Source: a virus. From it: a DNA stretch of 64,000 nucleotides. The notes below the pieces were generated by a model. That model did not search any database, was not told where the DNA came from, and saw only the letters and a list, made by a program, of their open reading frames with translations. Below are positions 1 to 64,000 of this stretch, one piece after another. A program made the position numbers and the translations under genes. The stretch's first letter is position 1; every line of letters starts with the position of its first letter. The stretch is from positions 1 to 64,000 of the IMG/VR virus record IMGVR_UViG_3300046794_000123. The stretch is one strand, 5' to 3'.

Positions 1-257
1 AGGCGTATTTCTCGACGGTCGTCGCTGCCAAGAAGGTTCCGATCAAGGAGCTGGAGAAGTACGGCAGCAAACTCCTCGACATCACCGAGGAGGAGAAGGA
101 ACTGGGATACAAGCACGTGTTCCAGACCCGCATCACCAAGCAATCCACCGGCATGCGAATCCGTGCACCGATGGGCATGTTCGACAAGGCAGAGACGTAC
201 ATCGACAACGACTGCCAGAAGTTGCTGGACCACCTGAACGAGTTCTACGATATCTGA
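1..257 (+). CDS. C-terminal part of an unidentified replication-region protein (partial)
   Basis: Only the last 84 codons are in the window; the frame is open from base 3 to the TGA at 255-257. The product is hydrophilic and charged (it includes KELEKYGSKLLDITEEE and ends LLDHLNEFYDI). It lies 53 bases upstream of ssb on the same strand, so it is probably the last gene of the DNA-metabolism block that precedes SSB in N4-like phages. I do not recognise a domain in the visible part and assign no function. Confidence 0.75.
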   Translation, partial: AYFSTVVAAKKVPIKELEKYGSKLLDITEEEKELGYKHVFQTRITKQSTGMRIRAPMGMFDKAETYIDNDCQKLLDHLNEFYDI

Positions 258-310
258 TCGGTCAGCACCCGTTTAAACACAACCAAACTTTTCAAAGACA
301 CCAAGACACT

Positions 311-1093
311 ATGAGCACTCTGTTCGGAAATCTCAGCAGCGAAGGCCTCGAAGAATCCCAAGACCGTCTGGGCGGCGGCTTCCGCCCCCGTGACTCGGAC
401 ATCTACGAGTTCACGGTCAAGGCCATGTACGCCGGTCAGTCGGATGGCGGCGCACGCTCGATCACCTTCATCGGTGAAGAGGGCGGGAAGGAATACCGCG
501 AGGTGTTCTGGATCACCAACAAGAAGGGCCAGAACTTCTACATGGCCAAGGACAAGGACGGCAAAGAGACCGGCAAGAAAGCGCCGATGATGGGCTTCAC
601 CATCGTCGACGACATCTGCCAGATCACCACCGGCAAGCCGCTCTCGGAGCAGGACGCCGAAGACAAGGTCGTGCAGGTCTGGGAAGACGGCAAGCAGGTC
701 AACAAGTCGGTGCCGATGCTGATCGACTGTATCGGCCAGAAGGTTGCACTGGGCGTTATCCGTCAGCGTGTCAACAAGAACGTCAAGAACGAGCAGAACG
801 TCTACGTGCCGACCGCCGAAGAGCGCGAAGAGAACGTCACCGACAAGGTGTTCCACCCGGAGCTCAAGCTCACCATCGTCGAAGCCAAGGCCGGTGCCGA
901 CAACGCAACCTTCTGGGATGCGTGGCTGGAGCTGAACAAGGGCAAGACGCAGGACCGTCGCAAGATCAAGGACGGCCAGGGCGAGACCGGCCAGGCAGGT
1001 GCACCGAAGGCCAGCCGTGCGTCGAACGCTGCAGCACCGCAAGCCGGTGAAGCTGCAGCAGCGCCGAAGAAGTCGCTGTTCGGCAAGAAGTAA
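311..1093 (+). CDS. ssb: N4-type single-stranded DNA-binding protein
   Basis: 260 aa, close to the 265 aa of N4 gp45. The N-terminal 190 residues form a mixed beta-rich body with the aromatic and basic patches expected of the phage SSB fold (about residues 30-175). A flexible Ala/Pro/Gly-rich tail (about 215-250) leads to the basic end KKSLFGKK. In N4 this protein is needed for replication and recombination, and its extreme C-terminus with terminal lysines activates host sigma70 RNA polymerase at late promoters. The same lysine-ending tail here suggests the dual role is kept, which is an inference. It is followed after 6 bases by the RuvC-like gene, so the two are probably co-transcribed. Confidence 0.9.
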   Translation: MSTLFGNLSSEGLEESQDRLGGGFRPRDSDIYEFTVKAMYAGQSDGGARSITFIGEEGGKEYREVFWITNKKGQNFYMAKDKDGKETGKKAPMMGFTIVDDICQITTGKPLSEQDAEDKVVQVWEDGKQVNKSVPMLIDCIGQKVALGVIRQRVNKNVKNEQNVYVPTAEEREENVTDKVFHPELKLTIVEAKAGADNATFWDAWLELNKGKTQDRRKIKDGQGETGQAGAPKASRASNAAAPQAGEAAAAPKKSLFGKK

Positions 1094-1099
1094 CACGCC

Positions 1100-1678
1100 A
1101 TGAAGATCCGCGTCTGCGGCATGGACCCCAGTTATCGCAACTGGGGTCTGGCTGAAGGGATGCTGGATCTGGATTCTGGCGTGCTCGATCTCAACCAGAT
1201 CCTCATCGTCAAAGGTGAGGATCTGGAAGGCAAGCAGATACGCAAGAATTCCAGTGACGTGCATCTGAGCACAGAGCTGTGCCGGGGAGTCTTTCCCTTG
1301 GCTCGCAAGTGCCATGTGGTCTTCGTGGAAGTGCCGGTGGGTAGCCAAAGCGCCTACGGCATGAAGTCCTACGGGATCGTCTGCGGAATTCTGGGTGCGA
1401 TGCGGCTCGAAGGCATCGAGATCATCCAGGTGGATGCGTTGGACGTGAAGGAAAGCCTCACGGGCAACAAGAACGCCACCAAGAAGCAGATGATCGATGC
1501 AGCAGTAAAGGAGTACCCGAATGTCGCTTGGCCCCGTCAGGAAAAGAACGGAGCCAAGCACAAGAAGGGTGACCTGAAGAACGAGTCAGAGCATTGCGCC
1601 GACGCCATAGCCGCCATTCATGCGGGAGTGCAGACTCCCATGTTCCAAAATCTCATGCGAATCTTCGCAAAGGTATGA
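1100..1678 (+). CDS. RuvC-like Holliday junction resolvase / RNase H-fold nuclease
   Basis: 192 aa, near the size of bacterial RuvC (about 173 aa). It opens with a first beta strand carrying the catalytic aspartate (VCGMDPSYRNWG, residues 5-16). A second strand has an acidic residue (VFVEVP, about 73-78), and a C-terminal acidic cluster (ESEHCADAIAAI, about residues 156-167) follows. This is the D-E-D/D layout of the RuvC/RNase H superfamily. The probable role is resolving branched DNA before packaging. It sits between ssb and a small acidic protein gene and shares an ATGA overlap with the latter. A SLF-rich repeat-like box (GAGCCAAGGGAAAG, minus-strand orientation) lies inside the gene near 1306-1319. 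The nuclease fold is confident; the exact substrate is not. Confidence 0.8.
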   Translation: MKIRVCGMDPSYRNWGLAEGMLDLDSGVLDLNQILIVKGEDLEGKQIRKNSSDVHLSTELCRGVFPLARKCHVVFVEVPVGSQSAYGMKSYGIVCGILGAMRLEGIEIIQVDALDVKESLTGNKNATKKQMIDAAVKEYPNVAWPRQEKNGAKHKKGDLKNESEHCADAIAAIHAGVQTPMFQNLMRIFAKV

Positions 1679-2145
1679 CCATGCAAATCATCATCATCCA
1701 GTCGGAAATCGAACAAGCGATCCGCAACCACATCCTCGCGCAGATCAACATCAAGGATGGCATGCGCATCGACATCGATCTGTCGGCTACCCGTGGCGCA
1801 GAAGGTTTCAAGGCCACCATCGACATCGTGCCGGATGCACAGCCGGCTGCCGTCAAGGCAGAAGCGCCGAAAGCCGAAGTCGTCGCCGTCACCAAGTCGG
1901 TGAACGTCGAGGTGAAGAAGGAAGATCCGGCACCGAAGGCCGAAGTGCTGAGCCAGGGAAAGGAAGAAGTCTTGACGGATGCCGGAGCAACCACGACCGA
2001 TGGTGCAGCTGCCGAAGCTGGCACTGCGACGAATGCTTCGGCTGAGCCGTCGAGCACGGAGCCGCAAGCCGAAGAGCAACCGGCAGAACCGAAGCCCGCA
2101 GGCCGTAGCCTGTTCAACGGCCTCAAGCGCGTGAACAACGGCTGA
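1675..2145 (+). CDS. Small protein with N-terminal folded domain and acidic Ala/Pro/Glu linker
   Basis: 156 aa from the ATG at 1675, which overlaps the RuvC stop (ATGA). A second ATG at 1681 has better spacing from the AAAGG at 1670-1674 and is an equally likely start. Residues 1-50 look folded (QIIIIQSEIEQAIRNHI, then IDIDLSATRG). Residues 55-140 are a low-complexity Ala/Glu/Lys/Pro segment. The end is GRSLFNGLKR, echoing the KKSLFGKK end of the neighbouring SSB. That shared SLF-basic tail hints that both bind a common partner, which is inference. No family is recognised. Confidence 0.75.
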   Translation: MTMQIIIIQSEIEQAIRNHILAQINIKDGMRIDIDLSATRGAEGFKATIDIVPDAQPAAVKAEAPKAEVVAVTKSVNVEVKKEDPAPKAEVLSQGKEEVLTDAGATTTDGAAAEAGTATNASAEPSSTEPQAEEQPAEPKPAGRSLFNGLKRVNNG

Positions 2146-2324
2146 TGCAGAAGCTGCTGACAGTCGTCATCGTCGTGGTGGCGGCTGTGATCGGCCTCAC
2201 AGCTGCCATCATCGCAGCAGCCCCCTACATCGCCATGGGGATAGTGGCCGTAGGGGTGATCTATCTGGCCGTGCTGCTGGGAGAGGACGAAGATCCTCCC
2301 TCTGGGCCACCTGCGGTAAGATAG
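2145..2324 (+). CDS. Small two-helix membrane protein
   Basis: 59 aa; its ATG shares one base with the preceding stop (TGATG), which suggests translational coupling. The sequence is almost wholly hydrophobic: helix 1 at residues 4-24 (LLTVVIVVVAAVIGLTAAII), helix 2 at about 28-46, then a short acidic Pro-rich tail (GEDEDPPSGPP). It is the last rightward gene before the convergent vRNAP gene. Possible roles include lysis modulation or superinfection control, but nothing in the sequence decides between them. Confidence 0.65.
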   Translation: MQKLLTVVIVVVAAVIGLTAAIIAAAPYIAMGIVAVGVIYLAVLLGEDEDPPSGPPAVR

Positions 2325-2412
2325 AAAGCCTCAGCCCTGAGAGAGCTGAGGAAAGTAGTGGCAGTATCGATCCCCGGAGTTTGTGAGAGAGCTTCGGGGA
2401 TCACCCGAACAT
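2325..2412. other. Convergent intergenic region with two hairpins
   Basis: Two stem-loops precede the tRNA-like element. CCTCAGC (2329-2335) pairs with GCTGAGG (2345-2351), and an 11-bp stem (2369-2379 with 2392-2402, one G-U pair) has a 12-nt loop. Neither has a following T-tract, so they are not classical terminators. They could be RNA-processing or mRNA-stabilising structures at the end of the SSB operon. Confidence 0.5.
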
Positions 2413-2505
2413 TCCCGGTAGTGCTGGTGACCCATCTCTGCGCGCAAGATGGATCGGTTCGATTCCGATAGGATAAAAGAGGTTCGACTCCTCGACCGGG
2501 AGCCA
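2413..2505 (+). tRNA. tRNA-like element, degenerate or non-canonical
   Basis: TCCCGGT (2413-2419) and ACCGGGA (2495-2501) form a perfect 7-bp acceptor-like stem, followed by G and an encoded CCA (2503-2505). A T-arm-like hairpin with loop TTCGACT lies directly before the acceptor 3' strand (stem AGAGG/CCTCG, four good pairs). A second perfect hairpin ATCGG-TTCGATT-CCGAT (2453-2469) would occupy the anticodon arm (CGA) or a long variable arm. The D-arm region is 14 nt too long and does not fold normally, and position 37 would be T. The total of 93 nt fits a class II tRNA. It could be a decayed tRNA, a tRNA mimic or a chance fold; I favour a decayed or mimic tRNA. Confidence 0.3.
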
Positions 2506-2521
2506 GGACAACAACAAGATG

Positions 2522-2550
2522 AAGGGGAACCATGACGGTTCCCCTTTTTC
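2522..2550. terminator. Bidirectional intrinsic terminator between ssb operon and vRNAP
   Basis: AAGGGGAACC (2522-2531), loop ATGAC, GGTTCCCCTT (2537-2546): a perfect 10-bp stem followed by T-rich sequence to 2557. It serves the rightward SSB operon. The vRNAP stop codon (2555-2557) abuts it, so the leftward late transcript also runs into the stem. Confidence 0.85.
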
Positions 2551-2554
2551 TTTT

Positions 2555-5500
2555 TTAGTTGCTGAAGAGGTTCACCCACGGATTCAGTGTCGGAGCATGG
2601 AACAGCTGCCCGAACCCGAAGCTGTAGCTGATCTGCCCGTCTGCCAGCTTGGCGAACAGGTTGTCCGTGAGCGGCGTACCAATCGAGCCAAGGAAGGAAG
2701 GAGCAGGTACCAGCCCTGCCAGCAACGCATGGACCGGATTGTTACGGATCATCGAAAGCGCCACCTTGGCCGAACGGATCTTGAAGTTGTAGAACCACAT
2801 CAGACCCATCGACTCCATGTAGCCCCGGAACCGACCCGGCAGACGATCGTAGTTGACGTACTCTTCCGTCACCCGAGCGAGAGCGTATTCCTGGCTCTGC
2901 TTCTTCCGCTTGGTCAAATCGTCATACAGAATCGCCTTGGCCAGGAAGTCCCCGTACTCGACCGCCGTCTGCATGCCCTGGAACAGAGCCGTGTCCTTGG
3001 TGATCAGCGCATAGCGGCCGGCCGTCTTGATCCCCGGAGGCAGCTTGTCCACCAGCTGCTCGATGTAGCCATGCAGCCGCCCGGACGTGAGCTCGATCTC
3101 CTCAGCCGTGGCCTTGCCATCCGACACAGCGGAGAACTCCCCTGCCTGGATCAGCGGCCAGATTGAGAGCCGCTTGTGGCTGTCTTCAATCGACTGGATC
3201 TCAGTACGGAGCTTGCGCACTGCCACCGCATCACGACGACCTTCCGCTGCACGCAGCTCCGCATCGGCTTCGATACGACGCAGCTCGTTGGCGACATAGG
3301 CCTTCACCTCCGCCGTTTTCTTGGGCATGCCGGTGATGATGTCCTTGATCGGCACACCCCGACCTGCGAGCTGGTAGGCATTCGACACCAGGTTCGCCAC
3401 CGGCACCACCACCGACTTGACCACGATCATCGTCTTCATATCGGACACCAGGTTCTGGAACGTGCGCTCGGCATTGACCGCGTACCGATAGGCCTTGTTA
3501 CCGAAGACGCTCATCGCAATGCGCTGGAAGTGTTTCTGCGTGTCTTCCGACCAGCGGGAGTTGCCTGTCCATGCATCACCGACCGAGGCTGAGCGGTAGC
3601 CCAGCACATCGTTCAGCATGTCCCGGCGAATCCAGAACTGTTTGCCAAACTTCTGCTCAATCTGCCGCTTCATCGCGGGTGTGATCAATGCCACAGCATC
3701 TTTCAGCACCGGATCCTTGGCCTGCTCACGCTGATCGAACACATTGATGTAGCGCTCGGCATTGGCCTTGGACTCGTTCAAGTCCGTGTCGTACATGTCA
3801 GCGAGCTTGTCGATCAGTTCGTTGTTGTAGACCGCAGAGAGTTCCTCTTCGACCTGACGACCACGCCACACACCCAGCATCTGGTGCAACTGCGTGTTGA
3901 ACTGCAGCTTGCTGTTGACGATCTGCGGATTGAGTGCACGTTCGTAGGCCACCACTTCGCCTGCGTGATTGAAGACCGGCATCAGATGTTCGTTGCCCTT
4001 CTCCGCACCGATGGCGACCATCGACTCGATGCGCTTCACAGCATTGGCATCCGTGATCCTGCCCGCAGACTGCATCTGCGAGTAACCCGAAGCCACATCG
4101 ACGCCACCCGCAGTCTGGCGAACGTTCTGCAAGTTACCCTGCTGGAACGCCTGACGACCATTGACCGGCATGAAGTAGTAACCCTTCTTGGTTTTCCCTG
4201 GCTCGACATTGCTGCCCTTGTAGTCACCGATACGAACATAGGAGCGATTCGTCAGATTCGCATACTCCGAATCATCCGCCACGATGAGCGATGCTCCCGC
4301 TTGCTGGACTTGCGGGATATAGCCCTTGAAGTGATTCAGGAGCGCACGTTCCGATGAGTCAGCACGGCTCATCTCGTCCTTGCGTTGACCTTGGAGGTAA
4401 GAGAGTGCGAACTTCATCCCCTTCTCCTGGCTCGTGACCAGTCCGGCCAGATCCGCAGTCTCCTTCGCGCTCAGTTCTTCCAGTGCGTAGAGCGAGGTCA
4501 GCATGTCGATGGGCTTGGTGAGGGCAGGATTGGACTTCTGCTTCTCCCATCCCGGCATACCCACCATGCGCGTGATCGCCGTGGCATTGCGCAACAGATG
4601 CGAAGCCGTCTCACCCGTCATCATGTAGCGAGCGAGCTCCTTCATCTTCTTCTGACGAATGTCGAAGTTGGGTTTGTCCAGTGCCTTGATCTGGTCTTCG
4701 AGCTCGGCAATCTTGGCCTTACGGGCCTTGCTGCTCCTGGCCAGTTCCAGCACCTGATCCTGCGTCATACCCTGAGACAGGGAAGCCAGATCAGCCCGCC
4801 CCATGCCCTTGTGCAGCAGATCCCACTCATGCTCTTCGAGCTTCCTGCTGAACTGGGCCTCGATCACACTCGGCACTTCCTCACGGAACTGCTGGCGGGT
4901 CTTCTGGATCATCGAGCGCACCGTCTTGATCATGTCATAGACCTGAGCATTAGACGCCACCCGACCGATCATGTCGTGGATGATGTCGGTGAAAGGCTTG
5001 AACGCCTTGATCTTGTTGGTCGCAGCGAGCAGCCCTTCTGCCACGTGACCTGCCTGATCTTCCGAGACGATCGCACCAAACAAACGTGCAGACGATGCTA
5101 CGGCATTGGTCAGCTTGTTGTCGTAGGCCTGATCCCATTCCCCGGTCTTGCGAACCAGGAAGCGAGACAGTGCATCCATGCCCTGCACCATGTAGTCGTT
5201 GGCCGAATCGACCAAGCCACCCGAGTCACGCAGATACCGGTCCATCGCCGTCTCACGTTCCTGAGCGATGTCCATGAAGCGGTCCCCCATCGCATCCATG
5301 GCAGCGAGCACGTCACGGGACTTGCCCTCACCCGAGATCCGACGACCGAGCGAATCGAGCACATCGGTGGCGAGATTCTCCAGTGCACGATCCACACGGG
5401 ATTCAGCCTTCGAGCGGCCCTGCTTCTCGACCAGCAGGTTGGCCAGTACCTGACGGAACTGGTCATTGGTCATGGCCAGTGCAACAAAGGTCGGGAGCAA

Positions 5501-8500
5501 CGTCGAGCGGCCCTTGCTGTCCTCTTCAGCGAAGAGATCGCCCCGGATCGCATCGACCTTCGCCTGCGCATCGTGGCGGCGCTGGTTGGCATCCGGCTCG
5601 TTCGGATCCTCCATCATGTCAGCGGTGAGATGCTGGTTCACCTGGCTCCAGAGCTGCTGCATGCGAGCCAGCACAGTCGGATCGAACTGAGCCTCGGAGG
5701 TCAGGCCAGCGACGATCTGATGGAACGTGGTCTTCTCTTGCAGCGTCATCGGGAACACGGTGGCGAAGTTATCCGCCATCCGTGCGCCACGGTCCTGAGA
5801 TTCATACCGGGCGTTAAAGTGCCGACGCAGCATTTCCTTCACGTCACCATCGGCCTGCACGATCCACTTGGTGATCGTCTCGTCGAAGCTGTTGCCGAGC
5901 TCCGTCAGATGATCATTGGTGCCGTACTGCGTGGACTGGTAGAGCGTCGTGTCCGACATGATCTGCGGAAGATCGATTTGCGCAGCCATCACCACCTGCG
6001 TGTTGAAGAGCAGGTTCGAGAACATGTCGTTCTCCGGTGCCATCGGCTTGTCCTTGCCGAAGACGATCTGACGAATGGCATTGACGACATCCTTCGCCAT
6101 CTGCACGAGCCAGTGAGACTCAACCTTCTTTTGCAGGTTGGTGAGCTGCGTGTTGGCCAAACCCCATGCCATGTACTCGTTCAGTGCCGCAGCTTTCCGG
6201 GTCGCCGGATCGAGGTTCATATCCGAGAGTGCTGCATTGATCGCAGACTGCGCATGGTTGTACGCCACCTGCATCTCACGAGGCATGGCATCGAGCCCGC
6301 CCTCTTCCTGATCCAGGTCACCCAGGTTCAGGAACTGCTGCATGAGCACTTCCAGATTCTGAATCGCCTTGGTCACCTGCTGCGAGTTCGGCCCCAGGTC
6401 TTCGCCGTTGTAGAAGGCCTGCACCTTGCGGATCGTCGCAGCGTGGATCAGCTCGTGAGCGAGCGTCTCCGAGGACGGCGACACCAGCCAGATCTCCTGA
6501 CGGCCCGTCATGGTGAAGCCATGCACGTTCTCATCGGTCAGACGAGAAGCGTCGATCATGTTCGCACCGAGTGAGGCGTTGTAGTCCAGCAGCTGCTCAC
6601 GGGTGCCGTGAATCAGCGAGTAGCCCTCTGCGGCCAGCGTCTTCTGAATCGACTGCAGGACGATCGCCTGATCACGCGGTACCTTCTTGAGCACATTCTC
6701 GATGACCCGGTGCACCGACTGCATCGTGAGACTGCGAGCACCACCCTCCACTGCCTCACCCCACTTAGCGAGCTCGGTCGGAATCGACTCCGTCTTGTTC
6801 GACGGATCCTTCTTTTCCTTGGCTCGGATCTTGGCGTATTCCTCCTGCGTGATCTCGCTCAAGCGTTGGGCGACTTGCTCCGGCGAACCGACCACCATTT
6901 CCTTGTCGGTGATCTGGTACGGCGAGGCGGCCGATGCCAGATGGTCAACCGAGACGTTAACCCGGTTCATCGCACGGTGACGGGCATCAACCTGCTTTTC
7001 CGACAACTGGAGGTCACCCTGCAGTTTCTGCAACTCCTCCATCACCACTTCAGGCGGGAAGTCACCGATCTTCTCGTCCGTGGCGTTAAAGGGACCGAAG
7101 AGCGCTGCCACCAGATCCCGATGCAGGTCCGAGCCCTTCGTGACTTCAGTAGCCGGGATGTTGTCCATGAAGCTGTCAAACGACTGCGACACGGCCTTGA
7201 GCGGGTTGCCCATCCAGGTGTTCCACACTGCCCGGTTCGCCTGCTCGGAGCCTGCGTAGATCTGATCCAGTGCGAGGTGAATGCCGTCGAAGATCAGCAG
7301 ACGACGAGGATCGGTATCCGGATCGTTCGAGAACGTCTGGATCATCTTGCCGTCGCCCATACCGATGTTCAGCGATGCCGTACCCGCCACCCCAATGTTG
7401 CCCGGACCATTGACCGTGGCCGGCACTGCGTGTGAGCCAGAGAGGGAAGATGCAAACGAGGCTCCAGCCAAGCCCACCTTGTTCTGTCCCGACAGGAAGA
7501 ACGTCTGGCCCGGTGCCTTGATGAGCGGCGAGTAGCCCGCCATGCTGCGCTTGATCGCATCGAGCTGCTTTTGCGAGAGGAAGTCCCCCGTGCGATAGGT
7601 CGGATCTTTTGAGTCGATCCGTTCCTGAACCGCACGCTTGACCTTCGCTTCGAACATGTGTTGCTGAACGATCGACTGCACCTGCGTGGCCGTCTTCACC
7701 ATGTCCATCGCCACGAACGTGTCGTTACCCACCACCTGCTTGATGGCTGAGCGCAGATCGCTCACGAAGAGCGTCTTCAGGTTACTCGACATCGCCTGCA
7801 GATCACCTGAGCCGAGCGTGTAATCCTTCAGCGCCTGGTCAGCCAGTGTGTTCTTAGTTTTGGTCAACGCATATTTGCGTTCCTTCTTGTTCCACTCCGG
7901 TACGAACTCACGCAGAGCACGCAGCGACTCGTTGAAGTCCGCATTCTTCTTGGCCTGGTCGGGACCGAAGATCTGATCCGCACCCCACTCGTTTTGCATC
8001 GCCACCGACATCTGCTGGTACATCGCATCGGTCAGCATCGAGACGAGCTTGTTGGCAATGCCACCAGCACCCGAGGCGTACATCGTCACGGTCAGCGGGT
8101 TCTTCGTGAGATCACGCTGCATCGTCACGTTCTCGCCGTCGAACTCGATGACCTTGTTGCCGAGCAGGACATTCATCAGACGTAGCACGTGCGTGAGCTG
8201 CCCCTTCATGTCGGCAGGCATGTCCTTGTCCGAGAGCTTGTCAGCAAAGCGGGTGTTCACCACGTTGGCCGTGGCCTTGTACAGATCGGTCGGATCGATC
8301 GTGCGTTGAATGGTCGAGTTCTGGAACGGCAGGCCACCGTAGTACAAGCCTCCCCGGCTCATGTTCTCCAGGTTTTGCACATCGGTGTGGCCACGGGCAA
8401 ACATCGCCATGGCCATGATCGGACCATTAGTCATACCATCCGCTTCGAGGTAGAGCTTGGTCTTGAACTGGCTCAGATCCTCACCGGCTTCCTGTGCGTT

Positions 8501-11500
8501 GAGGAGCCGTGCATATTCCTTCAGTGCATAGAGCTGCGCGAACGATGCACCGGAGCCAAGGGAAGCGGAGAGCTTCTCGATGTCGGCCGTTTCCATGCCG
8601 AGCTTGCCGCCCTTCAGGTAGGCACGCAGCACATCCACTGCCGGCGCATATTTGCCATTGAGCGCATCGAGCATCTGGTTGCGAGCTGCGGTGTACGGCA
8701 TGTTGTGCACCTTGATGCCGATACCTTGTGCCACACCCAGATCGAATGCACGGATGTGCTCACCCCGCAGCATGTTCAGGGTCGAGAGCGTCGGCAGGAT
8801 CACATGCCGCATCAGCTTCGAGGCCTGCGGATTGAAGGCACCCAGCATTTGCAGGCGGCCGACCTTCGACACGCCGTAGCCATAGCGGTGTTCGATCTCT
8901 TCCATCGGCTTGCCAGTGGCGGCCGACTGAGCACGGGTAACAGCCACCAGATCACGCATGGCGTCGAACGCCGAGGTGATCGACAGGGCTTGACCCTTCT
9001 TTGAGATGGCGTCGTTCTTGTTGAGCTTCTCCGAATCCGATTCACCGGGTCCAAAGATCTTGAGCAGATTGCCACCTGCGTTGAGTGCCTCCATCAGGTT
9101 GACCGTTTCCATGTCGAGCGTATGCGGCACCGACGATTCGCGGCCCACCATCTCCTGCTGCTCATCGGTGAGCTTCACACCCGGATTGCGCATCTGCTCA
9201 TCCGAGTTCACCGGCACTGCACCGTCCATGTAGTAGATCTGCTTGGGCTTGGTCATCACCACACGCTCGATGGCGTCCGGCATGGCTGCCACACCCTTGA
9301 AGACAGTGGCCGGTTGGATGCGGAAGATCTCCACTTCCCGGAAACCCTTGGGCAGCTTCTGGCCTTCTTTCCGCACAAACGGCACCGGTTGACCGGTACT
9401 GGTGTCGACAACCATCGTCTCCGGATTCGTCAACGACTGGCCCTTGTTCTCTCCGGTCTTGAGCTCGATGGTGTCCAGTGCCTTGATGACTTCAGCCGCC
9501 ATGGCTTGCGGGATACCCTGCGAGTACGCCACGTCTGCATCAGCGTCTTTCGTCAGACCCCAGTATTCCTGGATCTTCTGAGCCAGATCCGAGTAGGCGT
9601 CGATACGCAGCGTGCCCGATTGCAGGAACGTGGCAAGCGGACCGTTCTCGTCCACTGTGTCGAGCGGCACACCGAAGATCCGGGCAACGTCCTCGTTGTT
9701 GTAGTGGCTGGCCTTCTGACGAGCTTCGAGTAGCCACTGAAGTCCGGCCAATGCTGCACCTTCAGCGAGCTGCTGGTTCAGACGCAGTACACCGTCCTCA
9801 CCCTCTTCCACCAGGTTCATCAGCTTGCCGTTTTTGTAACGGTTGATGTCCTTGGTGCCTTCGTCGAAGTCCTTCTGGTTGTTGCCTTTGTCGAGAAACA
9901 CCGGGATCTGCGCATTCATGGCCGCAATGATCTTCGGCACATAGCGCAGGAACGCCTGATAGTCGGCAGCGACCTTGGGTGTGAAGAGATTGGTGCCATC
10001 AATACCGGCAGCATGGGTAAAGGCTGAGCCCGAGTGAAGGGCTTGCTGCACCTGTTCCAGTGGATTCTCTTCGCCCGAGAACTTGGTGATCGGCTTCGAC
10101 GGGAACTTGAACGCATTGACGAACATGTTCCCGGTCGGGAAGTGAATCAGCGTGGGGTAAGTCGAAGCCAATCCACCTTGCTGATCCGCTTCACCCACGA
10201 TGCGGTACTTGCGCTTGGCCGCATATTTCTGCACCACTTCCTTGGAAGCCTGGCCGGGATTCAGCCTGCGGTTGATCTCCGACAGACGTGCTTCTTCCTG
10301 CGGCGTGAGTGGACCATCGATCTTGCGATTGATCAGGTCATCACGCTCATCTTCGAGGGAAGGCGTGTCCTCCACCGGAGCCGCAGCGGGAAGATCCTTG
10401 TTTACCGATTCAACTGGCTTGGCCGTCTCTTTTACTGCATCCTTCGCAGCAGGCTTCTCGGAGGTAACCGGTTGTTTCGGGGCTTCATCCTGAACGGTCG
10501 ATTCGCTAGACTGGGAAGCAGGCGCTTCTTTCTTTCCACGAACCCCGTCCGCGAACTCCTTGGCCACCTTCGACGGGTGGGCATCAGCGAGCGACGGATC
10601 CAGAGACACCTCAGCCAAATGCTTAACACCCAATTCCGGAAAAGCCGTAGCGAGTGCGTTGTGAATCCCGGTGAGTGCGTGAGACTCCGCCGCCACCTGC
10701 TGAACGAAGCCGATCGAGCTCGCCGCACGTTTGCCCCTGACCGAGACACCGAACGGATTCTGGGACTTGGTGAAGCCGGACTTGTCCTGACGAGCAGCAT
10801 CGTAGTGAAGCGCGTTACCCGGATTCGCATTCCCGCCATGAGCCGCGATCTGGGCGTTCACCGCACGAATCTTGTTCTGCTGGCTCTGAACAAATTTCTG
10901 GAATCCGAGCAGGGCCGTCTTGGCACCCTCAGTGTCACCTCGACCATACGCCGCACGAATGGCATTGGTATGCTCAAGCGCCGACTCTTCGCCTTCTGCC
11001 GATCCCTGATTGACCGTAACCTTCTCGCTCACTAGATCCGCACTGGACTTCAGGCCGGTCTTCTTGAGCTGTTCGATATAGGCTTTCTGTCCATCCAGAA
11101 TCGCATTGGCGGTACGCAGGGCTGCGCTCTGACGATTGTCGAGCGTGATCTTGCCCGCTGCCGCCATGTTCAGGATCAGCTCATTGTTCGCCCGGTTGGA
11201 GTTCTGCGGACTGATCTGAGCTGCAGCAATGTTGGCCTGGACAGCCTGCTGACCTTCTGGTGAATCGAAGTGTTGTTCGGTCAGGGTGTCCTTGGCGACA
11301 CGTTGAGCAACCTTCTCTGCACGCTCCGTGTTCGCTGCGGTCTTTCCTGCCGGTGACTGTTGGAACGCAGTCAGCAGTTCACCCACCTGACTGGAGAACT
11401 GTTTGGCCGCATGGTCATCGGGCAGCGACTTGAAGTCTTCACCGGCAAAATTGAGCCCGTTCTCCCCGAACACATTGTTGATCGAGTCGTTGAGCGTGGC

Positions 11501-13405
11501 CAATGCCAGTGCTTGTTCCTGTGCCGAGTTCTTCGGGTTCTTGGCTTCGTTCGCCAGGTTCTGGAAGAAGTGAATACGGGAGGTCTGTCCGGCCGCTGCA
11601 CGCTGAATCACATCCGGCATGCCCTGCGTCTCGGCGGAATCGAAGTGCACCACACCCTTGGCCGCTTCGACGTAGGAGTGAGCCTCTTCCTTCTGGCTCG
11701 GGGTCAGGTCGGAATTGTTGATCGCATCGGTGGCAGCCTGCGCTGCTGCCGGTGCGTTCTGAACAGCCTCCTGCGCAGCCGTGGAGACGGCCTGGTCCGA
11801 GACAGGAGACTTCGCCTCGTTCTCGGCCATGATCCGGTCACCCCGCTTGCCAGCAAGCTCCACCGCCTTGTTGCCGACGCCTAGTGCTGCACGGGTACCG
11901 GAGCTCAAGATCGAGCCAGGACCAGACACCGCGCCGGCTGAGGCCATGCCATACAGACCGCCGAGACCGGCTTGCTCACCGACACCTTCGAGCAGATCTT
12001 TGTTCTCGTTGCTGGTTTGTTTGGTGGCGACGTTCTGTGCCGCCTGACCGGTACCCGACTGGATCGTCTCTTCGAGACCTTCCTTCAGGATGTTCTGGCC
12101 GAGCTGACGCAGCGTCGGGATCTTGAGCGGTGCCGATTCGAACTTGGCAACCAGACCACCGGTAGCCGTAGCCAGCGGTGCCTGAATGGCAGCCGCCCAC
12201 AGACCCGAGCGATTGGCGACCGTCTGGCGTGCTTCCTCGAAGGACATGCCTTCGCCACCGTCTTCCTTCTTGGCAGCGAGTCGGTTGAAAAGCGGCGAGG
12301 TCTTGGCCAGATCCTCGAAGCTCGTGTTCATCACGTCCGAGGCATTCTGTTGATACGCTCCACCCGCTTCCGTGGCACCAATACCCGCCATCGTCGCACC
12401 TTCGTGTTGAGCGAAGTCCAACACCTTGGAGCCAAGGGGAGAAGCAGCTGCCCGGCCCAGTAGCGCCGAAGCACCGGTAGCGCCTGCATCAGCGGCCATT
12501 GCACCTTCGACCAGTGCACGACGCACGAGCTTGCCACCGGCCACATCGGCTACACCGACAATGCCTCGACCGATCGGACCAGCGGTGAGAAGCGAACCGA
12601 CACCTTGTGCCAGACCATCGGAGGCGACTGTCGGATCCGAGACAGCGTTACCCACGGCGGTAACACCGTCTTTGGCGATGCGTCGCAGACCTGCGACAAA
12701 CGCCCCATCCGTTTCCTTGGTTCGCGCCTCTTCATCTGCGTTGTCCCGGAATCCGAGCTCGTTCCGTGCAGCATTGAGTTGGCGATGAGCATTCATCCCA
12801 TCCGACTGAAGGTTCTGCTGAACCACATCGTTGAGTGCCTTGATGCCTTGTGCAGCGGCAACCCCTGCGCGTTTGTTAACGATGCCCGCACCCAGCGCTG
12901 CCACACCACCAACCGAATTGGCAATACCCAAGCCGACACCGGTAGCGAAGTCGCCGGCCGCCTGCGGAAGCGAGCGAGTCGTATTGATGTCGGTCTGCGT
13001 GGCCCCCTGTGCCTGCAACTGACCATTGAGCATGTCCTGGGCACGGTCGAAACCGTACTTCTTCGCCAGATCATAGGGCGACATGTTGTTCAGATCGGCC
13101 AGCTCCTGGGTCGGCAGCGTCTGATTGCCCACACCTGAGTTACGGGCCAGCGTCGAGCTGTACAGCTGATCCAAGGAAGGCACACCGTTCTGTTGAACGA
13201 CATCTGCCTTCTTTGCATCAGCCGTTTGAGCAAGTGCTGCTTTCTTCGTGTCGGCTGTTGCGGCTACTACGTTCTGTTTGGTTGGGGCGGGTGAGTCTGG
13301 AAGGAAGGGGTTATCGACTACCCCAGTGACCGGCCCTGAACCAGGTACCGTCCCAGTACCGGCTGTACCCAGGTACTGGTCGAACATCTCTTGCGCAGAC
13401 GGCAT
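2555..13405 (-). CDS. Giant virion-encapsidated RNA polymerase (N4 gp50-like) with HExxH segment
   Basis: 3616 aa (N4 gp50 is about 3500). It is carried in the virion and injected to transcribe early genes. All T7-family motifs are readable. The DxxGR equivalent is VGRLQMLGAFNPQ with G1516-R1517. Motif A is EADGMTNGP with D1656. Motif B is RDLTK...YASG with R1764, K1768 and Y1776. Motif C is LLIFDGIH with D2040. The first ~1300 residues are Ala/Gln-rich and helical, as expected for an ejection domain. Beyond the polymerase there is LAHELIHAA with H2317, E2318 and H2321, a zinc-metallopeptidase HExxH signature; the remaining ~1250 residues are mostly helical. The gene is last in the late region, preceded by a terminator at 13477-13500 and an AT-rich box at 13417-13435. 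On the coding strand AAAGGATCAACTCT precedes the ATG. A multi-domain ejection protein without polymerase activity would be the only alternative; the four motifs argue against that. Confidence 0.95.
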   Translation of the reverse strand: MPSAQEMFDQYLGTAGTGTVPGSGPVTGVVDNPFLPDSPAPTKQNVVAATADTKKAALAQTADAKKADVVQQNGVPSLDQLYSSTLARNSGVGNQTLPTQELADLNNMSPYDLAKKYGFDRAQDMLNGQLQAQGATQTDINTTRSLPQAAGDFATGVGLGIANSVGGVAALGAGIVNKRAGVAAAQGIKALNDVVQQNLQSDGMNAHRQLNAARNELGFRDNADEEARTKETDGAFVAGLRRIAKDGVTAVGNAVSDPTVASDGLAQGVGSLLTAGPIGRGIVGVADVAGGKLVRRALVEGAMAADAGATGASALLGRAAASPLGSKVLDFAQHEGATMAGIGATEAGGAYQQNASDVMNTSFEDLAKTSPLFNRLAAKKEDGGEGMSFEEARQTVANRSGLWAAAIQAPLATATGGLVAKFESAPLKIPTLRQLGQNILKEGLEETIQSGTGQAAQNVATKQTSNENKDLLEGVGEQAGLGGLYGMASAGAVSGPGSILSSGTRAALGVGNKAVELAGKRGDRIMAENEAKSPVSDQAVSTAAQEAVQNAPAAAQAATDAINNSDLTPSQKEEAHSYVEAAKGVVHFDSAETQGMPDVIQRAAAGQTSRIHFFQNLANEAKNPKNSAQEQALALATLNDSINNVFGENGLNFAGEDFKSLPDDHAAKQFSSQVGELLTAFQQSPAGKTAANTERAEKVAQRVAKDTLTEQHFDSPEGQQAVQANIAAAQISPQNSNRANNELILNMAAAGKITLDNRQSAALRTANAILDGQKAYIEQLKKTGLKSSADLVSEKVTVNQGSAEGEESALEHTNAIRAAYGRGDTEGAKTALLGFQKFVQSQQNKIRAVNAQIAAHGGNANPGNALHYDAARQDKSGFTKSQNPFGVSVRGKRAASSIGFVQQVAAESHALTGIHNALATAFPELGVKHLAEVSLDPSLADAHPSKVAKEFADGVRGKKEAPASQSSESTVQDEAPKQPVTSEKPAAKDAVKETAKPVESVNKDLPAAAPVEDTPSLEDERDDLINRKIDGPLTPQEEARLSEINRRLNPGQASKEVVQKYAAKRKYRIVGEADQQGGLASTYPTLIHFPTGNMFVNAFKFPSKPITKFSGEENPLEQVQQALHSGSAFTHAAGIDGTNLFTPKVAADYQAFLRYVPKIIAAMNAQIPVFLDKGNNQKDFDEGTKDINRYKNGKLMNLVEEGEDGVLRLNQQLAEGAALAGLQWLLEARQKASHYNNEDVARIFGVPLDTVDENGPLATFLQSGTLRIDAYSDLAQKIQEYWGLTKDADADVAYSQGIPQAMAAEVIKALDTIELKTGENKGQSLTNPETMVVDTSTGQPVPFVRKEGQKLPKGFREVEIFRIQPATVFKGVAAMPDAIERVVMTKPKQIYYMDGAVPVNSDEQMRNPGVKLTDEQQEMVGRESSVPHTLDMETVNLMEALNAGGNLLKIFGPGESDSEKLNKNDAISKKGQALSITSAFDAMRDLVAVTRAQSAATGKPMEEIEHRYGYGVSKVGRLQMLGAFNPQASKLMRHVILPTLSTLNMLRGEHIRAFDLGVAQGIGIKVHNMPYTAARNQMLDALNGKYAPAVDVLRAYLKGGKLGMETADIEKLSASLGSGASFAQLYALKEYARLLNAQEAGEDLSQFKTKLYLEADGMTNGPIMAMAMFARGHTDVQNLENMSRGGLYYGGLPFQNSTIQRTIDPTDLYKATANVVNTRFADKLSDKDMPADMKGQLTHVLRLMNVLLGNKVIEFDGENVTMQRDLTKNPLTVTMYASGAGGIANKLVSMLTDAMYQQMSVAMQNEWGADQIFGPDQAKKNADFNESLRALREFVPEWNKKERKYALTKTKNTLADQALKDYTLGSGDLQAMSSNLKTLFVSDLRSAIKQVVGNDTFVAMDMVKTATQVQSIVQQHMFEAKVKRAVQERIDSKDPTYRTGDFLSQKQLDAIKRSMAGYSPLIKAPGQTFFLSGQNKVGLAGASFASSLSGSHAVPATVNGPGNIGVAGTASLNIGMGDGKMIQTFSNDPDTDPRRLLIFDGIHLALDQIYAGSEQANRAVWNTWMGNPLKAVSQSFDSFMDNIPATEVTKGSDLHRDLVAALFGPFNATDEKIGDFPPEVVMEELQKLQGDLQLSEKQVDARHRAMNRVNVSVDHLASAASPYQITDKEMVVGSPEQVAQRLSEITQEEYAKIRAKEKKDPSNKTESIPTELAKWGEAVEGGARSLTMQSVHRVIENVLKKVPRDQAIVLQSIQKTLAAEGYSLIHGTREQLLDYNASLGANMIDASRLTDENVHGFTMTGRQEIWLVSPSSETLAHELIHAATIRKVQAFYNGEDLGPNSQQVTKAIQNLEVLMQQFLNLGDLDQEEGGLDAMPREMQVAYNHAQSAINAALSDMNLDPATRKAAALNEYMAWGLANTQLTNLQKKVESHWLVQMAKDVVNAIRQIVFGKDKPMAPENDMFSNLLFNTQVVMAAQIDLPQIMSDTTLYQSTQYGTNDHLTELGNSFDETITKWIVQADGDVKEMLRRHFNARYESQDRGARMADNFATVFPMTLQEKTTFHQIVAGLTSEAQFDPTVLARMQQLWSQVNQHLTADMMEDPNEPDANQRRHDAQAKVDAIRGDLFAEEDSKGRSTLLPTFVALAMTNDQFRQVLANLLVEKQGRSKAESRVDRALENLATDVLDSLGRRISGEGKSRDVLAAMDAMGDRFMDIAQERETAMDRYLRDSGGLVDSANDYMVQGMDALSRFLVRKTGEWDQAYDNKLTNAVASSARLFGAIVSEDQAGHVAEGLLAATNKIKAFKPFTDIIHDMIGRVASNAQVYDMIKTVRSMIQKTRQQFREEVPSVIEAQFSRKLEEHEWDLLHKGMGRADLASLSQGMTQDQVLELARSSKARKAKIAELEDQIKALDKPNFDIRQKKMKELARYMMTGETASHLLRNATAITRMVGMPGWEKQKSNPALTKPIDMLTSLYALEELSAKETADLAGLVTSQEKGMKFALSYLQGQRKDEMSRADSSERALLNHFKGYIPQVQQAGASLIVADDSEYANLTNRSYVRIGDYKGSNVEPGKTKKGYYFMPVNGRQAFQQGNLQNVRQTAGGVDVASGYSQMQSAGRITDANAVKRIESMVAIGAEKGNEHLMPVFNHAGEVVAYERALNPQIVNSKLQFNTQLHQMLGVWRGRQVEEELSAVYNNELIDKLADMYDTDLNESKANAERYINVFDQREQAKDPVLKDAVALITPAMKRQIEQKFGKQFWIRRDMLNDVLGYRSASVGDAWTGNSRWSEDTQKHFQRIAMSVFGNKAYRYAVNAERTFQNLVSDMKTMIVVKSVVVPVANLVSNAYQLAGRGVPIKDIITGMPKKTAEVKAYVANELRRIEADAELRAAEGRRDAVAVRKLRTEIQSIEDSHKRLSIWPLIQAGEFSAVSDGKATAEEIELTSGRLHGYIEQLVDKLPPGIKTAGRYALITKDTALFQGMQTAVEYGDFLAKAILYDDLTKRKKQSQEYALARVTEEYVNYDRLPGRFRGYMESMGLMWFYNFKIRSAKVALSMIRNNPVHALLAGLVPAPSFLGSIGTPLTDNLFAKLADGQISYSFGFGQLFHAPTLNPWVNLFSN

Positions 13406-13416
13406 AGAGTTGATCC

Positions 13417-13435
13417 TTTAGATATAAGTTTGAGG
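13417..13435. promoter_or_regulatory. Recurrent AT-rich box upstream of vRNAP
   Basis: TTTAGATATAAGTTTGAGG on the plus strand, 12 bases upstream of the vRNAP start. Related boxes occur at 39690, 40195, 41315, 49887, 57295, 61490 and 61598. It is a candidate phage-specific promoter element; the direction of transcription from it cannot be settled by eye. Confidence 0.45.
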
Positions 13436-13473
13436 TATAACTGTATCAGGTTATTGCTGCCCCAGAAATGAAA

Positions 13474-13500
13474 AAGCCCCGCCATGAAAGCGGGGCTCGT
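13474..13500 (-). terminator. Intrinsic terminator upstream of vRNAP
   Basis: On the minus strand AGCCCCGC, loop TTTCATG, GCGGGGCT, then TTTTTCATT. It ends the leftward transcript of the preceding genes, so vRNAP needs its own promoter between here and 13405. Confidence 0.85.
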
Positions 13501-13549
13501 CTATTGTCGAGAGCAGAGTGGAGTTTACTCGCTCACTGAAGGCTCGTGA

Positions 13550-13816
13550 TCAGAGATTGCATTTACGCAACTCGGACATCTTGTAGCCGTTCACTTGCGG
13601 CTCACCATCTTTTACCGGTATCGCAACCAGCACGCCGGTATCATTCACTTTCCGCCAGGTTCCGAAAAAGATCCCGTATGTGTCCGAGCTGATCAGGAGC
13701 TGCTCATCGGGGAGAAAGTACATCATGCCAGTGGGCTGACTGCCCCGGCAGATGACTTCTCGTGCACCGGCCACCGGCGAACATAGTACAAGCAGCAAAG
13801 CGATTGCGAATTTCAT
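13550..13816 (-). CDS. Small secreted/periplasmic protein with signal peptide
   Basis: 88 aa when started at the ATG at 13816. The frame stays open further upstream, but only this start gives a clean signal peptide: MKFAIALLLVLCSPVAGA, with probable cleavage after AGA (about residue 18). The mature part has Cys23 and Cys86, which could form a disulfide in the periplasm, and a beta-rich look (GTWRKVNDTGVLVAIPV). It lies alone between two hairpin terminators, so it may be a moron expressed independently. Exported phage proteins of this size often alter the host envelope or superinfection; that is inference. No family is recognised. Confidence 0.7.
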   Translation of the reverse strand: MKFAIALLLVLCSPVAGAREVICRGSQPTGMMYFLPDEQLLISSDTYGIFFGTWRKVNDTGVLVAIPVKDGEPQVNGYKMSELRKCNL

Positions 13817-13872
13817 GGTAACTCTGGCCCTAATTAGAATTGTCGGATGATCTTGCAACCGCATTGTAAAGC

Positions 13873-13897
13873 CCCGCCCACTTCGGACAGGGCTCGG
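13873..13897 (-). terminator. Hairpin after the 736-aa ejection protein gene
   Basis: On the minus strand AGCCCTGTCC, loop GAAGT, GGGCGGGGCT: ten consecutive pairs including two G-U, followed by a short TTTAC. It is a probable terminator with a weak T-tract. Confidence 0.55.
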
Positions 13898-13901
13898 AAC
13901 A

Positions 13902-16112
13902 TCACATACCCGAAGTGAGCAGCAACGGATTCTTGGTCGGATCCGATGCCGCATCCAGCGCATCACGCATGCGAACTTGACGAGCAGCCTCAGCCGCAGC
14001 ATCTGCATTGCGCTTCTGTGCAGCTGCTGACACATTGGTCTGCTGTGCATTCGCCCCATTCAGACGTTCCTGGGACTTGTCTCGACGGGCCTTGGCTCGG
14101 GTGTATTCGCTAGCCAGACGCTGCTTTACATCATCCGGGATCTCCCGGCCAGCATTGTCCGCCGACTGCTGAGTCTTGGTGATCTTGTCGGTAACCGCGT
14201 CCAATGCCTGCTGAGCCGAAGTCAGGCTGTCCTGTACCTGCTTGTTCTCGGACATGACCGCCGATGCCTTGGTGATCTCACCGGCATTGAACGCACCCAC
14301 CAGATTGGCTGCCGCTGCCGGATCATAGTAGGAGCCGCTCTTGAGCGTGTTGGGCTTGAGGCCAGAAAGAATGCCGCTGCCGATGCCGCCACCCTTAATC
14401 ACACCATTACCGCTTGCGAGCATCACACCCGCAGTCGCAGCTGAGAGCTGGGCCACGGCCTTGTTTTCAGCGTTGAGCTGTACCGAGCGTTGCTGGATGT
14501 CGTTGACCCAGTTCAAAACCTTATCTGAGTCTTCGCCTTCGAATGCACCACCCTTGGCCGTGAGCCTGTTGGCCACTTGCTTGGCCGACGAACCATCGCT
14601 CTGCGCTGCCAGATAGTCTGCAGCCTTGATACCGGTGTTGGCGATGTTCTGGCCGTCACGCTGCTGCGAACCGGCAATCAGCGAGTTGTTGAGCGACTTC
14701 GACTGGTTCGAAGCCTCACGCAATGCGTCAATCGTAGGGAAGTCCGCTGCTGTTGCCTTGGCAATGGCATTGCCTGCCGGAGTCGCACCCTGCTCGGCCG
14801 GAGCCACCGAACCCGGACGAAACGAGGCAGTCTGAATTGCCGCCGGGGACGTGCTCGACTCACCCTTGGCAATCACTTCCCTTGCCTGGTTCCAGTCTGC
14901 ACCCTTCAGCGCCTGAGCCTCAGCCGGAGACAGTGAAGTCCACCGGCCCACCATGGCCGAAGGGTTGTTCTTGACCGTATCCCAGATTGCACTACCCACC
15001 TTGTCATGGGTGGCGAAGTCATTGATGTCAGCCTTGCGCCAGTCCGAACCCAGCGCCTTGGGTGCGAAGTCTTTCCAGGTCGGGGCCGTGATCTGAAACG
15101 GACCCACATTGGAGTGACCCACACCGTCTTGCGTCTTGTGGGCATCGGCCAGTGTCTTGCCGTTATCGACCACATCGCCTACGGTGTTGATGGTCGGATC
15201 TGCTTGACCGCCACCCAGCGTGAGGCGCATCGGGTTTGTACCTGAGCCAGGGGAAACACTGCCGCCGCTGCCGAGCACTCCACCCGAGCCTGCCGGACCG
15301 GGTGTGATGTCCCACTTCTTGCCGAGCTTCTGGCCCACTAGTGCCTGCACTTCTGCCGGGATACCGAGCTTGTCGAGCTGGTCACGTGCACCCTGCTCGT
15401 CCGTGTTCAGACTCTGGATGTAGCCCGCCAGACGGGAGGCCTGCAGATCGTTGGTCTGCTCTCGGACACCCTTCTCGAAGTTGAAGGTGCCTTGGGAATT
15501 GGAGACGGTCTTGCCGAAGCCTTCCAGGCTACCCCGGCTCAACTCGCCATACTTGGTCGGATCGACCGCTTGCAACAGAGGGCGGATGGACGGATCGTTC
15601 TCCAGTGCACGAGCACCGGCTTCGTCCCCCTGGTTCCGGCGAATCTGGATCTCGTTGATAACCGGTTGAGCCGCATTGAGTGCCGACTGGTTGCGCTGTT
15701 CGACACCCAGATCGAACTGGGTCTTGCCGGTACGTGCCTGGTCGTACTGTCCCTTCAGAATAGCCGCCGCAGCCTGCTGTGTATGAAGGTCATTGGTGAC
15801 ACGGTCACCCACACCCTTCTGGAGAGCGCCCAGCGTAGCCGCGCTCACACGAGTCGGATCGACACCTTGTAGGGAACCAAGGAGAGAACCGTCACCCAGT
15901 GCGGTACGCAGGCCATCTGCCGTCTGGAGACGGGAAGCCGCTTGCAGTGCGGCGTTGTCTGCCAGATCGGTCTGGGCCTGACCAAACTTTCCGAGGGCAT
16001 CGGACAATCCATCGGTGCCCCTGGAAAGTAGACCAGCAGCCGTAGCCAGACCGGCAATCTCGCCGTTCCCGCCACGAGGCGCATCGACATTGCGCCAAGT
16101 CAAAACAGCCAT
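13902..16112 (-). CDS. Virion internal/ejection protein with transglycosylase-like segment (N4 gp51 position)
   Basis: 736 aa. A helical Ala/Gln-rich protein in the slot of N4 gp51, between the 153-aa gene and vRNAP. Around residues 325-385 it contains HSNVGPFQITAPTWKDF, typical of the substrate-binding part of SLT-type lytic transglycosylases, which open the peptidoglycan during DNA ejection. The catalytic Glu-Ser-Gly usually found before that part is not obvious, so the domain may be structural or a distant lysozyme-fold variant. The C-terminal ~250 residues are coiled-coil-like, with many Gln, Lys and Ala. It ends close to a hairpin terminator at 13873-13897. Confidence 0.8.
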   Translation of the reverse strand: MAVLTWRNVDAPRGGNGEIAGLATAAGLLSRGTDGLSDALGKFGQAQTDLADNAALQAASRLQTADGLRTALGDGSLLGSLQGVDPTRVSAATLGALQKGVGDRVTNDLHTQQAAAAILKGQYDQARTGKTQFDLGVEQRNQSALNAAQPVINEIQIRRNQGDEAGARALENDPSIRPLLQAVDPTKYGELSRGSLEGFGKTVSNSQGTFNFEKGVREQTNDLQASRLAGYIQSLNTDEQGARDQLDKLGIPAEVQALVGQKLGKKWDITPGPAGSGGVLGSGGSVSPGSGTNPMRLTLGGGQADPTINTVGDVVDNGKTLADAHKTQDGVGHSNVGPFQITAPTWKDFAPKALGSDWRKADINDFATHDKVGSAIWDTVKNNPSAMVGRWTSLSPAEAQALKGADWNQAREVIAKGESSTSPAAIQTASFRPGSVAPAEQGATPAGNAIAKATAADFPTIDALREASNQSKSLNNSLIAGSQQRDGQNIANTGIKAADYLAAQSDGSSAKQVANRLTAKGGAFEGEDSDKVLNWVNDIQQRSVQLNAENKAVAQLSAATAGVMLASGNGVIKGGGIGSGILSGLKPNTLKSGSYYDPAAAANLVGAFNAGEITKASAVMSENKQVQDSLTSAQQALDAVTDKITKTQQSADNAGREIPDDVKQRLASEYTRAKARRDKSQERLNGANAQQTNVSAAAQKRNADAAAEAARQVRMRDALDAASDPTKNPLLLTSGM

Positions 16113-16121
16113 AGGACCCCC

Positions 16122-16583
16122 TTATGCGCTGAGCCGGTTCTTGTTGATGTAGTCCTGCACCTGTTGTGCCGACTGCCCTTCAACTGCACCACGGGCCGTA
16201 GCACGGTCAGTGAGTGCCGTGTTGTACGAAGTGGTGGAGTTGACCAGATTCTTCTGGGCGAACTGCTTCTGGAAGTCGAACTGATCCTGAGCCAAGCCCA
16301 ACGCCTTCAGGCCGCTGTACAGGTTTGCCAGCGTCGAGACCCCGCCCAACCCGAGTTGCAGAGTCGGGATGTTCATGCCGAGCCCGCCTGCTGCCGGAGC
16401 ATTGCCCGCAGGAAGATTGAACCCGCCAGAATTCGCCCCCAGCGTCGGAGAGCTCATGCCAAAGGAGCTGAGGGAGTTGAATTCACCGGGAGCGTTCACA
16501 CCCAGTCCCGTGGGAACAGTGAAGTTGTAGGGCGTCACATTAGCACCGGCCCCAAACTGAAAGTCATTCACACCAAGAGCCAT
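16122..16583 (-). CDS. Small virion protein, N4 gp52 position
   Basis: 153 aa. The N-terminal half is Gly/Pro/Asn-rich with beta-type repeats (FGMSSPTLGANSGG, GLGMNIPTLQLGLGG). The C-terminal half is helical with Gln/Asp (LGLAQDQFDFQKQFAQKNL). Size and place, between the two large ejection proteins, match N4 gp52. Likely a minor internal or tail component injected with the vRNAP. Nine bases separate it from the gene downstream, so they are cotranscribed. Confidence 0.7.
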   Translation of the reverse strand: MALGVNDFQFGAGANVTPYNFTVPTGLGVNAPGEFNSLSSFGMSSPTLGANSGGFNLPAGNAPAAGGLGMNIPTLQLGLGGVSTLANLYSGLKALGLAQDQFDFQKQFAQKNLVNSTTSYNTALTDRATARGAVEGQSAQQVQDYINKNRLSA

Positions 16584-16595
16584 TTTCGGATCCTG

Positions 16596-19154
16596 TCAGA
16601 TAGAGAGTGTTTGGTTGATGTCCAGAGTTAATGCGGCGAAGTTCGCAATCAAGGTGGAGTTCAACTCCGCAATGTCGCTGCCTGTCATTAGTGTTCTGTT
16701 CAGAAAGACAGAAGGAGGTTCTGGCGTAAAGGCCCGCAAGGAGCCAACAGTGGAGTCCGTGAGAGTCAGCGGATCGATGGACCCCATATCATTGCCCAGA
16801 ACATCAGCGTACTGGTCAGCTACGCCTTTCATCTGCGTATTGTACTGATCAAGCATGTCCTGTGTCTGCTTCAGAACATCCTTAATCTCGGCCTGCTCGT
16901 ATTCCACGATGCCGTTGCCGACCGCATTGGTGATGGCCAGGATGTTCTGTGGCGAGGTGAGCGAGCTCAGACCCTCGGTCCAGCCACCGCCATTAGCGAC
17001 GCCTGCACCATAGACGATCATCACCACGGCAGCCACAGCCTGCACGATGGCCCCAACCTTATCCCCGAAAAGGGACTTGGCTGCCATGCCAATGACCTGG
17101 AGCAGGATCATCGATGCAATCATGGTGATGGCCATGCCCGCAATGATCGCAGCGGTGCCAGTGAGCCCGATCGCCGCACCGATCGCCCCATAGGCTTGCA
17201 GCGCTGGTCCGGTACCTGCACCCCAGGTCAGATAGGTGATGACGATGATGATAATGATCATGATCACCGTGAAGATCCCAGTCTGATACCACTTCTGCTT
17301 CACCACCTGATAGCAGTTGAAGACAAGGTAGCAGCAGGCCGTGCTCATCTGGGTGGCGTCCACAATGGACATTGACCGGTAGATCTCCTCGTGCAACGGG
17401 ATGATGAAGCCCGACTCCTCGGTGTCCCGGATCGCATCCGTGATCCCAATGTCGACCGACTTGCCGTTGTAAACGAAGTTCTGGTGTACCAGCCCATACA
17501 GGGTGAAGGCCTTCCAGTTGTTGTCATCCACCTGCCAGTAGAGCGTGACGCTGGATACCTGGTAGCTCGTCACGAACGGAGGCACGCTCGGATCCTGACT
17601 GGTTCGGATCGTCTTCTGGAAGACATCGGCACCATTGATCTTCCACCAGATATCCCCTGCCTTGTGCGCAGGATCAGCCAGGCCTGCCCCGAAGGTATCC
17701 ACGATGCCGTTCCACGAGATCTTCATATCGAAGTTGATGTTGCTCGTCTTCGACGTTTTGATCTCGATCGATTGGGTAGGCAGACTCGGAAAAGGCGCAA
17801 TCGCCGGAGCTGGCTGGCTCGAACCCAGGCCGCCGTGGGCCAACACCCAGTCGTTGTAGGCCAGCTGGCTGGCCTGAGCGATCGCCCACTGTGCCTTGAA
17901 CTGGGTGTATTCGTGGTGAGGGAAGGAAGCCGAATCCAGGATCGATTCGAAGAATGCCCAGAGGTATTTCTTCGACGCCAGCTCGGCCACATTCACCGAC
18001 ACGCCAAACACAATATAGGCGTAGTCGATATCACCAATCGAGGCATTGTCGTTGATCTTGTCCACCACATCATCGAAGTGGCCACCGGTGGCTTTCTTCA
18101 GAGCCCGCTTGGCGAGCGCATACACGTTCGGCTGATACGTGGGCGAGACCATCCGATTGTCGATGCGCACCGGAATGTACGGGAAGAACGTGCCCATGTT
18201 GGCCGGTGCGTTGAACATCGCATCGAGCACAGCGTTGCCGGAGCCAAGGGGATAAATGAAGATGTTCAGTCCCGACTGCACCGAGTTCGTGAGCTCCTGT
18301 GTATCGATCCGGTACCAGCGAGTGGTGACCGGCACACCACCCTGCGCAACGATCGTCTGCACCATCGTAATGATCTGACGAGTCGAGTGCGTACGAGACG
18401 GGTTGGCCGGATCAATCCCCAGGTACGTCGTCTTCTGGAACACGGTGTTCGTGTTCATCCCCTGCGTGGTGACATTGGCCAGGACAAGCGTCACCGGAGT
18501 GAGCGTGTTCGAGACCAGTGTCCAGCCAGTTGTATCCGGGAAAGCCGTATTAGCATCCAGGTTCACCTGACTGCCCGGTACCACGGGACCATCCGTCCCA
18601 CCTGAAATTAAGGTATAGGCTGCGAAAAGGAACTTCGCCTCCGGGTTGAAGCCAGCCGGAGAGAAGCTTTCCTTGGTTCCATCGGCGTAGGTGACGACTG
18701 CCTGACCATTCAGATAGTCGCAGTGCCAGTTCGTCTCGATGAGTGTCGGATGATGAGCGAGGATGTATTGCTCGGCCCACCAGGTGATATCCGCGTAGCC
18801 CAGATCACTTTCCTGGATCAGCACAGTCTGTCCGGCCGGTGCCGGAATCTGTGCCGCCAGCTGCTCATTGTTGAGCGAGTTACCGGTGATGATCTGGCCG
18901 GAGGTAAAGCCCACCGTATCACTGTAGCCGGAGCTGCTGCCCGGACTCGCCCACCGGGCAAACGAGCGCAGTTGCAAACCGGGACCGTTCTTGTAGGCGC
19001 TGGAGATCACATCACCCAGCGACTGGTTACCCGAACCAATCCTGCTGGAGGCCACCGTCGATTTCAGGTAGTTCGCACGCTTGTTGACATCCCCGGCCAT
19101 GTTGTACACGACCGAGGAGACAAAGGTTTCTGAGCCGCCGCCAAAGAAGCCCAT
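16596..19154 (-). CDS. Large virion protein with central membrane segments (N4 gp53 position)
   Basis: 852 aa. Residues 1-600 are soluble and beta-rich with many Trp/Tyr. Residues ~625-720 form a long hydrophobic block (IFTVIMIIIIIVITYLTWG, then Gly/Ala-rich helices through VMIVYGAGVANGG), enough for three or four membrane helices. The end is helical. Such a block in a virion protein suggests it inserts in the host inner membrane during ejection and forms part of the conduit for DNA and vRNAP. It starts two bases after the preceding gene ends, in the gp54-gp53-gp52-gp51-vRNAP order of N4. Confidence 0.8.
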   Translation of the reverse strand: MGFFGGGSETFVSSVVYNMAGDVNKRANYLKSTVASSRIGSGNQSLGDVISSAYKNGPGLQLRSFARWASPGSSSGYSDTVGFTSGQIITGNSLNNEQLAAQIPAPAGQTVLIQESDLGYADITWWAEQYILAHHPTLIETNWHCDYLNGQAVVTYADGTKESFSPAGFNPEAKFLFAAYTLISGGTDGPVVPGSQVNLDANTAFPDTTGWTLVSNTLTPVTLVLANVTTQGMNTNTVFQKTTYLGIDPANPSRTHSTRQIITMVQTIVAQGGVPVTTRWYRIDTQELTNSVQSGLNIFIYPLGSGNAVLDAMFNAPANMGTFFPYIPVRIDNRMVSPTYQPNVYALAKRALKKATGGHFDDVVDKINDNASIGDIDYAYIVFGVSVNVAELASKKYLWAFFESILDSASFPHHEYTQFKAQWAIAQASQLAYNDWVLAHGGLGSSQPAPAIAPFPSLPTQSIEIKTSKTSNINFDMKISWNGIVDTFGAGLADPAHKAGDIWWKINGADVFQKTIRTSQDPSVPPFVTSYQVSSVTLYWQVDDNNWKAFTLYGLVHQNFVYNGKSVDIGITDAIRDTEESGFIIPLHEEIYRSMSIVDATQMSTACCYLVFNCYQVVKQKWYQTGIFTVIMIIIIIVITYLTWGAGTGPALQAYGAIGAAIGLTGTAAIIAGMAITMIASMILLQVIGMAAKSLFGDKVGAIVQAVAAVVMIVYGAGVANGGGWTEGLSSLTSPQNILAITNAVGNGIVEYEQAEIKDVLKQTQDMLDQYNTQMKGVADQYADVLGNDMGSIDPLTLTDSTVGSLRAFTPEPPSVFLNRTLMTGSDIAELNSTLIANFAALTLDINQTLSI

Positions 19155-19155
19155 A

Positions 19156-20019
19156 TCAGCCCAACTGGTTGTTGGTCTTCAGCGCAGTCAGGACCGTATC
19201 GAGCGAGGCATTGGTGAACCCGTTCGGAGGCACCAGACCTTCATCGATCGTCTTCATCGTGATCCATGCATCCGAGAAGATCTTCGATGCCTTCACTTCA
19301 GCGTCCCGCTGGTAGCTGATGATCTGCTGGGCGTAGAGCTTCTTCTGGGAACCAACCGAACCAGTCACCACCGTGCCATCGGTACGGGTGTCCATCGTCT
19401 GGGCACGTTGTCCTTCGGTCTGTTCCGAGACGAGCCCCTGTTGCTTCTGCACGAGCGTGAGCTGAGCAGGCAGCATATTGTCGTTCTGGAACTTGAGCTG
19501 ACCATACTGGGCATCTTCCGTACCGATCTTGGCCTTGGTGAGAGCCAGGGTGACCTTGGCCGTCTCCGCTTCGATGCGTGCCCGCACTGCCTGGTACTTG
19601 ATCGTCTCCAGCTGCACACGAGCAGTGACCGCGGCGATCTGCGCATTGACCGACTGCCAGTACGCAGCATCCCGGCCAAGCAGGTATTGCACCGCATTCT
19701 GGAGCACTGCACCGGTCAGTGCTGAATATGCCTTGGTGTACTCTGCTCCGGTGATACGGCCCTTCTCGTACTCGCTCTGGAGCTGCGCTTTCAGGCCCTG
19801 CATCATCACATCGAACGTGCCCGTGCCATCGGTCTTGCCGTTGGTGAAGTCTGCGTTCGTGAGCTTGGCGACTTCCTGATACGCCGGGGAGTCCGTATCG
19901 GAAGCCACTTTGTAGATGTCGGCCGTCAGGTCCAGCGGCTCGACTGCAATGGGTGTCCCAGCCATCAGGAGGCTGTAGACCAGATTTGCATCGGTATCAA
20001 TACCGTACGGTGCAGGCAT
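19156..20019 (-). CDS. Virion protein, N4 gp54-like
   Basis: 287 aa, all-helical with long Gln/Lys/Ala-rich coiled-coil stretches (residues ~120-220). It begins MPAPYGIDTDANLVYSLLMA. It occupies the gp54 position between the capsid cluster and the ejection proteins. The start is preceded on its strand by GAGCCAAGGAAAAGAAC, the recurrent ribosome-binding box of this genome. N4 gp54 is a virion component; a tail-tube or ejection role is plausible but not shown by sequence. Confidence 0.75.
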   Translation of the reverse strand: MPAPYGIDTDANLVYSLLMAGTPIAVEPLDLTADIYKVASDTDSPAYQEVAKLTNADFTNGKTDGTGTFDVMMQGLKAQLQSEYEKGRITGAEYTKAYSALTGAVLQNAVQYLLGRDAAYWQSVNAQIAAVTARVQLETIKYQAVRARIEAETAKVTLALTKAKIGTEDAQYGQLKFQNDNMLPAQLTLVQKQQGLVSEQTEGQRAQTMDTRTDGTVVTGSVGSQKKLYAQQIISYQRDAEVKASKIFSDAWITMKTIDEGLVPPNGFTNASLDTVLTALKTNNQLG

Positions 20020-20044
20020 GTTCTTTTCCTTGGCTCAAAACAAA

Positions 20045-20080
20045 AGACCCGCCCAGTAGATGAGCGGGCCTCTTTTCATG
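20045..20080 (-). terminator. Terminator after the gp55-like gene
   Basis: On the minus strand GGCCCGCTC pairs with GGGCGGGTC (nine pairs, two wobble), followed by TTTTGTTTTG. It separates the capsid transcript from the ejection-protein transcript. Confidence 0.75.
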
Positions 20081-20093
20081 AAAGACGGCGGCT

Positions 20094-20705
20094 TTACTCG
20101 CCCGGTGCTTCGATGGAACCGGCTGCGATCTGGGCGGTGGCCAGCTGGTCGATATCCTTCTGCGAGAGTTGCGGCAGCACCTCGATGGCGAATTCCTTGG
20201 ACATCGATGTCTCGACTCGGGTCGTTCCCGTGCGCTTGTCCTTGACCGTGCGGATGTTCAGAAAGCGCCGAGCTTCGAGTGTCTTGTAGAGGATGTTCGG
20301 GATGTGATAGCCGCCATCCGTCGCCTCGCCGTAGGGAATGAACTTCTTGACGTTGCCCAGGTACTCGTTGGCCACCGTCAGCAATTCACCCGGCAGATTC
20401 GCCTTCTTCGGGTCCAGACACTGGATCCGTACACGAATGAGCTTCATCTCCTCGTCGTGCAGGTGTTGGCGCAGAGTCTTTTTCTTGACCGGCGTATTCT
20501 GGCCGATCAGCGGATTGGCCGGATGCACGTCCGTGCTCGGTGCAGCTTCTTCGGTCGTCTCGCCCATCTTCTCGGCAATCTTCGCCTTGAGGGTTTCGAC
20601 GGAACTGTTGTTGGACACTGCAATGCCCATCAGCTTGGCACGATCGAGCAGCAGTTGTTTCTCGGTGGGCTGGTTCTCAGCCGGATCTTTGAGGAGTTCG
20701 CTCAT
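20094..20705 (-). CDS. N4 gp55-like protein
   Basis: 203 aa from the ATG at 20705, chosen because AAGGAAGACATC precedes it; an upstream in-frame ATG lacks a ribosome site. An N-terminal helical segment (residues 1-50) contains a SAP-like stretch (LMGIAVSNNSSVETLKAKIAEK). A beta-rich core follows (MKLIRVRIQCLDPKK, GELLTVANEYLGNVKKFIPYG), with an acidic helical end. The position directly downstream of the major capsid gene matches N4 gp55. Probably a capsid-associated or decoration protein; function unproven. Confidence 0.75.
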   Translation of the reverse strand: MSELLKDPAENQPTEKQLLLDRAKLMGIAVSNNSSVETLKAKIAEKMGETTEEAAPSTDVHPANPLIGQNTPVKKKTLRQHLHDEEMKLIRVRIQCLDPKKANLPGELLTVANEYLGNVKKFIPYGEATDGGYHIPNILYKTLEARRFLNIRTVKDKRTGTTRVETSMSKEFAIEVLPQLSQKDIDQLATAQIAAGSIEAPGE

Positions 20706-20726
20706 GATGTCTTCCTTGGTTCTTTG

Positions 20727-20781
20727 AATCAGGAGCCAAGGGAAAGGAGACTGCGGGGACAATCTCCTTTCCTCTGGTTCA
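20727..20781 (-). terminator. Long hairpin between major capsid and gp55-like genes
   Basis: GAGCCAAGGGAAAGGAGA pairs with TCTCCTTTCCTCTGGTTC across a 10-12 nt loop, an almost perfect 18-bp stem built from two opposed copies of the genome's CCAAGG box. It is likely an attenuator or mRNA 3'-end stabiliser just after the capsid gene; there is no strong T-tract. Confidence 0.55.
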
Positions 20782-20791
20782 GCCGGACTGC

Positions 20792-22021
20792 TTAGACCGG
20801 TGCGACGGTCTTGATCAGACCAATCCGTTCCGGGCGCTTGATCAAGATGCCGTAGTACCACTTGATCGAGCTGAAGCCTTGCTCACCATACGGGTCCGTC
20901 TTGTCGGCGGTGGCCTGGCCCGGCATCTTCGTGAGCACGCTGAACTTGACCGTCTTGCCGTCCGTCTGGAAGCCGATCGTCGTGAACGAATCGTCACCGA
21001 TGCAGAGCATCGGGAAGATGTCGTAGTGCTCAGAGCCACCCACCGTCGAGGAACGGTAGCCGGGGTTGTCCGTCACCACCGCACCAGCGCCCGCCCAGTG
21101 CAGCATTTCCGGCACCTGGATGAAGCGGAACTTGCCGATGGTGCCGACTTCGCCGTTCATGATCGTGCCAGCATCGCCGTAGTGCTGCACTTCGATGAAG
21201 GCCTTGTTGCCGAACAAATCGGTGATGGCCATGAGCGCCGGGACCAGCTCCGAGCCCACGAACATGATGCGCGTCGCACCGATCACCTTCGTATCCACCA
21301 GACGGGAACCCGTGATGATGGTCGTCGAAGTCGGCGTGCGGTTGTCGGTCAGGATCTGATCCAGGCGGATCAGGTTCTTGTACGACACCACCGAGGCCGG
21401 GATTTCCGGCACCGGACCCGCAGCCGGCGTCACTTCACCGGTCACCGTCGCATCCGAGGTGGCCGCACCTGCGAACAGGACGACACCGGGAGCAGCGAGC
21501 AGATCCTTCTGCAGCACGGCTTCCGTGATCTGCACGGCACCATTCATGAGCTCGGTCGACAGATGCGACATGAGCTCGGCGTCCGAGTCGAAGTCGAGCG
21601 ACTCTTGCGTGAACTCGGTGAAGAAACCGAACTTGTGAATCGATCCTTCACGCTCCAGACGGGTGAAGCCGACCCGGTTCACGCGGCCACCGTTTTCGCT
21701 GAGCGTCGGCAGCTTCGAGGTGATCGTGCCGATGTCCTTCGACGAACCGTACAGGTTGCCATTGGCAATCGTAGCGCCGGTAGCGTCGATGCCTTGATCG
21801 TTGATGTTGCGTGCGTCGAGCAGCGGCACATACTCGTACACCTTGATCTTCTTGCCGTAGTTCTTCGGCATGTTGGTGACCGAGGCGAGCGGCATGAAAT
21901 ACTGCTCTTTGCGGGCGGTGATGATTGCCTTCTTCAGCCAGAAGAAGGTGTTCATCTGGTCCGACGAAGCCGAGTCGATGCTCGACTTCTGACCTTCAGC
22001 AGGGGCGTTGTAATTCAACAT
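20792..22021 (-). CDS. Major capsid protein (N4 gp56 family)
   Basis: 409 aa, against 401 aa for N4 gp56. It has the family's N-terminal pattern ([22 protein letters not shown] region), a P-domain/E-loop-like middle and the C-terminal [13 protein letters not shown] motif. HK97-fold subunit of the head shell. Codon use is highly biased to C/G-ending codons, as expected for a strongly expressed structural gene. It lies between the scaffold-like protein upstream and gp55-like downstream. A hairpin right after the stop may stabilise its mRNA. Confidence 0.92.
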
Positions 22022-22038
22022 GAGTCAGGTTTCCCTTT

Positions 22039-23307
22039 TCAAACACGGTTATGGAACGTTTTCAGAAACTCTTCATCGCTCATGGCGAGCGGATTGACGA
22101 GCTTCTTGACCTCTCCGGGAGTGCTCCGCGTTGCCGCAGCGGCACTTGCCTGATCGTTGTTCGTGACCGAAGCCTTCGGGGTGACGACTCGTGTTGCGAC
22201 TGGCTCTTTCACAGCGGGCTTTTCAACTTCGCTTGAGCCAGAGGAGGCGGGGGATTCCGTGACGTTGGGTTTAGCCAGATCGTTGAAAGCGCCCGCCTTC
22301 TGCAACGCATCGCCCACGACCTGGTAGGCCTGGATGAACGGCAGATCAGCTGGAATGGCCCCCAATGTCCGCTGGCGATTCACTTCAGCTTCGATACGGG
22401 CGTAAATGCCCATCTCGCGCTGCTCGTGCATCACCTGCATGATTGCAGGGTTCTCCCACAGCACTTCCTTACTGGACTTGTCCCATGTCGAGTTGATTGT
22501 CTGAAGTGTCGCTTTACCCTCCTGGTGCGAGTTCAACTCGTCCAGAGTGGTGCGGAAATTCGCTTCAGCATCACTGACCTGGTGATTCCCACCAAGGTAG
22601 TTTGAATCTTCGCTGGTATCGATGGACAAGGGATCGACGCCCTTGTCCTTCAGCAGCTTCTGGATTGCCTTGGTGTCGCCGTTGTTCAGGTCGATTAAGA
22701 ACGAGAGCTTCTCCGGGTCCAGCAGCTGGTTGTTCTCCAGCATCAGCAGCGTCTTTCGATGCGGCTGAATGTCCTGCATCTTGCGGGTGTAGTTGGCCCC
22801 CATCTGCATCAGCTGGATGACTTCCTGCGGATCCCGCAGCTCAATCATCTTGCCGTTCGCTTTGAACGGGGCCATCACCTGCTTGTAGAAACCTTCGTAG
22901 TCGACAGGTCCAGTCTGGGCAGCTGGCTTGGTTTCGACGGTACTGTCCGTCTTCTCCTTGCCCTGGGCGTCCTTCGCTTCGTCTGCCGACTTGGCGAGAG
23001 GATCACTTGCAGTTGCTTCGTCCTTCTTGGTTTCCTTCGACTCCGCAATGGTCGGAACGTTACCACCATTCACCTCTGGTTTACTAGAGGCTTCTTGCGT
23101 GGATGCAACATTCGACGCATCAACAACTGCGACTTCAGCCGGTTTGACTTCAGTTGCTGCGTTGTTGACTTCGGTGTTCGTTTCGCTGGGCTTGTCGTTG
23201 GAGACTTCCTGAATCACCTCTACCGGCTCGGAGCCAGGGAAAGGCTGATTCAGGAAGTCCTCATCGTCCATTGCCAGCGGATTGGTATCCGTGGCTTGGG
23301 TCGTCAT
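22039..23307 (-). CDS. Probable head scaffolding protein (N4 gp57 position)
   Basis: 422 aa, acidic, Glu/Ala/Thr-rich and mostly disordered or helical, located directly upstream of the major capsid gene as scaffolds usually are. A striking feature is the motif NPLAMDDEDFL at residues 9-19 repeated as NPLAMSDEEFL at 405-415, close to the two termini. Scaffold termini commonly dock to the capsid protein, so the duplicated motif may be a docking hook (inference). The start shares an ATGA with the stop of the gp58-like gene. Confidence 0.75.
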   Translation of the reverse strand: MTTQATDTNPLAMDDEDFLNQPFPGSEPVEVIQEVSNDKPSETNTEVNNAATEVKPAEVAVVDASNVASTQEASSKPEVNGGNVPTIAESKETKKDEATASDPLAKSADEAKDAQGKEKTDSTVETKPAAQTGPVDYEGFYKQVMAPFKANGKMIELRDPQEVIQLMQMGANYTRKMQDIQPHRKTLLMLENNQLLDPEKLSFLIDLNNGDTKAIQKLLKDKGVDPLSIDTSEDSNYLGGNHQVSDAEANFRTTLDELNSHQEGKATLQTINSTWDKSSKEVLWENPAIMQVMHEQREMGIYARIEAEVNRQRTLGAIPADLPFIQAYQVVGDALQKAGAFNDLAKPNVTESPASSGSSEVEKPAVKEPVATRVVTPKASVTNNDQASAAAATRSTPGEVKKLVNPLAMSDEEFLKTFHNRV

Positions 23308-23657
23308 TCGGCGTTAGCCTCCCCTTCTTCTGCACGGAGCTGCTCGATCGTGCTTTCGATCTCGGGCAGCTGCTCGGCCGCCGAGTTGCCCATCTGGATC
23401 TGGAAATTCAACCAGCGCTTGAAGTGACCTGCCGCCTGTGCCATCGCCAGTGCATCGGCGCGTTGACGATCCGAGAGTGCCGGATCCGCCGACTCTCGTG
23501 CGTAGCGTGCGCATTCCTTCTCGAAGTACTCTTCACGCACCACTCGCTTGAACTCACGGTTCTCGGTGAGCTTCAGAATCTGATCGCGGAAAGCGATGAC
23601 TTTCTTGGCCTCTTCGAGTCCCGTTTCGAGTTGCTGAAGATCGGTAGGTTCTTGCAT
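23304..23657 (-). CDS. Small helical protein, N4 gp58 position
   Basis: 117 aa, highly charged and all-helical (ETGLEEAKKVIAFRDQILKL, then IESTIEQLRAEEGEANAE). It lies between portal and scaffold genes and overlaps the scaffold start by 4 bases. The weak AT-rich box at 23674-23691 and the ribosome site lie just upstream. Probably a head-assembly accessory factor; no family recognised. Confidence 0.75.
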   Translation of the reverse strand: MQEPTDLQQLETGLEEAKKVIAFRDQILKLTENREFKRVVREEYFEKECARYARESADPALSDRQRADALAMAQAAGHFKRWLNFQIQMGNSAAEQLPEIESTIEQLRAEEGEANAE

Positions 23658-23702
23658 TTGAGGCGTCCTTGACTATAAAGATAGGTTGAATGATCCAGCG
23701 TT

Positions 23703-25973
23703 TTAGGCCGGTATTCCTTGGTTCACGGGGGCAGGTTGTACCCCAAAGTTAACTTGGGGAATTGTAGGGTTTGCTGCGGTCTGTTGTCCAGCACCGGATT
23801 GTGCTTTTGACAGTGCGTTGTACCCTACAGCAGCAGGAATATCCGGCTTCGACTCCGCCCCATTAGCCTGCTTTCTTGGTTTGAGCAACGCATTGGTGAC
23901 GGCCAGTGCCTGATTGCCTTCAGCCTGCCCTGCCTGCTTTTCCATGTCCCGAGCATGTTTGGTGCCGGTTTCCTGCTCGACGTAATCGAGGTTGGTCTTG
24001 TCAGCAGTCGCCCCTGCGGCACGAGCCTGAGCCTCATACATCTGAGCCTGAGCCTGGTTCTTCGCAATCTCAGACTGAAGCTTCTGGGCTTCGAGCTGCT
24101 GCATCTGCTGCTGGAATGGATCGGGCTGCGGCTGGAAGGTAGCAATCTTGTGAGCCAGTTCCGGCATTCTCTTGAGCTTGGCAATCTCACTCAGAATGAG
24201 TGCCCGGAAACTCCAGTCGGTCGTCGGCCCCATGGTCTGCATCATGAAGGCCAGATCCTGAGACTTCTGGTTGTCCACCTCAGCCGTCGAGATGTCCACG
24301 TCCAGATCGAAGTTGCCGATGAGCTCATCCCGATTGACGGACACGAACTCTTCATTGGTCACTCGGACAACTTCCTTGTCCGACATGAAGGCCTGATTCA
24401 TCGAGATGACCTTGCTGCCGATCTCGCTCATGCCCGTCGCCAGTCTCCGGAGGATGGCCATTTCACGCTTGCTGGCAGCATCCAGTGCTCCCCGTATGCC
24501 GGCAGCGACATCGCCATACGCTTCACCCGACATCCCGCCTGAGAAGGATTTGACGCCGGTGAGGGCTTCTGCGTCCTGGTTCATCAGTTGCACCATGGTG
24601 AGCGCCGAGTTCGGCAGCTCCGGGTACTTGTGCTCGATGAGCCCGTTCTGCACCGGCATGTTCGGGTTGAACTCGTAGTCCTGCCCGTTCTCGTAGCGGC
24701 GACGATTCACCACATCGAGCATGCCCTTGGCGAAACCCTGCTGACCATTGGCCGAACGTCCCAAGAGATCGATCATGCCGCGAGTCACTGCACCCAGAAT
24801 CTTCTGGTTGTCCTCCAGCACCTCCGCATCCGGCTCACCGTAGGCGGCGCGTTTGATCGGCAGATACGGCACCACGACGAAGGGAATCTTCTGGTCGGGG
24901 AACGGATTCAACTCCATCCGGACCATCGTGTTGGCGATCCAGGTCGCCACGATCGGCACCAGCGTCCCATCGCCATTCACGTCATAGACGCCCCAGTATT
25001 CGTAGGCCACGACCTTCTTGCGAGGCGCATCCCGGAACTGGAAGTCCTGCGGCGTGTTGGTGGCGTGGTCGGGATCTTGGACTGCCGAAGCCCCTTCCCA
25101 GTTGACCTGGTCCAGGTTCTTGTAGCGCTGCGGTTCCTTGAGCAGCTCGGCCTTGTTGGTCTCGAACGAGACGACTGCGAACAGTGCCTTGCTCGGATCC
25201 CCGTTACAGCTCGGGTCGAGGTAAAAGTTCCGGATGTCGATCACTTCGATCGTCGGACGATTCTCCACCAGCTTGTCGGTCAGCACCGTCTCTACGCCAG
25301 CCTGCACGGCATAGGTCGCCTGCCCCGTTTCCTGGTAGTGAGAGACGGCCGACTGCATCTCGGGAGGCACAGTATCCGCATAGGTATGAGGATCTTCCTG
25401 AGCCAGGGAGATAGCCTGTTGCAGCGCCAGAAGCTGTTCCTGCGTCTCGATCTGGAAGTGCTTGAACACCGGCACTTGCTGCTTGATCTTGGTGGTGACC
25501 CGCTTCCAGCCGAGCCGCACCACGGATGTCCCTTCATCGACCGTGCAGCGCACGAAGTCGTCAATGAACTTCACCCGGTTCATCTTGGTCTTGAACTGCC
25601 AGTTGAGTACGAGCTCATTCTGGTCGGCTGCCTTCTTGTCTTCCCAGCTGGTGGGCGAGACCTTGAACAGCTTGTTCGAGCCAAGGAAAGGCTCAGTCAG
25701 CGCAGGATAGCGCCACTCCGCTTGCCGGCGAATGAGCTTTGGCTGAACGGACGAACGCCCCTTGATCTTCTGGGGAGCCGCCTTGCCCTTGACCTCCGTC
25801 AACTCAATCCAGTGGTTGATCTTGGCCACCTGGGCATCATGGCTGGGCTTGGCCGCTTCCAGATCCCCTTTCAGTACCTGGATCGACGGCTCGTTTTTCC
25901 ACGTGGTCAGCTTCTGCTCGACAGCCGTCGAGGGCAGGATCTGATCCGGAGATTGCGTTTGCAGTTGTGTCAT
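23703..25973 (-). CDS. Portal protein (N4 gp59-like)
   Basis: 756 aa, near the 763 aa of N4 gp59. It forms the dodecameric ring at the packaging vertex. Features include the N-terminal [17 protein letters not shown] region, a stem/clip-like middle with [20 protein letters not shown], a long Gln/Ala helix (about residues 620-680, the probable barrel) and a Gly/Pro/Gln tail. It overlaps the Rz stop by 4 bases (ATGA), so lysis and head genes form one message. Confidence 0.88.
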
Positions 25974-26500
25974 TCGGCGGCACCTGGGTCAGAGATGAGA
26001 TGGCGATCCGCCGTCAGTTGCTCGCCGACTTGCACGAGCTGTCGGTCACGCAATTCAACAGTTGCCCGGAGTTCTGCAACCAGAGATCGACCCGCTTCAA
26101 GAGATCGGTCGAGTTCGGCTGTATGGCTTGCGAGACTTGCGCACTCAACGGAGCCAGATTCGGCTTGACGTTGATAAATTGCGGCTCGGGCGTCACTGCG
26201 CTGCAAGCTGCGAGCGTAGTCAGCGCGCAGAGCATCAAGCTCCTGCGCATGAGCGCTTGAAGCCGCATCGAGTGCGGCTGCTGCACGTTGAGATTCCTGG
26301 GCATGCTTGTTTTCCTTTTGCGCAAGCTCGGCCTTCACCGTGGTGATGGCCTCGCTCTGCGCTTCTTTTTCTGCATCCCATTTGGATTGAATCTCGGCTT
26401 TTCCGTGATCCGATCCAGATGAGTAGCAATACCAAGCTGCTCCCGAGATGACCGCTACAGGCAGCACCCCGTAGAGCAGGATCCTGAGCAATATGCTCAT
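25970..26500 (-). CDS. Rz: Inner-membrane spanin (Rz-like)
   Basis: 176 aa from the ATG at 26500. N-terminal membrane anchor at residues ~5-27 ([19 protein letters not shown]...), then a periplasmic coiled coil rich in Ala, Gln and Glu. This is the i-spanin architecture; with Rz1 it fuses inner and outer membranes after peptidoglycan is cut. ATGA overlaps link it to the endolysin gene upstream and the portal gene downstream. An upstream in-frame extension exists but would bury the membrane helix behind 21 charged residues. Confidence 0.85.
26014..26250 (-). CDS. Rz1: Outer-membrane spanin lipoprotein (Rz1-like), nested in Rz
   Basis: 78 aa in a different frame, wholly inside Rz. [18 protein letters not shown] is a lipoprotein signal with lipobox LAAC, so Cys16 would be acylated. 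The mature part is polar. Nested Rz/Rz1 pairs are the classical arrangement in lambda-like lysis cassettes. The start at 26250 gives the cleanest signal; in-frame Met codons lie further upstream. Confidence 0.8.
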   Translation of the reverse strand: MRRSLMLCALTTLAACSAVTPEPQFINVKPNLAPLSAQVSQAIQPNSTDLLKRVDLWLQNSGQLLNCVTDSSCKSASN

Positions 26501-26928
26501 GGCACGTCCTTGTAGAAGATGTGGCTCCCTATCTGCACCGTGCGGGTGGCATCCTTCGTCCACGCCGGAGCAGCAATGCTCTTGGCGTAGTAATGCGTCG
26601 CACCCAGCGTGATGTCAGGCTGGTAGTGGGCGAGTACCAGGAGCGCCGCATCCTCACACTCCTGGTACTCGGACTTGGGTATGACTCGGGAACCAGAAAG
26701 AAAGGCGAAGTTCGGGTCATTGACGTTCCAGCAACTGAACTGGTACTTGGCCCGGCAGACGCTTGCGTAATCCTTCCCCCACCATGTCTTTGGGGAAAGA
26801 ACTCGGTTTTTGATTACCCAAGCGACCGCTATCTTGCCTTCCTTCGTTTCCCCTCGGGATTCTCCCCAGAGGGTTCTAGCTACCGCATCCAAATCACCAT
26901 CAGTATATGTTGGGTTTGTAACAGACAC
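26497..26928 (-). CDS. SleB-type cell wall hydrolase (endolysin)
   Basis: 143 aa. It matches the Hydrolase_2/SleB fold: DAVARTLWGESRGETKEGK with probable catalytic Glu23, then IAVAWVIKNRV, a Cys/Trp-rich loop (CRAKYQFSCW) and ATHYYAKSI near the end. These enzymes act as lytic transglycosylases or amidases on peptidoglycan. There is no signal peptide, so it needs the holin. It is followed by Rz with a 4-base overlap. N4 itself uses an unrelated muramidase here, so this is a replaced endolysin. Confidence 0.88.
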   Translation of the reverse strand: MSVTNPTYTDGDLDAVARTLWGESRGETKEGKIAVAWVIKNRVLSPKTWWGKDYASVCRAKYQFSCWNVNDPNFAFLSGSRVIPKSEYQECEDAALLVLAHYQPDITLGATHYYAKSIAAPAWTKDATRTVQIGSHIFYKDVP

Positions 26929-26949
26929 AATCCATTTCCTCCGATTGGT

Positions 26950-27201
26950 TCAGGTTGAGGAGTCCTCACCGGGCGCTGTAGCGCCACCGATACTGGACTG
27001 TTTCACTATTCGACCCACGATTCCGGACAGTGCTACCAGCGGAGCCAGGCCCCAGAGCATCCATCTGCAGTGCTGCTGCAAGTCGGGTGGCATCGAAGCC
27101 CAGGCCACTGGAATCGCCCCCGCAATGCTCAGTGCATGCGTGGAGTACATCCGCCAGACTTGTTTCCATTCGTCGATCAGTTTTAGGTTTTTGAGAGCCA
27201 T
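26950..27201 (-). CDS. Holin
   Basis: 83 aa from the ATG at 27201. Two hydrophobic segments (about residues 22-40 and 48-65) are separated by the motif MPPDLQQHCRWML, typical of small phage holins, and a positively charged IVKQ end follows. It would set lysis timing by permeabilising the inner membrane so the SleB endolysin escapes. Its start lies inside the end of the coiled-coil gene, and the endolysin follows 21 bases downstream. Confidence 0.75.
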   Translation of the reverse strand: MALKNLKLIDEWKQVWRMYSTHALSIAGAIPVAWASMPPDLQQHCRWMLWGLAPLVALSGIVGRIVKQSSIGGATAPGEDSST

Positions 27202-27515
27202 TTGACGATCTCCACACGGAAAGAAAATGCCAACCCAATCAGGAAGGCAAGCGTCCCCCACGCCCATTTGCCAAAGATCCCGGCACCGGTGATCTTGTGC
27301 TTGATCGTGATGAATTCCTCGATCGTGGGGCTCTGTTTGGTCAGAGACTCCTCGACTGCCTTCAGCCGATTGCCCATGTTTGCCAGGCTCACCGACTGCT
27401 CTTCCATCTTTTCGTACTGGGTCTTTCTGGCAGCCTTGGCTTCCTCCAGCTCTTTCTGGATGAACTTGTACTGCTCACCCAACACGGCAAGCTGAACTTC
27501 AAGAGAGTTGGGCAT
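27183..27515 (-). CDS. Coiled-coil protein with C-terminal membrane helix, lysis cassette
   Basis: 110 aa from the ATG at 27515. Residues 5-60 form a coiled coil (LGEQYKFIQKELEEAKAARK). A single membrane helix is near the C-terminus (IFGKWAWGTLAFLIGLAFSF), ending basic. The layout resembles XhlA-type holin partners. It is the first gene after a terminator and overlaps the holin start by 19 bases, so it is likely a holin partner or antiholin. The assignment rests on context. Confidence 0.65.
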   Translation of the reverse strand: MPNSLEVQLAVLGEQYKFIQKELEEAKAARKTQYEKMEEQSVSLANMGNRLKAVEESLTKQSPTIEEFITIKHKITGAGIFGKWAWGTLAFLIGLAFSFRVEIVKWLSKT

Positions 27516-27532
27516 CTTTGGGCTCGCAAACG

Positions 27533-27584
27533 AAAAAGGGGGGAGCACCTGAGATCAACTCTCTTGGCGCTCCCCCCTTGGTGA
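27533..27584 (-). terminator. Terminator between tail-fibre and lysis cassettes
   Basis: On the minus strand AAGGGGGGAGCGCC... pairs with ...GGTGCTCCCCCCTT, followed by TTTTTCG. The stem flanks a loop of about 20 nt. It separates the fibre transcript from the lysis transcript. Confidence 0.75.
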
Positions 27585-27631
27585 ACCGACGCTGCAGTTC
27601 ACTGGGATTAGACTGTCCGAATGATACTTTA

Positions 27632-27802
27632 TTAGTCAGGAGGATTGGGTGAACTGTCACCAGAAGCAACAGTCGGATTCACCGCAACCGGTACCTCCGG
27701 GTCGACCACGATCCGGCTGGAGTGATTCAGCAGGTGCGGATTGGCTGCCAGGAACTGCGCATACGTGGGTGTCTTCCACTCCGGCACTGGGGTGTCTGCC
27801 AT
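27632..27802 (-). CDS. Small protein downstream of fibre genes
   Basis: 56 aa, Pro-rich and acidic (MADTPVPEWKTPTYAQFLAA, ending SGDSSPNPPD). The motif with Trp, Pro, Thr and Tyr near the start is like XkdX/fibre-associated small proteins, but it is too short to classify. The start overlaps the previous stop (TGATG). Confidence 0.6.
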   Translation of the reverse strand: MADTPVPEWKTPTYAQFLAANPHLLNHSSRIVVDPEVPVAVNPTVASGDSSPNPPD

Positions 27803-27996
27803 CACAGGCCTCCTTTCGGATAGCGGTCTTTGACCGACTTGCAGTGCTCGACCCACAGCATCGTCTCAACAGGCAGCTCGATACCTTTTTCCATGAGCGC
27901 TGCAAAGCCCTTCATCAGCGCATCGAGCTGGTCCCCGATGCTCATATAGGCCTGCTTACGCAGCGGCCCCACATCCACCTCGTGTCGGATCTTCAT
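27802..27996 (-). CDS. Small tail-associated protein
   Basis: 64 aa, helical (SIGDQLDALMKGFAALMEKG). It sits in a run of translationally coupled genes after the fibre, overlapping both neighbours by 1-4 bases. Resembles small accessory proteins that follow fibre genes in other phages; the function is unknown. Confidence 0.65.
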   Translation of the reverse strand: MKIRHEVDVGPLRKQAYMSIGDQLDALMKGFAALMEKGIELPVETMLWVEHCKSVKDRYPKGGL

Positions 27997-28397
27997 ACCT
28001 GGCTCACCTGAAAGGACGCATCGAGCCAGGGGAAAGAAGACACCCTTACGCTGTAGGTACCGGGTTGAGAGAACTCCAGCTCACAGTGATCGTCCGTGCA
28101 GTCATGGACCACGCCCTCGATCGTGATCGTGCAGGGCACCGGCAGGTTCTCAAGTACCCTGCCCACGAGTGTTGCAGGGCAGGCTGGCCGAACAAGAACC
28201 TCCCCGTCTTTCACGTAATGCGTCTCGGCTGTGCCCATCCCTTTCGTCAGCCGCCCGCCATCTGGTATCACCTGGATGTCGAAAATGAATGCCGGCACGC
28301 TGCCGTAGTAGAGGATCTTCCCTGCCGCATCGGAGGCGACGTATTCGACCACCGTGTGATCCAGGACCGGTGCTTCCACCACTTGTTCTTCGCTCAT
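27993..28397 (-). CDS. Probable tail-fibre accessory/assembly protein
   Basis: 134 aa, beta-rich. The pattern ETHYVKDGEVLVRPACPATL, followed by LPVPCTITIEG and SQPGTYSVRVSSFPWLDASF, is common in small proteins encoded next to phage fibres. It begins with an ATGA overlap after the 533-aa fibre. It probably aids fibre assembly or caps the fibre; inferred from position and pattern. Confidence 0.65.
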   Translation of the reverse strand: MSEEQVVEAPVLDHTVVEYVASDAAGKILYYGSVPAFIFDIQVIPDGGRLTKGMGTAETHYVKDGEVLVRPACPATLVGRVLENLPVPCTITIEGVVHDCTDDHCELEFSQPGTYSVRVSSFPWLDASFQVSQV

Positions 28398-29995
28398 CGC
28401 TTTGCCTCAAGAAGTGCAACTGTGGAGCCAGTGAAACCGCCTTGTGCCGAGGAAAGGGTGATCGTGATCACCTGAGCCGCCCACGCTCCCAGACGCACGA
28501 ACGTCCCTGCCTGAACCTGATCACCCTGCAGCGTTGCCTGCACACTGCCATTCACCTTCAGCTGGAGGATGCCTGGCACTCGTGTGCCCGCTTCCGGGTT
28601 ACCAGTGCCGAGACACAAAGCGCCGATGAAGATGATGATGTCACCGCCCACGCTCTGGTACGTCACTGACTGATTGTTGGAAAACCCGCCCCACGAAGCG
28701 AGTGTCGATACTGCATTGTTGCCAATGCGCAGCGTATCGACCTGAGCGAAGCCAATCTTGGCCGTGGTGATCTGGGCATCTCCGATCTTGGCGTTCGTGA
28801 TCGATGCATCAGCGATCTTGGCGTTGGTAATGGCCGCATCGGCAATCTTCGCATTGGTGATCGTGGCATCACCGATCGCTGCATTGGTGATGCACACCTG
28901 CGGCACACCATTGACCGAGCCCACCCAGAACGGCTGCACACCGGGATACCCCGGCAACTGCACCGTGAACCGGTCAGCCAGAATGTTGAAGTAGCTGACG
29001 ACTGCGCCATTGGCTGCGGTTGAGTACAGACCAAACCCGGATACATAGCCGTTGTTGTCGATCTTGACGGCGTAATTCGCATACACACCATTGATCGAAC
29101 TCTGCTGAACGTTGATCGTGCTGGTGTGTCCATTGAGCGTCGTCGTCAGCGCCAGCATGGCAGACGCATTGGACTGGTTCGCCGCAGCCAGTGCCGTCTG
29201 TAGCGAAGTAATCGCAGCCGATGACACGTCCGTGTGGGCCTCGACCTGAGTGATCCGGGTCGACAGTGCCGAGTCTGCATCAGCACGGGCTTCTTGCTCA
29301 TCGAGGATGCTGGCCGTGTTCTGGCCGACATCGGCCACAACCACATCGATGCGCTTACCGATCGCCGTATCGGCATCGGCATAGGCGATCTTCGTCTCAT
29401 TGATGGCGACCGTGTTGGCGGCTGTTGTCGCCACCACCTGCTCGATCCGCTCACTAAGTGCCGACTCAGCATCGGCACGGGCGAGCTGCTCATCCTGAAT
29501 GGCCGCTACGTTCGCATCAATCCGGGCACCGACCGTATTGATCTTGATCGCCACCGACTCTTCATTGGTCTGCCGGATCGCCTTTTCTTCGGTGATCTCG
29601 GCCTCGAAGATGCTATCCGCGAGCTGGCGTGCCTCCACCTCGGCTTGAAGCACAGCATTGGCCGTGGTTTCGGCAGTGATCTGTGCCTGCGCCACGGCTT
29701 TCGCAATGACCGCATCGATCACTGCCTTTTCCAGCAGATCCTTGTCTGCCTGCGTCAGTCCTCCTGGGTCGCCCTTGAAAAACGGTACGAAATCGGTGCC
29801 CAGCGTCGAGCCATCCGGGCTGTAGAGCCGGATGACCAGATTCTTTGTCTCAAGCACCCCGGAAATGGGATCGTCTTCGAGAGCTGCCGACAGGACATTG
29901 GATTGGAGACCGAGCTGCATTTCCTCGGTCCCCAATCCAACAGCCAGTCCGGAAGTCTTGATGACGATCTGGGGATCATCCAGAACGTCACTCAT
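28394..29995 (-). CDS. Tail fibre / host-specificity protein with J-like C-terminal region
   Basis: 533 aa from the ATG at 29995. Residues ~60-290 are coiled coils with repeated blocks (DEQLARADAESALSERI, DEQEARADADSALSTRI). Next is a DUF1983-like segment of lambda gpJ type (NGYVSGFGLYSTAANG, NILADRFTV). It is followed by five near-identical units of ITNAKIADA type (about residues 380-425), and then a beta-rich tip. The repeats make a rigid shaft and the tip probably binds the receptor. Upstream ORF sequence is open but lacks a ribosome site. Confidence 0.8.
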   Translation of the reverse strand: MSDVLDDPQIVIKTSGLAVGLGTEEMQLGLQSNVLSAALEDDPISGVLETKNLVIRLYSPDGSTLGTDFVPFFKGDPGGLTQADKDLLEKAVIDAVIAKAVAQAQITAETTANAVLQAEVEARQLADSIFEAEITEEKAIRQTNEESVAIKINTVGARIDANVAAIQDEQLARADAESALSERIEQVVATTAANTVAINETKIAYADADTAIGKRIDVVVADVGQNTASILDEQEARADADSALSTRITQVEAHTDVSSAAITSLQTALAAANQSNASAMLALTTTLNGHTSTINVQQSSINGVYANYAVKIDNNGYVSGFGLYSTAANGAVVSYFNILADRFTVQLPGYPGVQPFWVGSVNGVPQVCITNAAIGDATITNAKIADAAITNAKIADASITNAKIGDAQITTAKIGFAQVDTLRIGNNAVSTLASWGGFSNNQSVTYQSVGGDIIIFIGALCLGTGNPEAGTRVPGILQLKVNGSVQATLQGDQVQAGTFVRLGAWAAQVITITLSSAQGGFTGSTVALLEAKR

Positions 29996-29997
29996 GG

Positions 29998-30315
29998 CTA
30001 TCCTTGTGTCACCGTGTCCAGCACGTCGATCTCTTCGGTGTTGGAGATCAACACATTGCCCGCCCCATCCGTCAGCCGGATGTCCATCAGATGGGGCATG
30101 ACCTTCCACTTGGTGGTGTCCGTGGTCGGCGCATAGATCCGGATCATACCGGTGGCCGGATCCAGAATCGAACAGATCATGTGCTGAACGAACTCGAAGT
30201 TCGTCTTCGTGCGCAAATCAGCAGCAAGGATGTACCCAGCAATCGGATACGGTTCACCCTTGTTGGTGATCTGCCCAGAGAAATCGAACGTCTGTCCGCG
30301 CTTGAACTTCACCAT
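29998..30315 (-). CDS. Small tail/baseplate-type protein
   Basis: 105 aa, beta-rich (GQTFDFSGQITNKGEPY, then AADLRTKTNFEF and MPHLMDIRLTDGAGNV). The pattern resembles the N-terminal adaptor domain of baseplate upper proteins, which connect fibres to the tail. It lies two bases before the 533-aa fibre gene and overlaps the peptidase-like gene by 7 bases, which supports a role attaching that fibre. Confidence 0.6.
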   Translation of the reverse strand: MVKFKRGQTFDFSGQITNKGEPYPIAGYILAADLRTKTNFEFVQHMICSILDPATGMIRIYAPTTDTTKWKVMPHLMDIRLTDGAGNVLISNTEEIDVLDTVTQG

Positions 30316-30767
30316 GCCAGCGTCCCTCCAGCAGCTTCACGCCGCAAAATGTCAGCAAGAAGGTTCGGACTATAGCGCCACGACTCCGGGAATCCCAGTG
30401 CACGGGCAACGGCTTCCGAGCAGAACCACTTGCACTTCTCACCTTCCTGCCGTGCCCACACGAACTGGAACAGGCCCAGTACATCGTAGCCTTGGCCTGC
30501 ATGCGCCTGGAACCAGGAAAGAGAAGCTGCCTCCTCTTCAGGTGTCGTCGGGATCTCGATCACATCCCAGTCAGCCGGATCGAGATCGACGATCTTCTGA
30601 CGCACGCCACCGTCGAGGTAGGCCGAGCTCCAGCACACTGCCCTGCCGTTCTCTTCAGCAACGACCAGCTCGCAGTGCGAGTACGGACCCACCGTCCACC
30701 ACTTCGTGAGCACGCCCAGCCAGCCCTTCACACCTGGATGACGACCCTTGAAAAACGCAATTTTCAT
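30309..30767 (-). CDS. Permuted NlpC/P60-type (YiiX/LRAT-like) cysteine peptidase/amidase
   Basis: 152 aa. PYSHCELVV (His31) comes first and KWFCSEAVARALG (Cys116) near the end. The order His then Cys is that of the circularly permuted papain-like YiiX/LRAT group rather than classic NlpC/P60. Within the fibre cassette it could trim peptidoglycan or cell-surface peptides during entry, or act on a host lipid-linked substrate. The fold is fairly clear; the substrate is unknown. Confidence 0.65.
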   Translation of the reverse strand: MKIAFFKGRHPGVKGWLGVLTKWWTVGPYSHCELVVAEENGRAVCWSSAYLDGGVRQKIVDLDPADWDVIEIPTTPEEEAASLSWFQAHAGQGYDVLGLFQFVWARQEGEKCKWFCSEAVARALGFPESWRYSPNLLADILRREAAGGTLAW

Positions 30768-30775
30768 GTGTGCCC

Positions 30776-31261
30776 TTATTCAATCGATTTAGCGGCCATG
30801 TTGATAGCGTCGATGATCGAGTCATAAGACGCCTGCGCCACAGCCGCCGAGGTTGCGGTGATGATTTCGTACTTGCGCATACGCAAGGCACCGATCTGGG
30901 ACAGTGCCGCCTTCAGGTTGGTGGCTTGCACGAGAATCAGGTCAGCTGCCTGCTGGTTCGACATGCCGGACGGAACCGCAAAGCCCGTCACCCACGGACC
31001 AGGATCACCCACGTAATCGGCATCCTTGAACGCTTGGGCTGCTGCTTCCCGTGACAGGTATTCCTGCTGAAAGCGGGTCCAGTTCGAGTAGATCTCAGCG
31101 ACGAGACCGTCGATGGCTGTCGGATAAATGTCCTGCAGATACGCGAGCCAGGCAGGATCACTGTCCGCCACGAGGGTGCTGCTGCCATCGTCGGCCACTG
31201 CCCACACATGGTGGGCATCCGTTTGGCCGGTCGATGGGTTGATGGCCATTAGATACTTCAT
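30776..31261 (-). CDS. Protein following the long tail fibre
   Basis: 161 aa. The N-terminus is beta-rich with a short aromatic pattern (MAINPSTGQTDAHHVWAV); the rest is helical (SREAAAQAFKDADYV, ASYDSIIDAINMAAKSIE). It overlaps the 1139-aa fibre stop by 4 bases. The position suggests a fibre assembly chaperone, but no family is recognised. Confidence 0.6.
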   Translation of the reverse strand: MKYLMAINPSTGQTDAHHVWAVADDGSSTLVADSDPAWLAYLQDIYPTAIDGLVAEIYSNWTRFQQEYLSREAAAQAFKDADYVGDPGPWVTGFAVPSGMSNQQAADLILVQATNLKAALSQIGALRMRKYEIITATSAAVAQASYDSIIDAINMAAKSIE

Positions 31262-34200
31262 GCTGCATTCCTCATCTCAAGTGCTGCGATGCGTGCATTT
31301 GCGTTATCGAGCTTGTCAGCGAGTTCTTTCACCGCCTCGATCAGCGGAGCCACGAGATCGTTGTACGAGACGCCCAGGTACTTCTCCTTGGTTCCTGCAC
31401 CGTGGTTCTCGTTGACGCAGTACGGGAACACTTCCCGGACTTCCTGAGCGATCACCCCGTAGTGCTTCTCGCCGTTTGCCTTGTACGCGTACGAAACACC
31501 CCGGATCGAGCGGATCTTGTCGAGCGAGTCAGACAGGTCCTGAATGTCTTCCTTCAGATTACGGTCCGACCCCTGCGAACCTGCGCCGGCCGCCGTGATC
31601 GTGAAGCGACCCAGTTCCGCCGTGTTGGCATTGTTGACGGTACGGAACACGAAGCCGCCACTGCCCAGCCCCTGGTTGTTGACCAGGCAAGTCTCGCCCG
31701 TGCCCACGTCATTCCAGACAAACTTGCCCCCTTGGGACGAGTAGTTCAGGCCGAAGTTGGCAGCAACTGAAACGCCCCCGCCGAACTGAGCGCCCGCAGA
31801 TCTTGAAGCCGGGTCAGTCACGCCACCAACGCTATTTGCCGAGGCAGCAACGCCTGCCGAGTTTGCGTAGTTCACGCTGAAGTTGGCGGGATTCCACACC
31901 AACATGTTCGCGCCGTCATTGCTGCCCCACATCCAGCTGGGCTGTCCGGCCTGTCCGGAGAAGTTCCATGTCGAGTCGGTACCGCTAGCGAGACGAAGGT
32001 GAAGCGCGGTGTAGATCGAACCGTTAGTCTGTGCCGGACTCGGCAGGTTGCCGGTATCCCACGGCGTGACACCTGCCCAAGTCGGACGAGCACGAGGCAG
32101 ATTCAGTACGCCCCCATCGCTGAGCGACATGTTGATCGCATTGTTCGCGTTATTAACCCACTCCCACTGCTGCGGGGAACCATTGACCCGCATGTGCGGC
32201 GCATAGCCACCCGACCCCCGCATGTAGAACAGTTTCGAGAGAACGCCTGCTCCCGAGTAGTCAACGATCATGTTCCCTTGGAACGTGTGTGACGCCGCAG
32301 CGTACGTCAGGTTGCCCTGCCCCGACGCAGCGGCACCACCCGTAGAGATAATGCGCGAGTCATAATCCGTGCCCAGACCCGAGCTATGGAAGTCGAGCAG
32401 AGCAGTGGTAGTGGCGGCAGCACCAAGCTCGATGTTGCCGCCGTTGATCTGCACACCCCCTTCGAACGTGTGACTGCCCACTGCACTGATCGTGTAGCGT
32501 AGGGTGGCCCCCGTGTAGAAAGTCAAGGCCGGGGCAGTAGTAGCGCCGATCGCCTGAGTACTGAGACGAGTCTCTCCCGGCACGACCAAAAGTTGACCAA
32601 GGGTCGCGTTGTTTGTATCTGCGTTGGAGTAGGCGTTGTAGTTCGCCTGAGTACCCGCACCATTCGGAATCGCGCCTACCACGGTGGGGCTGTCCGGAGT
32701 GGTCGTCTGGAACAGCAGCCGGTTTGCAACCGTGGCGTTCGACATATCGCCCCGGATACGCCGAGCCGCACCGGAGAACGTCAGATCCCCGGCAAGCGTG
32801 GTCAGGCCCGTGCTTCGTGCGATCTTCAGCGGCGTATCGATGAGCGTTCCGCTGTCGTCGTAGCGATTAATGCTGAAGTCGGAGCCCGCGTTTGCGCCGG
32901 CTTCAGTAGCGTTGTTCCGGCCCACCCTCCAGCGATTGAGCATCGCCTTAGAGAACATGACCGACGACTGCGCCCCATCCACGGTGGAGAGTGTCAGCAG
33001 TGCATCCGCCGCAGCCTTGTCGACAGTCACGTTACCGGCGACGTTCACGCTGCCAGTTACGGCCGTGTTGCCGCCGACCTGAAGCACGGACGTACCATCA
33101 TCTACGATCGTGCCGATCAGCTTGCGATTGACGCGCCGGTCCATACAGTTGCCTGCTGCGACATCTACCATAGTCGCACTCCGGCCAACCAGTGTCACCC
33201 ACTCGGCACGGTTGAGCGTAATGGTCTGATAAAGCGCCCCGGCGAAGGCGAACTGAGATCCGTCAGCTGGCAGCGCCAAGGTGAGCGGGCCGACCCCAAC
33301 GTTGAAGAACGTGAGGGTGCGTCCGTTCAGGAACTGGATTGCCGTGAAGAGCGTCAGCGTACCGGCCGTCGCTTTCGACCACTTGACCGCCTTACCAACG
33401 AACGTTGGGTCGATGTCTTGATCTGCCGACAGCGAGACGACACCGCTGAATTGCAAACCGGATGCAGCGATCGCACTGGCTGCTGCCGCAAGTTCACTGG
33501 CATACGCTGCAGTTGCACTCTGCCCCGCCGCTGTTGCGCTACCCGCTGCTGCAACTTCGTGATCATGAGCCAGACCTTCGCTGACTGCTGCTGCCTGCTT
33601 CGACCCATCCGCCGCAGTAGCCGAGAGCGCCGCTGCTTGCTTCGATCCGTCTGCCGCCGCTGCACTGTCCGCAGCTGCCGTCTTAAAGCCATCCGCTGCT
33701 GAGGCGCTTGCTGCCGCAGCAGTCTGGCTGACAAGGGCGGCCGCAGCACTTCCCGAAGCGGCCGAGGCGGCTGCTGTCGCATTGGCGGCCTGGGTGATCG
33801 CTGTCTCATCCTGATCATGCCAACCATCCGACTGGTAGACACGCATCATGTTGGTGACAGTGTTGAAGTATTCGGCACCCACCGCCAGTGGATCGCCGTT
33901 GTTGTCGGTCGTTGGGTCAGCCGCCTTCTTGCCCAAATAGAGGGCATTCATCGTCGAGAGGATGCCCTGAACCAGAGAGAGAGAACTGGCAGCGTCCGCC
34001 GCCGATGCAGCGGTATTCGTCTCACTTACCTTAGATTTGGTCTCGCTGTCCTTGGCATTGAGTTCACTGGTTCGGGCCTTTGCTTCGCTGTCCGCAGCCG
34101 CAGTTTGCGAAACCAATGCTGCCGCTTCTGAATCAGAAGCATTGGTTTCGCTCAACTGGGCGTGTTGCTCTGCGAGCTCGGCCGCAATCCTGGCTGTGTC

Positions 34201-34677
34201 CGAACCAGCGGCGCTTTGTGCAGCAGCCACTTTCGAGGCATCGGCATTCGCCTCAGAGAGAGCTGCCGCCCGCTGCGAAGCAGCTGCTGCGACTTCGCTG
34301 TCCGCGGCATTCGCTTCCGAGAGTGCGGCAGCTTGTTGGCTGGCGAGTGCTGCTGCCGCCTGTGCCGTTGCCCCAGCTTCGTGCTCTGCCGCTGCCAGTT
34401 CCGAGGCATGTGCCGCAGCCTCACTGGCCGCTGCTGCCATCTGGCTGGCCAGTGCCTCAGCCGCTTTGGCGATCGCCGTCTGCTCGGCGGCGAGCGTCGT
34501 AGCCATGGCAGCCTGAATGTCCCCGACAAGGCCATCCACGTTCTGCTCAAGGTACACGATGATGGGGAGCTTCTCGGACACCGACTTCACGATGTCGTAT
34601 GCCGTCCCCACCATCTTGTCCACGGGCAGCGTGTTGCTGCTGCTACCTCGCCGGTCAAGGGTGCTTCGGATGCCCAT
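31258..34677 (-). CDS. Long tail fibre with S74-type self-cleaving chaperone
   Basis: 1139 aa from the ATG at 34677, preceded by GGTGGA and two bases after the adaptor gene; an ATG four codons upstream is a weaker choice. Residues ~50-440 are heptad-like Ala/Ser/Glu repeats (EAAALVSQTAAA type). A beta-rich shaft and tip follow (450-1020). The C-terminal intramolecular chaperone begins with SDRNLKEDI; Ser1037 is the expected nucleophile for self-release after trimerisation. N4 has unrelated tail sheath and appendage proteins, so host recognition here has been replaced. Confidence 0.85.
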   Translation of the reverse strand: MGIRSTLDRRGSSSNTLPVDKMVGTAYDIVKSVSEKLPIIVYLEQNVDGLVGDIQAAMATTLAAEQTAIAKAAEALASQMAAAASEAAAHASELAAAEHEAGATAQAAAALASQQAAALSEANAADSEVAAAASQRAAALSEANADASKVAAAQSAAGSDTARIAAELAEQHAQLSETNASDSEAAALVSQTAAADSEAKARTSELNAKDSETKSKVSETNTAASAADAASSLSLVQGILSTMNALYLGKKAADPTTDNNGDPLAVGAEYFNTVTNMMRVYQSDGWHDQDETAITQAANATAAASAASGSAAAALVSQTAAAASASAADGFKTAAADSAAAADGSKQAAALSATAADGSKQAAAVSEGLAHDHEVAAAGSATAAGQSATAAYASELAAAASAIAASGLQFSGVVSLSADQDIDPTFVGKAVKWSKATAGTLTLFTAIQFLNGRTLTFFNVGVGPLTLALPADGSQFAFAGALYQTITLNRAEWVTLVGRSATMVDVAAGNCMDRRVNRKLIGTIVDDGTSVLQVGGNTAVTGSVNVAGNVTVDKAAADALLTLSTVDGAQSSVMFSKAMLNRWRVGRNNATEAGANAGSDFSINRYDDSGTLIDTPLKIARSTGLTTLAGDLTFSGAARRIRGDMSNATVANRLLFQTTTPDSPTVVGAIPNGAGTQANYNAYSNADTNNATLGQLLVVPGETRLSTQAIGATTAPALTFYTGATLRYTISAVGSHTFEGGVQINGGNIELGAAATTTALLDFHSSGLGTDYDSRIISTGGAAASGQGNLTYAAASHTFQGNMIVDYSGAGVLSKLFYMRGSGGYAPHMRVNGSPQQWEWVNNANNAINMSLSDGGVLNLPRARPTWAGVTPWDTGNLPSPAQTNGSIYTALHLRLASGTDSTWNFSGQAGQPSWMWGSNDGANMLVWNPANFSVNYANSAGVAASANSVGGVTDPASRSAGAQFGGGVSVAANFGLNYSSQGGKFVWNDVGTGETCLVNNQGLGSGGFVFRTVNNANTAELGRFTITAAGAGSQGSDRNLKEDIQDLSDSLDKIRSIRGVSYAYKANGEKHYGVIAQEVREVFPYCVNENHGAGTKEKYLGVSYNDLVAPLIEAVKELADKLDNANARIAALEMRNAA

Positions 34678-34679
34678 AA

Positions 34680-35381
34680 TTATTTCCACCCATTGCGTTG
34701 GAATCGGTTGTTGGTCTGTGACTGGGACTGGCCTACCAGATCCAGGGAGATCACCTCAGCGCAGGTCGCCTCGAACGCTGCCAAGTGTCCCTGGCTCATC
34801 ACCTGTGCTTCCTGTGTCTGAGGCTTACCGAAAGCCCGGTACGCGATCCAGGAACGAAGAGCAGGAACAAGGACATCCGGCAGGTCGATCTCCTGCGTCA
34901 GATCTTCGAGCATGAGCAGTGGGTGCTTGGCCTGATAGGTGGCCGACAGCGCCTGCCCCGTCACCGGGTTCGGCACCTGCAAGACATTGAACTGGGGAGT
35001 AAACACCGAACGATGGTCGCTCTCGTTGTTCAGCGGCAACTCCCCACACTCACTGAAGACCGACATGATCCGGAGCACGTCCTCCTGAAACGGCTCCTCG
35101 AACGTGTCACGGATGTAGAGGTACGGCTGCGTGGAGATGCCAGCCTGCGACTGCGCGAACTTGAGCAGCAGGTGGTAGTTCGTAATCGAGTCGACCAGAT
35201 CGAGCACGACATCGCTCTGCTTCAGTACAAAGCGGGTGTAGAGCTTGAGCAGTCCCTCGTTGGTGAAGCGGATGATCGACTCTTTGCCGGCATCGGTAAT
35301 GATGCCGTCCCCGTCTTGGGCGAGAGAGAGGGTCGACAACTCTCCGAAGGAGAGGTCGGCAAACAACTCCGAGATATTCAT
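34680..35381 (-). CDS. Head-tail adaptor (N4 gp67-like)
   Basis: 233 aa. It starts MNISELFADLSFGELSTLSL and contains ITNYHLLLKFAQSQAG, features I associate with the gp67 family of N4-like phages. It lies between terminase and fibre genes. Predicted to join the portal to the tail; the size is normal for the family. Confidence 0.75.
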   Translation of the reverse strand: MNISELFADLSFGELSTLSLAQDGDGIITDAGKESIIRFTNEGLLKLYTRFVLKQSDVVLDLVDSITNYHLLLKFAQSQAGISTQPYLYIRDTFEEPFQEDVLRIMSVFSECGELPLNNESDHRSVFTPQFNVLQVPNPVTGQALSATYQAKHPLLMLEDLTQEIDLPDVLVPALRSWIAYRAFGKPQTQEAQVMSQGHLAAFEATCAEVISLDLVGQSQSQTNNRFQRNGWK

Positions 35382-35389
35382 TCAAGACC

Positions 35390-36979
35390 TCACACGATAT
35401 AACTCGACAACCCACTGGGCTCGGAATGCTGCTCCTCGTCCTCGTAGATCTGCACTTCATCAGGGGTGGCCGGCACAGAGTCGGAAGGCTTCCACGGCTT
35501 GAGGAACGCCAGCATGGACACGGTGTCCACGAAGTCGTCTTTGCCTTTGATGCCCGACGATGTGACCAGCTTGATCTGGCCCATAGCCAGACCCATGATG
35601 ACGCTCGACTTCATCTCTGTCGGGAAGAACATCTTCCCCACCTTGAACCAAGGAACAACAAGATTGAAGCGGGAGAGCTTGTCGGTGATTGGGCGTATGC
35701 CAGGAGAGCCACTCTTCTCAGAGCTCGCAAAACTGAACCAGATATTCCTGTTGATCTGTTCGTTCTGGAGCCAGGAGATGAAGCCCTGCTGCTGTCCCGT
35801 GATCTCGATGCCTACCTGCTGCGGTTTGTACTGCTGAACGAGACGGAATAAATCATTGACCGTCTTGTCCATCTTCTGGCGTTCCATGACGCCATCGACC
35901 CAGAACCAGTCGCCGTTGGAATTGTATGCCCAAACACTGATGACGGAGTAGTCAGCCGTGGTTTTTTCGCTGGTGGCGAAGTCCGTGGTGATATAGAAGT
36001 TGAAACTGCTGCGGTTCTGCAACAGGTTCTGTCGGCTGTACCAGCGGATCTCCTCGTCCATCACGAGCCGTTCTTCATCCGAGCTGATACGCAGCATCAA
36101 CTCCTGCATGAACGCTGCCACCTTGCCGGTGAGCACGGCCAGGTCGTACTGCTCCTTGACGAACTTGTAGGTGAAGCGATCCGGCCAGGCCCCGACGAAT
36201 TCCTCCTCGGTGCAGGGAAAGCGCTCACAGACGGGCCACACGTTCACGTCCCACGCACCCGACTCGACCGCTTCAATGAGGATGTCCTCCTTGTTGAACG
36301 GCGTGCCGTTGAAGATGATCTTGCGTTTGGTCGGGTCGAGCGCGTGGTTTACGCCCTTGTAGACCGTGTCCTTGATCGCCTGCATGGCGGCCTTGGACTT
36401 CGAGTCGTCATCACTCACGAGGTCATCGAGCACGCACAGCTTCGGGCGCTTGCCGAAGATCTTCGTCCCTCGGATACCGGTCTTCGCACCGAACATCTTG
36501 ATGCCGAGTCGGTGCCCATCCTTGGACTGGAACTCCAGGTAGTTGTCAGTGAAGGTGGCCTTCGGGATCCAGTGCTGGAGAAACTCCGAGTTGTTGTAAC
36601 GGAACTCGATGTTTTTCCGGGCGCTCTTCACCCCGTTGTCCATGGAGTCGGACACGTAGATCATCGCCTCGACCTTACCGAAACCGGGCAGGTAGCCGAA
36701 GACTGCTAGGAACAGGGAAAAATACTCGAAGAACAGAGTGGTTTTCGCTGCACCCCGGAAACACAGGTTTGCAATGTAGTCCGACCGGGATTCAACTACC
36801 TTGTCCAGCATCTTCAAGTGGACTGGCGGAGTTTTATGAGATTCACCCTGCTCGCCGTTGACGAGCTTGATGAAGTTCATAAAAGTCAGCGCAAACTCAC
36901 TCGGTGTATAGCTTGGACTGTTCAATTCGTGGTAGTTGACCTGATCGAGCCATTGATCTAGCTCTTGTTTGATCAGCAT
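35390..36979 (-). CDS. terL: Terminase large subunit (N4 gp68-like)
   Basis: 529 aa, normal for the family. ATPase: variant Walker A FRGAAKTT at residues 74-81 with Arg75 and Lys79. Walker B is LCVLDDL at 181-187. Nuclease: FYITTDFATSEK with Asp333, an IEITG strand, and KDDFVDTVSM late in the protein, giving the RNase H-like acidic set. It packages DNA through the portal. The start overlaps the gp69-like stop by one base. Confidence 0.92.
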   Translation of the reverse strand: MLIKQELDQWLDQVNYHELNSPSYTPSEFALTFMNFIKLVNGEQGESHKTPPVHLKMLDKVVESRSDYIANLCFRGAAKTTLFFEYFSLFLAVFGYLPGFGKVEAMIYVSDSMDNGVKSARKNIEFRYNNSEFLQHWIPKATFTDNYLEFQSKDGHRLGIKMFGAKTGIRGTKIFGKRPKLCVLDDLVSDDDSKSKAAMQAIKDTVYKGVNHALDPTKRKIIFNGTPFNKEDILIEAVESGAWDVNVWPVCERFPCTEEEFVGAWPDRFTYKFVKEQYDLAVLTGKVAAFMQELMLRISSDEERLVMDEEIRWYSRQNLLQNRSSFNFYITTDFATSEKTTADYSVISVWAYNSNGDWFWVDGVMERQKMDKTVNDLFRLVQQYKPQQVGIEITGQQQGFISWLQNEQINRNIWFSFASSEKSGSPGIRPITDKLSRFNLVVPWFKVGKMFFPTEMKSSVIMGLAMGQIKLVTSSGIKGKDDFVDTVSMLAFLKPWKPSDSVPATPDEVQIYEDEEQHSEPSGLSSYIV

Positions 36980-37668
36980 CAGGGGATCTCTTTGGCCTCC
37001 ACGTCGATAACTTCCACCAGACGTTGTGCTGCGATGTCTTTTGCGGTGGCTCCATTGGCAATGAGTTCTTGTTGTTGCTGACTCATCTTGCTCAACATCT
37101 CCTTGAGTTCGGTCATTCCTGAACTCTCCTTCAGGTCAATCGGCAGAACACCGACTGCTTCCTTGGGTTTAGCCAAGTGAGTGAGCAGTGAGTTGGCGGC
37201 TTCCTGCCTAACCTTCTCACTCATCGCAGTTCGCATCAGGGTGGCTTGGGTCGTGATCGCCTCCTGATACAGGTGGTTGTTCATCACCCAGCTCGGGACG
37301 ATGGTCTGTTCCAGAATCAGGTTGACCAGCTTGCCCTTGGCGTACGCCGAGACGTAGGAGCTGATCGTCTTCTCGTCGCAGCCCTTCTGCACCAGCGCCT
37401 GGTAGCGGGCCGGGAAGGTCTTGAAGTAGGCGTCCTTGTTCGAGTCGCCCATCACCTTGTAGGAGACGAAGGCCACCGCATGGACGTAGTCCTCGGCCTT
37501 GAACTTGCCCTCCTTCAGCACGGACGTGTAGCTGATGAAGTTGTTGCGTACCTGCTCCGCGACCAGCGGGTCGGCTGCGATGTTGTTGACCAGATCGACC
37601 AGCTGCTGGCTGATCGAGCTCTTGAGCGTGGGCGGTACCGCCCGCACCACCATGTCTTGCGTCAGCAT
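36979..37668 (-). CDS. Probable terminase small subunit (N4 gp69-like)
   Basis: 229 aa, all-helical, directly upstream of and coupled to terL. In N4-like phages this slot is held by gp69, usually considered the DNA-recognising packaging partner. A coiled-coil end (ELKEMLSKMSQQQQELIA) could mediate oligomerisation. There is no clear helix-turn-helix by eye, so the small-terminase role is inferred from context. Confidence 0.7.
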   Translation of the reverse strand: MLTQDMVVRAVPPTLKSSISQQLVDLVNNIAADPLVAEQVRNNFISYTSVLKEGKFKAEDYVHAVAFVSYKVMGDSNKDAYFKTFPARYQALVQKGCDEKTISSYVSAYAKGKLVNLILEQTIVPSWVMNNHLYQEAITTQATLMRTAMSEKVRQEAANSLLTHLAKPKEAVGVLPIDLKESSGMTELKEMLSKMSQQQQELIANGATAKDIAAQRLVEVIDVEAKEIP

Positions 37669-37685
37669 TGGATACTCCGTAAACA

Positions 37686-37712
37686 GAAACGGGCCACCGG
37701 AGTGGCCCTTGG
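37686..37712 (-). terminator. Hairpin between the Gp49-like gene and terminase small subunit
   Basis: GGGCCAC, loop CGGA or TCCG, GTGGCCC: a perfect 7-bp stem. On the minus strand it is followed by GTTTCTGTTTAC. A weak terminator or attenuator ahead of the packaging genes. Confidence 0.55.
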
Positions 37713-37714
37713 TC

Positions 37715-38497
37715 TTAGCCCTGACTGGCTCGTGCGATTCGTCGTTTCAGGAGCCAGAGGTACTCCTCCTGGCAGTCGGCCTGCGTCTTCAGATCCTGCT
37801 GCTCGACAGGAGGCAGAGCAGCGAACGCCTCGGTCTTGAGGAAGGGCCGCAGCTTCTCGTAGCGAGCTTCCAGCTCAGCAGCCTCGACTTTCAGACGATC
37901 CAAGAAGGAAGTGGAGCGGGGTTCCCCACTCACCGTGTACGCACGTTCGAACACTTCCTTCGGGGACCAGCTGAGGTAGCCGGCGAAGCCAACAACATTC
38001 GAAGCACCGCCGTCCGTGTACTCGACCAGGTAACCGGCATCGTCCGGATTCTCGTCGGCCGGCACAGTCCAGCCACGCAGACCGCTGTACTCTCCGCGAC
38101 TCATCGGTGTGCCGTGGACAACCTTGGTGCCAACATACGTCTTCGTCTCTGAGCCAAGGGGAAGGAGATCCCGCGAAGCTGGGCCGGCTGCGTCGATGAG
38201 CGACAGCTTCCACGCCAGTACGGTACCCAGTGCCTTCCAGACTTCGTTGGTGGCCAGCTTCAGCGCGGCACTCTCACCCATTTCCTGGTTGAAGTTTTCC
38301 TTCGAGACGCACGCGCTATACCCTTCGCAGGAGAAGCGCTCACCGAAGATCTCGACCTGGGCCACGGTCGTGCGGCCATTGGGCAGGACGGTGAAGGTCA
38401 CCTTTCCTTCTTTGATCGCCCTCTCGACTTCCTCCAAGCTGACTCGCGGTGCCTTAGCTCCCGCCGTCAAAAGTTTTTCTGCCGCTGCGGTATCCAT
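37715..38497 (-). CDS. Gp49-family phage protein
   Basis: 260 aa. Residues ~20-95 fit the Phage_gp49 pattern: promoter-proximal basic part, GRTTVAQVEIFGERFSCEG, then a conserved Cys/Ser segment (YSACVSKENFNQEMG). Residues ~135-190 carry GLRGWTVPADENPDDAGYLVEYTDGG and GYLSWSPKEVFERAY, the companion domain usually seen downstream in this family. The C-terminal helix is charged. It is the outermost late gene, next to the presumed genome end. The biochemical role is unknown. Confidence 0.7.
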   Translation of the reverse strand: MDTAAAEKLLTAGAKAPRVSLEEVERAIKEGKVTFTVLPNGRTTVAQVEIFGERFSCEGYSACVSKENFNQEMGESAALKLATNEVWKALGTVLAWKLSLIDAAGPASRDLLPLGSETKTYVGTKVVHGTPMSRGEYSGLRGWTVPADENPDDAGYLVEYTDGGASNVVGFAGYLSWSPKEVFERAYTVSGEPRSTSFLDRLKVEAAELEARYEKLRPFLKTEAFAALPPVEQQDLKTQADCQEEYLWLLKRRIARASQG

Positions 38498-39247
38498 TGT
38501 TTATGTCCTCGTCTGTACGGTAGTCCACAAATAGACTAAGCGCAGTCTAAAGTCTATGTTAGGATTCGTCTACAGAAATTTCAGACTCTATTTCCTTATG
38601 GGAATGGGAGGGTCACTCCTATGGTTGCTCCGCAACAGGGAGGGGGAGAAAAGCTACCCAAACTGAAATCAAGCTGTTAACGTAGCGCCGTGGAAGCTAA
38701 CCCGCGTCCACATGCCGTTACGTTAGGCTTGCCTTCGTTTCGATACCCAAGCGAGAGTGGGGAATGAATAACCATCGCAGTTCCAGCTGACGAACTCCTC
38801 TTCTGAAGTGGTCATGAGTCGGGCTACGCCCTCCTCGCCTACGGCTGCTTCAGTTGTCAGTCAGTGATGGGATACGGAGCCTGAACCGTTCATCAGTCAG
38901 GGGATAAGGGAGAGCACTGGTTGCTCTCCCTTGTCTTTTCTAGGTCCCCTCTCTGCACACCTGGAGCCAAGGGAAAGACAGTTAGTAGACTTCCCCGCAA
39001 ACGCGAGGGTGACCTTCGGGGTCAGCCGAGTCGTACTCTCCCCCCGCTTATAGAGAAAATTTCTCGCCAATTTTCTGGACGAGACCGGATCGGCATGTGC
39101 TCAAAAAAGAGGCACGGTTTCCAGGAAATCTCATAGCTAAGGGACATAGCAGTGTGTGGCCCTCCGGCTTTACACACATACACCACCCCCCCGGTACTGC
39201 TTGCCTATGTGGTATCGCATGCCACCCCTGCTTTACACGGTACACAA
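38498..39247. other. Non-coding region at the presumed genome ends
   Basis: About 750 bases with no supported gene. It lies where leftward late genes and rightward early genes diverge, which is where N4 has its left and right ends with terminal repeats, so the physical ends and packaging site should be here. Contents include inverted repeats built on TAGACT/AGTCTA (38533-38557) and a small hairpin GTTGC-TCC-GCAAC near 38622. Another small hairpin GGGC-TAC-GCCC is near 38822. There is a strong terminator (38906-38932), a CCAAGGGAAAG box near 38963 and the palindrome GAGAAAATTTCTC near 39054. Short open frames here look like noise. Confidence 0.6.
38906..38932 (+). terminator. Strong terminator in the end region
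   Basis: AAGGGAGAGCA, loop CTGGT, TGCTCTCCCTT: a perfect 11-bp stem followed by GTCTTTTCT. Its orientation would stop rightward transcription entering the early region. Confidence 0.8.
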
Positions 39248-39252
39248 CCCTT

Positions 39253-39286
39253 GCTGCTACGCAGATGTTGGTGCTTGTGTTCAAGC
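39253..39286 (+). promoter_or_regulatory. vRNAP early promoter candidate 1
   Basis: Hairpin CTGC-TAC-GCAG (39254-39264, 4 bp plus a G/A mismatch), then A, TGTT and GG with predicted +1 at 39270. The transcript would start with a hairpin GCTTG-TGTT-CAAGC (39273-39286). It matches the N4 layout: hairpin, 4-nt spacer, then GG 11 nt from the loop centre. It drives the gene at 39308. Confidence 0.7.
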
Positions 39287-39307
39287 TAACTGTTTATCGG
39301 GGGTTGT

Positions 39308-39535
39308 ATGACATTCGCTGCTATCGCTCTGCCTGAGTCCAATGCTGATCTGTATCCCGTACATGCTGATGTGTGTGACTGGGAGGATGAGTTGACTGAG
39401 GAGGAGCTTGAGTTGGCTTCGCTACACGATGCTCACTACTCCCAGTGGTACCTGACTGGACGTAACTCACTGCATAACTACCACGTACGTGAGTGGCTGG
39501 TACACGGTATCGATCTAGGTGATGTGCCGTTCTGA
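39308..39535 (+). CDS. First early protein, unknown function
   Basis: 75 aa, acidic (DWEDELTEEELELASLHDA), ending HGIDLGDVPF. It begins 38 bases after the predicted start of early promoter 1, so it would be among the first proteins made after injection. Codon use is less GC-biased than the late genes. Small acidic early proteins often bind host RNAP or nucleases or mimic DNA. No family recognised. Confidence 0.7.
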   Translation: MTFAAIALPESNADLYPVHADVCDWEDELTEEELELASLHDAHYSQWYLTGRNSLHNYHVREWLVHGIDLGDVPF

Positions 39536-39537
39536 GG

Positions 39538-39569
39538 ATACTGAGACTTAGTCTCGCTTCACTCAGTAT
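39538..39569 (+). terminator. Hairpin after the first early gene
   Basis: ATACTGAG (39538-39545) pairs with CTCAGTAT (39562-39569), enclosing GAGACTTAGTCTC, itself a palindrome. No T-tract follows. It could be a weak terminator or a protein site; the ACTGAGACTT core is also found in the repeats at 47631. Confidence 0.5.
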
Positions 39570-39612
39570 GAGGTGAGTGGTAGGTCAGTGCTAACTCAGT
39601 GATTAGCTCTGT

Positions 39613-39644
39613 TCGGCTACGCCGATGTTGGATCATCTTGATCC
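39613..39644 (+). promoter_or_regulatory. vRNAP early promoter candidate 2
   Basis: TCGGC-TAC-GCCGA (39613-39625, perfect 5-bp stem, 3-nt loop), then TGTT and GG with predicted +1 at 39630. The RNA would begin with the hairpin GGATCA-TCT-TGATCC. It is the best match of the three to the N4 vRNAP promoter architecture and lies upstream of the gene at 39721. Confidence 0.8.
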
Positions 39645-39689
39645 TTCTCTTTTTCTGGGTTCAGCCTAAATCCTAAGCTGTTCCTCTTT

Positions 39690-39709
39690 CCTCAAACTTG
39701 GTTCTAATT
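39690..39709. promoter_or_regulatory. Recurrent AT-rich box
   Basis: CCTCAAACTTGGTTCTAATT, the reverse complement form of the box at 13417; it lies 11 bases before the gene at 39721. Candidate middle-promoter or control element. Confidence 0.4.
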
Positions 39710-39720
39710 GGAGTTTCAAA

Positions 39721-40062
39721 ATGACAACAGCACGCATGACGTTCGGTACGGTTCTGGGCACGGTTTCGGATGCAGCAGTGGCCGTCAGCACGACGCTGGG
39801 TTCGCTCACCCAAGGCGTCAACATGTTGGATGAGTTCGTGAAGGTAGCAGCACTCAAGCAGAAGGCACGCAATGTCGTCGAGGTGGAGACCTTCGCCGTC
39901 AAGCTGCAAGAGGAAGTGGCCATGGAAGAAGTCGAGCGTGGCATCAAGCTGGAGGAGTTCAAGGGCAAGAGCGATGCTCACCGTGCAGCGTTCGACAAGA
40001 GCTTCGAGCGTATCGGCGCACTGCTGGCCAAGCACAAGATCGACATGCCGGTGACGGCGTAA
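39721..40062 (+). CDS. Early helical protein, unknown function
   Basis: 113 aa, mostly helical with alternating charges (VETFAVKLQEEVAMEEVERG) after a Thr/Val/Ser-rich N-terminus. GGAG at 39710-39713 is a good ribosome site. Downstream lies a terminator at 40137, so this gene and promoter 2 define a single-gene early transcript. Codon bias is strongly C/G-ending, suggesting high expression. No family recognised. Confidence 0.75.
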   Translation: MTTARMTFGTVLGTVSDAAVAVSTTLGSLTQGVNMLDEFVKVAALKQKARNVVEVETFAVKLQEEVAMEEVERGIKLEEFKGKSDAHRAAFDKSFERIGALLAKHKIDMPVTA

Positions 40063-40136
40063 CACCGTCTGGTCTGCTCACCCTCGGGTGGGCGGGCCAG
40101 CGCACTCCATCTGGATAGACATTCTAGATGGTCATC

Positions 40137-40187
40137 AAGGGTCTATTGGCGTGTCGCTCAGACAGTCCAATTGGCCCTTTTTATTTT
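40137..40187 (+). terminator. Early-region terminator
   Basis: AAGGGTCTATTGG (40137-40149) pairs with CCAATTGGCCCTT (40167-40179), 12 of 13 positions paired, followed by TTTATTTTT. A smaller hairpin CCATCT/AGATGG lies just before (40107-40131). Confidence 0.85.
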
Positions 40188-40194
40188 TCCATCA

Positions 40195-40212
40195 TTAGAC
40201 ATATCTTTGAGG
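40195..40212. promoter_or_regulatory. Recurrent AT-rich box with ribosome site
   Basis: TTAGACATATCTTTGAGG; the GAGG end doubles as ribosome site for the gene at 40222. It immediately follows the early terminator, as expected for a new promoter. Confidence 0.45.
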
Positions 40213-40221
40213 TAATCTCCC

Positions 40222-40425
40222 ATGAACAAATCCATCACCTTCGCTGCCATCCTCATTTGCCTGATTGGCATGGGCTTCATCGCTTGGGCCTGTGCACAAA
40301 TGATGATGATCGTTCCCTATTATTCCCATTGGAGCGACGTCGCTGGCCTGCTCATCGGTGTCTGCCTTAATGGGGCTGGCTACATCATGCTGATCGACCT
40401 CGGATCGAGGCCATCACTCGCATGA
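40222..40425 (+). CDS. Small two-helix membrane protein
   Basis: 67 aa. Helix 1 at residues ~5-29 (ITFAAILICLIGMGFIAWAC), helix 2 at ~42-60 (AGLLIGVCLNGAGYIMLI). GAGGTAA precedes the ATG by 8 bases. It follows a strong terminator, so it needs the box at 40195 as promoter. Overlaps the next gene by ATGA. Early phage membrane proteins of this kind can block superinfection; unproven. Confidence 0.7.
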   Translation: MNKSITFAAILICLIGMGFIAWACAQMMMIVPYYSHWSDVAGLLIGVCLNGAGYIMLIDLGSRPSLA

Positions 40426-40556
40426 AAACCTACCGCATTCGGGCATCCAGGTCTGGACGTGCATTTGCCGTCCGGGCCATGGATGAGCGTGATCTCAAGC
40501 TGGTGCTGCGTAATTGCTACGCCTGCACTGTATACATAGTGTTAGAAGTTTATTGA
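40422..40556 (+). CDS. Very small basic protein
   Basis: 44 aa, basic (MKTYRIRASRSGRAFAVRAM) with two Cys (CYAC). The start overlaps the previous stop (ATGA), which argues for translation. No family recognised. Confidence 0.5.
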   Translation: MKTYRIRASRSGRAFAVRAMDERDLKLVLRNCYACTVYIVLEVY

Positions 40557-40571
40557 GCCAAGGAGAAAGAC

Positions 40572-40757
40572 ATGAACCAGCGTGATCTAGTTGTCATCCA
40601 AGGGATGCTCGATGCCCGCACGGAATTCGATCTGCGTGTGCGTGATCCGGAAAACAAGTCAGTGGTCTGTCCGTTCGATCCACTCACTGAGTCGCAGGAA
40701 TACGACTACTGGTGGGAGGGCTACACCTTCCACCGTGATCCGAAGATAGTTGGATAA
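40572..40757 (+). CDS. Small protein with aromatic C-terminus
   Basis: 61 aa; the ribosome site is in GAGCCAAGGAGAAAGACATG, the most typical form of the genome's repeated box. The C-terminal pattern YDYWWEGYTF is found in many small phage proteins of the type with a helix followed by an aromatic sheet. Function unknown. Confidence 0.65.
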   Translation: MNQRDLVVIQGMLDARTEFDLRVRDPENKSVVCPFDPLTESQEYDYWWEGYTFHRDPKIVG

Positions 40758-40769
40758 CTACGGTCGTAG

Positions 40770-40802
40770 ATCCGCTACGCGGATGTTGGGATATGTGATC
40801 CC
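40770..40802 (+). promoter_or_regulatory. vRNAP early promoter candidate 3
   Basis: TCCGC-TAC-GCGGA (40771-40783, with one more A-T pair outside), then TGTT and GGG with predicted +1 at 40788. The RNA would begin with GGGAT-ATGTG-ATCCC. It lies upstream of the gene at 40879. Confidence 0.8.
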
Positions 40803-40878
40803 AGTTTCATTGTTTTTCTGGGGTGAGTCCATCTCATCCCACTGCTACTTTCTCTCAATCTCTCAAGGAGTTATCGCA

Positions 40879-41277
40879 ATGCCCATTCTCGAATCCAAGA
40901 ACCTGTTCGGCAACACCAAGCAAGCCGCTGCGAGCAGCAAGCAGGACAAGCCCAAGGCCAACTTCTGGCTGAATGTCGGGCTTCTGAAGAAGGTCGACGA
41001 CGGTGAGGTGTTCCTCTCGCTGCCCATCGGCATTCCGCTGGACACGCAGGATCGTCTGCCGGAAACGAGCTCCAACAAGGAGTTCGCCCAGATGCAGGCA
41101 GCTCGCAACAACATCATGGATCAGCTGATCGCCTACGCCAACACCATGGAACCGGGTCAGGACATCGTCATCGACCTTCAGGTTCAACTGCGTCGAGTCA
41201 AGGAGACGCAGGAAGTGAGCACCAAGGTTGGCGAGAACAAGTTCGCCATGGACTTGGGTCTGCTCGAATCGAAGTAA
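40879..41277 (+). CDS. Early beta-rich protein, unknown function
   Basis: 132 aa from the ATG at 40879, preceded by AAGGAG (spacing 10). It begins with MPILESKNLFGNTKQAA; a compact domain follows (NFWLNVGLLKK..., VFLSLPIGIPLDT, DIVIDLQVQLRRVKE). A Ser/Lys-rich N-terminus and the NLF motif recall the SLF tails of SSB and its neighbour. It is the first gene after early promoter 3 and is followed by a 13-bp hairpin (41287-41316). Confidence 0.75.
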   Translation: MPILESKNLFGNTKQAAASSKQDKPKANFWLNVGLLKKVDDGEVFLSLPIGIPLDTQDRLPETSSNKEFAQMQAARNNIMDQLIAYANTMEPGQDIVIDLQVQLRRVKETQEVSTKVGENKFAMDLGLLESK

Positions 41278-41286
41278 ACCCAAGCT

Positions 41287-41316
41287 GAGGGAGTGAGGCT
41301 ATAATGCCTCGCTTCC
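41287..41316 (+). terminator. Hairpin after the early gene at 40879
   Basis: GAGGGAGTGAGGC pairs with GCCTCGCTTCCTC around loop TATAAT, 13 pairs with two wobbles. It has no T-tract, and its right arm runs into the AT-rich box at 41315-41334. Confidence 0.55.
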
Positions 41317-41334
41317 TCAAACTTACCTCTAATT
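41315..41334. promoter_or_regulatory. Recurrent AT-rich box
   Basis: CCTCAAACTTACCTCTAATT, the same form as at 39690 and 49887, upstream of the gene at 41404. Confidence 0.45.
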
Positions 41335-41403
41335 GACAGTCTAACTTTCCATGCCCTAAGTAGGGTTGGAGGCTGGATTTCGACTATAGATAGCCAAAAG
41401 ACT

Positions 41404-41922
41404 ATGAAACCCCTGAAATACGCTGGCATCGGACCTCGTGCAACGCCTCTGGATGTCTGCACTCAGATGTTCAACGTCGCCGGAGAGCTCAATAAACTGG
41501 GCTGGATAGTCAGATCCGGCCATGCCGAGGGCGCAGACCAGGCGTGGGAGCTTGGCCATGATCCGGCTCAGCGGGAGATCTATCTGCCGTGGAATGGCTT
41601 CAACAATGGCCAAGGCAAGGGAGTCTACGTATCGCCCTCCTCTCCTGCATTGGTGGCTGTAGCCCAGCTCATCCACCCACGCTGGGACTTCCTCAGCCAG
41701 GGTGCCCAGAAGCTGATGATGCGAAACGTCTCGATCATCTTAGGTCCCCAGCTCGACGACCACGTCAAGTTCGTCGCCTACTGGTCAGCCACCCGTGAGG
41801 TGCAAGGTGGCACCGGCAACGCAGTGAAGCTGGCCACGGCCTACGGCATTCCTGCCTACAACATCGCATTCGAGGATGAGCAGGAAGAGATGACTGCACT
41901 CATCAACGTGCTCTCGCCCTAG
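41404..41922 (+). CDS. SLOG/DprA-like nucleotide-binding protein
   Basis: 172 aa. KYAGIGPRATP at the start, then GWIVRSGHAEGADQAWE (glycine-rich loop after the second strand) and REIYLPWNGF, the signature of the SLOG superfamily (DprA, LOG, TIR-linked sensors), which binds nucleotides. It is shorter than DprA and lacks its helix-turn-helix parts. In phages such proteins may process or sequester nucleotide signals of host defence; this is inference. Confidence 0.75.
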   Translation: MKPLKYAGIGPRATPLDVCTQMFNVAGELNKLGWIVRSGHAEGADQAWELGHDPAQREIYLPWNGFNNGQGKGVYVSPSSPALVAVAQLIHPRWDFLSQGAQKLMMRNVSIILGPQLDDHVKFVAYWSATREVQGGTGNAVKLATAYGIPAYNIAFEDEQEEMTALINVLSP

Positions 41923-41987
41923 CCTTCGCTGCCGCTCAGGCTCGTTCTCGCGTTTGGGTGAGATACCTCTCAGGAACCAAGGAAACC

Positions 41988-42290
41988 ATGAACCAAGGAA
42001 AGAAGGTGGCATTCGTCACCAAGGCTCAACTCGTCCGTGCTGAAGACATCTGGATCGGTGATGAACTATATGTAGGCAAGTTCGTGCTGCGTGCAGTGAT
42101 GGTCGCAGACAAACCCGAAGCACGAGTTCACGAGAATCAACACCGTGTCTTTCAGGCTGGTGAGGATGTCCGTACATCGTTCCTCATTCGGGTCGACATC
42201 GAGAAGAACGAGTTCGAGACCATGAACACCATCTACAAGGTGGTGCCCGAAGCACAGGTCGATGTGTACCGCATGACCAACCCGTTCTGA
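41988..42290 (+). CDS. Small beta-rich protein
   Basis: 100 aa; start chosen at the ATG after GAACCAAGGAAACC. Hydrophilic, beta-rich (FVTKAQLVRAEDIWIGDELY, RVDIEKNEFETMNTIY). A second CCAAGGAAAG box overlaps codons 2-6, so the box is translated as NQGK. Unknown function. Confidence 0.65.
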   Translation: MNQGKKVAFVTKAQLVRAEDIWIGDELYVGKFVLRAVMVADKPEARVHENQHRVFQAGEDVRTSFLIRVDIEKNEFETMNTIYKVVPEAQVDVYRMTNPF

Positions 42291-42380
42291 ATCAGTAGAA
42301 GACGTTCAACAAGCTATGTCAGCGTTCACCGCTTCACTACACCAGGAATGTTCATGACATAAAAACTGAGGCTATATCCC

Positions 42381-42695
42381 ATGTCCAATCCGGACCCGAA
42401 GGAAGTGCTGCAAGTATTGCGAATGACCGAGGAACAGATGGCGACTGTCTCGACCATCGTTCTGTATCAGGCCTTTTACGCTCTGCCTACCCACTATCCA
42501 CTTGCCCTGTGTGATGTGTCCACTGGCAAGGGGTTCGAGCAATTGAACAAGGAAGAAAGGGTCATCGCTGAACGCATTGTGCGTGTGATTCAACACCGAT
42601 GCCCAGTGCCGAAGATTGAGCGTTGGAAGAAATTCGAAGCACCCGCAGCCAACGATCCGCAGATCCCGATCGAGCTGCGCATCACGCATCACTGA
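42381..42695 (+). CDS. Small helical protein, unknown
   Basis: 104 aa. Helical with a central hydrophobic segment (VSTIVLYQAFYALPTHYPLA), then a basic helix (EERVIAERIVRVIQHRCPVP). No good ribosome site is visible before the ATG (GGCTATATCCC). It ends in a CTGAGCCAAGGAAAAG box that serves the next gene. Unknown function. Confidence 0.65.
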   Translation: MSNPDPKEVLQVLRMTEEQMATVSTIVLYQAFYALPTHYPLALCDVSTGKGFEQLNKEERVIAERIVRVIQHRCPVPKIERWKKFEAPAANDPQIPIELRITHH

Positions 42696-42710
42696 GCCAA
42701 GGAAAAGAAT

Positions 42711-43145
42711 ATGAGCCAGGAAAAGAAAGAGTGCGCTGACTGCTGCGGCTGGGCAGAGCCGGGCAATGATCGTTGCGGCTATCACCAGTGCAAGCCAGCA
42801 GCAGCAACTCCTGCGCAGTCTGAACTCCTCACCAAGTTTTACCGTGCGTATGCTGCATGGATTGACGATGGCGCACCTGAAATCCCGGTGTTCACTCGTC
42901 AGCATGGCCTCTGCCACAACCTGAAAACGTGGATTCGAGCAGTCGACGGGGTAGTAATCCCACAGACCTGGTACGAGCTCGATCAGGAAATGCGCAAGCA
43001 GTTCCGGCAAGCACGTCTGCATGAAACCTTCCCGTTCAACGGGGGCGACCGCATGTATTACCAGATCGAGCAGAACACTGTGGCTTCTGGTCCGCAGTGT
43101 CACTCCAACGCAAACCGACTGTCATGGGTACGTGACCATGTTTAA
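42711..43145 (+). CDS. Cys-rich small protein
   Basis: 144 aa. The N-terminus has CADCCGW...CGYHQC (residues 9-26), a possible zinc knuckle of Cys/His type. The rest is helical and aromatic (KFYRAYAAWIDDG, TWYELDQEMRKQF). Start preceded by GAGCCAAGGAAAAG. Unknown function. Confidence 0.65.
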   Translation: MSQEKKECADCCGWAEPGNDRCGYHQCKPAAATPAQSELLTKFYRAYAAWIDDGAPEIPVFTRQHGLCHNLKTWIRAVDGVVIPQTWYELDQEMRKQFRQARLHETFPFNGGDRMYYQIEQNTVASGPQCHSNANRLSWVRDHV

Positions 43146-43446
43146 TAGCCAACAGTTTTTCACGATCTCCAACGCAGAAGGACGTTGGCCCAATCGAACC
43201 TACTTCGACATTCTTCCTGGTTCAGTGCTCTATCACGAAGGAACCAAGGAGGAGTACATCGACTGGCTGTACACCAGTGCGGAGGAAGATCCGGCTGTAG
43301 CTGAAGAGCTCACCAAGATCGTCGATGCAGTCAGTGTGAGTCATCTGGTCCGTCTGGTTGTGCCTGACCGGTTCAATGACTTCCGAGGTAATGCTGTCAT
43401 TGGGCTGGTGAAGCAAGCCATGGAACAACTCAAGGAGCAATCGTGA
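43138..43446 (+). CDS. Small protein, unknown
   Basis: 102 aa from the ATG at 43138, overlapping the previous gene's end by 8 bases. The N-terminus is Phe-rich (MFNSQQFFTISNAEG) and a helix ends the protein (AVIGLVKQAMEQLKEQ). A CCAAGGAGG box lies inside the coding region (translated TKEE). No family recognised. Confidence 0.6.
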   Translation: MFNSQQFFTISNAEGRWPNRTYFDILPGSVLYHEGTKEEYIDWLYTSAEEDPAVAEELTKIVDAVSVSHLVRLVVPDRFNDFRGNAVIGLVKQAMEQLKEQS

Positions 43447-43652
43447 GCTATCAAGTCATTGTCGAGATCAAGGTCATCAATGAAGTTGGTGATGTGGTGG
43501 ACCACAGGGGACATCCACAAATCAGCAACAAGAAGATCTTCACACCTCTGGAGACCAAACAAGACTTCAAGTATTACGAGCACATCGAGTCCGCTCACCA
43601 GAACCTCAACGTGCTGCATGCCGTCATCAAACATATGAAGGAACTCTCGTGA
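43443..43652 (+). CDS. Small protein, unknown
   Basis: 69 aa from GTG, overlapping the previous stop (GTGA). Beta-alpha pattern (VIVEIKVINEVGDVVDHRG, NLNVLHAVIKHMKEL). The upstream AAGGAG in the previous gene's end is the ribosome site. Confidence 0.6.
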   Translation: MSYQVIVEIKVINEVGDVVDHRGHPQISNKKIFTPLETKQDFKYYEHIESAHQNLNVLHAVIKHMKELS

Positions 43653-43828
43653 TCACCTCACAAGAATTCAGGAAGGCAACGGGTCGTGATCCTGCTCAGG
43701 ATGACCTGGAACGCTGCAACTGCAAGTACGCAGGCAAGCTGGGCCATTCGGATTGTGGCTGGAACAAAGAACACAACCTGCCCAACTTCATGGCCAACTA
43801 TCTCAACGTCAAACTGAGCCGCCAATGA
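43649..43828 (+). CDS. Small Cys-rich protein
   Basis: 59 aa from GTG, overlapping the previous stop (GTGA). The motif CNCKYAGKLGHSDCGW (residues 23-38) has three Cys and one His, which could bind one zinc ion. Stop overlaps the next start by 4 bases. Confidence 0.6.
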   Translation: MITSQEFRKATGRDPAQDDLERCNCKYAGKLGHSDCGWNKEHNLPNFMANYLNVKLSRQ

Positions 43829-44214
43829 GCAACAAACCCATTTTCGTCTTTGGCTCTAATGAAGCCGGCCGCCACGGTGCAGGTGCTGCGTATACCGCAC
43901 TCAAACAGCACGGTGCCGTGTATGGCATGAGCTATGGCCACTATGGTGACTCGTTCGCCATTCCCACCAAGGACCGGGCTGTCAAGAACCCTTTACCGAT
44001 GAGCCAGATAAAGGGCTACGTGGAAGGCTTCGTTGCGTATGCCAGAAGCCATCCGGAGTGGACCTTTCAGGTCACACGCATTGGCTGCGGACTGGCTGGC
44101 TGGACGGATGAGTACATCGCACCGCTGTTCATGTTTGCGCCTGACAACTGCCTCTTCGATGAGAAGTGGAGGCCATGGATTCAGGCGTATCACAAAACTT
44201 GGGGAACGTTCTAA
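43825..44214 (+). CDS. Macro-domain-like (A1S_2505-type) phage protein
   Basis: 129 aa. FVFGSNEAGRHGAGAAYTAL at residues 7-26, SFAIPTKD in the middle and VTRIGCGLAGWTDEYIAPLF near the end are the family signature; the glycine loops resemble macro domains that bind ADP-ribose. It is found in many phages, with no confirmed function. Near the SLOG protein it could take part in handling NAD-derived signals (inference). ATGA overlap with the previous gene. Confidence 0.75.
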   Translation: MSNKPIFVFGSNEAGRHGAGAAYTALKQHGAVYGMSYGHYGDSFAIPTKDRAVKNPLPMSQIKGYVEGFVAYARSHPEWTFQVTRIGCGLAGWTDEYIAPLFMFAPDNCLFDEKWRPWIQAYHKTWGTF

Positions 44215-44403
44215 ATGAGCAACGCACACGTGAAAGAGGACTTCATCCTCGAATCGGCCTATGGCCACAAGATCATGAGCTTCCCTACTGCTGAGCAAGC
44301 ACGTGAGTGGGCACAGCAGCGTCGTGAGAAAGCCAAGGGTGTGATCCCTGCTGTACGCCTGGTCAAGAAGACTGTCCTCGAAGAAGAGCTGGGCGTCGTC
44401 TGA
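44215..44403 (+). CDS. Small basic/acidic helical protein
   Basis: 62 aa, helical with a basic middle (QAREWAQQRREKAKG) and acidic end. The ATG immediately follows the previous stop. Unknown function. Confidence 0.6.
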   Translation: MSNAHVKEDFILESAYGHKIMSFPTAEQAREWAQQRREKAKGVIPAVRLVKKTVLEEELGVV

Positions 44404-44433
44404 ACCAAGTAACCAAGCTTCCAAGGAACCAAG

Positions 44434-44601
44434 ATGAGCACGAAGAAGTGCTGCCCTCATTGCGGCAGTGAACGCATCCTGCGTGATGCGTGGACCAAGT
44501 GGGACGGCACCGAATGGGTAGTCCATGACGTGCTGGACAACTGCGTCTGCAACGAATGCGGTGCGGACTTCAATGACGACGAGATCGAGGATCAAACGTG
44601 A
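44434..44601 (+). CDS. Zinc-ribbon small protein
   Basis: 55 aa. CCPHCGS at residues 6-12 and CVCNECGA at 39-46 form a two-CxxC zinc ribbon; the end is acidic (DDEIEDQ). Start follows repeated ACCAAG boxes. Stop overlaps the RNAP1 start (GTGA). Possibly a nucleic-acid or RNAP-binding factor because of its coupling to RNAP1. Confidence 0.6.
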   Translation: MSTKKCCPHCGSERILRDAWTKWDGTEWVVHDVLDNCVCNECGADFNDDEIEDQT

Positions 44602-45407
44602 GTGACTCGAAGATCGAGCATCAGAAAGAACTTGAGCGTCTCTATAACAAGAACCAGCTCATGCCACGCATGCGAGCTGAGTTCAAGGCTGAGCCGGAGA
44701 TCATCGAGCACCTGAAGGCCAATGGCATTCCGGAGGACTTCGGTATCGATCTCCTGGTTCAGATGGCACTGCATAAGCGAGCTGATCTGCAGACCATGAT
44801 CGGCACTCTGCGCCACCACTGTGTGTCGGCCCAGGAATGTGCGGATCTGCTCGTCAAGGCTGCCGAGGCCGATCTGTGCACCTACAACACTGTCCTGCGT
44901 CAGTTCATCGTGATCTTCGAGATCGATGCTCAGACACAGGAAGAGATCGATCGATTCCAGTATCCGCTGCCGATGGTAGTCGAGCCAAGGGAGATCAAGC
45001 ACAACGCCCAGAGCGGTTACCTGCTCAACAACAGCTCCATCATCCTGAAGGATAACCACCATGAGGATGATGTGTGTCTCGACCACATCAATCGGATGAA
45101 CAAGGTCCGATTCAAGTTCAACTTCAACACCGCGAAACTCATCAAGAATGAATGGAGAAACCTCGACAAACCCAAGGAAGGTGAAGAGCGAGGCGAGTAC
45201 GAGCGCCGAGTCCGTGCTTTCGAAAAGTACGACAAGACTGCTCATGCTGTCATCGATCTACTTGTTCGAGAAGGGAACGAGTTCAACTTCACGCATCGAT
45301 ACGATAAGCGTGGTCGCACGTACTGCCAGGGCCATCATGCGAACTACCAGGGCACGGCGTGGAACAAAGCCGTGATCGAGTTCGAACGAGGAGAAGTGAC
45401 GCAATGA
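44598..45407 (+). CDS. Phage RNA polymerase subunit 1 (N4 RNAP1/gp15-like)
   Basis: 269 aa from GTG, the same length as N4 gp15. It carries the N-terminal half of a T7-type polymerase: THRYDKRGRTYCQGHHANYQG near the C-terminus, with the DxxGR motif at 236-240. Motifs A-C are on the RNAP2 protein 3.1 kb downstream. In N4 the heterodimer transcribes middle genes together with SSB-type factors. The usual adjacency of the two genes is broken here by the plasmid-like module. Confidence 0.9.
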   Translation: MSDSKIEHQKELERLYNKNQLMPRMRAEFKAEPEIIEHLKANGIPEDFGIDLLVQMALHKRADLQTMIGTLRHHCVSAQECADLLVKAAEADLCTYNTVLRQFIVIFEIDAQTQEEIDRFQYPLPMVVEPREIKHNAQSGYLLNNSSIILKDNHHEDDVCLDHINRMNKVRFKFNFNTAKLIKNEWRNLDKPKEGEERGEYERRVRAFEKYDKTAHAVIDLLVREGNEFNFTHRYDKRGRTYCQGHHANYQGTAWNKAVIEFERGEVTQ

Positions 45408-45625
45408 TCACGCACGAACAGGCGCTGGATGTCTGTGCCCAGAAATATGCTGAGTACAGGGATAAGTGCGACAAAGCGTTCCGTACAGGTGCTGGAGGAC
45501 GCTCAGTCGTCCATGCACAGAATGCCCACGTCATGGCAGAACAATTCCAAAAACTCGCTGGGCTGCGAAACACAGATGAAGCTGTGGCCCAGATCCGTGA
45601 ACGACTCAAGAGGAAGAAACGATGA
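45404..45625 (+). CDS. Small basic helical protein after RNAP1
   Basis: 73 aa; the start overlaps the RNAP1 stop (ATGA). Helical, with a very basic end (QIRERLKRKKR), so likely to bind nucleic acid. Unknown family. Confidence 0.65.
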   Translation: MITHEQALDVCAQKYAEYRDKCDKAFRTGAGGRSVVHAQNAHVMAEQFQKLAGLRNTDEAVAQIRERLKRKKR

Positions 45626-45894
45626 AAACCACCTGGCGTCATCCGGGCTACGATGCCCTCAATGAGAAGAGCAAGCCTGTCGTCGTGAAGACGTATTCGA
45701 GACCTGGAGTGAGTCCCGATCCGCAGGTCTCGGTAGGCTGCACCATGCGCAACTTCACCACGCTGGAGCTGCTCGACGATGGCACGCTGCAAGTGCGAGA
45801 TCGTGATCTCGACAAGGCAGTCAACCTAGGCCGAGCCAAGGAAGCAATGGAGGCCATGGCCTACTCCATGAACATGCTGAAGATCCACTTCTAA
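45622..45894 (+). CDS. Small protein, unknown
   Basis: 90 aa; the start overlaps the previous stop (ATGA). Beta-rich middle (TMRNFTTLELLDDGTLQVRD), helical end (AKEAMEAMAYSMNMLKIHF). A GAGCCAAGGAAG box is translated inside it as RAKEA. Last gene before the plasmid-like module. Confidence 0.65.
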   Translation: MKTTWRHPGYDALNEKSKPVVVKTYSRPGVSPDPQVSVGCTMRNFTTLELLDDGTLQVRDRDLDKAVNLGRAKEAMEAMAYSMNMLKIHF

Positions 45895-45956
45895 CCAAGG
45901 AACGAGGGAGACAAGGAAAAGTCCTTCCTTGGTTCCCTCCCTCCTTCATTCGCGGG
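45895..45956 (+). terminator. Hairpin terminator before the ParA module
   Basis: GGGA..CAAGGA pairs with TCCTTG..TCCC (about 45906-45944), made from opposed CCAAGGAAC boxes, followed by CCTCCTTCATT. It isolates the downstream module from the RNAP1 transcript. Confidence 0.55.
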
Positions 45957-45983
45957 AGGCTTGCATCCCTCCAAGAATGGTTT

Positions 45984-45995
45984 ACCGTATACGGT
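45984..45995. promoter_or_regulatory. Palindromic operator upstream of parA
   Basis: ACCGTATACGGT, a perfect 12-bp palindrome, embedded in GGTT...AACC (45979-46002). It lies 25 bases before the parA start, overlapping where a promoter would be. Likely autoregulatory site of the ParA/RHH pair, or part of a centromere. Confidence 0.6.
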
Positions 45996-46019
45996 TGAAC
46001 CAACCTTCTTGGAGTTCAG

Positions 46020-46664
46020 ATGAGAACAATCGTCTTCTCCTGCCTGAAAGGCGGGAGTGGCAAAACCACGCATTCAGCCCACTTCGCAGTGGCGCTGGAA
46101 GCCATGGGCAAAGGTCCAGTAGTCACTATGGACCTCGATCCGCAAGGATCTCTCTCAGCCTGGTGGAATGACCGCAAGGCTGAGACACCCCAGTTCGCCA
46201 TGGTCGAGAACGTAGCGCACCTGGCCAAGAAGCATGTCGAGCTCACCAATGCCGGCTACCAGTGGTGCGTGATCGATACGCCACCGCAGGACCACGAGAT
46301 CAACCGCACAGCCATTCGTCTGGCTGATCTGGTGGTTATTCCGGCCAAGCATTCTCCGCATGACATCCGGGCTGCCGAGAGCACGGTGGATCTATGCGAG
46401 CAAGAGAAGAAGAAGTTCTTCTTCCTGCTCAATGAGACCAACGGCAAGTCGGTCTCGCTGGCTGCTACCCGTAAGCTTGCCTCGATGGGGCCGGTGATTC
46501 CACACGCCATCCCCAAGCTCAATGGCTACTGGGAGTCGATGATCGACGGCCGTACCTTTCAGGAAGTAAACAAGGGGACCGGTGCAATCATCATTGATGA
46601 CGTAGCCAGCTTCCTTATCAGCCAGTTCGAGAAGCAGCCGAAGAAGGAGAAGGCTCATGTCTAA
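46020..46664 (+). CDS. parA: ParA-type partition ATPase (ParF-like)
   Basis: 214 aa, the size of short type Ib ParA proteins such as ParF (206 aa). Deviant Walker A LKGGSGKTT with Lys10 and Lys15; Walker A' MDLDPQGSLSAWW with Asp38 and Asp40; Walker B CVIDTPP with Asp86. No N-terminal helix-turn-helix, so autoregulation would fall to the partner. Such ATPases form gradients on the nucleoid and move plasmids. Ribosome site is TTGGAG. It overlaps the partner gene by 8 bases. A MinD-like or conjugal role is unlikely given the cassette. Confidence 0.9.
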   Translation: MRTIVFSCLKGGSGKTTHSAHFAVALEAMGKGPVVTMDLDPQGSLSAWWNDRKAETPQFAMVENVAHLAKKHVELTNAGYQWCVIDTPPQDHEINRTAIRLADLVVIPAKHSPHDIRAAESTVDLCEQEKKKFFFLLNETNGKSVSLAATRKLASMGPVIPHAIPKLNGYWESMIDGRTFQEVNKGTGAIIIDDVASFLISQFEKQPKKEKAHV

Positions 46665-47010
46665 GCCATCACTCGACTCACTCGTCACCCGTAAGGGCAG
46701 TGCTGCGCCTGCCGCCTTGGAACCGCCTGCAATCGAGCAAGCAAGCAAGGAGCCAAGGAAGGAAGTAACCAAGGAGGCATCCAAGGAACCCTCCAACCAA
46801 GGAGCCAGTGAAGGAAGGAGACGTGCTTGGCACCAACCCGGCCAGGAGGAGTGGAAGAAGACGAACTATGAGATGCCGCTGCGTGTGCAGACCAAGCTCA
46901 AGGAGATGAAGAATTGGGGTTACATCCCCAATGTCTACAAGTTCGTGGCTGAGGTGGTCGAGAAAGAGATCGACAAGGTCATTGCCAAGGCCGAGAAGGA
47001 GGGCTACTGA
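46657..47010 (+). CDS. Ribbon-helix-helix partition partner (ParG-like)
   Basis: 117 aa. The C-terminal ~50 residues (TNYEMPLRVQTKLKEMKNWG, then NVYKFVAEVVEKEIDKVI) show a short strand followed by two helices, the ribbon-helix-helix pattern of ParG and similar centromere-binding proteins. Residues 27-58 are a low-complexity linker (ASKEPRKEVTKEASKEPS) encoded by tandem copies of the genome's CCAAGGA box. Overlaps parA by 8 bases. ParG is smaller (76 aa). Binds DNA at the centromere and stimulates ParA by an arginine-containing tail in the family; the tail here is unverified. Confidence 0.7.
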   Translation: MSKPSLDSLVTRKGSAAPAALEPPAIEQASKEPRKEVTKEASKEPSNQGASEGRRRAWHQPGQEEWKKTNYEMPLRVQTKLKEMKNWGYIPNVYKFVAEVVEKEIDKVIAKAEKEGY

Positions 47011-47011
47011 C

Positions 47012-47650
47012 GTGAGCGTACCCGAGCTATTCGATGACGAGCCAGAGAAGATACAGCAGCTGGAGCTATTCAAGGCTGAGACTCGCTGGTTCCATGTCTT
47101 CAAATCCATGATCGCCAGCGGTGATGTGGCCAAAATGGGGCCGTATGCCTTCACCGTCTATTCGGTGATCAAGGCCCATACCAGCTTCAGCAAGGGCCAC
47201 AGCTTCCCGGAGATCTCCACCATCGTGGAGGAGTCGGGCATCAGCAAGGCACAGGTGCATCGAGCTCTCGATGTACTGGAGGAACTGGGTTACGTGCGCA
47301 GGGGCAAGAAGCCCAGCGGACGAGGGAACCTCTACATCTTCCGTGAGAAGGTGGACATCGAGGACAAGCAGGGCAACCATGTGGCTGATGCCTCATGGGA
47401 TTACCTGCCGCTCGGTGTCAGCTCTGCCATCGCTGAGCTGAAGCATGTCAAAATGACTGGTGACTTTAGCGGAGCCAAGATCGTCCAGATCGAGAACCTG
47501 ACTGTCAACGTGAACACAGCGAACGACAGTTCGATTCAGATCAACATTCAGACGCTTATGGACAACATGGAAATGCTGCCCAAGGAGCTGAAAGAGATAT
47601 TGGTTAGACGATTAGCAGAGATGCAGTTGAAGTCTCCCACTGAGACTTGA
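47012..47650 (+). CDS. Winged-helix protein, candidate replication initiator
   Basis: 212 aa from GTG, one base after the previous stop. Residues ~45-105 form a winged helix (YAFTVYSVIKAHTSFSKGH, then VEESGISKAQVHRALDVLEE, LGYVRRGKKPSGRGNLYIF), as seen in plasmid Rep proteins and MarR/ArsR-like regulators. The C-terminal part is variable with amphipathic helices (LMDNMEMLPKELKEILVRRL). It ends inside the first copy of an array of dyad repeats that it may bind. Replication initiator is favoured by the context (parA, RHH partner, repeats, DnaA box); a transcription repressor is the alternative. Confidence 0.6.
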   Translation: MSVPELFDDEPEKIQQLELFKAETRWFHVFKSMIASGDVAKMGPYAFTVYSVIKAHTSFSKGHSFPEISTIVEESGISKAQVHRALDVLEELGYVRRGKKPSGRGNLYIFREKVDIEDKQGNHVADASWDYLPLGVSSAIAELKHVKMTGDFSGAKIVQIENLTVNVNTANDSSIQINIQTLMDNMEMLPKELKEILVRRLAEMQLKSPTET

Positions 47651-47753
47651 AACGTAGGTCTCACACTGAGACGTATCCAAGAGAGACTGAACAACTCCCT
47701 TCAAGTCTCAGGCTGAGACTCGAAACCGGGGTTCAGGTCTCACACAGAGTCAC
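47631..47753. repeat. Four dyad repeats (iteron-like)
   Basis: Copies of GTCTC-N5-GAGAC start at 47632, 47658, 47705 and 47737: spacers CCACT, ACACT, AGGCT and ACACA (the last ends GAGTC). A half copy lies near 47682. Copies 1 and 3 continue with TGAAAC or CGAAAC. Copy 1 overlaps the stop of the winged-helix gene. The array fits iterons or operators of that protein. Confidence 0.75.
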
Positions 47754-47836
47754 TAATAAGATAAGACTTGTTTACTAAGTAAACCCAGAGCATCGAAGAC
47801 TTATCCACACTTTCAGTGGCTAACCCTGTGAACAAC
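47754..47836. other. Candidate origin: AT-rich stretch, palindrome and DnaA boxes
   Basis: TAATAAGATAAGACTTG is AT-rich. GTTTACTAAGTAAAC (47770-47784) is a 15-base palindrome. TTATCCACA (47801-47809) is a perfect DnaA box. TGTGAACAA (47827-47835) is a reverse DnaA-like box with one mismatch. Adjacent to the repeat array, this is the usual order in iteron plasmid origins. Confidence 0.6.
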
Positions 47837-47837
47837 T

Positions 47838-48050
47838 ATGAGCGACGCACAAGAACCGAAGAACCTCGTCCTGGTCAAGCTGGATCAGGTACTGACCAGG
47901 CTCGACAACCTGCATGACGACATGCGGCAGATCAAGGCACGCATGACAGCACTGGAAAAGCAGATGCAGACAACCAGTGAATCCGTGGTCGCCCAGTGGG
48001 ACACCTTTGATAAGCACGAAGACCGGATCCGCACGCTGGAAAACCAATGA
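47838..48050 (+). CDS. Small coiled-coil protein
   Basis: 70 aa. A continuous coiled coil with heptads (LDQVLTRLDNLHDDMRQIKA, ALEKQMQTT). It starts just after the candidate origin. Unknown function. Confidence 0.65.
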   Translation: MSDAQEPKNLVLVKLDQVLTRLDNLHDDMRQIKARMTALEKQMQTTSESVVAQWDTFDKHEDRIRTLENQ

Positions 48051-48056
48051 CCGACC

Positions 48057-48284
48057 ATGGCCATCGAAAACATCCCACGATTCGAGTCAGAAGAGCAGGA
48101 GCTGCGCTGGATCCTCAACGAGCTGCACAAGGAGTACCAGCGCAAGATTCAGCCCATTGTCAAACGGCTGAGCAAGATTGACGCAGCCAGGCCGCTGCCA
48201 CCGCTCATCGTGAGCGACTACGACAAATACAACCAGCAGGCGCTACAGCAGCTGCTGGACAAGTTCAGACAAGGCCGAACATGA
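48057..48284 (+). CDS. Small helical protein
   Basis: 75 aa; helical (EEQELRWILNELHKEYQRKI). Ends QALQQLLDKFRQGRT and overlaps the next start (ATGA). Unknown function. Confidence 0.6.
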   Translation: MAIENIPRFESEEQELRWILNELHKEYQRKIQPIVKRLSKIDAARPLPPLIVSDYDKYNQQALQQLLDKFRQGRT

Positions 48285-48478
48285 ACCAGGAAAAAGAAAT
48301 GACGCACAAACCCATGAATGCCTGGAAGGTGTATCAGCCTTCCGGCACCACCGACCCGGATGCCCATCTCGACACGGTGTTCTTCATCCCGAGCATGGAA
48401 GCGGACGACATCAAGAAAGCCCTGATTGAGCATGACGGCTTTCCATCCAACATCTACATTGAGTTGGATAAGCGATAA
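48281..48478 (+). CDS. Small protein, unknown
   Basis: 65 aa from the ATG at 48281, overlapping the previous stop. A second ATG at 48299 (MTHKPMNAWKVY) is an alternative. Beta-alpha pattern (DTVFFIPSMEADDIKKALIE). A clear terminator follows at 48501. Confidence 0.6.
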   Translation: MNQEKEMTHKPMNAWKVYQPSGTTDPDAHLDTVFFIPSMEADDIKKALIEHDGFPSNIYIELDKR

Positions 48479-48500
48479 GCGCAGTACCGCATCAAACCTC

Positions 48501-48526
48501 AAAGGCACCTTCGGGTGCCTTTTTCT
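48501..48526 (+). terminator. Terminator before RNAP2
   Basis: AAAGGCACC, loop TTCG, GGTGCCTTT, then TTTCTTTTG: perfect 9-bp stem with a stable UUCG loop. RNAP2 must therefore be transcribed by read-through or from a promoter between 48526 and 48552, or by processing. Confidence 0.9.
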
Positions 48527-48551
48527 TTTGGTTCATCAAAAGGAGCACACC

Positions 48552-49745
48552 ATGCAAAAGTTCACCGGCATGCAGTACCTCAAGATCGACATCGCTTCGA
48601 ACTTCGGCCTCGACAAGAAGACCTGGGACGAGCGTCTGGACTGGTTCGAAGAGAACAAGCACTGCCTGCATGAGAAGCTGGCTGAAGCGGAGACACCGGC
48701 ACTGTACTTCGCAGGCGTGCAAGCCTATGAAGCGAGCCAGCGAGGAGAAGCCTCGGGTTATCCGATCTCCCTCGATGCCACGAGCTCGGGATTGCAGATC
48801 CTCGCTGCACTCTGCGGTGACCGTCTGGCTGCAACCCTGTGCAATGTCATCTCCTCTGGCTCACGGGAAGATGCCTACACCGGCATCTACGAACGCATGC
48901 TGGCCAAGGTCGGAGCCGAAGCCAAGATCAAGCGCACCGACATCAAGCAGGCTGTGATGACGGCTCTCTACGGTTCCAAGGCCATCCCGAAGCTGGTATT
49001 CGGTGAGGGCGGGCTGCTCGACATGTTCTACGACACCATGAAGGAAGTCGCTCCCTACGCCTGGGAGCTCAACGAAGCCTTTCTCGCAATGTGGAATCCG
49101 GAAGCGCTCATCAACAGCTGGGTGCTGCCCGACAATTTCCACGTGCACGTGAAGGTCATGGGCCAGGTCACCGAGCGAGTCCACTTTCTGGATGAGCCGT
49201 TCGACTTCACCAAGCAAATCAACATGCCCACGGAGGAGGGCAGGTCACTCGGTGCCAACACCATCCACTCGCTCGACGGGATGATCGTCCGTGAGATGAA
49301 TCGTCGTTGCAATTACGACACTGCGACAATTCACCGCATCTGGTCGGCACTGGAAGGCGACTGCAGCGCAGGCACCGATGAGGACGATGAAATAGTGATG
49401 ACGCTTTGGAATCACTTCCTCGAGTCCGGTTACCTGTCGGCTCGCATCCTCGATCACCTGTACGGAGACAACATCGATCTGGTGAACTCAGCCGACATCC
49501 ATGAGTTGCTGACCAGTCTCCCCAAGAAACCGTTCCAGATCATGACCATCCACGACTGTTTCCGCTGCCTGCCCAACTACGGCAACGATCTGCGGGAGCA
49601 GTACAACCTGCAACTGGCCCTCATTGCCAAGAGCAACCTGTTGCAGTTCCTGGTTCGCCAGATCGTCGGCCGTCAGGTCGAAGTCAACAAGATCGACGGC
49701 ACCATGTGGCAGGACGTTCTGTCCGCAGAGTACGCCCTTAGCTGA
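48552..49745 (+). CDS. Phage RNA polymerase subunit 2 (N4 RNAP2/gp16-like)
   Basis: 397 aa (N4 gp16 is 404). Catalytic half of a split T7-type polymerase: motif A ISLDATSSGLQIL with Asp75; motif B KRTDIKQAVMTALYGSKA with Arg128, Lys132, Tyr140 and Gly141; motif C MTIHDCF with His334-Asp335. AAGGAG precedes the ATG. It works with RNAP1 (44598-45407) on middle promoters in N4. It is followed by a non-coding stretch with a 9-bp hairpin. Confidence 0.93.
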   Translation: MQKFTGMQYLKIDIASNFGLDKKTWDERLDWFEENKHCLHEKLAEAETPALYFAGVQAYEASQRGEASGYPISLDATSSGLQILAALCGDRLAATLCNVISSGSREDAYTGIYERMLAKVGAEAKIKRTDIKQAVMTALYGSKAIPKLVFGEGGLLDMFYDTMKEVAPYAWELNEAFLAMWNPEALINSWVLPDNFHVHVKVMGQVTERVHFLDEPFDFTKQINMPTEEGRSLGANTIHSLDGMIVREMNRRCNYDTATIHRIWSALEGDCSAGTDEDDEIVMTLWNHFLESGYLSARILDHLYGDNIDLVNSADIHELLTSLPKKPFQIMTIHDCFRCLPNYGNDLREQYNLQLALIAKSNLLQFLVRQIVGRQVEVNKIDGTMWQDVLSAEYALS

Positions 49746-50090
49746 CAATTTGTCAGGAAGGAGGAATGTTTTACTCCCTTACAGGACAAAGCAATTCGCG
49801 GATCAGCGGGGTAAAGAAACATCTATTCAGACCGACCTTTACCCCATCTATTCCCTAAGATCATGGCCCTTGCCGGTAAACGACCAATTCAACTTACCTC
49901 TAAAAAGCAGTTAACCTTTAGTCTGGATTTAGTTAGAATCTGCTCCCACACGACAGGTCCCGGTAAGAACTGCCGTAGGCAATCCCTGTTTGTTCTGGGG
50001 TGGTGAGACACCTCCCACCATCCGTTTTCGGCCCGCTCGGAGCGGGCCTCTTCAATTGTGAACCTGATAGATCAGGCCAAGGAGTCAGCT
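49746..50090 (+). other. Non-coding region downstream of RNAP2
   Basis: About 345 bases. GGGGTAAAG (49808-49816) pairs with CTTTACCCC (49837-49845) and probably ends the RNAP2 transcript. An AT-rich box ATTCAACTTACCTCTAAA lies at 49887-49904, the candidate promoter for the next genes. A hairpin around 50000-50021 (GGTGG...CCACC) and GGCCCGCT-CGG-AGCGGGCC (50030-50048) follow. No supported gene. Confidence 0.6.
50030..50052 (+). terminator. GC-rich hairpin upstream of the 50091 gene
   Basis: GGCCCGCT, loop CGG, AGCGGGCC followed by TCTTC. Weak T-tract; may be a terminator of a short leader or an mRNA 5' structure. Confidence 0.5.
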
Positions 50091-50402
50091 GTGGCGGTCA
50101 ACCCATTCACCCAAGCCAAACCCTATCTCTGGAACGGTCACGGCGAAAAACAGGAACAGCAGCGGTTCCTGTGCCACGCACTGGGCCGGGCATACGAAGC
50201 AGGCAAGGTCCGTCCCATTCTGTGCGGCCGGGCTGAGGTGATGATCCATAACCGCCTGGGTGGCTACGTCTCGGTCGAAGGGTGGTTGGCCAACGAGCTC
50301 GGGCTCACGCTCAGCGTGATGACCCCGGAGAACGTGCAGGCCTACCGCCTTCGCTGGCTCGAAGACCTGGAACAACGCTGGAACCAAGGAGAAAGAACGT
50401 GA
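50091..50402 (+). CDS. Small protein, unknown
   Basis: 103 aa. GTG at 50091 chosen because AAGGAG lies six bases upstream; a GTG at 50058 in frame has no ribosome site. Helical with Trp/Arg-rich C-terminus (RLRWLEDLEQRWNQG). Contains VSVEGWLANELGLTLSVM. Stop overlaps the next start (GTGA). Confidence 0.65.
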   Translation: MAVNPFTQAKPYLWNGHGEKQEQQRFLCHALGRAYEAGKVRPILCGRAEVMIHNRLGGYVSVEGWLANELGLTLSVMTPENVQAYRLRWLEDLEQRWNQGERT

Positions 50403-50755
50403 GCAACGCAGACAAGCGCAGCACCCACACCGACGCACTCGAAACGCTCGGCATGATCCACTTCAAGCCTGAAGCACGGGATGCGATTCACTTGGCTGTC
50501 GAGCCGATCGAAGCTGGCGAGCGCCTGCGTCCGAACGATGACGTGGGCATCTACAACGGCAAGGCCTATCAGGCCGCCATTCGTGATATCGACGGGCAAA
50601 TGGTCGAAGTCAAGGCACTGGGCAAGGTCGATCCCTTCCTGCCGAACAACAAGTTCGTGCAGGCCGGTCAGTCTTTCTGGCTCGTCGTCTACCCCCGCAT
50701 GATCACCTCCCTGCGTCACGTGTGGGAGCACCCGGCATTCTCGGAGAGCAAGTGA
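50399..50755 (+). CDS. Small beta-rich protein, unknown
   Basis: 118 aa from GTG, preceded by CCAAGGAGAAAGAAC. Compact beta domain (GERLRPNDDVGIYNGKAYQA, SFWLVVYPRMITSL). No family recognised; sequence pattern typical of small phage proteins in middle operons. Confidence 0.65.
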   Translation: MSNADKRSTHTDALETLGMIHFKPEARDAIHLAVEPIEAGERLRPNDDVGIYNGKAYQAAIRDIDGQMVEVKALGKVDPFLPNNKFVQAGQSFWLVVYPRMITSLRHVWEHPAFSESK

Positions 50756-51087
50756 TGGCACACCCGTACCCGGTGGAAGAGCACGACGCTCGTGTGATGT
50801 GTGCCGATCCGCAGGCACTGGCCTATGCATGGATGACAGGCTACCTAGACAACCTGAACAGCCGCATCGGCAGTGACGATGGTCACGACATCACCATGGA
50901 TGAGTTGATCCAGACGGCCATGAGCCATCTGGATGAAAACAGCCGCTGGGGTGGTGACTACATCACCCGAGGTGGTGCCTTTGAAGGAGAGGGCACCGAC
51001 CCGACGTTCTGGGAAAAGCTAGCCATCTTCAAGGGCATCGACATCCCTGAAGAGAAGCGTGGCAACTTCTTCAGCTGCTCCTGCTGA
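50755..51087 (+). CDS. Small protein, unknown
   Basis: 110 aa; the ATG overlaps the previous stop by one base (TGATG). Helical N-terminus (PQALAYAWMTGYLDNLNSRI), acidic, ending NFFSCSC. Unknown. Confidence 0.6.
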   Translation: MAHPYPVEEHDARVMCADPQALAYAWMTGYLDNLNSRIGSDDGHDITMDELIQTAMSHLDENSRWGGDYITRGGAFEGEGTDPTFWEKLAIFKGIDIPEEKRGNFFSCSC

Positions 51088-51088
51088 C

Positions 51089-51619
51089 ATGCCGGGATTT
51101 CTCACGCAGGAGGAACGAATCATCATCGTTCGTGCGATGACGATGTTCCGAGAGCAAAAGCCAGATGAGAACAGCACCAACCACGGACTGGAATACAAGG
51201 TCCTGTCTGAGTTGCTGGATCGTGACTCCCCATCGAACCAAGGAAAGAACATGAGCAGCACAGTGCGATCGTACGGCTTCATCGCCGTACTGCGAGTACC
51301 AATCCTGGAAGATCAGCGTGATGATCTGAATGAAAAGCTCTACGACGAGAAGAGCGACATTCGTGTCGGTTACAGCGGCGAGCTGCTGCACATCGACTTC
51401 AACCGGAACAAGCCGTACCACATCAAGGAAGACATCTACGGTCTTTTCATTGGCTCCGATAAATACGATCCGAAGGGCTTCCTCGAAGAAGCTGGCCATC
51501 ACAACCTGTTCGTCGATCTGCTGACCCTCCGGCCGTACAACTGCATCTGGTACAACGGCACCGACAACCCGGTGGACATGCTGACCAAGGAAGAATTCCT
51601 GAAGAAGGTGAAGCCGTGA
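51089..51619 (+). CDS. Unknown protein with possible internal start
   Basis: 176 aa from the ATG at 51089. The frame contains a typical start signal GAACCAAGGAAAGAACATG at 51236-51253, so a 122-aa product starting MSSTVRSYGFIAV (ATG at 51251) is likely as well. The first 54 residues (RIIIVRAMTMFREQ) look like a separate small helical protein whose stop has been lost. The C-terminal part is beta-rich. Function unknown. Confidence 0.6.
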   Translation: MPGFLTQEERIIIVRAMTMFREQKPDENSTNHGLEYKVLSELLDRDSPSNQGKNMSSTVRSYGFIAVLRVPILEDQRDDLNEKLYDEKSDIRVGYSGELLHIDFNRNKPYHIKEDIYGLFIGSDKYDPKGFLEEAGHHNLFVDLLTLRPYNCIWYNGTDNPVDMLTKEEFLKKVKP

Positions 51620-51825
51620 AAGAGCGATTCAAGGAATGGCTGCTGCGCTGGCTGATCAGGGATCTGATCCGACGCCGGTACGGCGTGCACCTGATGACTG
51701 TCATCGTTGGCGAGTATCTCGACTGCTTTTACGAAGACAACCTGTTCACCATCCACTCCGTAGTGTCTGCTCAGGTAGATCAGGCCGTGGAACGGGTACG
51801 TATTGGTGGGGATCCGCTGCTATGA
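51616..51825 (+). CDS. Small amphipathic protein
   Basis: 69 aa from GTG, overlapping the previous stop (GTGA). The N-terminal helix is strongly amphipathic (RFKEWLLRWLIRDLIRRRYG), so it may bind membranes or nucleic acid. ATGA overlap with the next gene. Confidence 0.65.
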   Translation: MKERFKEWLLRWLIRDLIRRRYGVHLMTVIVGEYLDCFYEDNLFTIHSVVSAQVDQAVERVRIGGDPLL

Positions 51826-52154
51826 GCAGCTGCAATGTAATTCCGCCGATTATTCCACCGATCACAGATCCGCTGGGGAGTCATTGGGTACAGCCAGCAC
51901 CAGATGACATCCTGGTATCCGATGACACTGCTGTCATGAGTCAGCCAGCGTTCGCCGGTCTGCGGGAGTATTCCTCGACGATACCATCCGGTGTCTACCC
52001 CGGAAAGATGTGGAAGGCGCAGCTGGAGGATGGCTGGTATCTGCGCTGGTACGGCATAGTGCCTGGCCGAGAAGACCTCTGTTCAAACAATCAACGAAAG
52101 ATTTCGATCATGGACTGGAAAGCCATGATGGGGATTGCACAAAAGGCCATCTGA
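51822..52154 (+). CDS. Small protein, unknown
   Basis: 110 aa from the ATG at 51822 overlapping the previous stop. Pro/Ile-rich start (NVIPPIIPPITDPLG), aromatic middle (WYLRWYGIVPG). Unknown. Confidence 0.6.
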   Translation: MSSCNVIPPIIPPITDPLGSHWVQPAPDDILVSDDTAVMSQPAFAGLREYSSTIPSGVYPGKMWKAQLEDGWYLRWYGIVPGREDLCSNNQRKISIMDWKAMMGIAQKAI

Positions 52155-52336
52155 TGAAATGGACACTGCAATTTGTCATCCGCCGGATGCTGTCTCAAGG
52201 TCGAAAGGAAAAGCTGTACCAGTGGATTGTGGAAGCGGATTCGTGGGCCTACTACAGGATCCGAGAGACACAGTCGGGCATGAACTCGATACTGGAACTC
52301 AGCACGCTCCTTCGGGAAGACGGGAAAGCATCCTAG
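52154..52336 (+). CDS. Small basic helical protein
   Basis: 60 aa; the ATG shares one base with the previous stop. Basic amphipathic helix (QFVIRRMLSQGRKEKLYQWI). Overlaps, in another frame, the start region of the HNH gene. Confidence 0.55.
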   Translation: MKWTLQFVIRRMLSQGRKEKLYQWIVEADSWAYYRIRETQSGMNSILELSTLLREDGKAS

Positions 52337-52368
52337 AGAAGATCCTGAAGCGCATCGTCGAAGTCGAC

Positions 52369-52635
52369 ATGGGCTTCGTCACTCCCTGTCACATCTGGCA
52401 AGGACCAACCAGTGGAGAAGGCAGGGGAGGTGGCTACCCCAGGATGAGTCTCGATGGCCAGACCGTGGCCGTCCATATCGTGGTGTACACCCACCACTTC
52501 GGCTACATCCCTGGCAAGAAGCAGATCGATCATCTGTGTAATGTCCGTCTCTGCTGCAACCCGTTTCATCTGGAGCTCGTCACTCATCTGAAGAACCAAC
52601 GAAGAAGAGCTACCCGAGCCAAGGAGAAGGTATGA
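52369..52635 (+). CDS. HNH homing-type endonuclease
   Basis: 88 aa from the ATG at 52369. CHIWQG...GGYPRMSLDGQTVAVH, then KQIDHLCNVRLCCNPFHLE, is a complete HNH_3-type nuclease core with zinc-like Cys. Homologues usually begin with a segment like ILEKILKRIVEVD, which lies upstream in the same frame (from about 52334). The real start is therefore probably upstream, overlapping the previous gene (for example a GTG at 52240). Likely a selfish free-standing endonuclease. Confidence 0.75.
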   Translation: MGFVTPCHIWQGPTSGEGRGGGYPRMSLDGQTVAVHIVVYTHHFGYIPGKKQIDHLCNVRLCCNPFHLELVTHLKNQRRRATRAKEKV

Positions 52636-52958
52636 AGCCTCTATATGCCATCAGGCATAAACCAACCGGCCACTACATTCCAGATCCGGATCGTATTCAG
52701 TGGCGTGCTTCACATATCGAACCCGTGGACTGCTCAGGAGATGGCCCCAATCCGCGTCTGTTTATTTCGGAACTCGCAGCCAAGCGTGCACTTAGTGCCT
52801 GGCTTCAGGGTCGGTGGAAGGCTGAGTTGGAATGGGAATCCACGGATGAATACGGTAGCGGCTTCCATTACCGGGGATTGCCTGTACCTAAGACAGCCCC
52901 TAACCGCGTCAAGGAAGAAATGGAGGTTGTAGCTTTCTATTTGGAAGCCCGGCTGTAG
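52632..52958 (+). CDS. Small protein, unknown
   Basis: 108 aa; ribosome site GAGCCAAGGAGAAGGT and ATGA overlap with the HNH gene. Begins with MKPLYAIRHKPTGHYIPDP, a pattern seen in phage proteins that follow HNH genes. Ends VVAFYLEARL. Unknown. Confidence 0.65.
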   Translation: MKPLYAIRHKPTGHYIPDPDRIQWRASHIEPVDCSGDGPNPRLFISELAAKRALSAWLQGRWKAELEWESTDEYGSGFHYRGLPVPKTAPNRVKEEMEVVAFYLEARL

Positions 52959-53036
52959 GAGTGTGCGGTTTCACACATGAGGTCTGATCATTGTTATGGC
53001 ACTATTTATGCCAGATCAATGAGGAGTCCTCACGCC

Positions 53037-53681
53037 ATGAACCGCACTCACTTCGATATCGCGCATGAAAAGCTGAACGATTACCTGCTGCAGTTTTGTC
53101 TGTCCCGGATTCACGGGATGCACAACGCAGCTGAGGATAGGCCCCGTACCTTCGGCACGCATACCGGCTTCGTCTCTATCGAGCTGAACCGGGATGCCGA
53201 GTTCCTGCAGACCGGTGATCTGCTGCTGATCTCCGGCCACCGCAACCCGAAGTGGCGCATGGCCTGGTTGAAAGAGGTACGAGTAGGCGAAGCAGGACCG
53301 GAATACCTCGTTCAGTCCACGCAAGGCGAGGGTGAAGTGACCTGGATGCACAACGTATCCATGTCGTTCTTTCACCGACCCACCCTGGAACACCATCCGG
53401 AGTGGCGCTGGACGAATGAGCAGCATCAGTTGGCGGATCAATGGATGGACGTGGTCACGGCGAACCGTGACACCCGTCTCATTGCTCCCATGATGCCTGT
53501 GTTTTTTGGGGATTCAGTTCGACTGAAAGCCCGTGGACGGTTTGGAATCTCTGATTTCAGACCGCAGAAGACAATCGATGATTTCCACTGCATGACCCAA
53601 GAGAATCTCTTGGCTGTCTATGACGAGCTGTGCCAGATGCTGGCCACCGACAAGGCAACGAAAGTGGAGGTCGACAACTAG
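53037..53681 (+). CDS. Unknown protein
   Basis: 214 aa from the ATG after GAGGAG (spacing about 10). N-terminal helix, then a beta domain (SIELNRDAEFLQTGDLLLIS, EVRVGEAGPEYLVQSTQG) and helical end. No family recognised. Directly precedes the MoxR gene. Confidence 0.7.
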   Translation: MNRTHFDIAHEKLNDYLLQFCLSRIHGMHNAAEDRPRTFGTHTGFVSIELNRDAEFLQTGDLLLISGHRNPKWRMAWLKEVRVGEAGPEYLVQSTQGEGEVTWMHNVSMSFFHRPTLEHHPEWRWTNEQHQLADQWMDVVTANRDTRLIAPMMPVFFGDSVRLKARGRFGISDFRPQKTIDDFHCMTQENLLAVYDELCQMLATDKATKVEVDN

Positions 53682-53695
53682 GAACCAAGGAAGAG

Positions 53696-54745
53696 ATGGA
53701 CAACGCATTCAAGTGCAGCCCCCGCCAACTCCGCAGCTTCATCACCGACGCACTCTACGCTGGACTCGTGCCCTTCGTTCAGGCTTCACCGGGCGTGGGC
53801 AAGTCCTCAATCATGAAACTGGTGGCACAAGACCTGAACCTGAAGGTCATCGACCACCGGCTCTCGACTTCCGCTCCGGAAGATCTCTCCGGGCTTCCCC
53901 GATTCACCGAGAACAACTCCGCCGAGTTCGTCCCGTTCGCTGATCTGTTTCCGCTAGACGGCACGGCACTGCCCAAGGGCAAGGACGGCTGGATGCTCTT
54001 CCTGGACGAGTTCAATTCGTCTGCCAAAACGGTGCAGGCCGCAGCCTACAAGCTGGTGCTCGATCGCATGATCGGCCAGTACAAGCTGCACCAGAACTGC
54101 GTGATCACGGCGGCCGGCAACCTCGCCACCGATCGGGCCATCGTCAACCAGATCTCGACGGCCATGCAGTCCCGAGTCGTGCACCTGGAGCTCGAAATCA
54201 GCTTCGAGGAATGGATGCACGATGTGGCGCTCAAGAACAACTACGACGCCCGCATCATCGGCTTTCTGTCCCAGTGGCCGAGCAAGCTGATGGACTTCAA
54301 TCCGAGCCATTCGGAGAAGACCTTCGCCTGCCCCCGGACCTGGGAGTTCGTCGACCGTCTGTGCAAGCTGCCCAACTGGCAGGGTGACCTGACGGAGAAG
54401 GCGCCACTCCTCACCGGTACGCTCACCAGCGGGATCGCTACCGAATTCATCACCTTCTCCAAGGTGTGGAAGGAGCTGATCAACATCACTGAAGTCGTCC
54501 GAGATCCGAAGAACTGCCGGATTCCGAGCAATGCTTCGACCAAGTGGGCAACCATTGCTCACCTGATGGAGAACATCAATCCGCTGAACTTCGATGACGT
54601 GGCTACCTACGTCAATCGGGATGACTTCGGCATCTCCTTCCGAATCCTGTTCTTTCGCTCGGTGATGGTTCGCCAGCCGGATCTGCGTCAGCACCCGGCA
54701 TTCGCCCGTGCGATGAGCGAGCTGTCGAAGTATTTGGCTTCCTGA
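53696..54745 (+). CDS. MoxR-type AAA+ ATPase
   Basis: 349 aa from the ATG after GGAACCAAGGAAGAG. Walker A SPGVGKSS (31-38), Walker B LFLDEF (101-106), sensor region AAGNLATDR. Lid and C-terminal domain continue to the end. MoxR ATPases with a VWA partner act as metal-inserting or remodelling chaperones; the partner lies 310 bases downstream. N4 has the same pair (gp24/gp25). The target in phage infection is unknown. Confidence 0.88.
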   Translation: MDNAFKCSPRQLRSFITDALYAGLVPFVQASPGVGKSSIMKLVAQDLNLKVIDHRLSTSAPEDLSGLPRFTENNSAEFVPFADLFPLDGTALPKGKDGWMLFLDEFNSSAKTVQAAAYKLVLDRMIGQYKLHQNCVITAAGNLATDRAIVNQISTAMQSRVVHLELEISFEEWMHDVALKNNYDARIIGFLSQWPSKLMDFNPSHSEKTFACPRTWEFVDRLCKLPNWQGDLTEKAPLLTGTLTSGIATEFITFSKVWKELINITEVVRDPKNCRIPSNASTKWATIAHLMENINPLNFDDVATYVNRDDFGISFRILFFRSVMVRQPDLRQHPAFARAMSELSKYLAS

Positions 54746-54748
54746 GCC

Positions 54749-54853
54749 ATGTTCTCCCCGACCTACCTATCCATGATGTGGGGTCTCTGGCTCCGCATCA
54801 TGATGAACCCATTCCCTGAGCCAAGGAAAGAAGATGACCACCTTCATCAATAA
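54749..54853 (+). CDS. Tiny ORF between MoxR and VWA genes
   Basis: 34 aa (MFSPTYLSMMWGLWLRIMM...), hydrophobic N-terminal helix, overlapping the next gene's start in another frame. No ribosome site. Might be translated by coupling to the MoxR stop three bases upstream, but could be chance. Confidence 0.25.
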   Translation: MFSPTYLSMMWGLWLRIMMNPFPEPRKEDDHLHQ

Positions 54854-55052
54854 CAAAGGTCCGATCGATCACACCTACGTTGCCCATCTGAATGGTAAGG
54901 GAGTGGTGGTCTACGCCCGCTCGCTGTACGAAGCGAAGCAACGTGCTGTCGAACACTTCAAGCCCAAGAAGAAAGATCTGGGCCTGCTCGCCGTCAACCT
55001 CTACGAAGTAGGGGAGGGACGTACCCTCGTTGAACAAACGGCGGTGGCGTGA
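54834..55052 (+). CDS. Small protein between MoxR and VWA genes
   Basis: 72 aa; GAGCCAAGGAAAGAAG precedes the ATG. Alpha-beta pattern (TYVAHLNGKGVVVYARSLYE, LGLLAVNLYEVGEGR). It overlaps the VWA gene start. Unknown function, possibly linked to the MoxR/VWA pair. Confidence 0.7.
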   Translation: MTTFINNKGPIDHTYVAHLNGKGVVVYARSLYEAKQRAVEHFKPKKKDLGLLAVNLYEVGEGRTLVEQTAVA

Positions 55053-56191
55053 TGACACCCGCTGATCCGACAACGTTCGACCTCCGTCTGCTCGACCGGG
55101 AGATGGACAAGTGCAAGTCCACGGTGTTCCTGCACCATGGAACAGCCGCATTCCTCGGCAGCATCATGTGCTCGCTGGAATTCATCTGGTCGAGGGAAGT
55201 CCCGACTGCAGCAACAGACGGGGTCTACCTGTGGTGGAACCCGGACTGGTTTCTCTCCCTGGCTCCAGTGAACCGTGCCACGGTGCTGCGTCACGAGCTC
55301 TGGCACGTGGCTCGCCTGCACATGATCCGTCAGGGCACCCGAGATCCGCAGGTCTGGAACCACGCCTGTGACTACGTGATCAACAACGACCTGGCTGCTG
55401 AAGGGTGTGACTTCACTTTCGGCGGTCTGATCGATCCCCAGTATGCGAACCAGGCTGAGGAGGATATCTACGACCACCTGATGAGCCTGCCCACCGTACC
55501 GAACTTCGGTGCGTGGAAGCCTGGAGGCGGCTGCGACATCATGCCAGCCACCAAGAAGCAGCAGGTCATCAACACCGTGGTGACCGCCGTGCAGCAAGCC
55601 AAGATGGCTGGGGCCGGCAACGTACCCGGTGGCATCTCGGAGCTGGTCGACCAGTATCTGAAGCCGGTCATCCCGTGGCAGACGCTTCTACAGCGCTGGT
55701 TCACTCAGTTGCTGGACGAGGACTATTCCTGGTCCAAGCCCAATCGCCGCTATGAAGACATGTATCTGCCGTCTCGTCGGCTCGAAGCAGGGAAGCTGGA
55801 GAACCTGCGCTGGTACATCGACGTGTCCGGTTCCTGCCGGTTGAGCGACATCGTGCGCTTCAAATCCGAACTCAAGTTTGTGAAAGATACCTTCCGTCCG
55901 GAGAAGCTCACGGTCGCTCAGTTCGATGTCGAGATTCGTCGGACAGACACGTGGGAGGAGGATCAAGAGTTCGACAAGCTCGAAATTTTCGGTCGTGGCG
56001 GCACGTCTCTCGAATGCGTTCGTAGAGATATGTTGGAGGAAAAGCCAACTGCGGCTATCATCTTCTCCGACATGGAGTGCAGCCCGATGAGCCAGGAAGG
56101 GATAGAGAACATTCCCGTCCTCTGGGTCTGCCTGCCATCTCGTCGAGGACATAAGCCCACCTTCGGTGAAGTGGTGGTGATCAACGAATGA
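55052..56191 (+). CDS. VWA-domain protein with N-terminal metallopeptidase-like domain
   Basis: 379 aa from the ATG at 55052 (TGATG overlap; a GTG at 55049 is possible). HELWHVARLH at 81-90 is an HExxH zinc site of the DUF2201 N-terminal type. WYIDVSGSCRLSD has the MIDAS motif DxSxS at 257-261. It is the usual partner of the MoxR ATPase and corresponds to N4 gp25. The pair may assemble or inactivate host complexes. Confidence 0.85.
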   Translation: MTPADPTTFDLRLLDREMDKCKSTVFLHHGTAAFLGSIMCSLEFIWSREVPTAATDGVYLWWNPDWFLSLAPVNRATVLRHELWHVARLHMIRQGTRDPQVWNHACDYVINNDLAAEGCDFTFGGLIDPQYANQAEEDIYDHLMSLPTVPNFGAWKPGGGCDIMPATKKQQVINTVVTAVQQAKMAGAGNVPGGISELVDQYLKPVIPWQTLLQRWFTQLLDEDYSWSKPNRRYEDMYLPSRRLEAGKLENLRWYIDVSGSCRLSDIVRFKSELKFVKDTFRPEKLTVAQFDVEIRRTDTWEEDQEFDKLEIFGRGGTSLECVRRDMLEEKPTAAIIFSDMECSPMSQEGIENIPVLWVCLPSRRGHKPTFGEVVVINE

Positions 56192-56304
56192 AAACTCTTT
56201 GTATCGTGGTAGTGACGGGAGTCTGCGCCTCAGTCTGGAACACCGTAGGCGGTATTGCCGCAGGCATCGTCACACTCTGGTTATTCAGCAAAATAAGGAG
56301 CTGA
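56188..56304 (+). CDS. Tiny membrane protein
   Basis: 38 aa, one long hydrophobic helix (LCIVVVTGVCASVW...VGGIAAGIVTLWLF). ATGA overlap with the VWA stop, and its end carries the AAGGAG used by the dcd gene. Function unknown. Confidence 0.55.
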   Translation: MKTLCIVVVTGVCASVWNTVGGIAAGIVTLWLFSKIRS

Positions 56305-56308
56305 AAAG

Positions 56309-56833
56309 ATGGTGATCAACGGTATCGATCTGCTGCTGAAGCAACCGATCAAAGACATGCTCGACCACAAGATCCATGAGCACGGTGTGACTCGTGGACT
56401 GGGTGAAGCGGGCTACGACATCCGCATCAAACAGGAGATTCAATTCTGCTCGACGGACTTTATCCGCCATCACGTGCTCTCAACTGAGCGAGACGAGGGC
56501 GGCCGTGTCATCTCGTATCACAAGAAGATGGGCCGCTTCACGATCGCCTCGGCCATCGAGGAGTTCGACATGCCGACCGACATGATCGGCATCGTGCACG
56601 ACAAGAGCACCTGGGCTCGGCAAGGTCTGTCGGTCTTCAACACCGTGATCGAGCCGGGATGGAAGGGCTTCCTGACACTGGAGCTCGTCTACCACGGCTA
56701 CGATGGTCTGGTGATCCCTGCCGGTGCAGCCATCGCTCAGGTCGTATTTCATCGGACCAGCGAGCATCGCCGGTACGAAGGTAAATATCAGAACCAAGCC
56801 AATGAACCCGTCGCCGCTATTGCCTCTGTGTAA
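56309..56833 (+). CDS. dcd: dCTP deaminase
   Basis: 174 aa (E. coli Dcd has 193). GEAGYDIRI at 32-40; DKSTWARQGL with Arg104; EPGWKGFLTLEL with probable catalytic Glu125; AGAAIAQVVF; C-terminal YEGKYQNQ closing the trimer site. Makes dUTP from dCTP for thymidylate supply. Bifunctional dUTPase-type variants exist and cannot be excluded. AAGGAG ribosome site. Confidence 0.88.
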   Translation: MVINGIDLLLKQPIKDMLDHKIHEHGVTRGLGEAGYDIRIKQEIQFCSTDFIRHHVLSTERDEGGRVISYHKKMGRFTIASAIEEFDMPTDMIGIVHDKSTWARQGLSVFNTVIEPGWKGFLTLELVYHGYDGLVIPAGAAIAQVVFHRTSEHRRYEGKYQNQANEPVAAIASV

Positions 56834-57014
56834 GGAGTGCGGTGATCCCAATGCCTGGTCGCTGATGGACAAGAAGTATCGGTCCATGTGCGGCCAGTGC
56901 TACAACGCTCTGGAAGCCTTGATGATCACCCACAAGAATCAGCACAATTCGGTGCTGGAGGTCGATTCATTGGTCTTCCTAGCTCAGAGTCTGATGGGGG
57001 CTCACACACCATAG
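56802..57014 (+). CDS. Zinc-finger-like small protein
   Basis: 70 aa; overlaps dcd by 32 bases. CKECGDP (10-16) and CGQC (30-33) can hold a zinc ion; helical C-terminus. Unknown. Confidence 0.6.
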   Translation: MNPSPLLPLCKECGDPNAWSLMDKKYRSMCGQCYNALEALMITHKNQHNSVLEVDSLVFLAQSLMGAHTP

Positions 57015-57023
57015 GAACCAAGA

Positions 57024-57230
57024 ATGAACCTGCATCAACTGTACGGCGTGGACACCGTGGGCAAGCTCAAGGAGCTGCTCAAGGATCTGCCCGATGATAT
57101 GGAAGTCAGCCGTCTCCATCGAGGAGAACGTCTCCACCTGGATGTCAGCATCCAGCTGCGAGGCAAGGGCAATCAACGCAAGACAGTGTCCCGTGGCGGC
57201 GTCGAGTTCCTGGCCGTCAGCGACTTCTGA
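57024..57230 (+). CDS. Small protein, unknown
   Basis: 68 aa; GGAACCAAGAATG start. Helix (VGKLKELLKDLPDDMEV) then beta strands (HLDVSIQLRGKG, GGVEFLAVSDF). A strong terminator follows at 57258. Unknown. Confidence 0.65.
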   Translation: MNLHQLYGVDTVGKLKELLKDLPDDMEVSRLHRGERLHLDVSIQLRGKGNQRKTVSRGGVEFLAVSDF

Positions 57231-57257
57231 TCTCTGTTTGTTTGGTGTGGTTCATTT

Positions 57258-57284
57258 GAGGGAGCCTTGACAGCTCCCTCTTTT
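57258..57284 (+). terminator. Terminator
   Basis: GAGGGAGC, loop CTTGACA, GCTCCCTC then TTTTGG: perfect 8-bp stem. Ends the dcd operon. Confidence 0.85.
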
Positions 57285-57294
57285 GGACTGTACA

Positions 57295-57313
57295 TTAGAT
57301 ATAAATTAGAGGG
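57295..57313. promoter_or_regulatory. Recurrent AT-rich box
   Basis: TTAGATATAAATTAGAGGG directly after the terminator and before the small gene at 57321; GAGGG also serves as ribosome site. Confidence 0.5.
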
Positions 57314-57320
57314 AGGGCAG

Positions 57321-57461
57321 ATGTACATCGTGTTACTGATGTCGATTCTCTGTTGCTGCCTCGCCAAAGAATACGTACCTCGTGCAGTGGGACGTATGTT
57401 GCGAATCCGATCAACCGACACCACAAGTCCGGGCAGGCCGGTGCAGCAGGAGTATGGCTAG
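57321..57461 (+). CDS. Small membrane or lipoprotein-like peptide
   Basis: 46 aa. Hydrophobic N-terminus with three consecutive Cys (LLMSILCCCLAKEY), then a basic tail. Could be a membrane anchor or a lipoprotein-type signal. Good GGAGGG ribosome site. Single-gene transcript between two terminators. Confidence 0.55.
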   Translation: MYIVLLMSILCCCLAKEYVPRAVGRMLRIRSTDTTSPGRPVQQEYG

Positions 57462-57489
57462 AGCAGATCTGAACCATTAACTGCACACA

Positions 57490-57513
57490 TTGGAAAGCCC
57501 CTCCCCAGGGGCT
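57490..57513 (+). terminator. Terminator before the structured RNA
   Basis: GGAAAGCCCC, loop TCCCC, AGGGGCTTTC (9-10 bp stem), followed by TGGAT. T-tract weak, but it separates the small gene from the RNA that follows. Confidence 0.65.
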
Positions 57514-57514
57514 T

Positions 57515-57720
57515 TCTGGATATTGGGGAGTGTTCCAGCTGCCGCCGAGGCGACAGATTCAGCAACGAGTTTAGGTGTGTGATGGCACCGGAACCCGTGA
57601 CGCATCGCGTTGCGTCGAGCTGATGATAGGTACTCGGAACAAGCGGATTCGTCCGAGTTGTTGGAGCACTCCCCAATATTCAGATCGAGGGTGAAGATTG
57701 AAGTCTTCGCCCTTTTTCAT
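57515..57720 (+). ncRNA. Candidate structured non-coding RNA
   Basis: A closing helix of about 25 bp pairs 57515-57539 with 57660-57684 (a few G-U pairs), enclosing 120 nt. Inside are GACGCA-TCGCGT-TGCGTC (57599-57616), ACTCGGA...TCCGAGT (57632-57638 with 57652-57658) and a short GGTG...CACC hairpin. No ORF with a ribosome site crosses it. It is followed by an intrinsic terminator (57688-57715). No match to a known RNA family is recognised. Confidence 0.7.
57688..57716 (+). terminator. Terminator of the structured RNA
   Basis: GGGTGAAGA, loop TTGAAG, TCTTCGCCC (nine pairs, one wobble), then TTTTTC. Confidence 0.8.
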
Positions 57721-57740
57721 TTTCGAACCGAGGAGAAGAG

Positions 57741-57881
57741 ATGGATAACGAGAAGCTGCTCGACGAGATCGAGCAATGGCTGGACAACCACGGCTACATC
57801 AACGGCATCGGCTTCAGCGAGCACGGTCTGCTGGAGCGTATCCGTGAAGTGCGTGCCCTGAATGACGTGGTGGCTGCATGA
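57741..57881 (+). CDS. Small helical protein
   Basis: 46 aa; GAGGAGAAG precedes the ATG. Two helices (EKLLDEIEQWLDNHG, LLERIREVRALNDVV). The stop overlaps the next start (ATGA). Confidence 0.6.
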   Translation: MDNEKLLDEIEQWLDNHGYINGIGFSEHGLLERIREVRALNDVVAA

Positions 57882-58054
57882 CCACGGAGAAAGAGCGCCT
57901 GGTCGCACATTTCCAGAAGCAGCTCGAAGACCTGGTACGAGCAGCTGGCAGGTCTGGCGTGACGCTCACCATCCAGTCCCGGCCCCTGAAGCCGCTGGCC
58001 ATGGGTCACTCGATCATGATCCCGCACGCTCGCGCAGCACGTGGCGAATACTGA
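57878..58054 (+). CDS. Small basic protein
   Basis: 58 aa; starts in the ATGA overlap. N-terminal helix (EKERLVAHFQKQLEDLVRAA), basic C-terminus. Unknown. Confidence 0.6.
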   Translation: MTTEKERLVAHFQKQLEDLVRAAGRSGVTLTIQSRPLKPLAMGHSIMIPHARAARGEY

Positions 58055-58068
58055 GCCAAGGAAAAGAC

Positions 58069-58287
58069 ATGAGCATCGGACTATCCACGAATGACCGACT
58101 GGCCATTGTCGATACGACGAATGGTCTGCAAGTCACCGCATTCCAGGACTACCAGAAATTGCTGGACATGGCCGCTTACCGCTTCTTGCAGAGGAACGGT
58201 GGTGTGGCCAATCTCGCAGCCTTCGACAAGTGGGCCAATGAGATCCGACAGGTGATCAAGGAAGAGATCGCCAACCCCAGCAATTGA
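58069..58287 (+). CDS. Small helical protein
   Basis: 72 aa; ribosome site within GAGCCAAGGAAAAGACATG. Helical (YQKLLDMAAYRFLQRNGG). Unknown. Confidence 0.65.
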   Translation: MSIGLSTNDRLAIVDTTNGLQVTAFQDYQKLLDMAAYRFLQRNGGVANLAAFDKWANEIRQVIKEEIANPSN

Positions 58288-58300
58288 GTCAAGGATAGAC

Positions 58301-58615
58301 ATGAACCAGAAAAGCAAACGGGGCACCGGCCGTACCACCCGCATGATGGAAGCAGCCATTGAAGCTGCATCCATGGGAAGGGCCGTCTACGTGATCGTAG
58401 ACAGCAAAGAGCAGGGTTATGCCTTGACAAGGCAGTACCCCAATACCCTCAACCTAGGTATCAAATTCGAAACCTTCGCCTCGCTGCTCAACTTCGATCC
58501 CGTCACGATGACGCTGAAGGGTGCTCACCCGCACTGCGTCGTCTTCGCGGATCACTTCGCCATCGAGGCTCGTTACAGCAAGTTGATGGATGAGCTGGTC
58601 CGCTACGACTCCTGA
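58301..58615 (+). CDS. Small P-loop protein
   Basis: 104 aa. GTGRTTRMMEAA at residues 8-19 is a short P-loop; VYVIVDSKEQGYAL and HCVVFADHFAIE give the next strands, the latter ending in Asp at a Walker B position. Probably a truncated RecA-type or kinase-like nucleotide-binding domain. Common in phages without a known role. Confidence 0.65.
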   Translation: MNQKSKRGTGRTTRMMEAAIEAASMGRAVYVIVDSKEQGYALTRQYPNTLNLGIKFETFASLLNFDPVTMTLKGAHPHCVVFADHFAIEARYSKLMDELVRYDS

Positions 58616-58624
58616 GAGACCAAC

Positions 58625-59053
58625 ATGAAAGAGTGGAACCTCCAAGAGCTTCTGAAGTTGTGTGATGTAGACGCAGTAGCAATCGCAGACCGGTTGCTGG
58701 AAGCAAACTTCGCTGAGCTCGAACGACGCATTCTCACTACGAATGCGCTGCGCCCCGACAAGGTCGAAATGTTCAAGCGACTCGTCAGCGAAAATCATCT
58801 GATGGAATACCACGAGGTCCGTGACAACGGGATCAAGGTGATCATCATCGACGACTTCTACCAGGGAGCGCCCGGTCAGCTCCCGCTGTTACGGGACGTA
58901 GAGTTCGGCCACATCGACCGGTTCCGCTTCATCTCTTCTCCCTTGGTTCAAGAGCCAGAGGAGCCAAGGGCAAAGAACGGGGCTGCAGCCAATCGTAAGA
59001 CGCAGCAGGCCAAGGCCAAGCTGCCCTTTTATCACAAGAACCGGAGGTTCTGA
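58625..59053 (+). CDS. Unknown protein with basic tail
   Basis: 142 aa. Helical N-terminus (LLKLCDVDAVAIADRLLEAN), beta segment (IKVIIIDDFYQG), then a low-complexity tail (QEPEEPRAKNGAAANRKTQQ) encoded in part by a GAGCCAAGGGCAAAG box. Stop overlaps the next start. Confidence 0.65.
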   Translation: MKEWNLQELLKLCDVDAVAIADRLLEANFAELERRILTTNALRPDKVEMFKRLVSENHLMEYHEVRDNGIKVIIIDDFYQGAPGQLPLLRDVEFGHIDRFRFISSPLVQEPEEPRAKNGAAANRKTQQAKAKLPFYHKNRRF

Positions 59054-59160
59054 TGACCTTCTTCCAATACCTCAACGACAACCCGGTTGTCGTAATCATC
59101 GTCTCCGCACTGATTTGCTTTGCAGTCGTGGAGACGACTAAGGCAATCCGGAGGCGCTAA
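59053..59160 (+). CDS. Tiny membrane protein
   Basis: 35 aa; one membrane helix (PVVVIIVSALICFAVVE) with a basic tail (TKAIRRR). Coupled to both neighbours by one-base overlaps (TGATG, TAATG). Confidence 0.6.
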   Translation: MTFFQYLNDNPVVVIIVSALICFAVVETTKAIRRR

Positions 59161-59369
59161 TGCACCGCAACTGCAAGACCTACCGGGATGTGAAGGTGGC
59201 TCCCGGTTCACAGCTCTACCAGGCACTGGAAGAGGGCGACCAGAAGAAGGCCGCTGCCATCTACGACCAGTGCGAGAAGGATCGAGCCAAGCTCGAAGGT
59301 CGCTGCGAGCTCTGCAACAAAACGTGGGAGCAGCACGACTTCGGTGTGCCTGCCCCGATCTGCCCGTAG
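59160..59369 (+). CDS. Small Cys-containing protein
   Basis: 69 aa. Helical (YQALEEGDQKKAAAIYDQCE) with CELCNKTW (49-56) and a terminal CP; could bind zinc. Start in TAATG overlap. Confidence 0.6.
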   Translation: MHRNCKTYRDVKVAPGSQLYQALEEGDQKKAAAIYDQCEKDRAKLEGRCELCNKTWEQHDFGVPAPICP

Positions 59370-59378
59370 GAGATTCAG

Positions 59379-59978
59379 ATGACTACCAACACCACCAACA
59401 GCGCAGACGGATCAGCAGGCGCGGGAGAGCGGGCAATCATCGATGGCCTGCTGTGCGAACAAACTTATATCTCGTCCGATCGCGAGCGGTGCCACCCTGA
59501 ATACGAATTGCCCCGTTGGGATCGTATTCAGGCCGCGATCGACTACATTTCCCGCGCTGCTATAGACAAGGGCGATACGCAGGCTGGCGGGGGCGACCTG
59601 TTGAACGACTACATCGAACTGAACATGTCCAACTACAACGAGGATGACGTATCGCGCCTCAATGAGTGGGGCATCAGGGCATACGACGCACTGTCGGCAG
59701 GCTGCGCCGAGGGCGGCAAGAGTGAGGCGGTGGCGTTTTACGACGGGCGTAGTAAAGAGCCGTGCTTGCTGTGGGCATTCGACGGATACAAGCCCTCACC
59801 ACATGACGTGGTCCTTGTCGCTGCCCCTATCGCCCCGCGTGCGATCAGCGATGATCAGATTCGCCAAGCGGTGTGTAAAGCAACTGCCGAAGTTGGCATA
59901 GCTGCTGGCGGGATGGAGTGGAACCGTGCATTCGCCCGAGCCATACTCGCCGCCGCCGACAAGGAGGCTCAATCGTGA
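59379..59978 (+). CDS. Unknown protein of accessory type
   Basis: 199 aa. The C-terminal part (PIAPRAISDDQIRQAVCKAT, AFARAILAAADKEAQS) is a module recognisable in small phage genes of Burkholderiales; the gene at 60262 carries a similar ending. More codons end in G or vary than in neighbours. GGAG precedes the ATG. The function is unknown. Confidence 0.65.
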   Translation: MTTNTTNSADGSAGAGERAIIDGLLCEQTYISSDRERCHPEYELPRWDRIQAAIDYISRAAIDKGDTQAGGGDLLNDYIELNMSNYNEDDVSRLNEWGIRAYDALSAGCAEGGKSEAVAFYDGRSKEPCLLWAFDGYKPSPHDVVLVAAPIAPRAISDDQIRQAVCKATAEVGIAAGGMEWNRAFARAILAAADKEAQS

Positions 59979-60265
59979 AAACCTATCCGCTCGAAATCGA
60001 GAACGCTGGCGACGATACCTACATCGTCATGTCGCGCGGTCATCATGACCCGCACGAGTTCATGCGCGAGGTGCGCGAGGAAGGCTACGACTGGCCGCTA
60101 GGCATGCCGTCACACCGTTGGGTAAAACAAACGCCCGCTCGCGACGGCTTCTCGTACCACTTCGTTAAGGAAGGGACACGCGGCGCATTCCCCGCCACTT
60201 ATGCGCATGAGGCATATGGTGATGAGCGATATGAAGTGGCCGCGAACAAGGAGGCTCAATCGTGA
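59975..60265 (+). CDS. Unknown protein of accessory type
   Basis: 96 aa from GTG after AAGGAGG. MKTYPLEIENAGDDTYIVMS start; ends ANKEAQS, the same as the previous gene. The junction sequence AAGGAGGCTCAATCGTGA occurs at both its start and its end, suggesting duplication or recombination at module borders. Confidence 0.65.
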   Translation: MKTYPLEIENAGDDTYIVMSRGHHDPHEFMREVREEGYDWPLGMPSHRWVKQTPARDGFSYHFVKEGTRGAFPATYAHEAYGDERYEVAANKEAQS

Positions 60266-60543
60266 GCGACGTACGGAAGTGGAAGCTTGTTCCGGTCGAG
60301 CCGACGCCGGAAATGCTCGAAGAAATCTGCATCATCGAAGGCTTCACCGAACAGGCGTTGAAGGTGCGCTACGCAGCTATGCTCGCCGCCGCCCCTGTCT
60401 CCCCGCGTGCGCAACTGAGCAAAGAGGAAATTATCGAAGTCATCGAGTCCGCAATACGCGATGCTTCGCGCGGGGCAGATACCTACATGGCAGCGATGAT
60501 CGGAGCAGAAGCAATCCTCGCCGCAGCCGACACGAAGAACTGA
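60262..60543 (+). CDS. Unknown protein of accessory type
   Basis: 93 aa from GTG. Begins VRKWKLVPVEPTPEMLE, a very common start among phage hypothetical proteins. Middle LAAAPVSPRAQLSKEEI and end AEAILAAADTKN parallel the 59379 gene. Unknown function. Confidence 0.65.
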   Translation: MSDVRKWKLVPVEPTPEMLEEICIIEGFTEQALKVRYAAMLAAAPVSPRAQLSKEEIIEVIESAIRDASRGADTYMAAMIGAEAILAAADTKN

Positions 60544-60544
60544 C

Positions 60545-60634
60545 ATGTGCGCTCGCTGTGGCAGTTTCAATCTAACTGAGCGCAGTGGTTGGATGATCTG
60601 CCACCACTGCGGCAACACATGGAAGGAAGCATGA
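60545..60634 (+). CDS. Tiny zinc-ribbon protein
   Basis: 29 aa: MCARCGSFNLTERSGWMICH..., with CARC at 2-5 and CHHC at 19-22. A complete four-Cys ribbon in 29 residues. The stop overlaps the next start (ATGA). Confidence 0.55.
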   Translation: MCARCGSFNLTERSGWMICHHCGNTWKEA

Positions 60635-60996
60635 CAGAGAATCAATTCGTGGAGTGGTTCTTCAGCAACTACAACAAGCACACCATCATCGTTGACCCAG
60701 TCTGGCATGCACGGAAGATCTTTGCCGTGCTGCAACAGCCTCCCAAGCACGTGGACATCCTGAGAGCCAGAGAAGCCATGCTGATGGTCAAGTCGATGCC
60801 TGATGCTCGTCGTCTGGAGATGAAGCACTTCGAAGCTCTGGAACAAGTCATCCACAAGTGCGACATGTACCAACAGCCGCAGTACCGCTGCGTTGGTCAG
60901 GCGAGTGCGCTGCCCGGAACAGGTAACGCATTCACCTGTGGAGCATTTCAGGCTGAGGATGTTCCCGTTGGCTACAGTCTCTACGTGAAGGTGTGA
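60631..60996 (+). CDS. Unknown protein
   Basis: 121 aa; ATGA overlap, GGAAGGAAGC upstream. Helical N-terminus (ENQFVEWFFSNYNKHT), Cys at 89 and 110. Stop overlaps the next start (GTGA). Confidence 0.65.
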   Translation: MTENQFVEWFFSNYNKHTIIVDPVWHARKIFAVLQQPPKHVDILRAREAMLMVKSMPDARRLEMKHFEALEQVIHKCDMYQQPQYRCVGQASALPGTGNAFTCGAFQAEDVPVGYSLYVKV

Positions 60997-61493
60997 CAGT
61001 GGCACGTACTCGCTTTTTCAGATCGGGCAAGAAGCCCGTCAAAGTGCCGACCATCATCCGGCACACACCTGGCCAAGAGGTCACCCTCAAGCTCATTCCC
61101 CATGCGCACCTGAAGGCAATTGCAGATGGCCGGGGAGGGGAGGAGGAGTTCCTGACCATCACCTTCCGGACCCTGGTCGGAGCCTCGCTCACTGGTTTTG
61201 CCGATGATGCAGACCAGAAGCATCTAGAAGAGATCTTCCAGGCTGCTACCGAGGCGCTGATCTCAATGGGTGAGCGCTATACCCGGCTGAGCAAGTTCGG
61301 AACCAGTGGAGATGAACTGATCCGGATCAAGGCAGCGCTGAACCTCACTGATGATCTTCAAGACGTCGCCACCAAACGTGAGCAAGCCGAGATGTACAAG
61401 CAGGTGGAGGGATTCGTCGGTGCATTCGATTTCACTATGAAGAACCTCCGCCTGTTAAAGGAAAGGTATCAGCAACCTGCTGAGATCAGTTAG
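60993..61493 (+). CDS. Unknown helical protein
   Basis: 166 aa from GTG. Basic N-terminus (ARTRFFRSGKKPVKVPTII), helical remainder (DDLQDVATKREQAEMYKQVE). A second GTG at 60999 is possible. Terminator at 61560. Confidence 0.7.
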   Translation: MTVARTRFFRSGKKPVKVPTIIRHTPGQEVTLKLIPHAHLKAIADGRGGEEEFLTITFRTLVGASLTGFADDADQKHLEEIFQAATEALISMGERYTRLSKFGTSGDELIRIKAALNLTDDLQDVATKREQAEMYKQVEGFVGAFDFTMKNLRLLKERYQQPAEIS

Positions 61494-61511
61494 AATTAAG
61501 TTTGTGTGAGG
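61490..61511. promoter_or_regulatory. Recurrent AT-rich box (variant)
   Basis: TTAGAATTAAGTTTGTGTGAGG, overlapping the stop codon of the previous gene. Confidence 0.4.
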
Positions 61512-61559
61512 TCGATTGGTTGTTTTGGGGTGAAAGCCCCATAAATGCCATCCTTTAGA

Positions 61560-61590
61560 GGGGCACTGGAAACGGTGCCCCTTCTTTTTG
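61560..61590 (+). terminator. Terminator
   Basis: GGGGCAC (61560-61566), 8-nt loop, GTGCCCC (61575-61581), then TTCTTTTTG. Confidence 0.85.
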
Positions 61591-61597
61591 CATATAG

Positions 61598-61615
61598 ATA
61601 GATATAAGTTTGGGG
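61598..61615. promoter_or_regulatory. Recurrent AT-rich box
   Basis: ATAGATATAAGTTTGGGG just after the terminator; start of the 61621 gene follows 6 bases later. Confidence 0.5.
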
Positions 61616-61620
61616 TAGCT

Positions 61621-61959
61621 ATGCTATCTGAAGCGCAGTACCGGGAAGTGCTGGACAAAGTGTTCATCGGCACCGGTCCGACATGGGCCGAAGGCGGAGC
61701 CAACTGGAACAACCAACTGATCCTGTCCTTGATGGTTCACGGTCTGGTCCTGCTGCCATTTCCCCATGAACACGCGCAGCCCCCGTTCAAACACTACATC
61801 GAGATGTCCGCACCTTCACCAGAGCTCGTGCTCACCAAGGACGGACGAATCATCGGAGGTCAAGCAGCCTGGGTCCGTAGCTGGATCGTCGATGCAGATT
61901 GGGAAGAGCACTACAAACCGCCTCTCAAGTTTCAATTCACACCTCTCACAAAGGCATAA
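61621..61959 (+). CDS. Unknown protein upstream of rIIA-like gene
   Basis: 112 aa from the ATG at 61621. Alpha-beta pattern (LILSLMVHGLVLLPFPHEHA) with several Trp. Two bases separate it from the rIIA-like gene, so it is probably cotranscribed. Confidence 0.7.
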   Translation: MLSEAQYREVLDKVFIGTGPTWAEGGANWNNQLILSLMVHGLVLLPFPHEHAQPPFKHYIEMSAPSPELVLTKDGRIIGGQAAWVRSWIVDADWEEHYKPPLKFQFTPLTKA

Positions 61960-61961
61960 CA

Positions 61962-64000
61962 ATGCAAGTCGCAGACATTCAGGGTGACGCCACCGCAGCT
62001 ACGCTCGGGGCACAGAAGACCACCGCAATGAGCATGGTTCAGGACGCCTCGTTCCTGATGATGCTCTCGACCAACCTGTACTCCAACCAGATGCTGGCGT
62101 GCATCCGTGAAACGATGTGTAACGCCTGGGATGCGCACATCGAAGCCAAGCGCACCGATGTGCCGGTGAAGATCACCATCACCGCCGAGAACGAACTGAT
62201 CATCGAGGACAGCGGTCTCGGCATTCCCGAGGACATGTTCGAACAGATCTACGGCACGTTCGGTGGCTCCACCAAGCGCACCAACACGGCTGTGACTGGT
62301 GGCTTCGGTCTGGGCTGCAAGTCGCCCTGGGCCTACACCGAATCCTTCCGGGTGATCTCCGAGAACCAAGGGAAGAAGGTGATCTACAACCTGGTCAAGG
62401 CCAGTGTGGAAGCCGAGGGACTGCCTGCCATCACGCGTGTCATGGAGACGGTTACCGAGCGCAGCGGACTCACCGTGCGCTTCCAGCTCCGTGAAGACGA
62501 TGTGCGGCAGATGAAGCACTACATCGAGGCCATTGCCTGTCACGGTGACATGCTGGTGGACTTCGAGCACGTTGGCCGCAAGGATGCAGTCACCGGTGAA
62601 GAGATGGGCACGGAACGCCTCGACACGATCAATCTGGATCCGACACCGGGCAGCTATGACGTGGAGGATCACCGCTGGTATCACCACTACATGGGCCAAC
62701 ACTCAGTGTTCGTGCGTTACGGTGCGGTCATCTACCCGATGCTCGACACACCGGGCACGAAGAAGGCACTCGATCTGCTGCGTGAGTTCATGCAGATCGT
62801 CGGTTTCAGGCGCATGGTGGTGCAGGCAGCTCCCGGCACCTTGGCGCTGACGCCAAACCGTGAGGCACTGTCGTCTTCCAAGATGACGGAGGATGGTCTC
62901 ACCGATCTGTGTGTGGCACTCGTTGCCCGCATCGAAGATGACATCATCAAGCAGATCCCGGCATCGATTCTGCAAGCGGTGGAGCGGCTCACCAAGCACG
63001 ACTACCTTCGTTGTGGGCTGGAGCATTACGCCAGTCTCTCTGATGCCATCACACCAGTTCCTGTTCGCCGGTATCTGAGTTCTCAGCTCGGGGCGGCCAA
63101 GTACTCCAAGTATGTGGCCATGCTGAAACAGGCTGAGCACCGGGGCTTCAAGAACAGCCACACGTTCACCAACAAGTCGGCTACGCACGAGTATCACCGT
63201 CTGCGTCGGCGCTTGTCGGACAAGGGCTGGCAGAAGAAGGAAGAGCTGAAGTTTGCTTTCCTGAAGCACTTCATCTTGCGTCCGCTCTCACGTGTGTTCC
63301 AGAAGCATCCGAAGTTGCTAAAGCGTAGCGAGTTCCATCATGCTCACGACTTCAGCTACCACTCAAGCCAACGGAAGGATTCTCTTCTGGCTCACCTGGA
63401 TCCGGCTGACTTCTCAGGCATGCAGCAGATGATCGACCATCCGACCGTGTTCATTACTACACGGACAAAGTACCTTGATAAGAGCATCAAATGCTGCCCG
63501 GACGTTACCGATAGCCAGGACACCTGGGTCTACAAGATCGCACCAAGGGATTCGAACAAGGATGTCATCGTCAAGGCATTCGAAGAGTCTGGCATGAAGG
63601 TCATCGATCTCACGCTGAACCATGAGTGGGATGACGCAGCTGCTGAGATCGAAGAGGAAAAGATCCGTCGTAACGCCAACCGCAAACCGATAGCTTCGGT
63701 GGGCGCGGCTGAGAAGAAGTCGGCCAACCTGCTGATGTCACTCTCGAACGTCTACGACGACGAGGGCAAACGCAAGGCGAGCGTCGGCATGATCAAGCTG
63801 ATGGAGGGCGATCTGGAAACCTCGAACACGCCTGTGTTCTATGTGCCAGTCGAGTCTGTCTCTTCCACGGGCTCGCTGGGCCGGTTCGGCTACTACCTCG
63901 ATCTGACCGCTGACGAGCGTAAGCACGGCGTCATTGTGCGCTCAGGGGTCGAGAAGAACATGGCCATCAAGCGGGGTGCGGTGCACATGGATGCGTATCT
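61962..64000 (+). CDS. rIIA-like GHKL ATPase (cut by the window end)
   Basis: At least 679 aa, open at the end of the window. N-terminal GHKL ATPase: RETMCNAWDAHIEA (N-box with Asn and Asp), IEDSGLGIPEDMF (G1), GGFGLGCKSPWAY (G2 with the ATP-lid Gly). The rest (about 220-680) is the rIIA-type body. In T4 rIIA/rIIB protect against the lambda Rex system. N4-like phages have an rIIA-rIIB pair; rIIB is expected just beyond the window. Confidence 0.88.
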   Translation, partial: MQVADIQGDATAATLGAQKTTAMSMVQDASFLMMLSTNLYSNQMLACIRETMCNAWDAHIEAKRTDVPVKITITAENELIIEDSGLGIPEDMFEQIYGTFGGSTKRTNTAVTGGFGLGCKSPWAYTESFRVISENQGKKVIYNLVKASVEAEGLPAITRVMETVTERSGLTVRFQLREDDVRQMKHYIEAIACHGDMLVDFEHVGRKDAVTGEEMGTERLDTINLDPTPGSYDVEDHRWYHHYMGQHSVFVRYGAVIYPMLDTPGTKKALDLLREFMQIVGFRRMVVQAAPGTLALTPNREALSSSKMTEDGLTDLCVALVARIEDDIIKQIPASILQAVERLTKHDYLRCGLEHYASLSDAITPVPVRRYLSSQLGAAKYSKYVAMLKQAEHRGFKNSHTFTNKSATHEYHRLRRRLSDKGWQKKEELKFAFLKHFILRPLSRVFQKHPKLLKRSEFHHAHDFSYHSSQRKDSLLAHLDPADFSGMQQMIDHPTVFITTRTKYLDKSIKCCPDVTDSQDTWVYKIAPRDSNKDVIVKAFEESGMKVIDLTLNHEWDDAAAEIEEEKIRRNANRKPIASVGAAEKKSANLLMSLSNVYDDEGKRKASVGMIKLMEGDLETSNTPVFYVPVESVSSTGSLGRFGYYLDLTADERKHGVIVRSGVEKNMAIKRGAVHMDAY

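Follow-up and report, generated by a model that had tools for sequence, protein, structure and literature searches.

A cassette at 45.9–47.8 kb of an N4-like phage genome is probably a low-copy plasmid replicon, and the phage that carries it is most likely a phage-plasmid. The window—the whole 64-kb stretch of DNA that was analysed—is part of the 78,537-bp virus record IMGVR_UViG_3300046794_000123. What the DNA shows directly is which parts the cassette has, how they are ordered and conserved, and that its repeats covary with its proteins. The phage-plasmid reading draws on an iteron origin with a matched protein, a covarying par region, purifying selection, conserved synteny, and related gene sets on the plasmid pA29BJ2 and on the pair vB_IME_Ab2712/pRBH2-3. 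An earlier note on this DNA had suggested either that the phage replicates and partitions as an extrachromosomal element or that it has captured a plasmid module to control its host or competing plasmids; the same evidence supports the former, while the latter finds no specific support.

The phage genome and the setting of the cassette

The window phage encodes a virion RNA polymerase (vRNAP) of 3,616 aa (phrog_2206 in the PHROG profiles, E 0). Other N4-type PHROG matches include the MCP (2.8e-141), portal (3e-254) and TerL (5.4e-95), as well as the replication genes for DNA polymerase (4.5e-155) and primase (E 0). From these genes, together with those for RNAP1 and RNAP2, the phage belongs to the Schitoviridae. 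The ends of the record overlap by ~1 kb (window 1–1037 and the record end) at 91% identity; the hallmark N4 genes and the overlapping ends indicate a near-complete N4-like genome. An identity of 91% rather than 100% in this overlap points to assembly errors or a mixed population.

No integrase or resolvase was found in the window record, no known repressor by Pfam match among the ten early ORFs scanned, and no sigma-70-like promoter was called in the cassette region. An extended ribosome-binding site, AACCAAGGA, recurs ahead of ATG genome-wide, for example at 41977 and 51238. The densest short repeats of the record (repeat windows at 28701 and 28751) lie in a gene at 28394–30109, whose product has tandem ITNAKIADA-type repeats, as in tail fibres.

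The interval between RNAP1 and RNAP2 contains, in order, parA, a small gene for a ribbon-helix-helix (RHH)-like protein, a winged-helix gene, repeats, an AT-rich element and a DnaA box. The features of the interval and its flanks are as follows:

44598–45407, + strand: RNAP1 gene (N4 gp15-like), left flank; phrog_2166, N4-like RNA polymerase, E 1.5e-102
45893–45934, no strand: candidate centromere part 1, inverted CCAAGGA repeats, two of the six local copies (45895, +; 45926, −)
45979–46001, no strand: 23-bp palindrome GGTTTACCGTATACGGTTGAACC, single copy, probable operator/promoter of the par–rep operon
46020–46664, + strand: parA, predicted ParF/type Ib partition ATPase; phrog_164, 4.3e-33, and the NCBIfam partition ATPase NF041546, 4.5e-37 with a score below the curated cut-off
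46657–47010, + strand: parB-like small gene overlapping parA, RHH candidate centromere-binding protein with two C-terminal helices
46753–46803, + strand: candidate centromere part 2, CCAAGGA at four sites in the RHH coding region (starts 46753, 46769, 46781 and 46797)
47012–47650, + strand: rep, winged-helix gene with a GTG start, putative iteron-binding replication initiator; HTH_36, 2.4e-9, and phrog_28562, 3.6e-27
47632–47646, 47658–47672, 47705–47719 and 47737–47751, no strand: putative ori, four dyad iterons of GTCTCACACTGAGAC type, from repeat analysis
47673–47687, no strand: putative ori, degenerate fifth iteron copy, from repeat analysis
47751–47772, + strand: putative ori, AT-rich candidate duplex-unwinding element CACTAATAAGATAAGACTTGTT, weight-matrix match
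47801–47809, + strand: putative ori, DnaA box TTATCCACA, sole exact copy in the 78,537-bp record
48501–48522, + strand: intrinsic terminator preceding RNAP2, 9-bp stem and T-rich tail
48552–49745, + strand: RNAP2 gene (N4 gp16-like), right flank; phrog_2051, E 2.2e-160

The synteny RNAP1–par–rep–RNAP2 is kept in three divergent N4-like genomes (the window record G000, G001 and G011). In the sister phages RHph_Y2_6 and Holyagarpour the interval holds small hypothetical genes only, with no cassette. The cassette had been described as framed by terminators; the one at 48501 is called, but the hairpin at 45895–45956 is not; it is without a T run and forms part of the CCAAGGA repeat cluster.

Partition genes, winged-helix gene and candidate origin

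ParA has 214 aa, with no N-terminal HTH, a deviant Walker A motif (KGGSGKTT) at residue 10 and the further motifs DLDPQGS and VIDTPP. A length of ~200 aa, the deviant Walker A and the missing HTH are features by which it can be classed as a type Ib (ParF-like) protein, and the ParF-sized ParA with intact Walker motifs that had been proposed is borne out. Its best PDB sequence matches are ParA 5u1g and the plasmid protein ParF 4dzz (2.5e-12 for 4dzz), and identity to its best plasmid matches is ~42–44%. The next gene, whose start overlaps the parA stop, encodes a protein of 117 aa that is modelled with a disordered N-terminal half, two C-terminal helices and no strand. This shape fits a ribbon-helix-helix protein, making RHH a candidate fold; no Pfam profile matched the protein and a PDB search with its profile gave nothing useful. 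Of the overlapping RHH-type gene proposed earlier, the overlap and the two helices thus stand, but the fold is without a profile or PDB match. Within type, pN/pS for the three cassette genes lies between 0.15 and 0.39 (0.15–0.28 for parA and 0.17–0.20 for the RHH gene within its own type), indicating purifying selection.

The par region contains six copies of CCAAGGA in 341 bp, against 0.22 elsewhere. The copies within the RHH gene occupy all three reading frames, which points to constraint on the DNA. Together with those ahead of parA, they may form the centromere. A centromere dispersed over the whole genome was considered and rejected; the 57 genome-wide copies are near the Markov expectation of 47, and many are ribosome-binding sites before start codons, so that the local cluster alone is kept as a candidate. 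Between the upstream repeats and parA lies the 23-bp palindrome, which is identical in the window record and G001, unchanged upstream in G011/L056, and probably the operator/promoter of the par–rep operon.

The winged-helix assignment of the third gene holds: in addition to its HTH_36 match, the AlphaFold model shows a confident wHTH at about residues 26–115. Weaker PHROG matches (1e-8 to 1e-5) are to replication-initiation, O-like and DnaD-like families. A fold search with Foldseek placed MarR regulators and plasmid initiators level. Many of the top PDB matches are MarR-type repressors or other winged-helix entries; 4pql, 4pt7 and 4pta (Z 8.1–9.1 over 90–95 residues), whose titles read DNA binding protein, initiator and MDR initiator, are tied with the MarR rows; some of the viral-model matches are annotated as replication proteins. 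The structure search, which the earlier note had set as a test that could refute its reading, neither refutes nor confirms it, and the modelled fold by itself leaves initiator and repressor tied. We infer that the protein acts as Rep.

The winged-helix gene runs into the first iteron with its last codons. The 200-bp iteron stretch holds 60 pairs of near-identical 14-mers, where shuffled sequence yields 19 at most; the four dyad repeats of the earlier description are present, along with the degenerate copy at 47673. The AT-rich tract (~47740–47785, up to 77% A+T) and the DnaA box were likewise found as described, and a DnaA box is similarly placed in relatives. On a matrix trained on 16 other loci with the window left out, CACTAATAAGATAAGACTTGTT, which lies within this tract, outscores every other position of the 78.5-kb record (14.4 bits; the next best has 10.1). 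Read by eye, the element looks like an oriC 13-mer in reverse complement. Its matrix rank and position suggest that it could be the site of unwinding.

Replication, partition, copy control and a quiescent state of the window phage may be pictured as follows. A dimer of Rep would bind the dyad iterons just 3′ of its own gene and, jointly with host DnaA on the one DnaA box, open the adjacent AT-rich element. Rep would then load the host replication proteins, so that the circular genome could replicate at a low copy number with no need of the lytic machinery. At division, copies would be distributed by ParA and the RHH protein acting on both sets of CCAAGGA repeats, the one 5′ of parA and the one within the RHH gene.

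Relatives, other carriers and known systems

Relatives comprise 36 loci from ParA and winged-helix searches of viral contigs, some of them sharing contigs. Scans of genome contigs with the window-type ParA and the Acinetobacter winged helix returned no relatives, and the N4-like locus L050 had no match by megablast against phages. Dyad repeats lie 3′ of the winged-helix stop in nearly all cassettes that are readable to the end, and most of these also have the AT-rich element and DnaA box. The iteron sequence varies with the winged-helix recognition helix: ISKAQVHRAL is paired with the half-site GTCTC, LSKSQVLREL with GTGTCA, RQ(I/V)IN(D/E)L with GTGCAG and MS(Q/L)(T/S)TV with GCGTTA. With half-sites read by eye and values uncorrected for phylogeny, recognition-helix identity correlates with the half-site across relatives (Mantel r 0.43, p 0.001) and within the core family (r 0.27, p 0.04), where whole-protein identity gives r −0.02.

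The par region behaves in a similar way. A heptamer found upstream of parA and in the 5′ part of the RHH gene tracks the RHH type. Its four versions are CCAAGGA (the window, L014, L007 and G011), CCAAGAA (L012), CTAGAAA (L002) and AAGGAAG (L003, L005, L008 and L009). Across loci there are 5–8 copies per 341 bp, against 0.25 or fewer elsewhere. Loci L003 and L009 are 100% identical in RHH and 97% in ParA, with winged helices 32% identical, while L007 and L012 have winged helices 99.5% and RHH proteins 48% identical. The RHH–heptamer and winged-helix–iteron pairs have therefore been exchanged independently, as expected of par/centromere and rep/ori modules. In L005, at 8930–9813, a second short winged-helix-like ORF lies immediately 5′ of the winged-helix gene, and the non-N4 carriers L002, L007 and L012 have integrase-like genes near the cassette, upstream of parA.

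The gene order had been called typical of plasmid rep/par loci, and it does recur on a plasmid. Polaromonas plasmid pA29BJ2, the sole non-phage plasmid found with this Rep, has the same three-gene order, semi-palindromic iterons, a 13-mer-like element and DnaA boxes. Its gene table contains no phage genes, and the plasmid shows no Rep_3 or RPA-type initiator; unlike the window it represents no phage, and its ParA is 23% identical to that of the window by alignment.

A second relative is the Acinetobacter phage vB_IME_Ab2712, classified in the Schitoviridae and recorded as a phage from hospital sewage. It matches pRBH2-3, recorded as a circular plasmid of the clinical bacterium A. baumannii and annotated with the three genes in order, at ~99% in most aligned blocks (one block is 93% and some stretches are unaligned), and both contain RNAP2 and a serine recombinase; a third copy, nearly identical to these two, is the virus record G020, whose identifier looks like one given to an IMG isolate genome. 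This Acinetobacter element and the window phage share their family and the order parA, small gene, winged-helix gene, with winged helices 31–38% and ParA proteins 34–35% identical; in the former, however, the cassette lies away from RNAP1 and RNAP2 and there is a serine recombinase, which is absent from the window phage. The recombinase gene (L016, 25189–25821) could serve to resolve dimers. pRBH2-3 has no internal repeat longer than 60 bp, so it holds no duplicated terminal repeat, although assembly collapse could look alike, and the record could be phage DNA sequenced along with its host. The iteron signal of pRBH2-3 is weak, at 14 pairs where shuffling reaches 23, and there is no DnaA-box match and no heptamer in the par region, so the element backs the idea of an N4-like phage-plasmid and not the details of the window origin. 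The cassette and a relative recorded as a circular plasmid together suggest that some N4-like viruses probably live as plasmids.

The winged-helix/iteron module also occurs on four contigs, G008, G009, G013 and G014 (L032, L033, L042 and L044), with a T7-type single-subunit RNA polymerase, a primase-helicase and a DNA polymerase, suggesting plasmid-like T7-like phages.

Initiators of the lambda O type are winged-helix proteins that bind semi-palindromic origin iterons. RepA_N initiators (pSK41, pTZ2162) likewise act as winged-helix proteins on semi-palindromic origin iterons (PMC7145576). The window protein resembles both in the semi-palindromic iterons beside it, but its putative origin lies 3′ of the gene, overlapping the last codons only, and RepA_N is not among the 13 Pfam families matching at E up to 1. 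Of the systems worked out in detail, the mycobacteriophage cluster A parABS/RepA phages (Miko, RedRock) come nearest; in them partition genes and an autonomous origin replace the integration cassette, and the RepA phages have an HTH initiator (PMC7157519). These phages are temperate and mycobacterial, with lysogeny and immunity shown experimentally, a RepA of 320–350 aa and no iterons found (PMC7157519); the window phage, by contrast, is a podovirus of N4 type whose cassette has dyad iterons and ParF-type partition genes.

Typed phage-plasmids (AB_1, P1, N15, SSU5, pMT1, pCAV, pSLy3, pKpn, cp32) combine a full phage genome with plasmid replication and partition genes, and no N4-like type is among the ten groups; the one from A. 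baumannii, AB_1, is listed as a siphovirus type distantly related to SSU5, 101–122 kb in size (PMC12977533). The window phage appears to match this combination, with a putative rep/ori module and a predicted partition and inheritance system on a near-complete phage genome. No Schitoviridae phage-plasmid is described in the open-access literature searched. The earlier premise that N4 relatives are strictly lytic agrees with the usual view, but some N4-like viruses are reported with genes for integrase and with proviruses that are putatively integrated, which casts doubt on it; neither plasmid nor partition is mentioned for these viruses in the same source (PMC10654107).

Alternative readings and implications

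The winged-helix gene and its iterons might instead form an extra origin for lytic growth, with ParA and the RHH protein segregating or positioning phage DNA and no plasmid state at all. Phages often carry O-like initiators, and the PHROG matches of the winged-helix protein are to phage replication-initiation families. This explanation is unlikely, however, given that a polymerase and a primase of N4 type are encoded by the window phage itself, that partition systems serve vertical inheritance, and that sister N4-like phages manage without the cassette while a relative is recorded as a plasmid. The many MarR-type repressors among the top Foldseek PDB matches, the operator-like look of the dyads and the conserved palindrome ahead of parA would suit a winged-helix transcriptional repressor with the dyads as its operators, acting with the RHH protein in a regulatory or immunity circuit and not in a replicon. 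This is very unlikely, since the dyads sit at the gene's 3′ end and lead into an AT-rich element and a DnaA box that are conserved; three top structural rows with long alignments (90–95 residues) are DNA-binding or initiator entries, and on pA29BJ2 there is neither a Rep_3 nor an RPA initiator.

Iteron and par elements generally exert incompatibility, and module specificities differ between phages, as might be expected if the cassette had been captured for use against competing plasmids or the host. Such a weapon would have no need of an origin with an unwinding element and DnaA box beside genes under purifying selection, and it would leave the related phage recorded as a plasmid unexplained; its probability is very low. 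It is just as hard to credit that the cassette is a recent functionless passenger: the RNAP1–RNAP2 interval is a variable small-gene site in sister phages, but pN/pS of 0.15–0.39 within type and the synteny retained in three divergent N4-like genomes argue for function. A phage-plasmid accordingly remains the preferred reading.

A broader and distinctly tentative proposal is that interchangeable rep/ori and par/centromere modules circulate among N4-like and T7-like podoviruses long regarded as virulent, making phage-plasmids of them, in N4-like phages perhaps without a classical repressor. Early transcription in N4 relies on the RNA polymerase that the virion injects; a daughter cell that received its copy by way of Rep and Par would have none of it, and the genome would then stay silent by default.

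It is common practice to regard N4-like phages as strictly virulent, and they are put forward for use in phage therapy. If the phage-plasmid reading is true, a plasmid-like resident state would alter how the safety, host range data and ecology of these phages are read. The many matched pairs of initiator and iteron, and of partition protein and repeat, would offer a compact natural system for the evolution of replicon specificity, and how an N4-like genome stays quiet would become a directly testable question.
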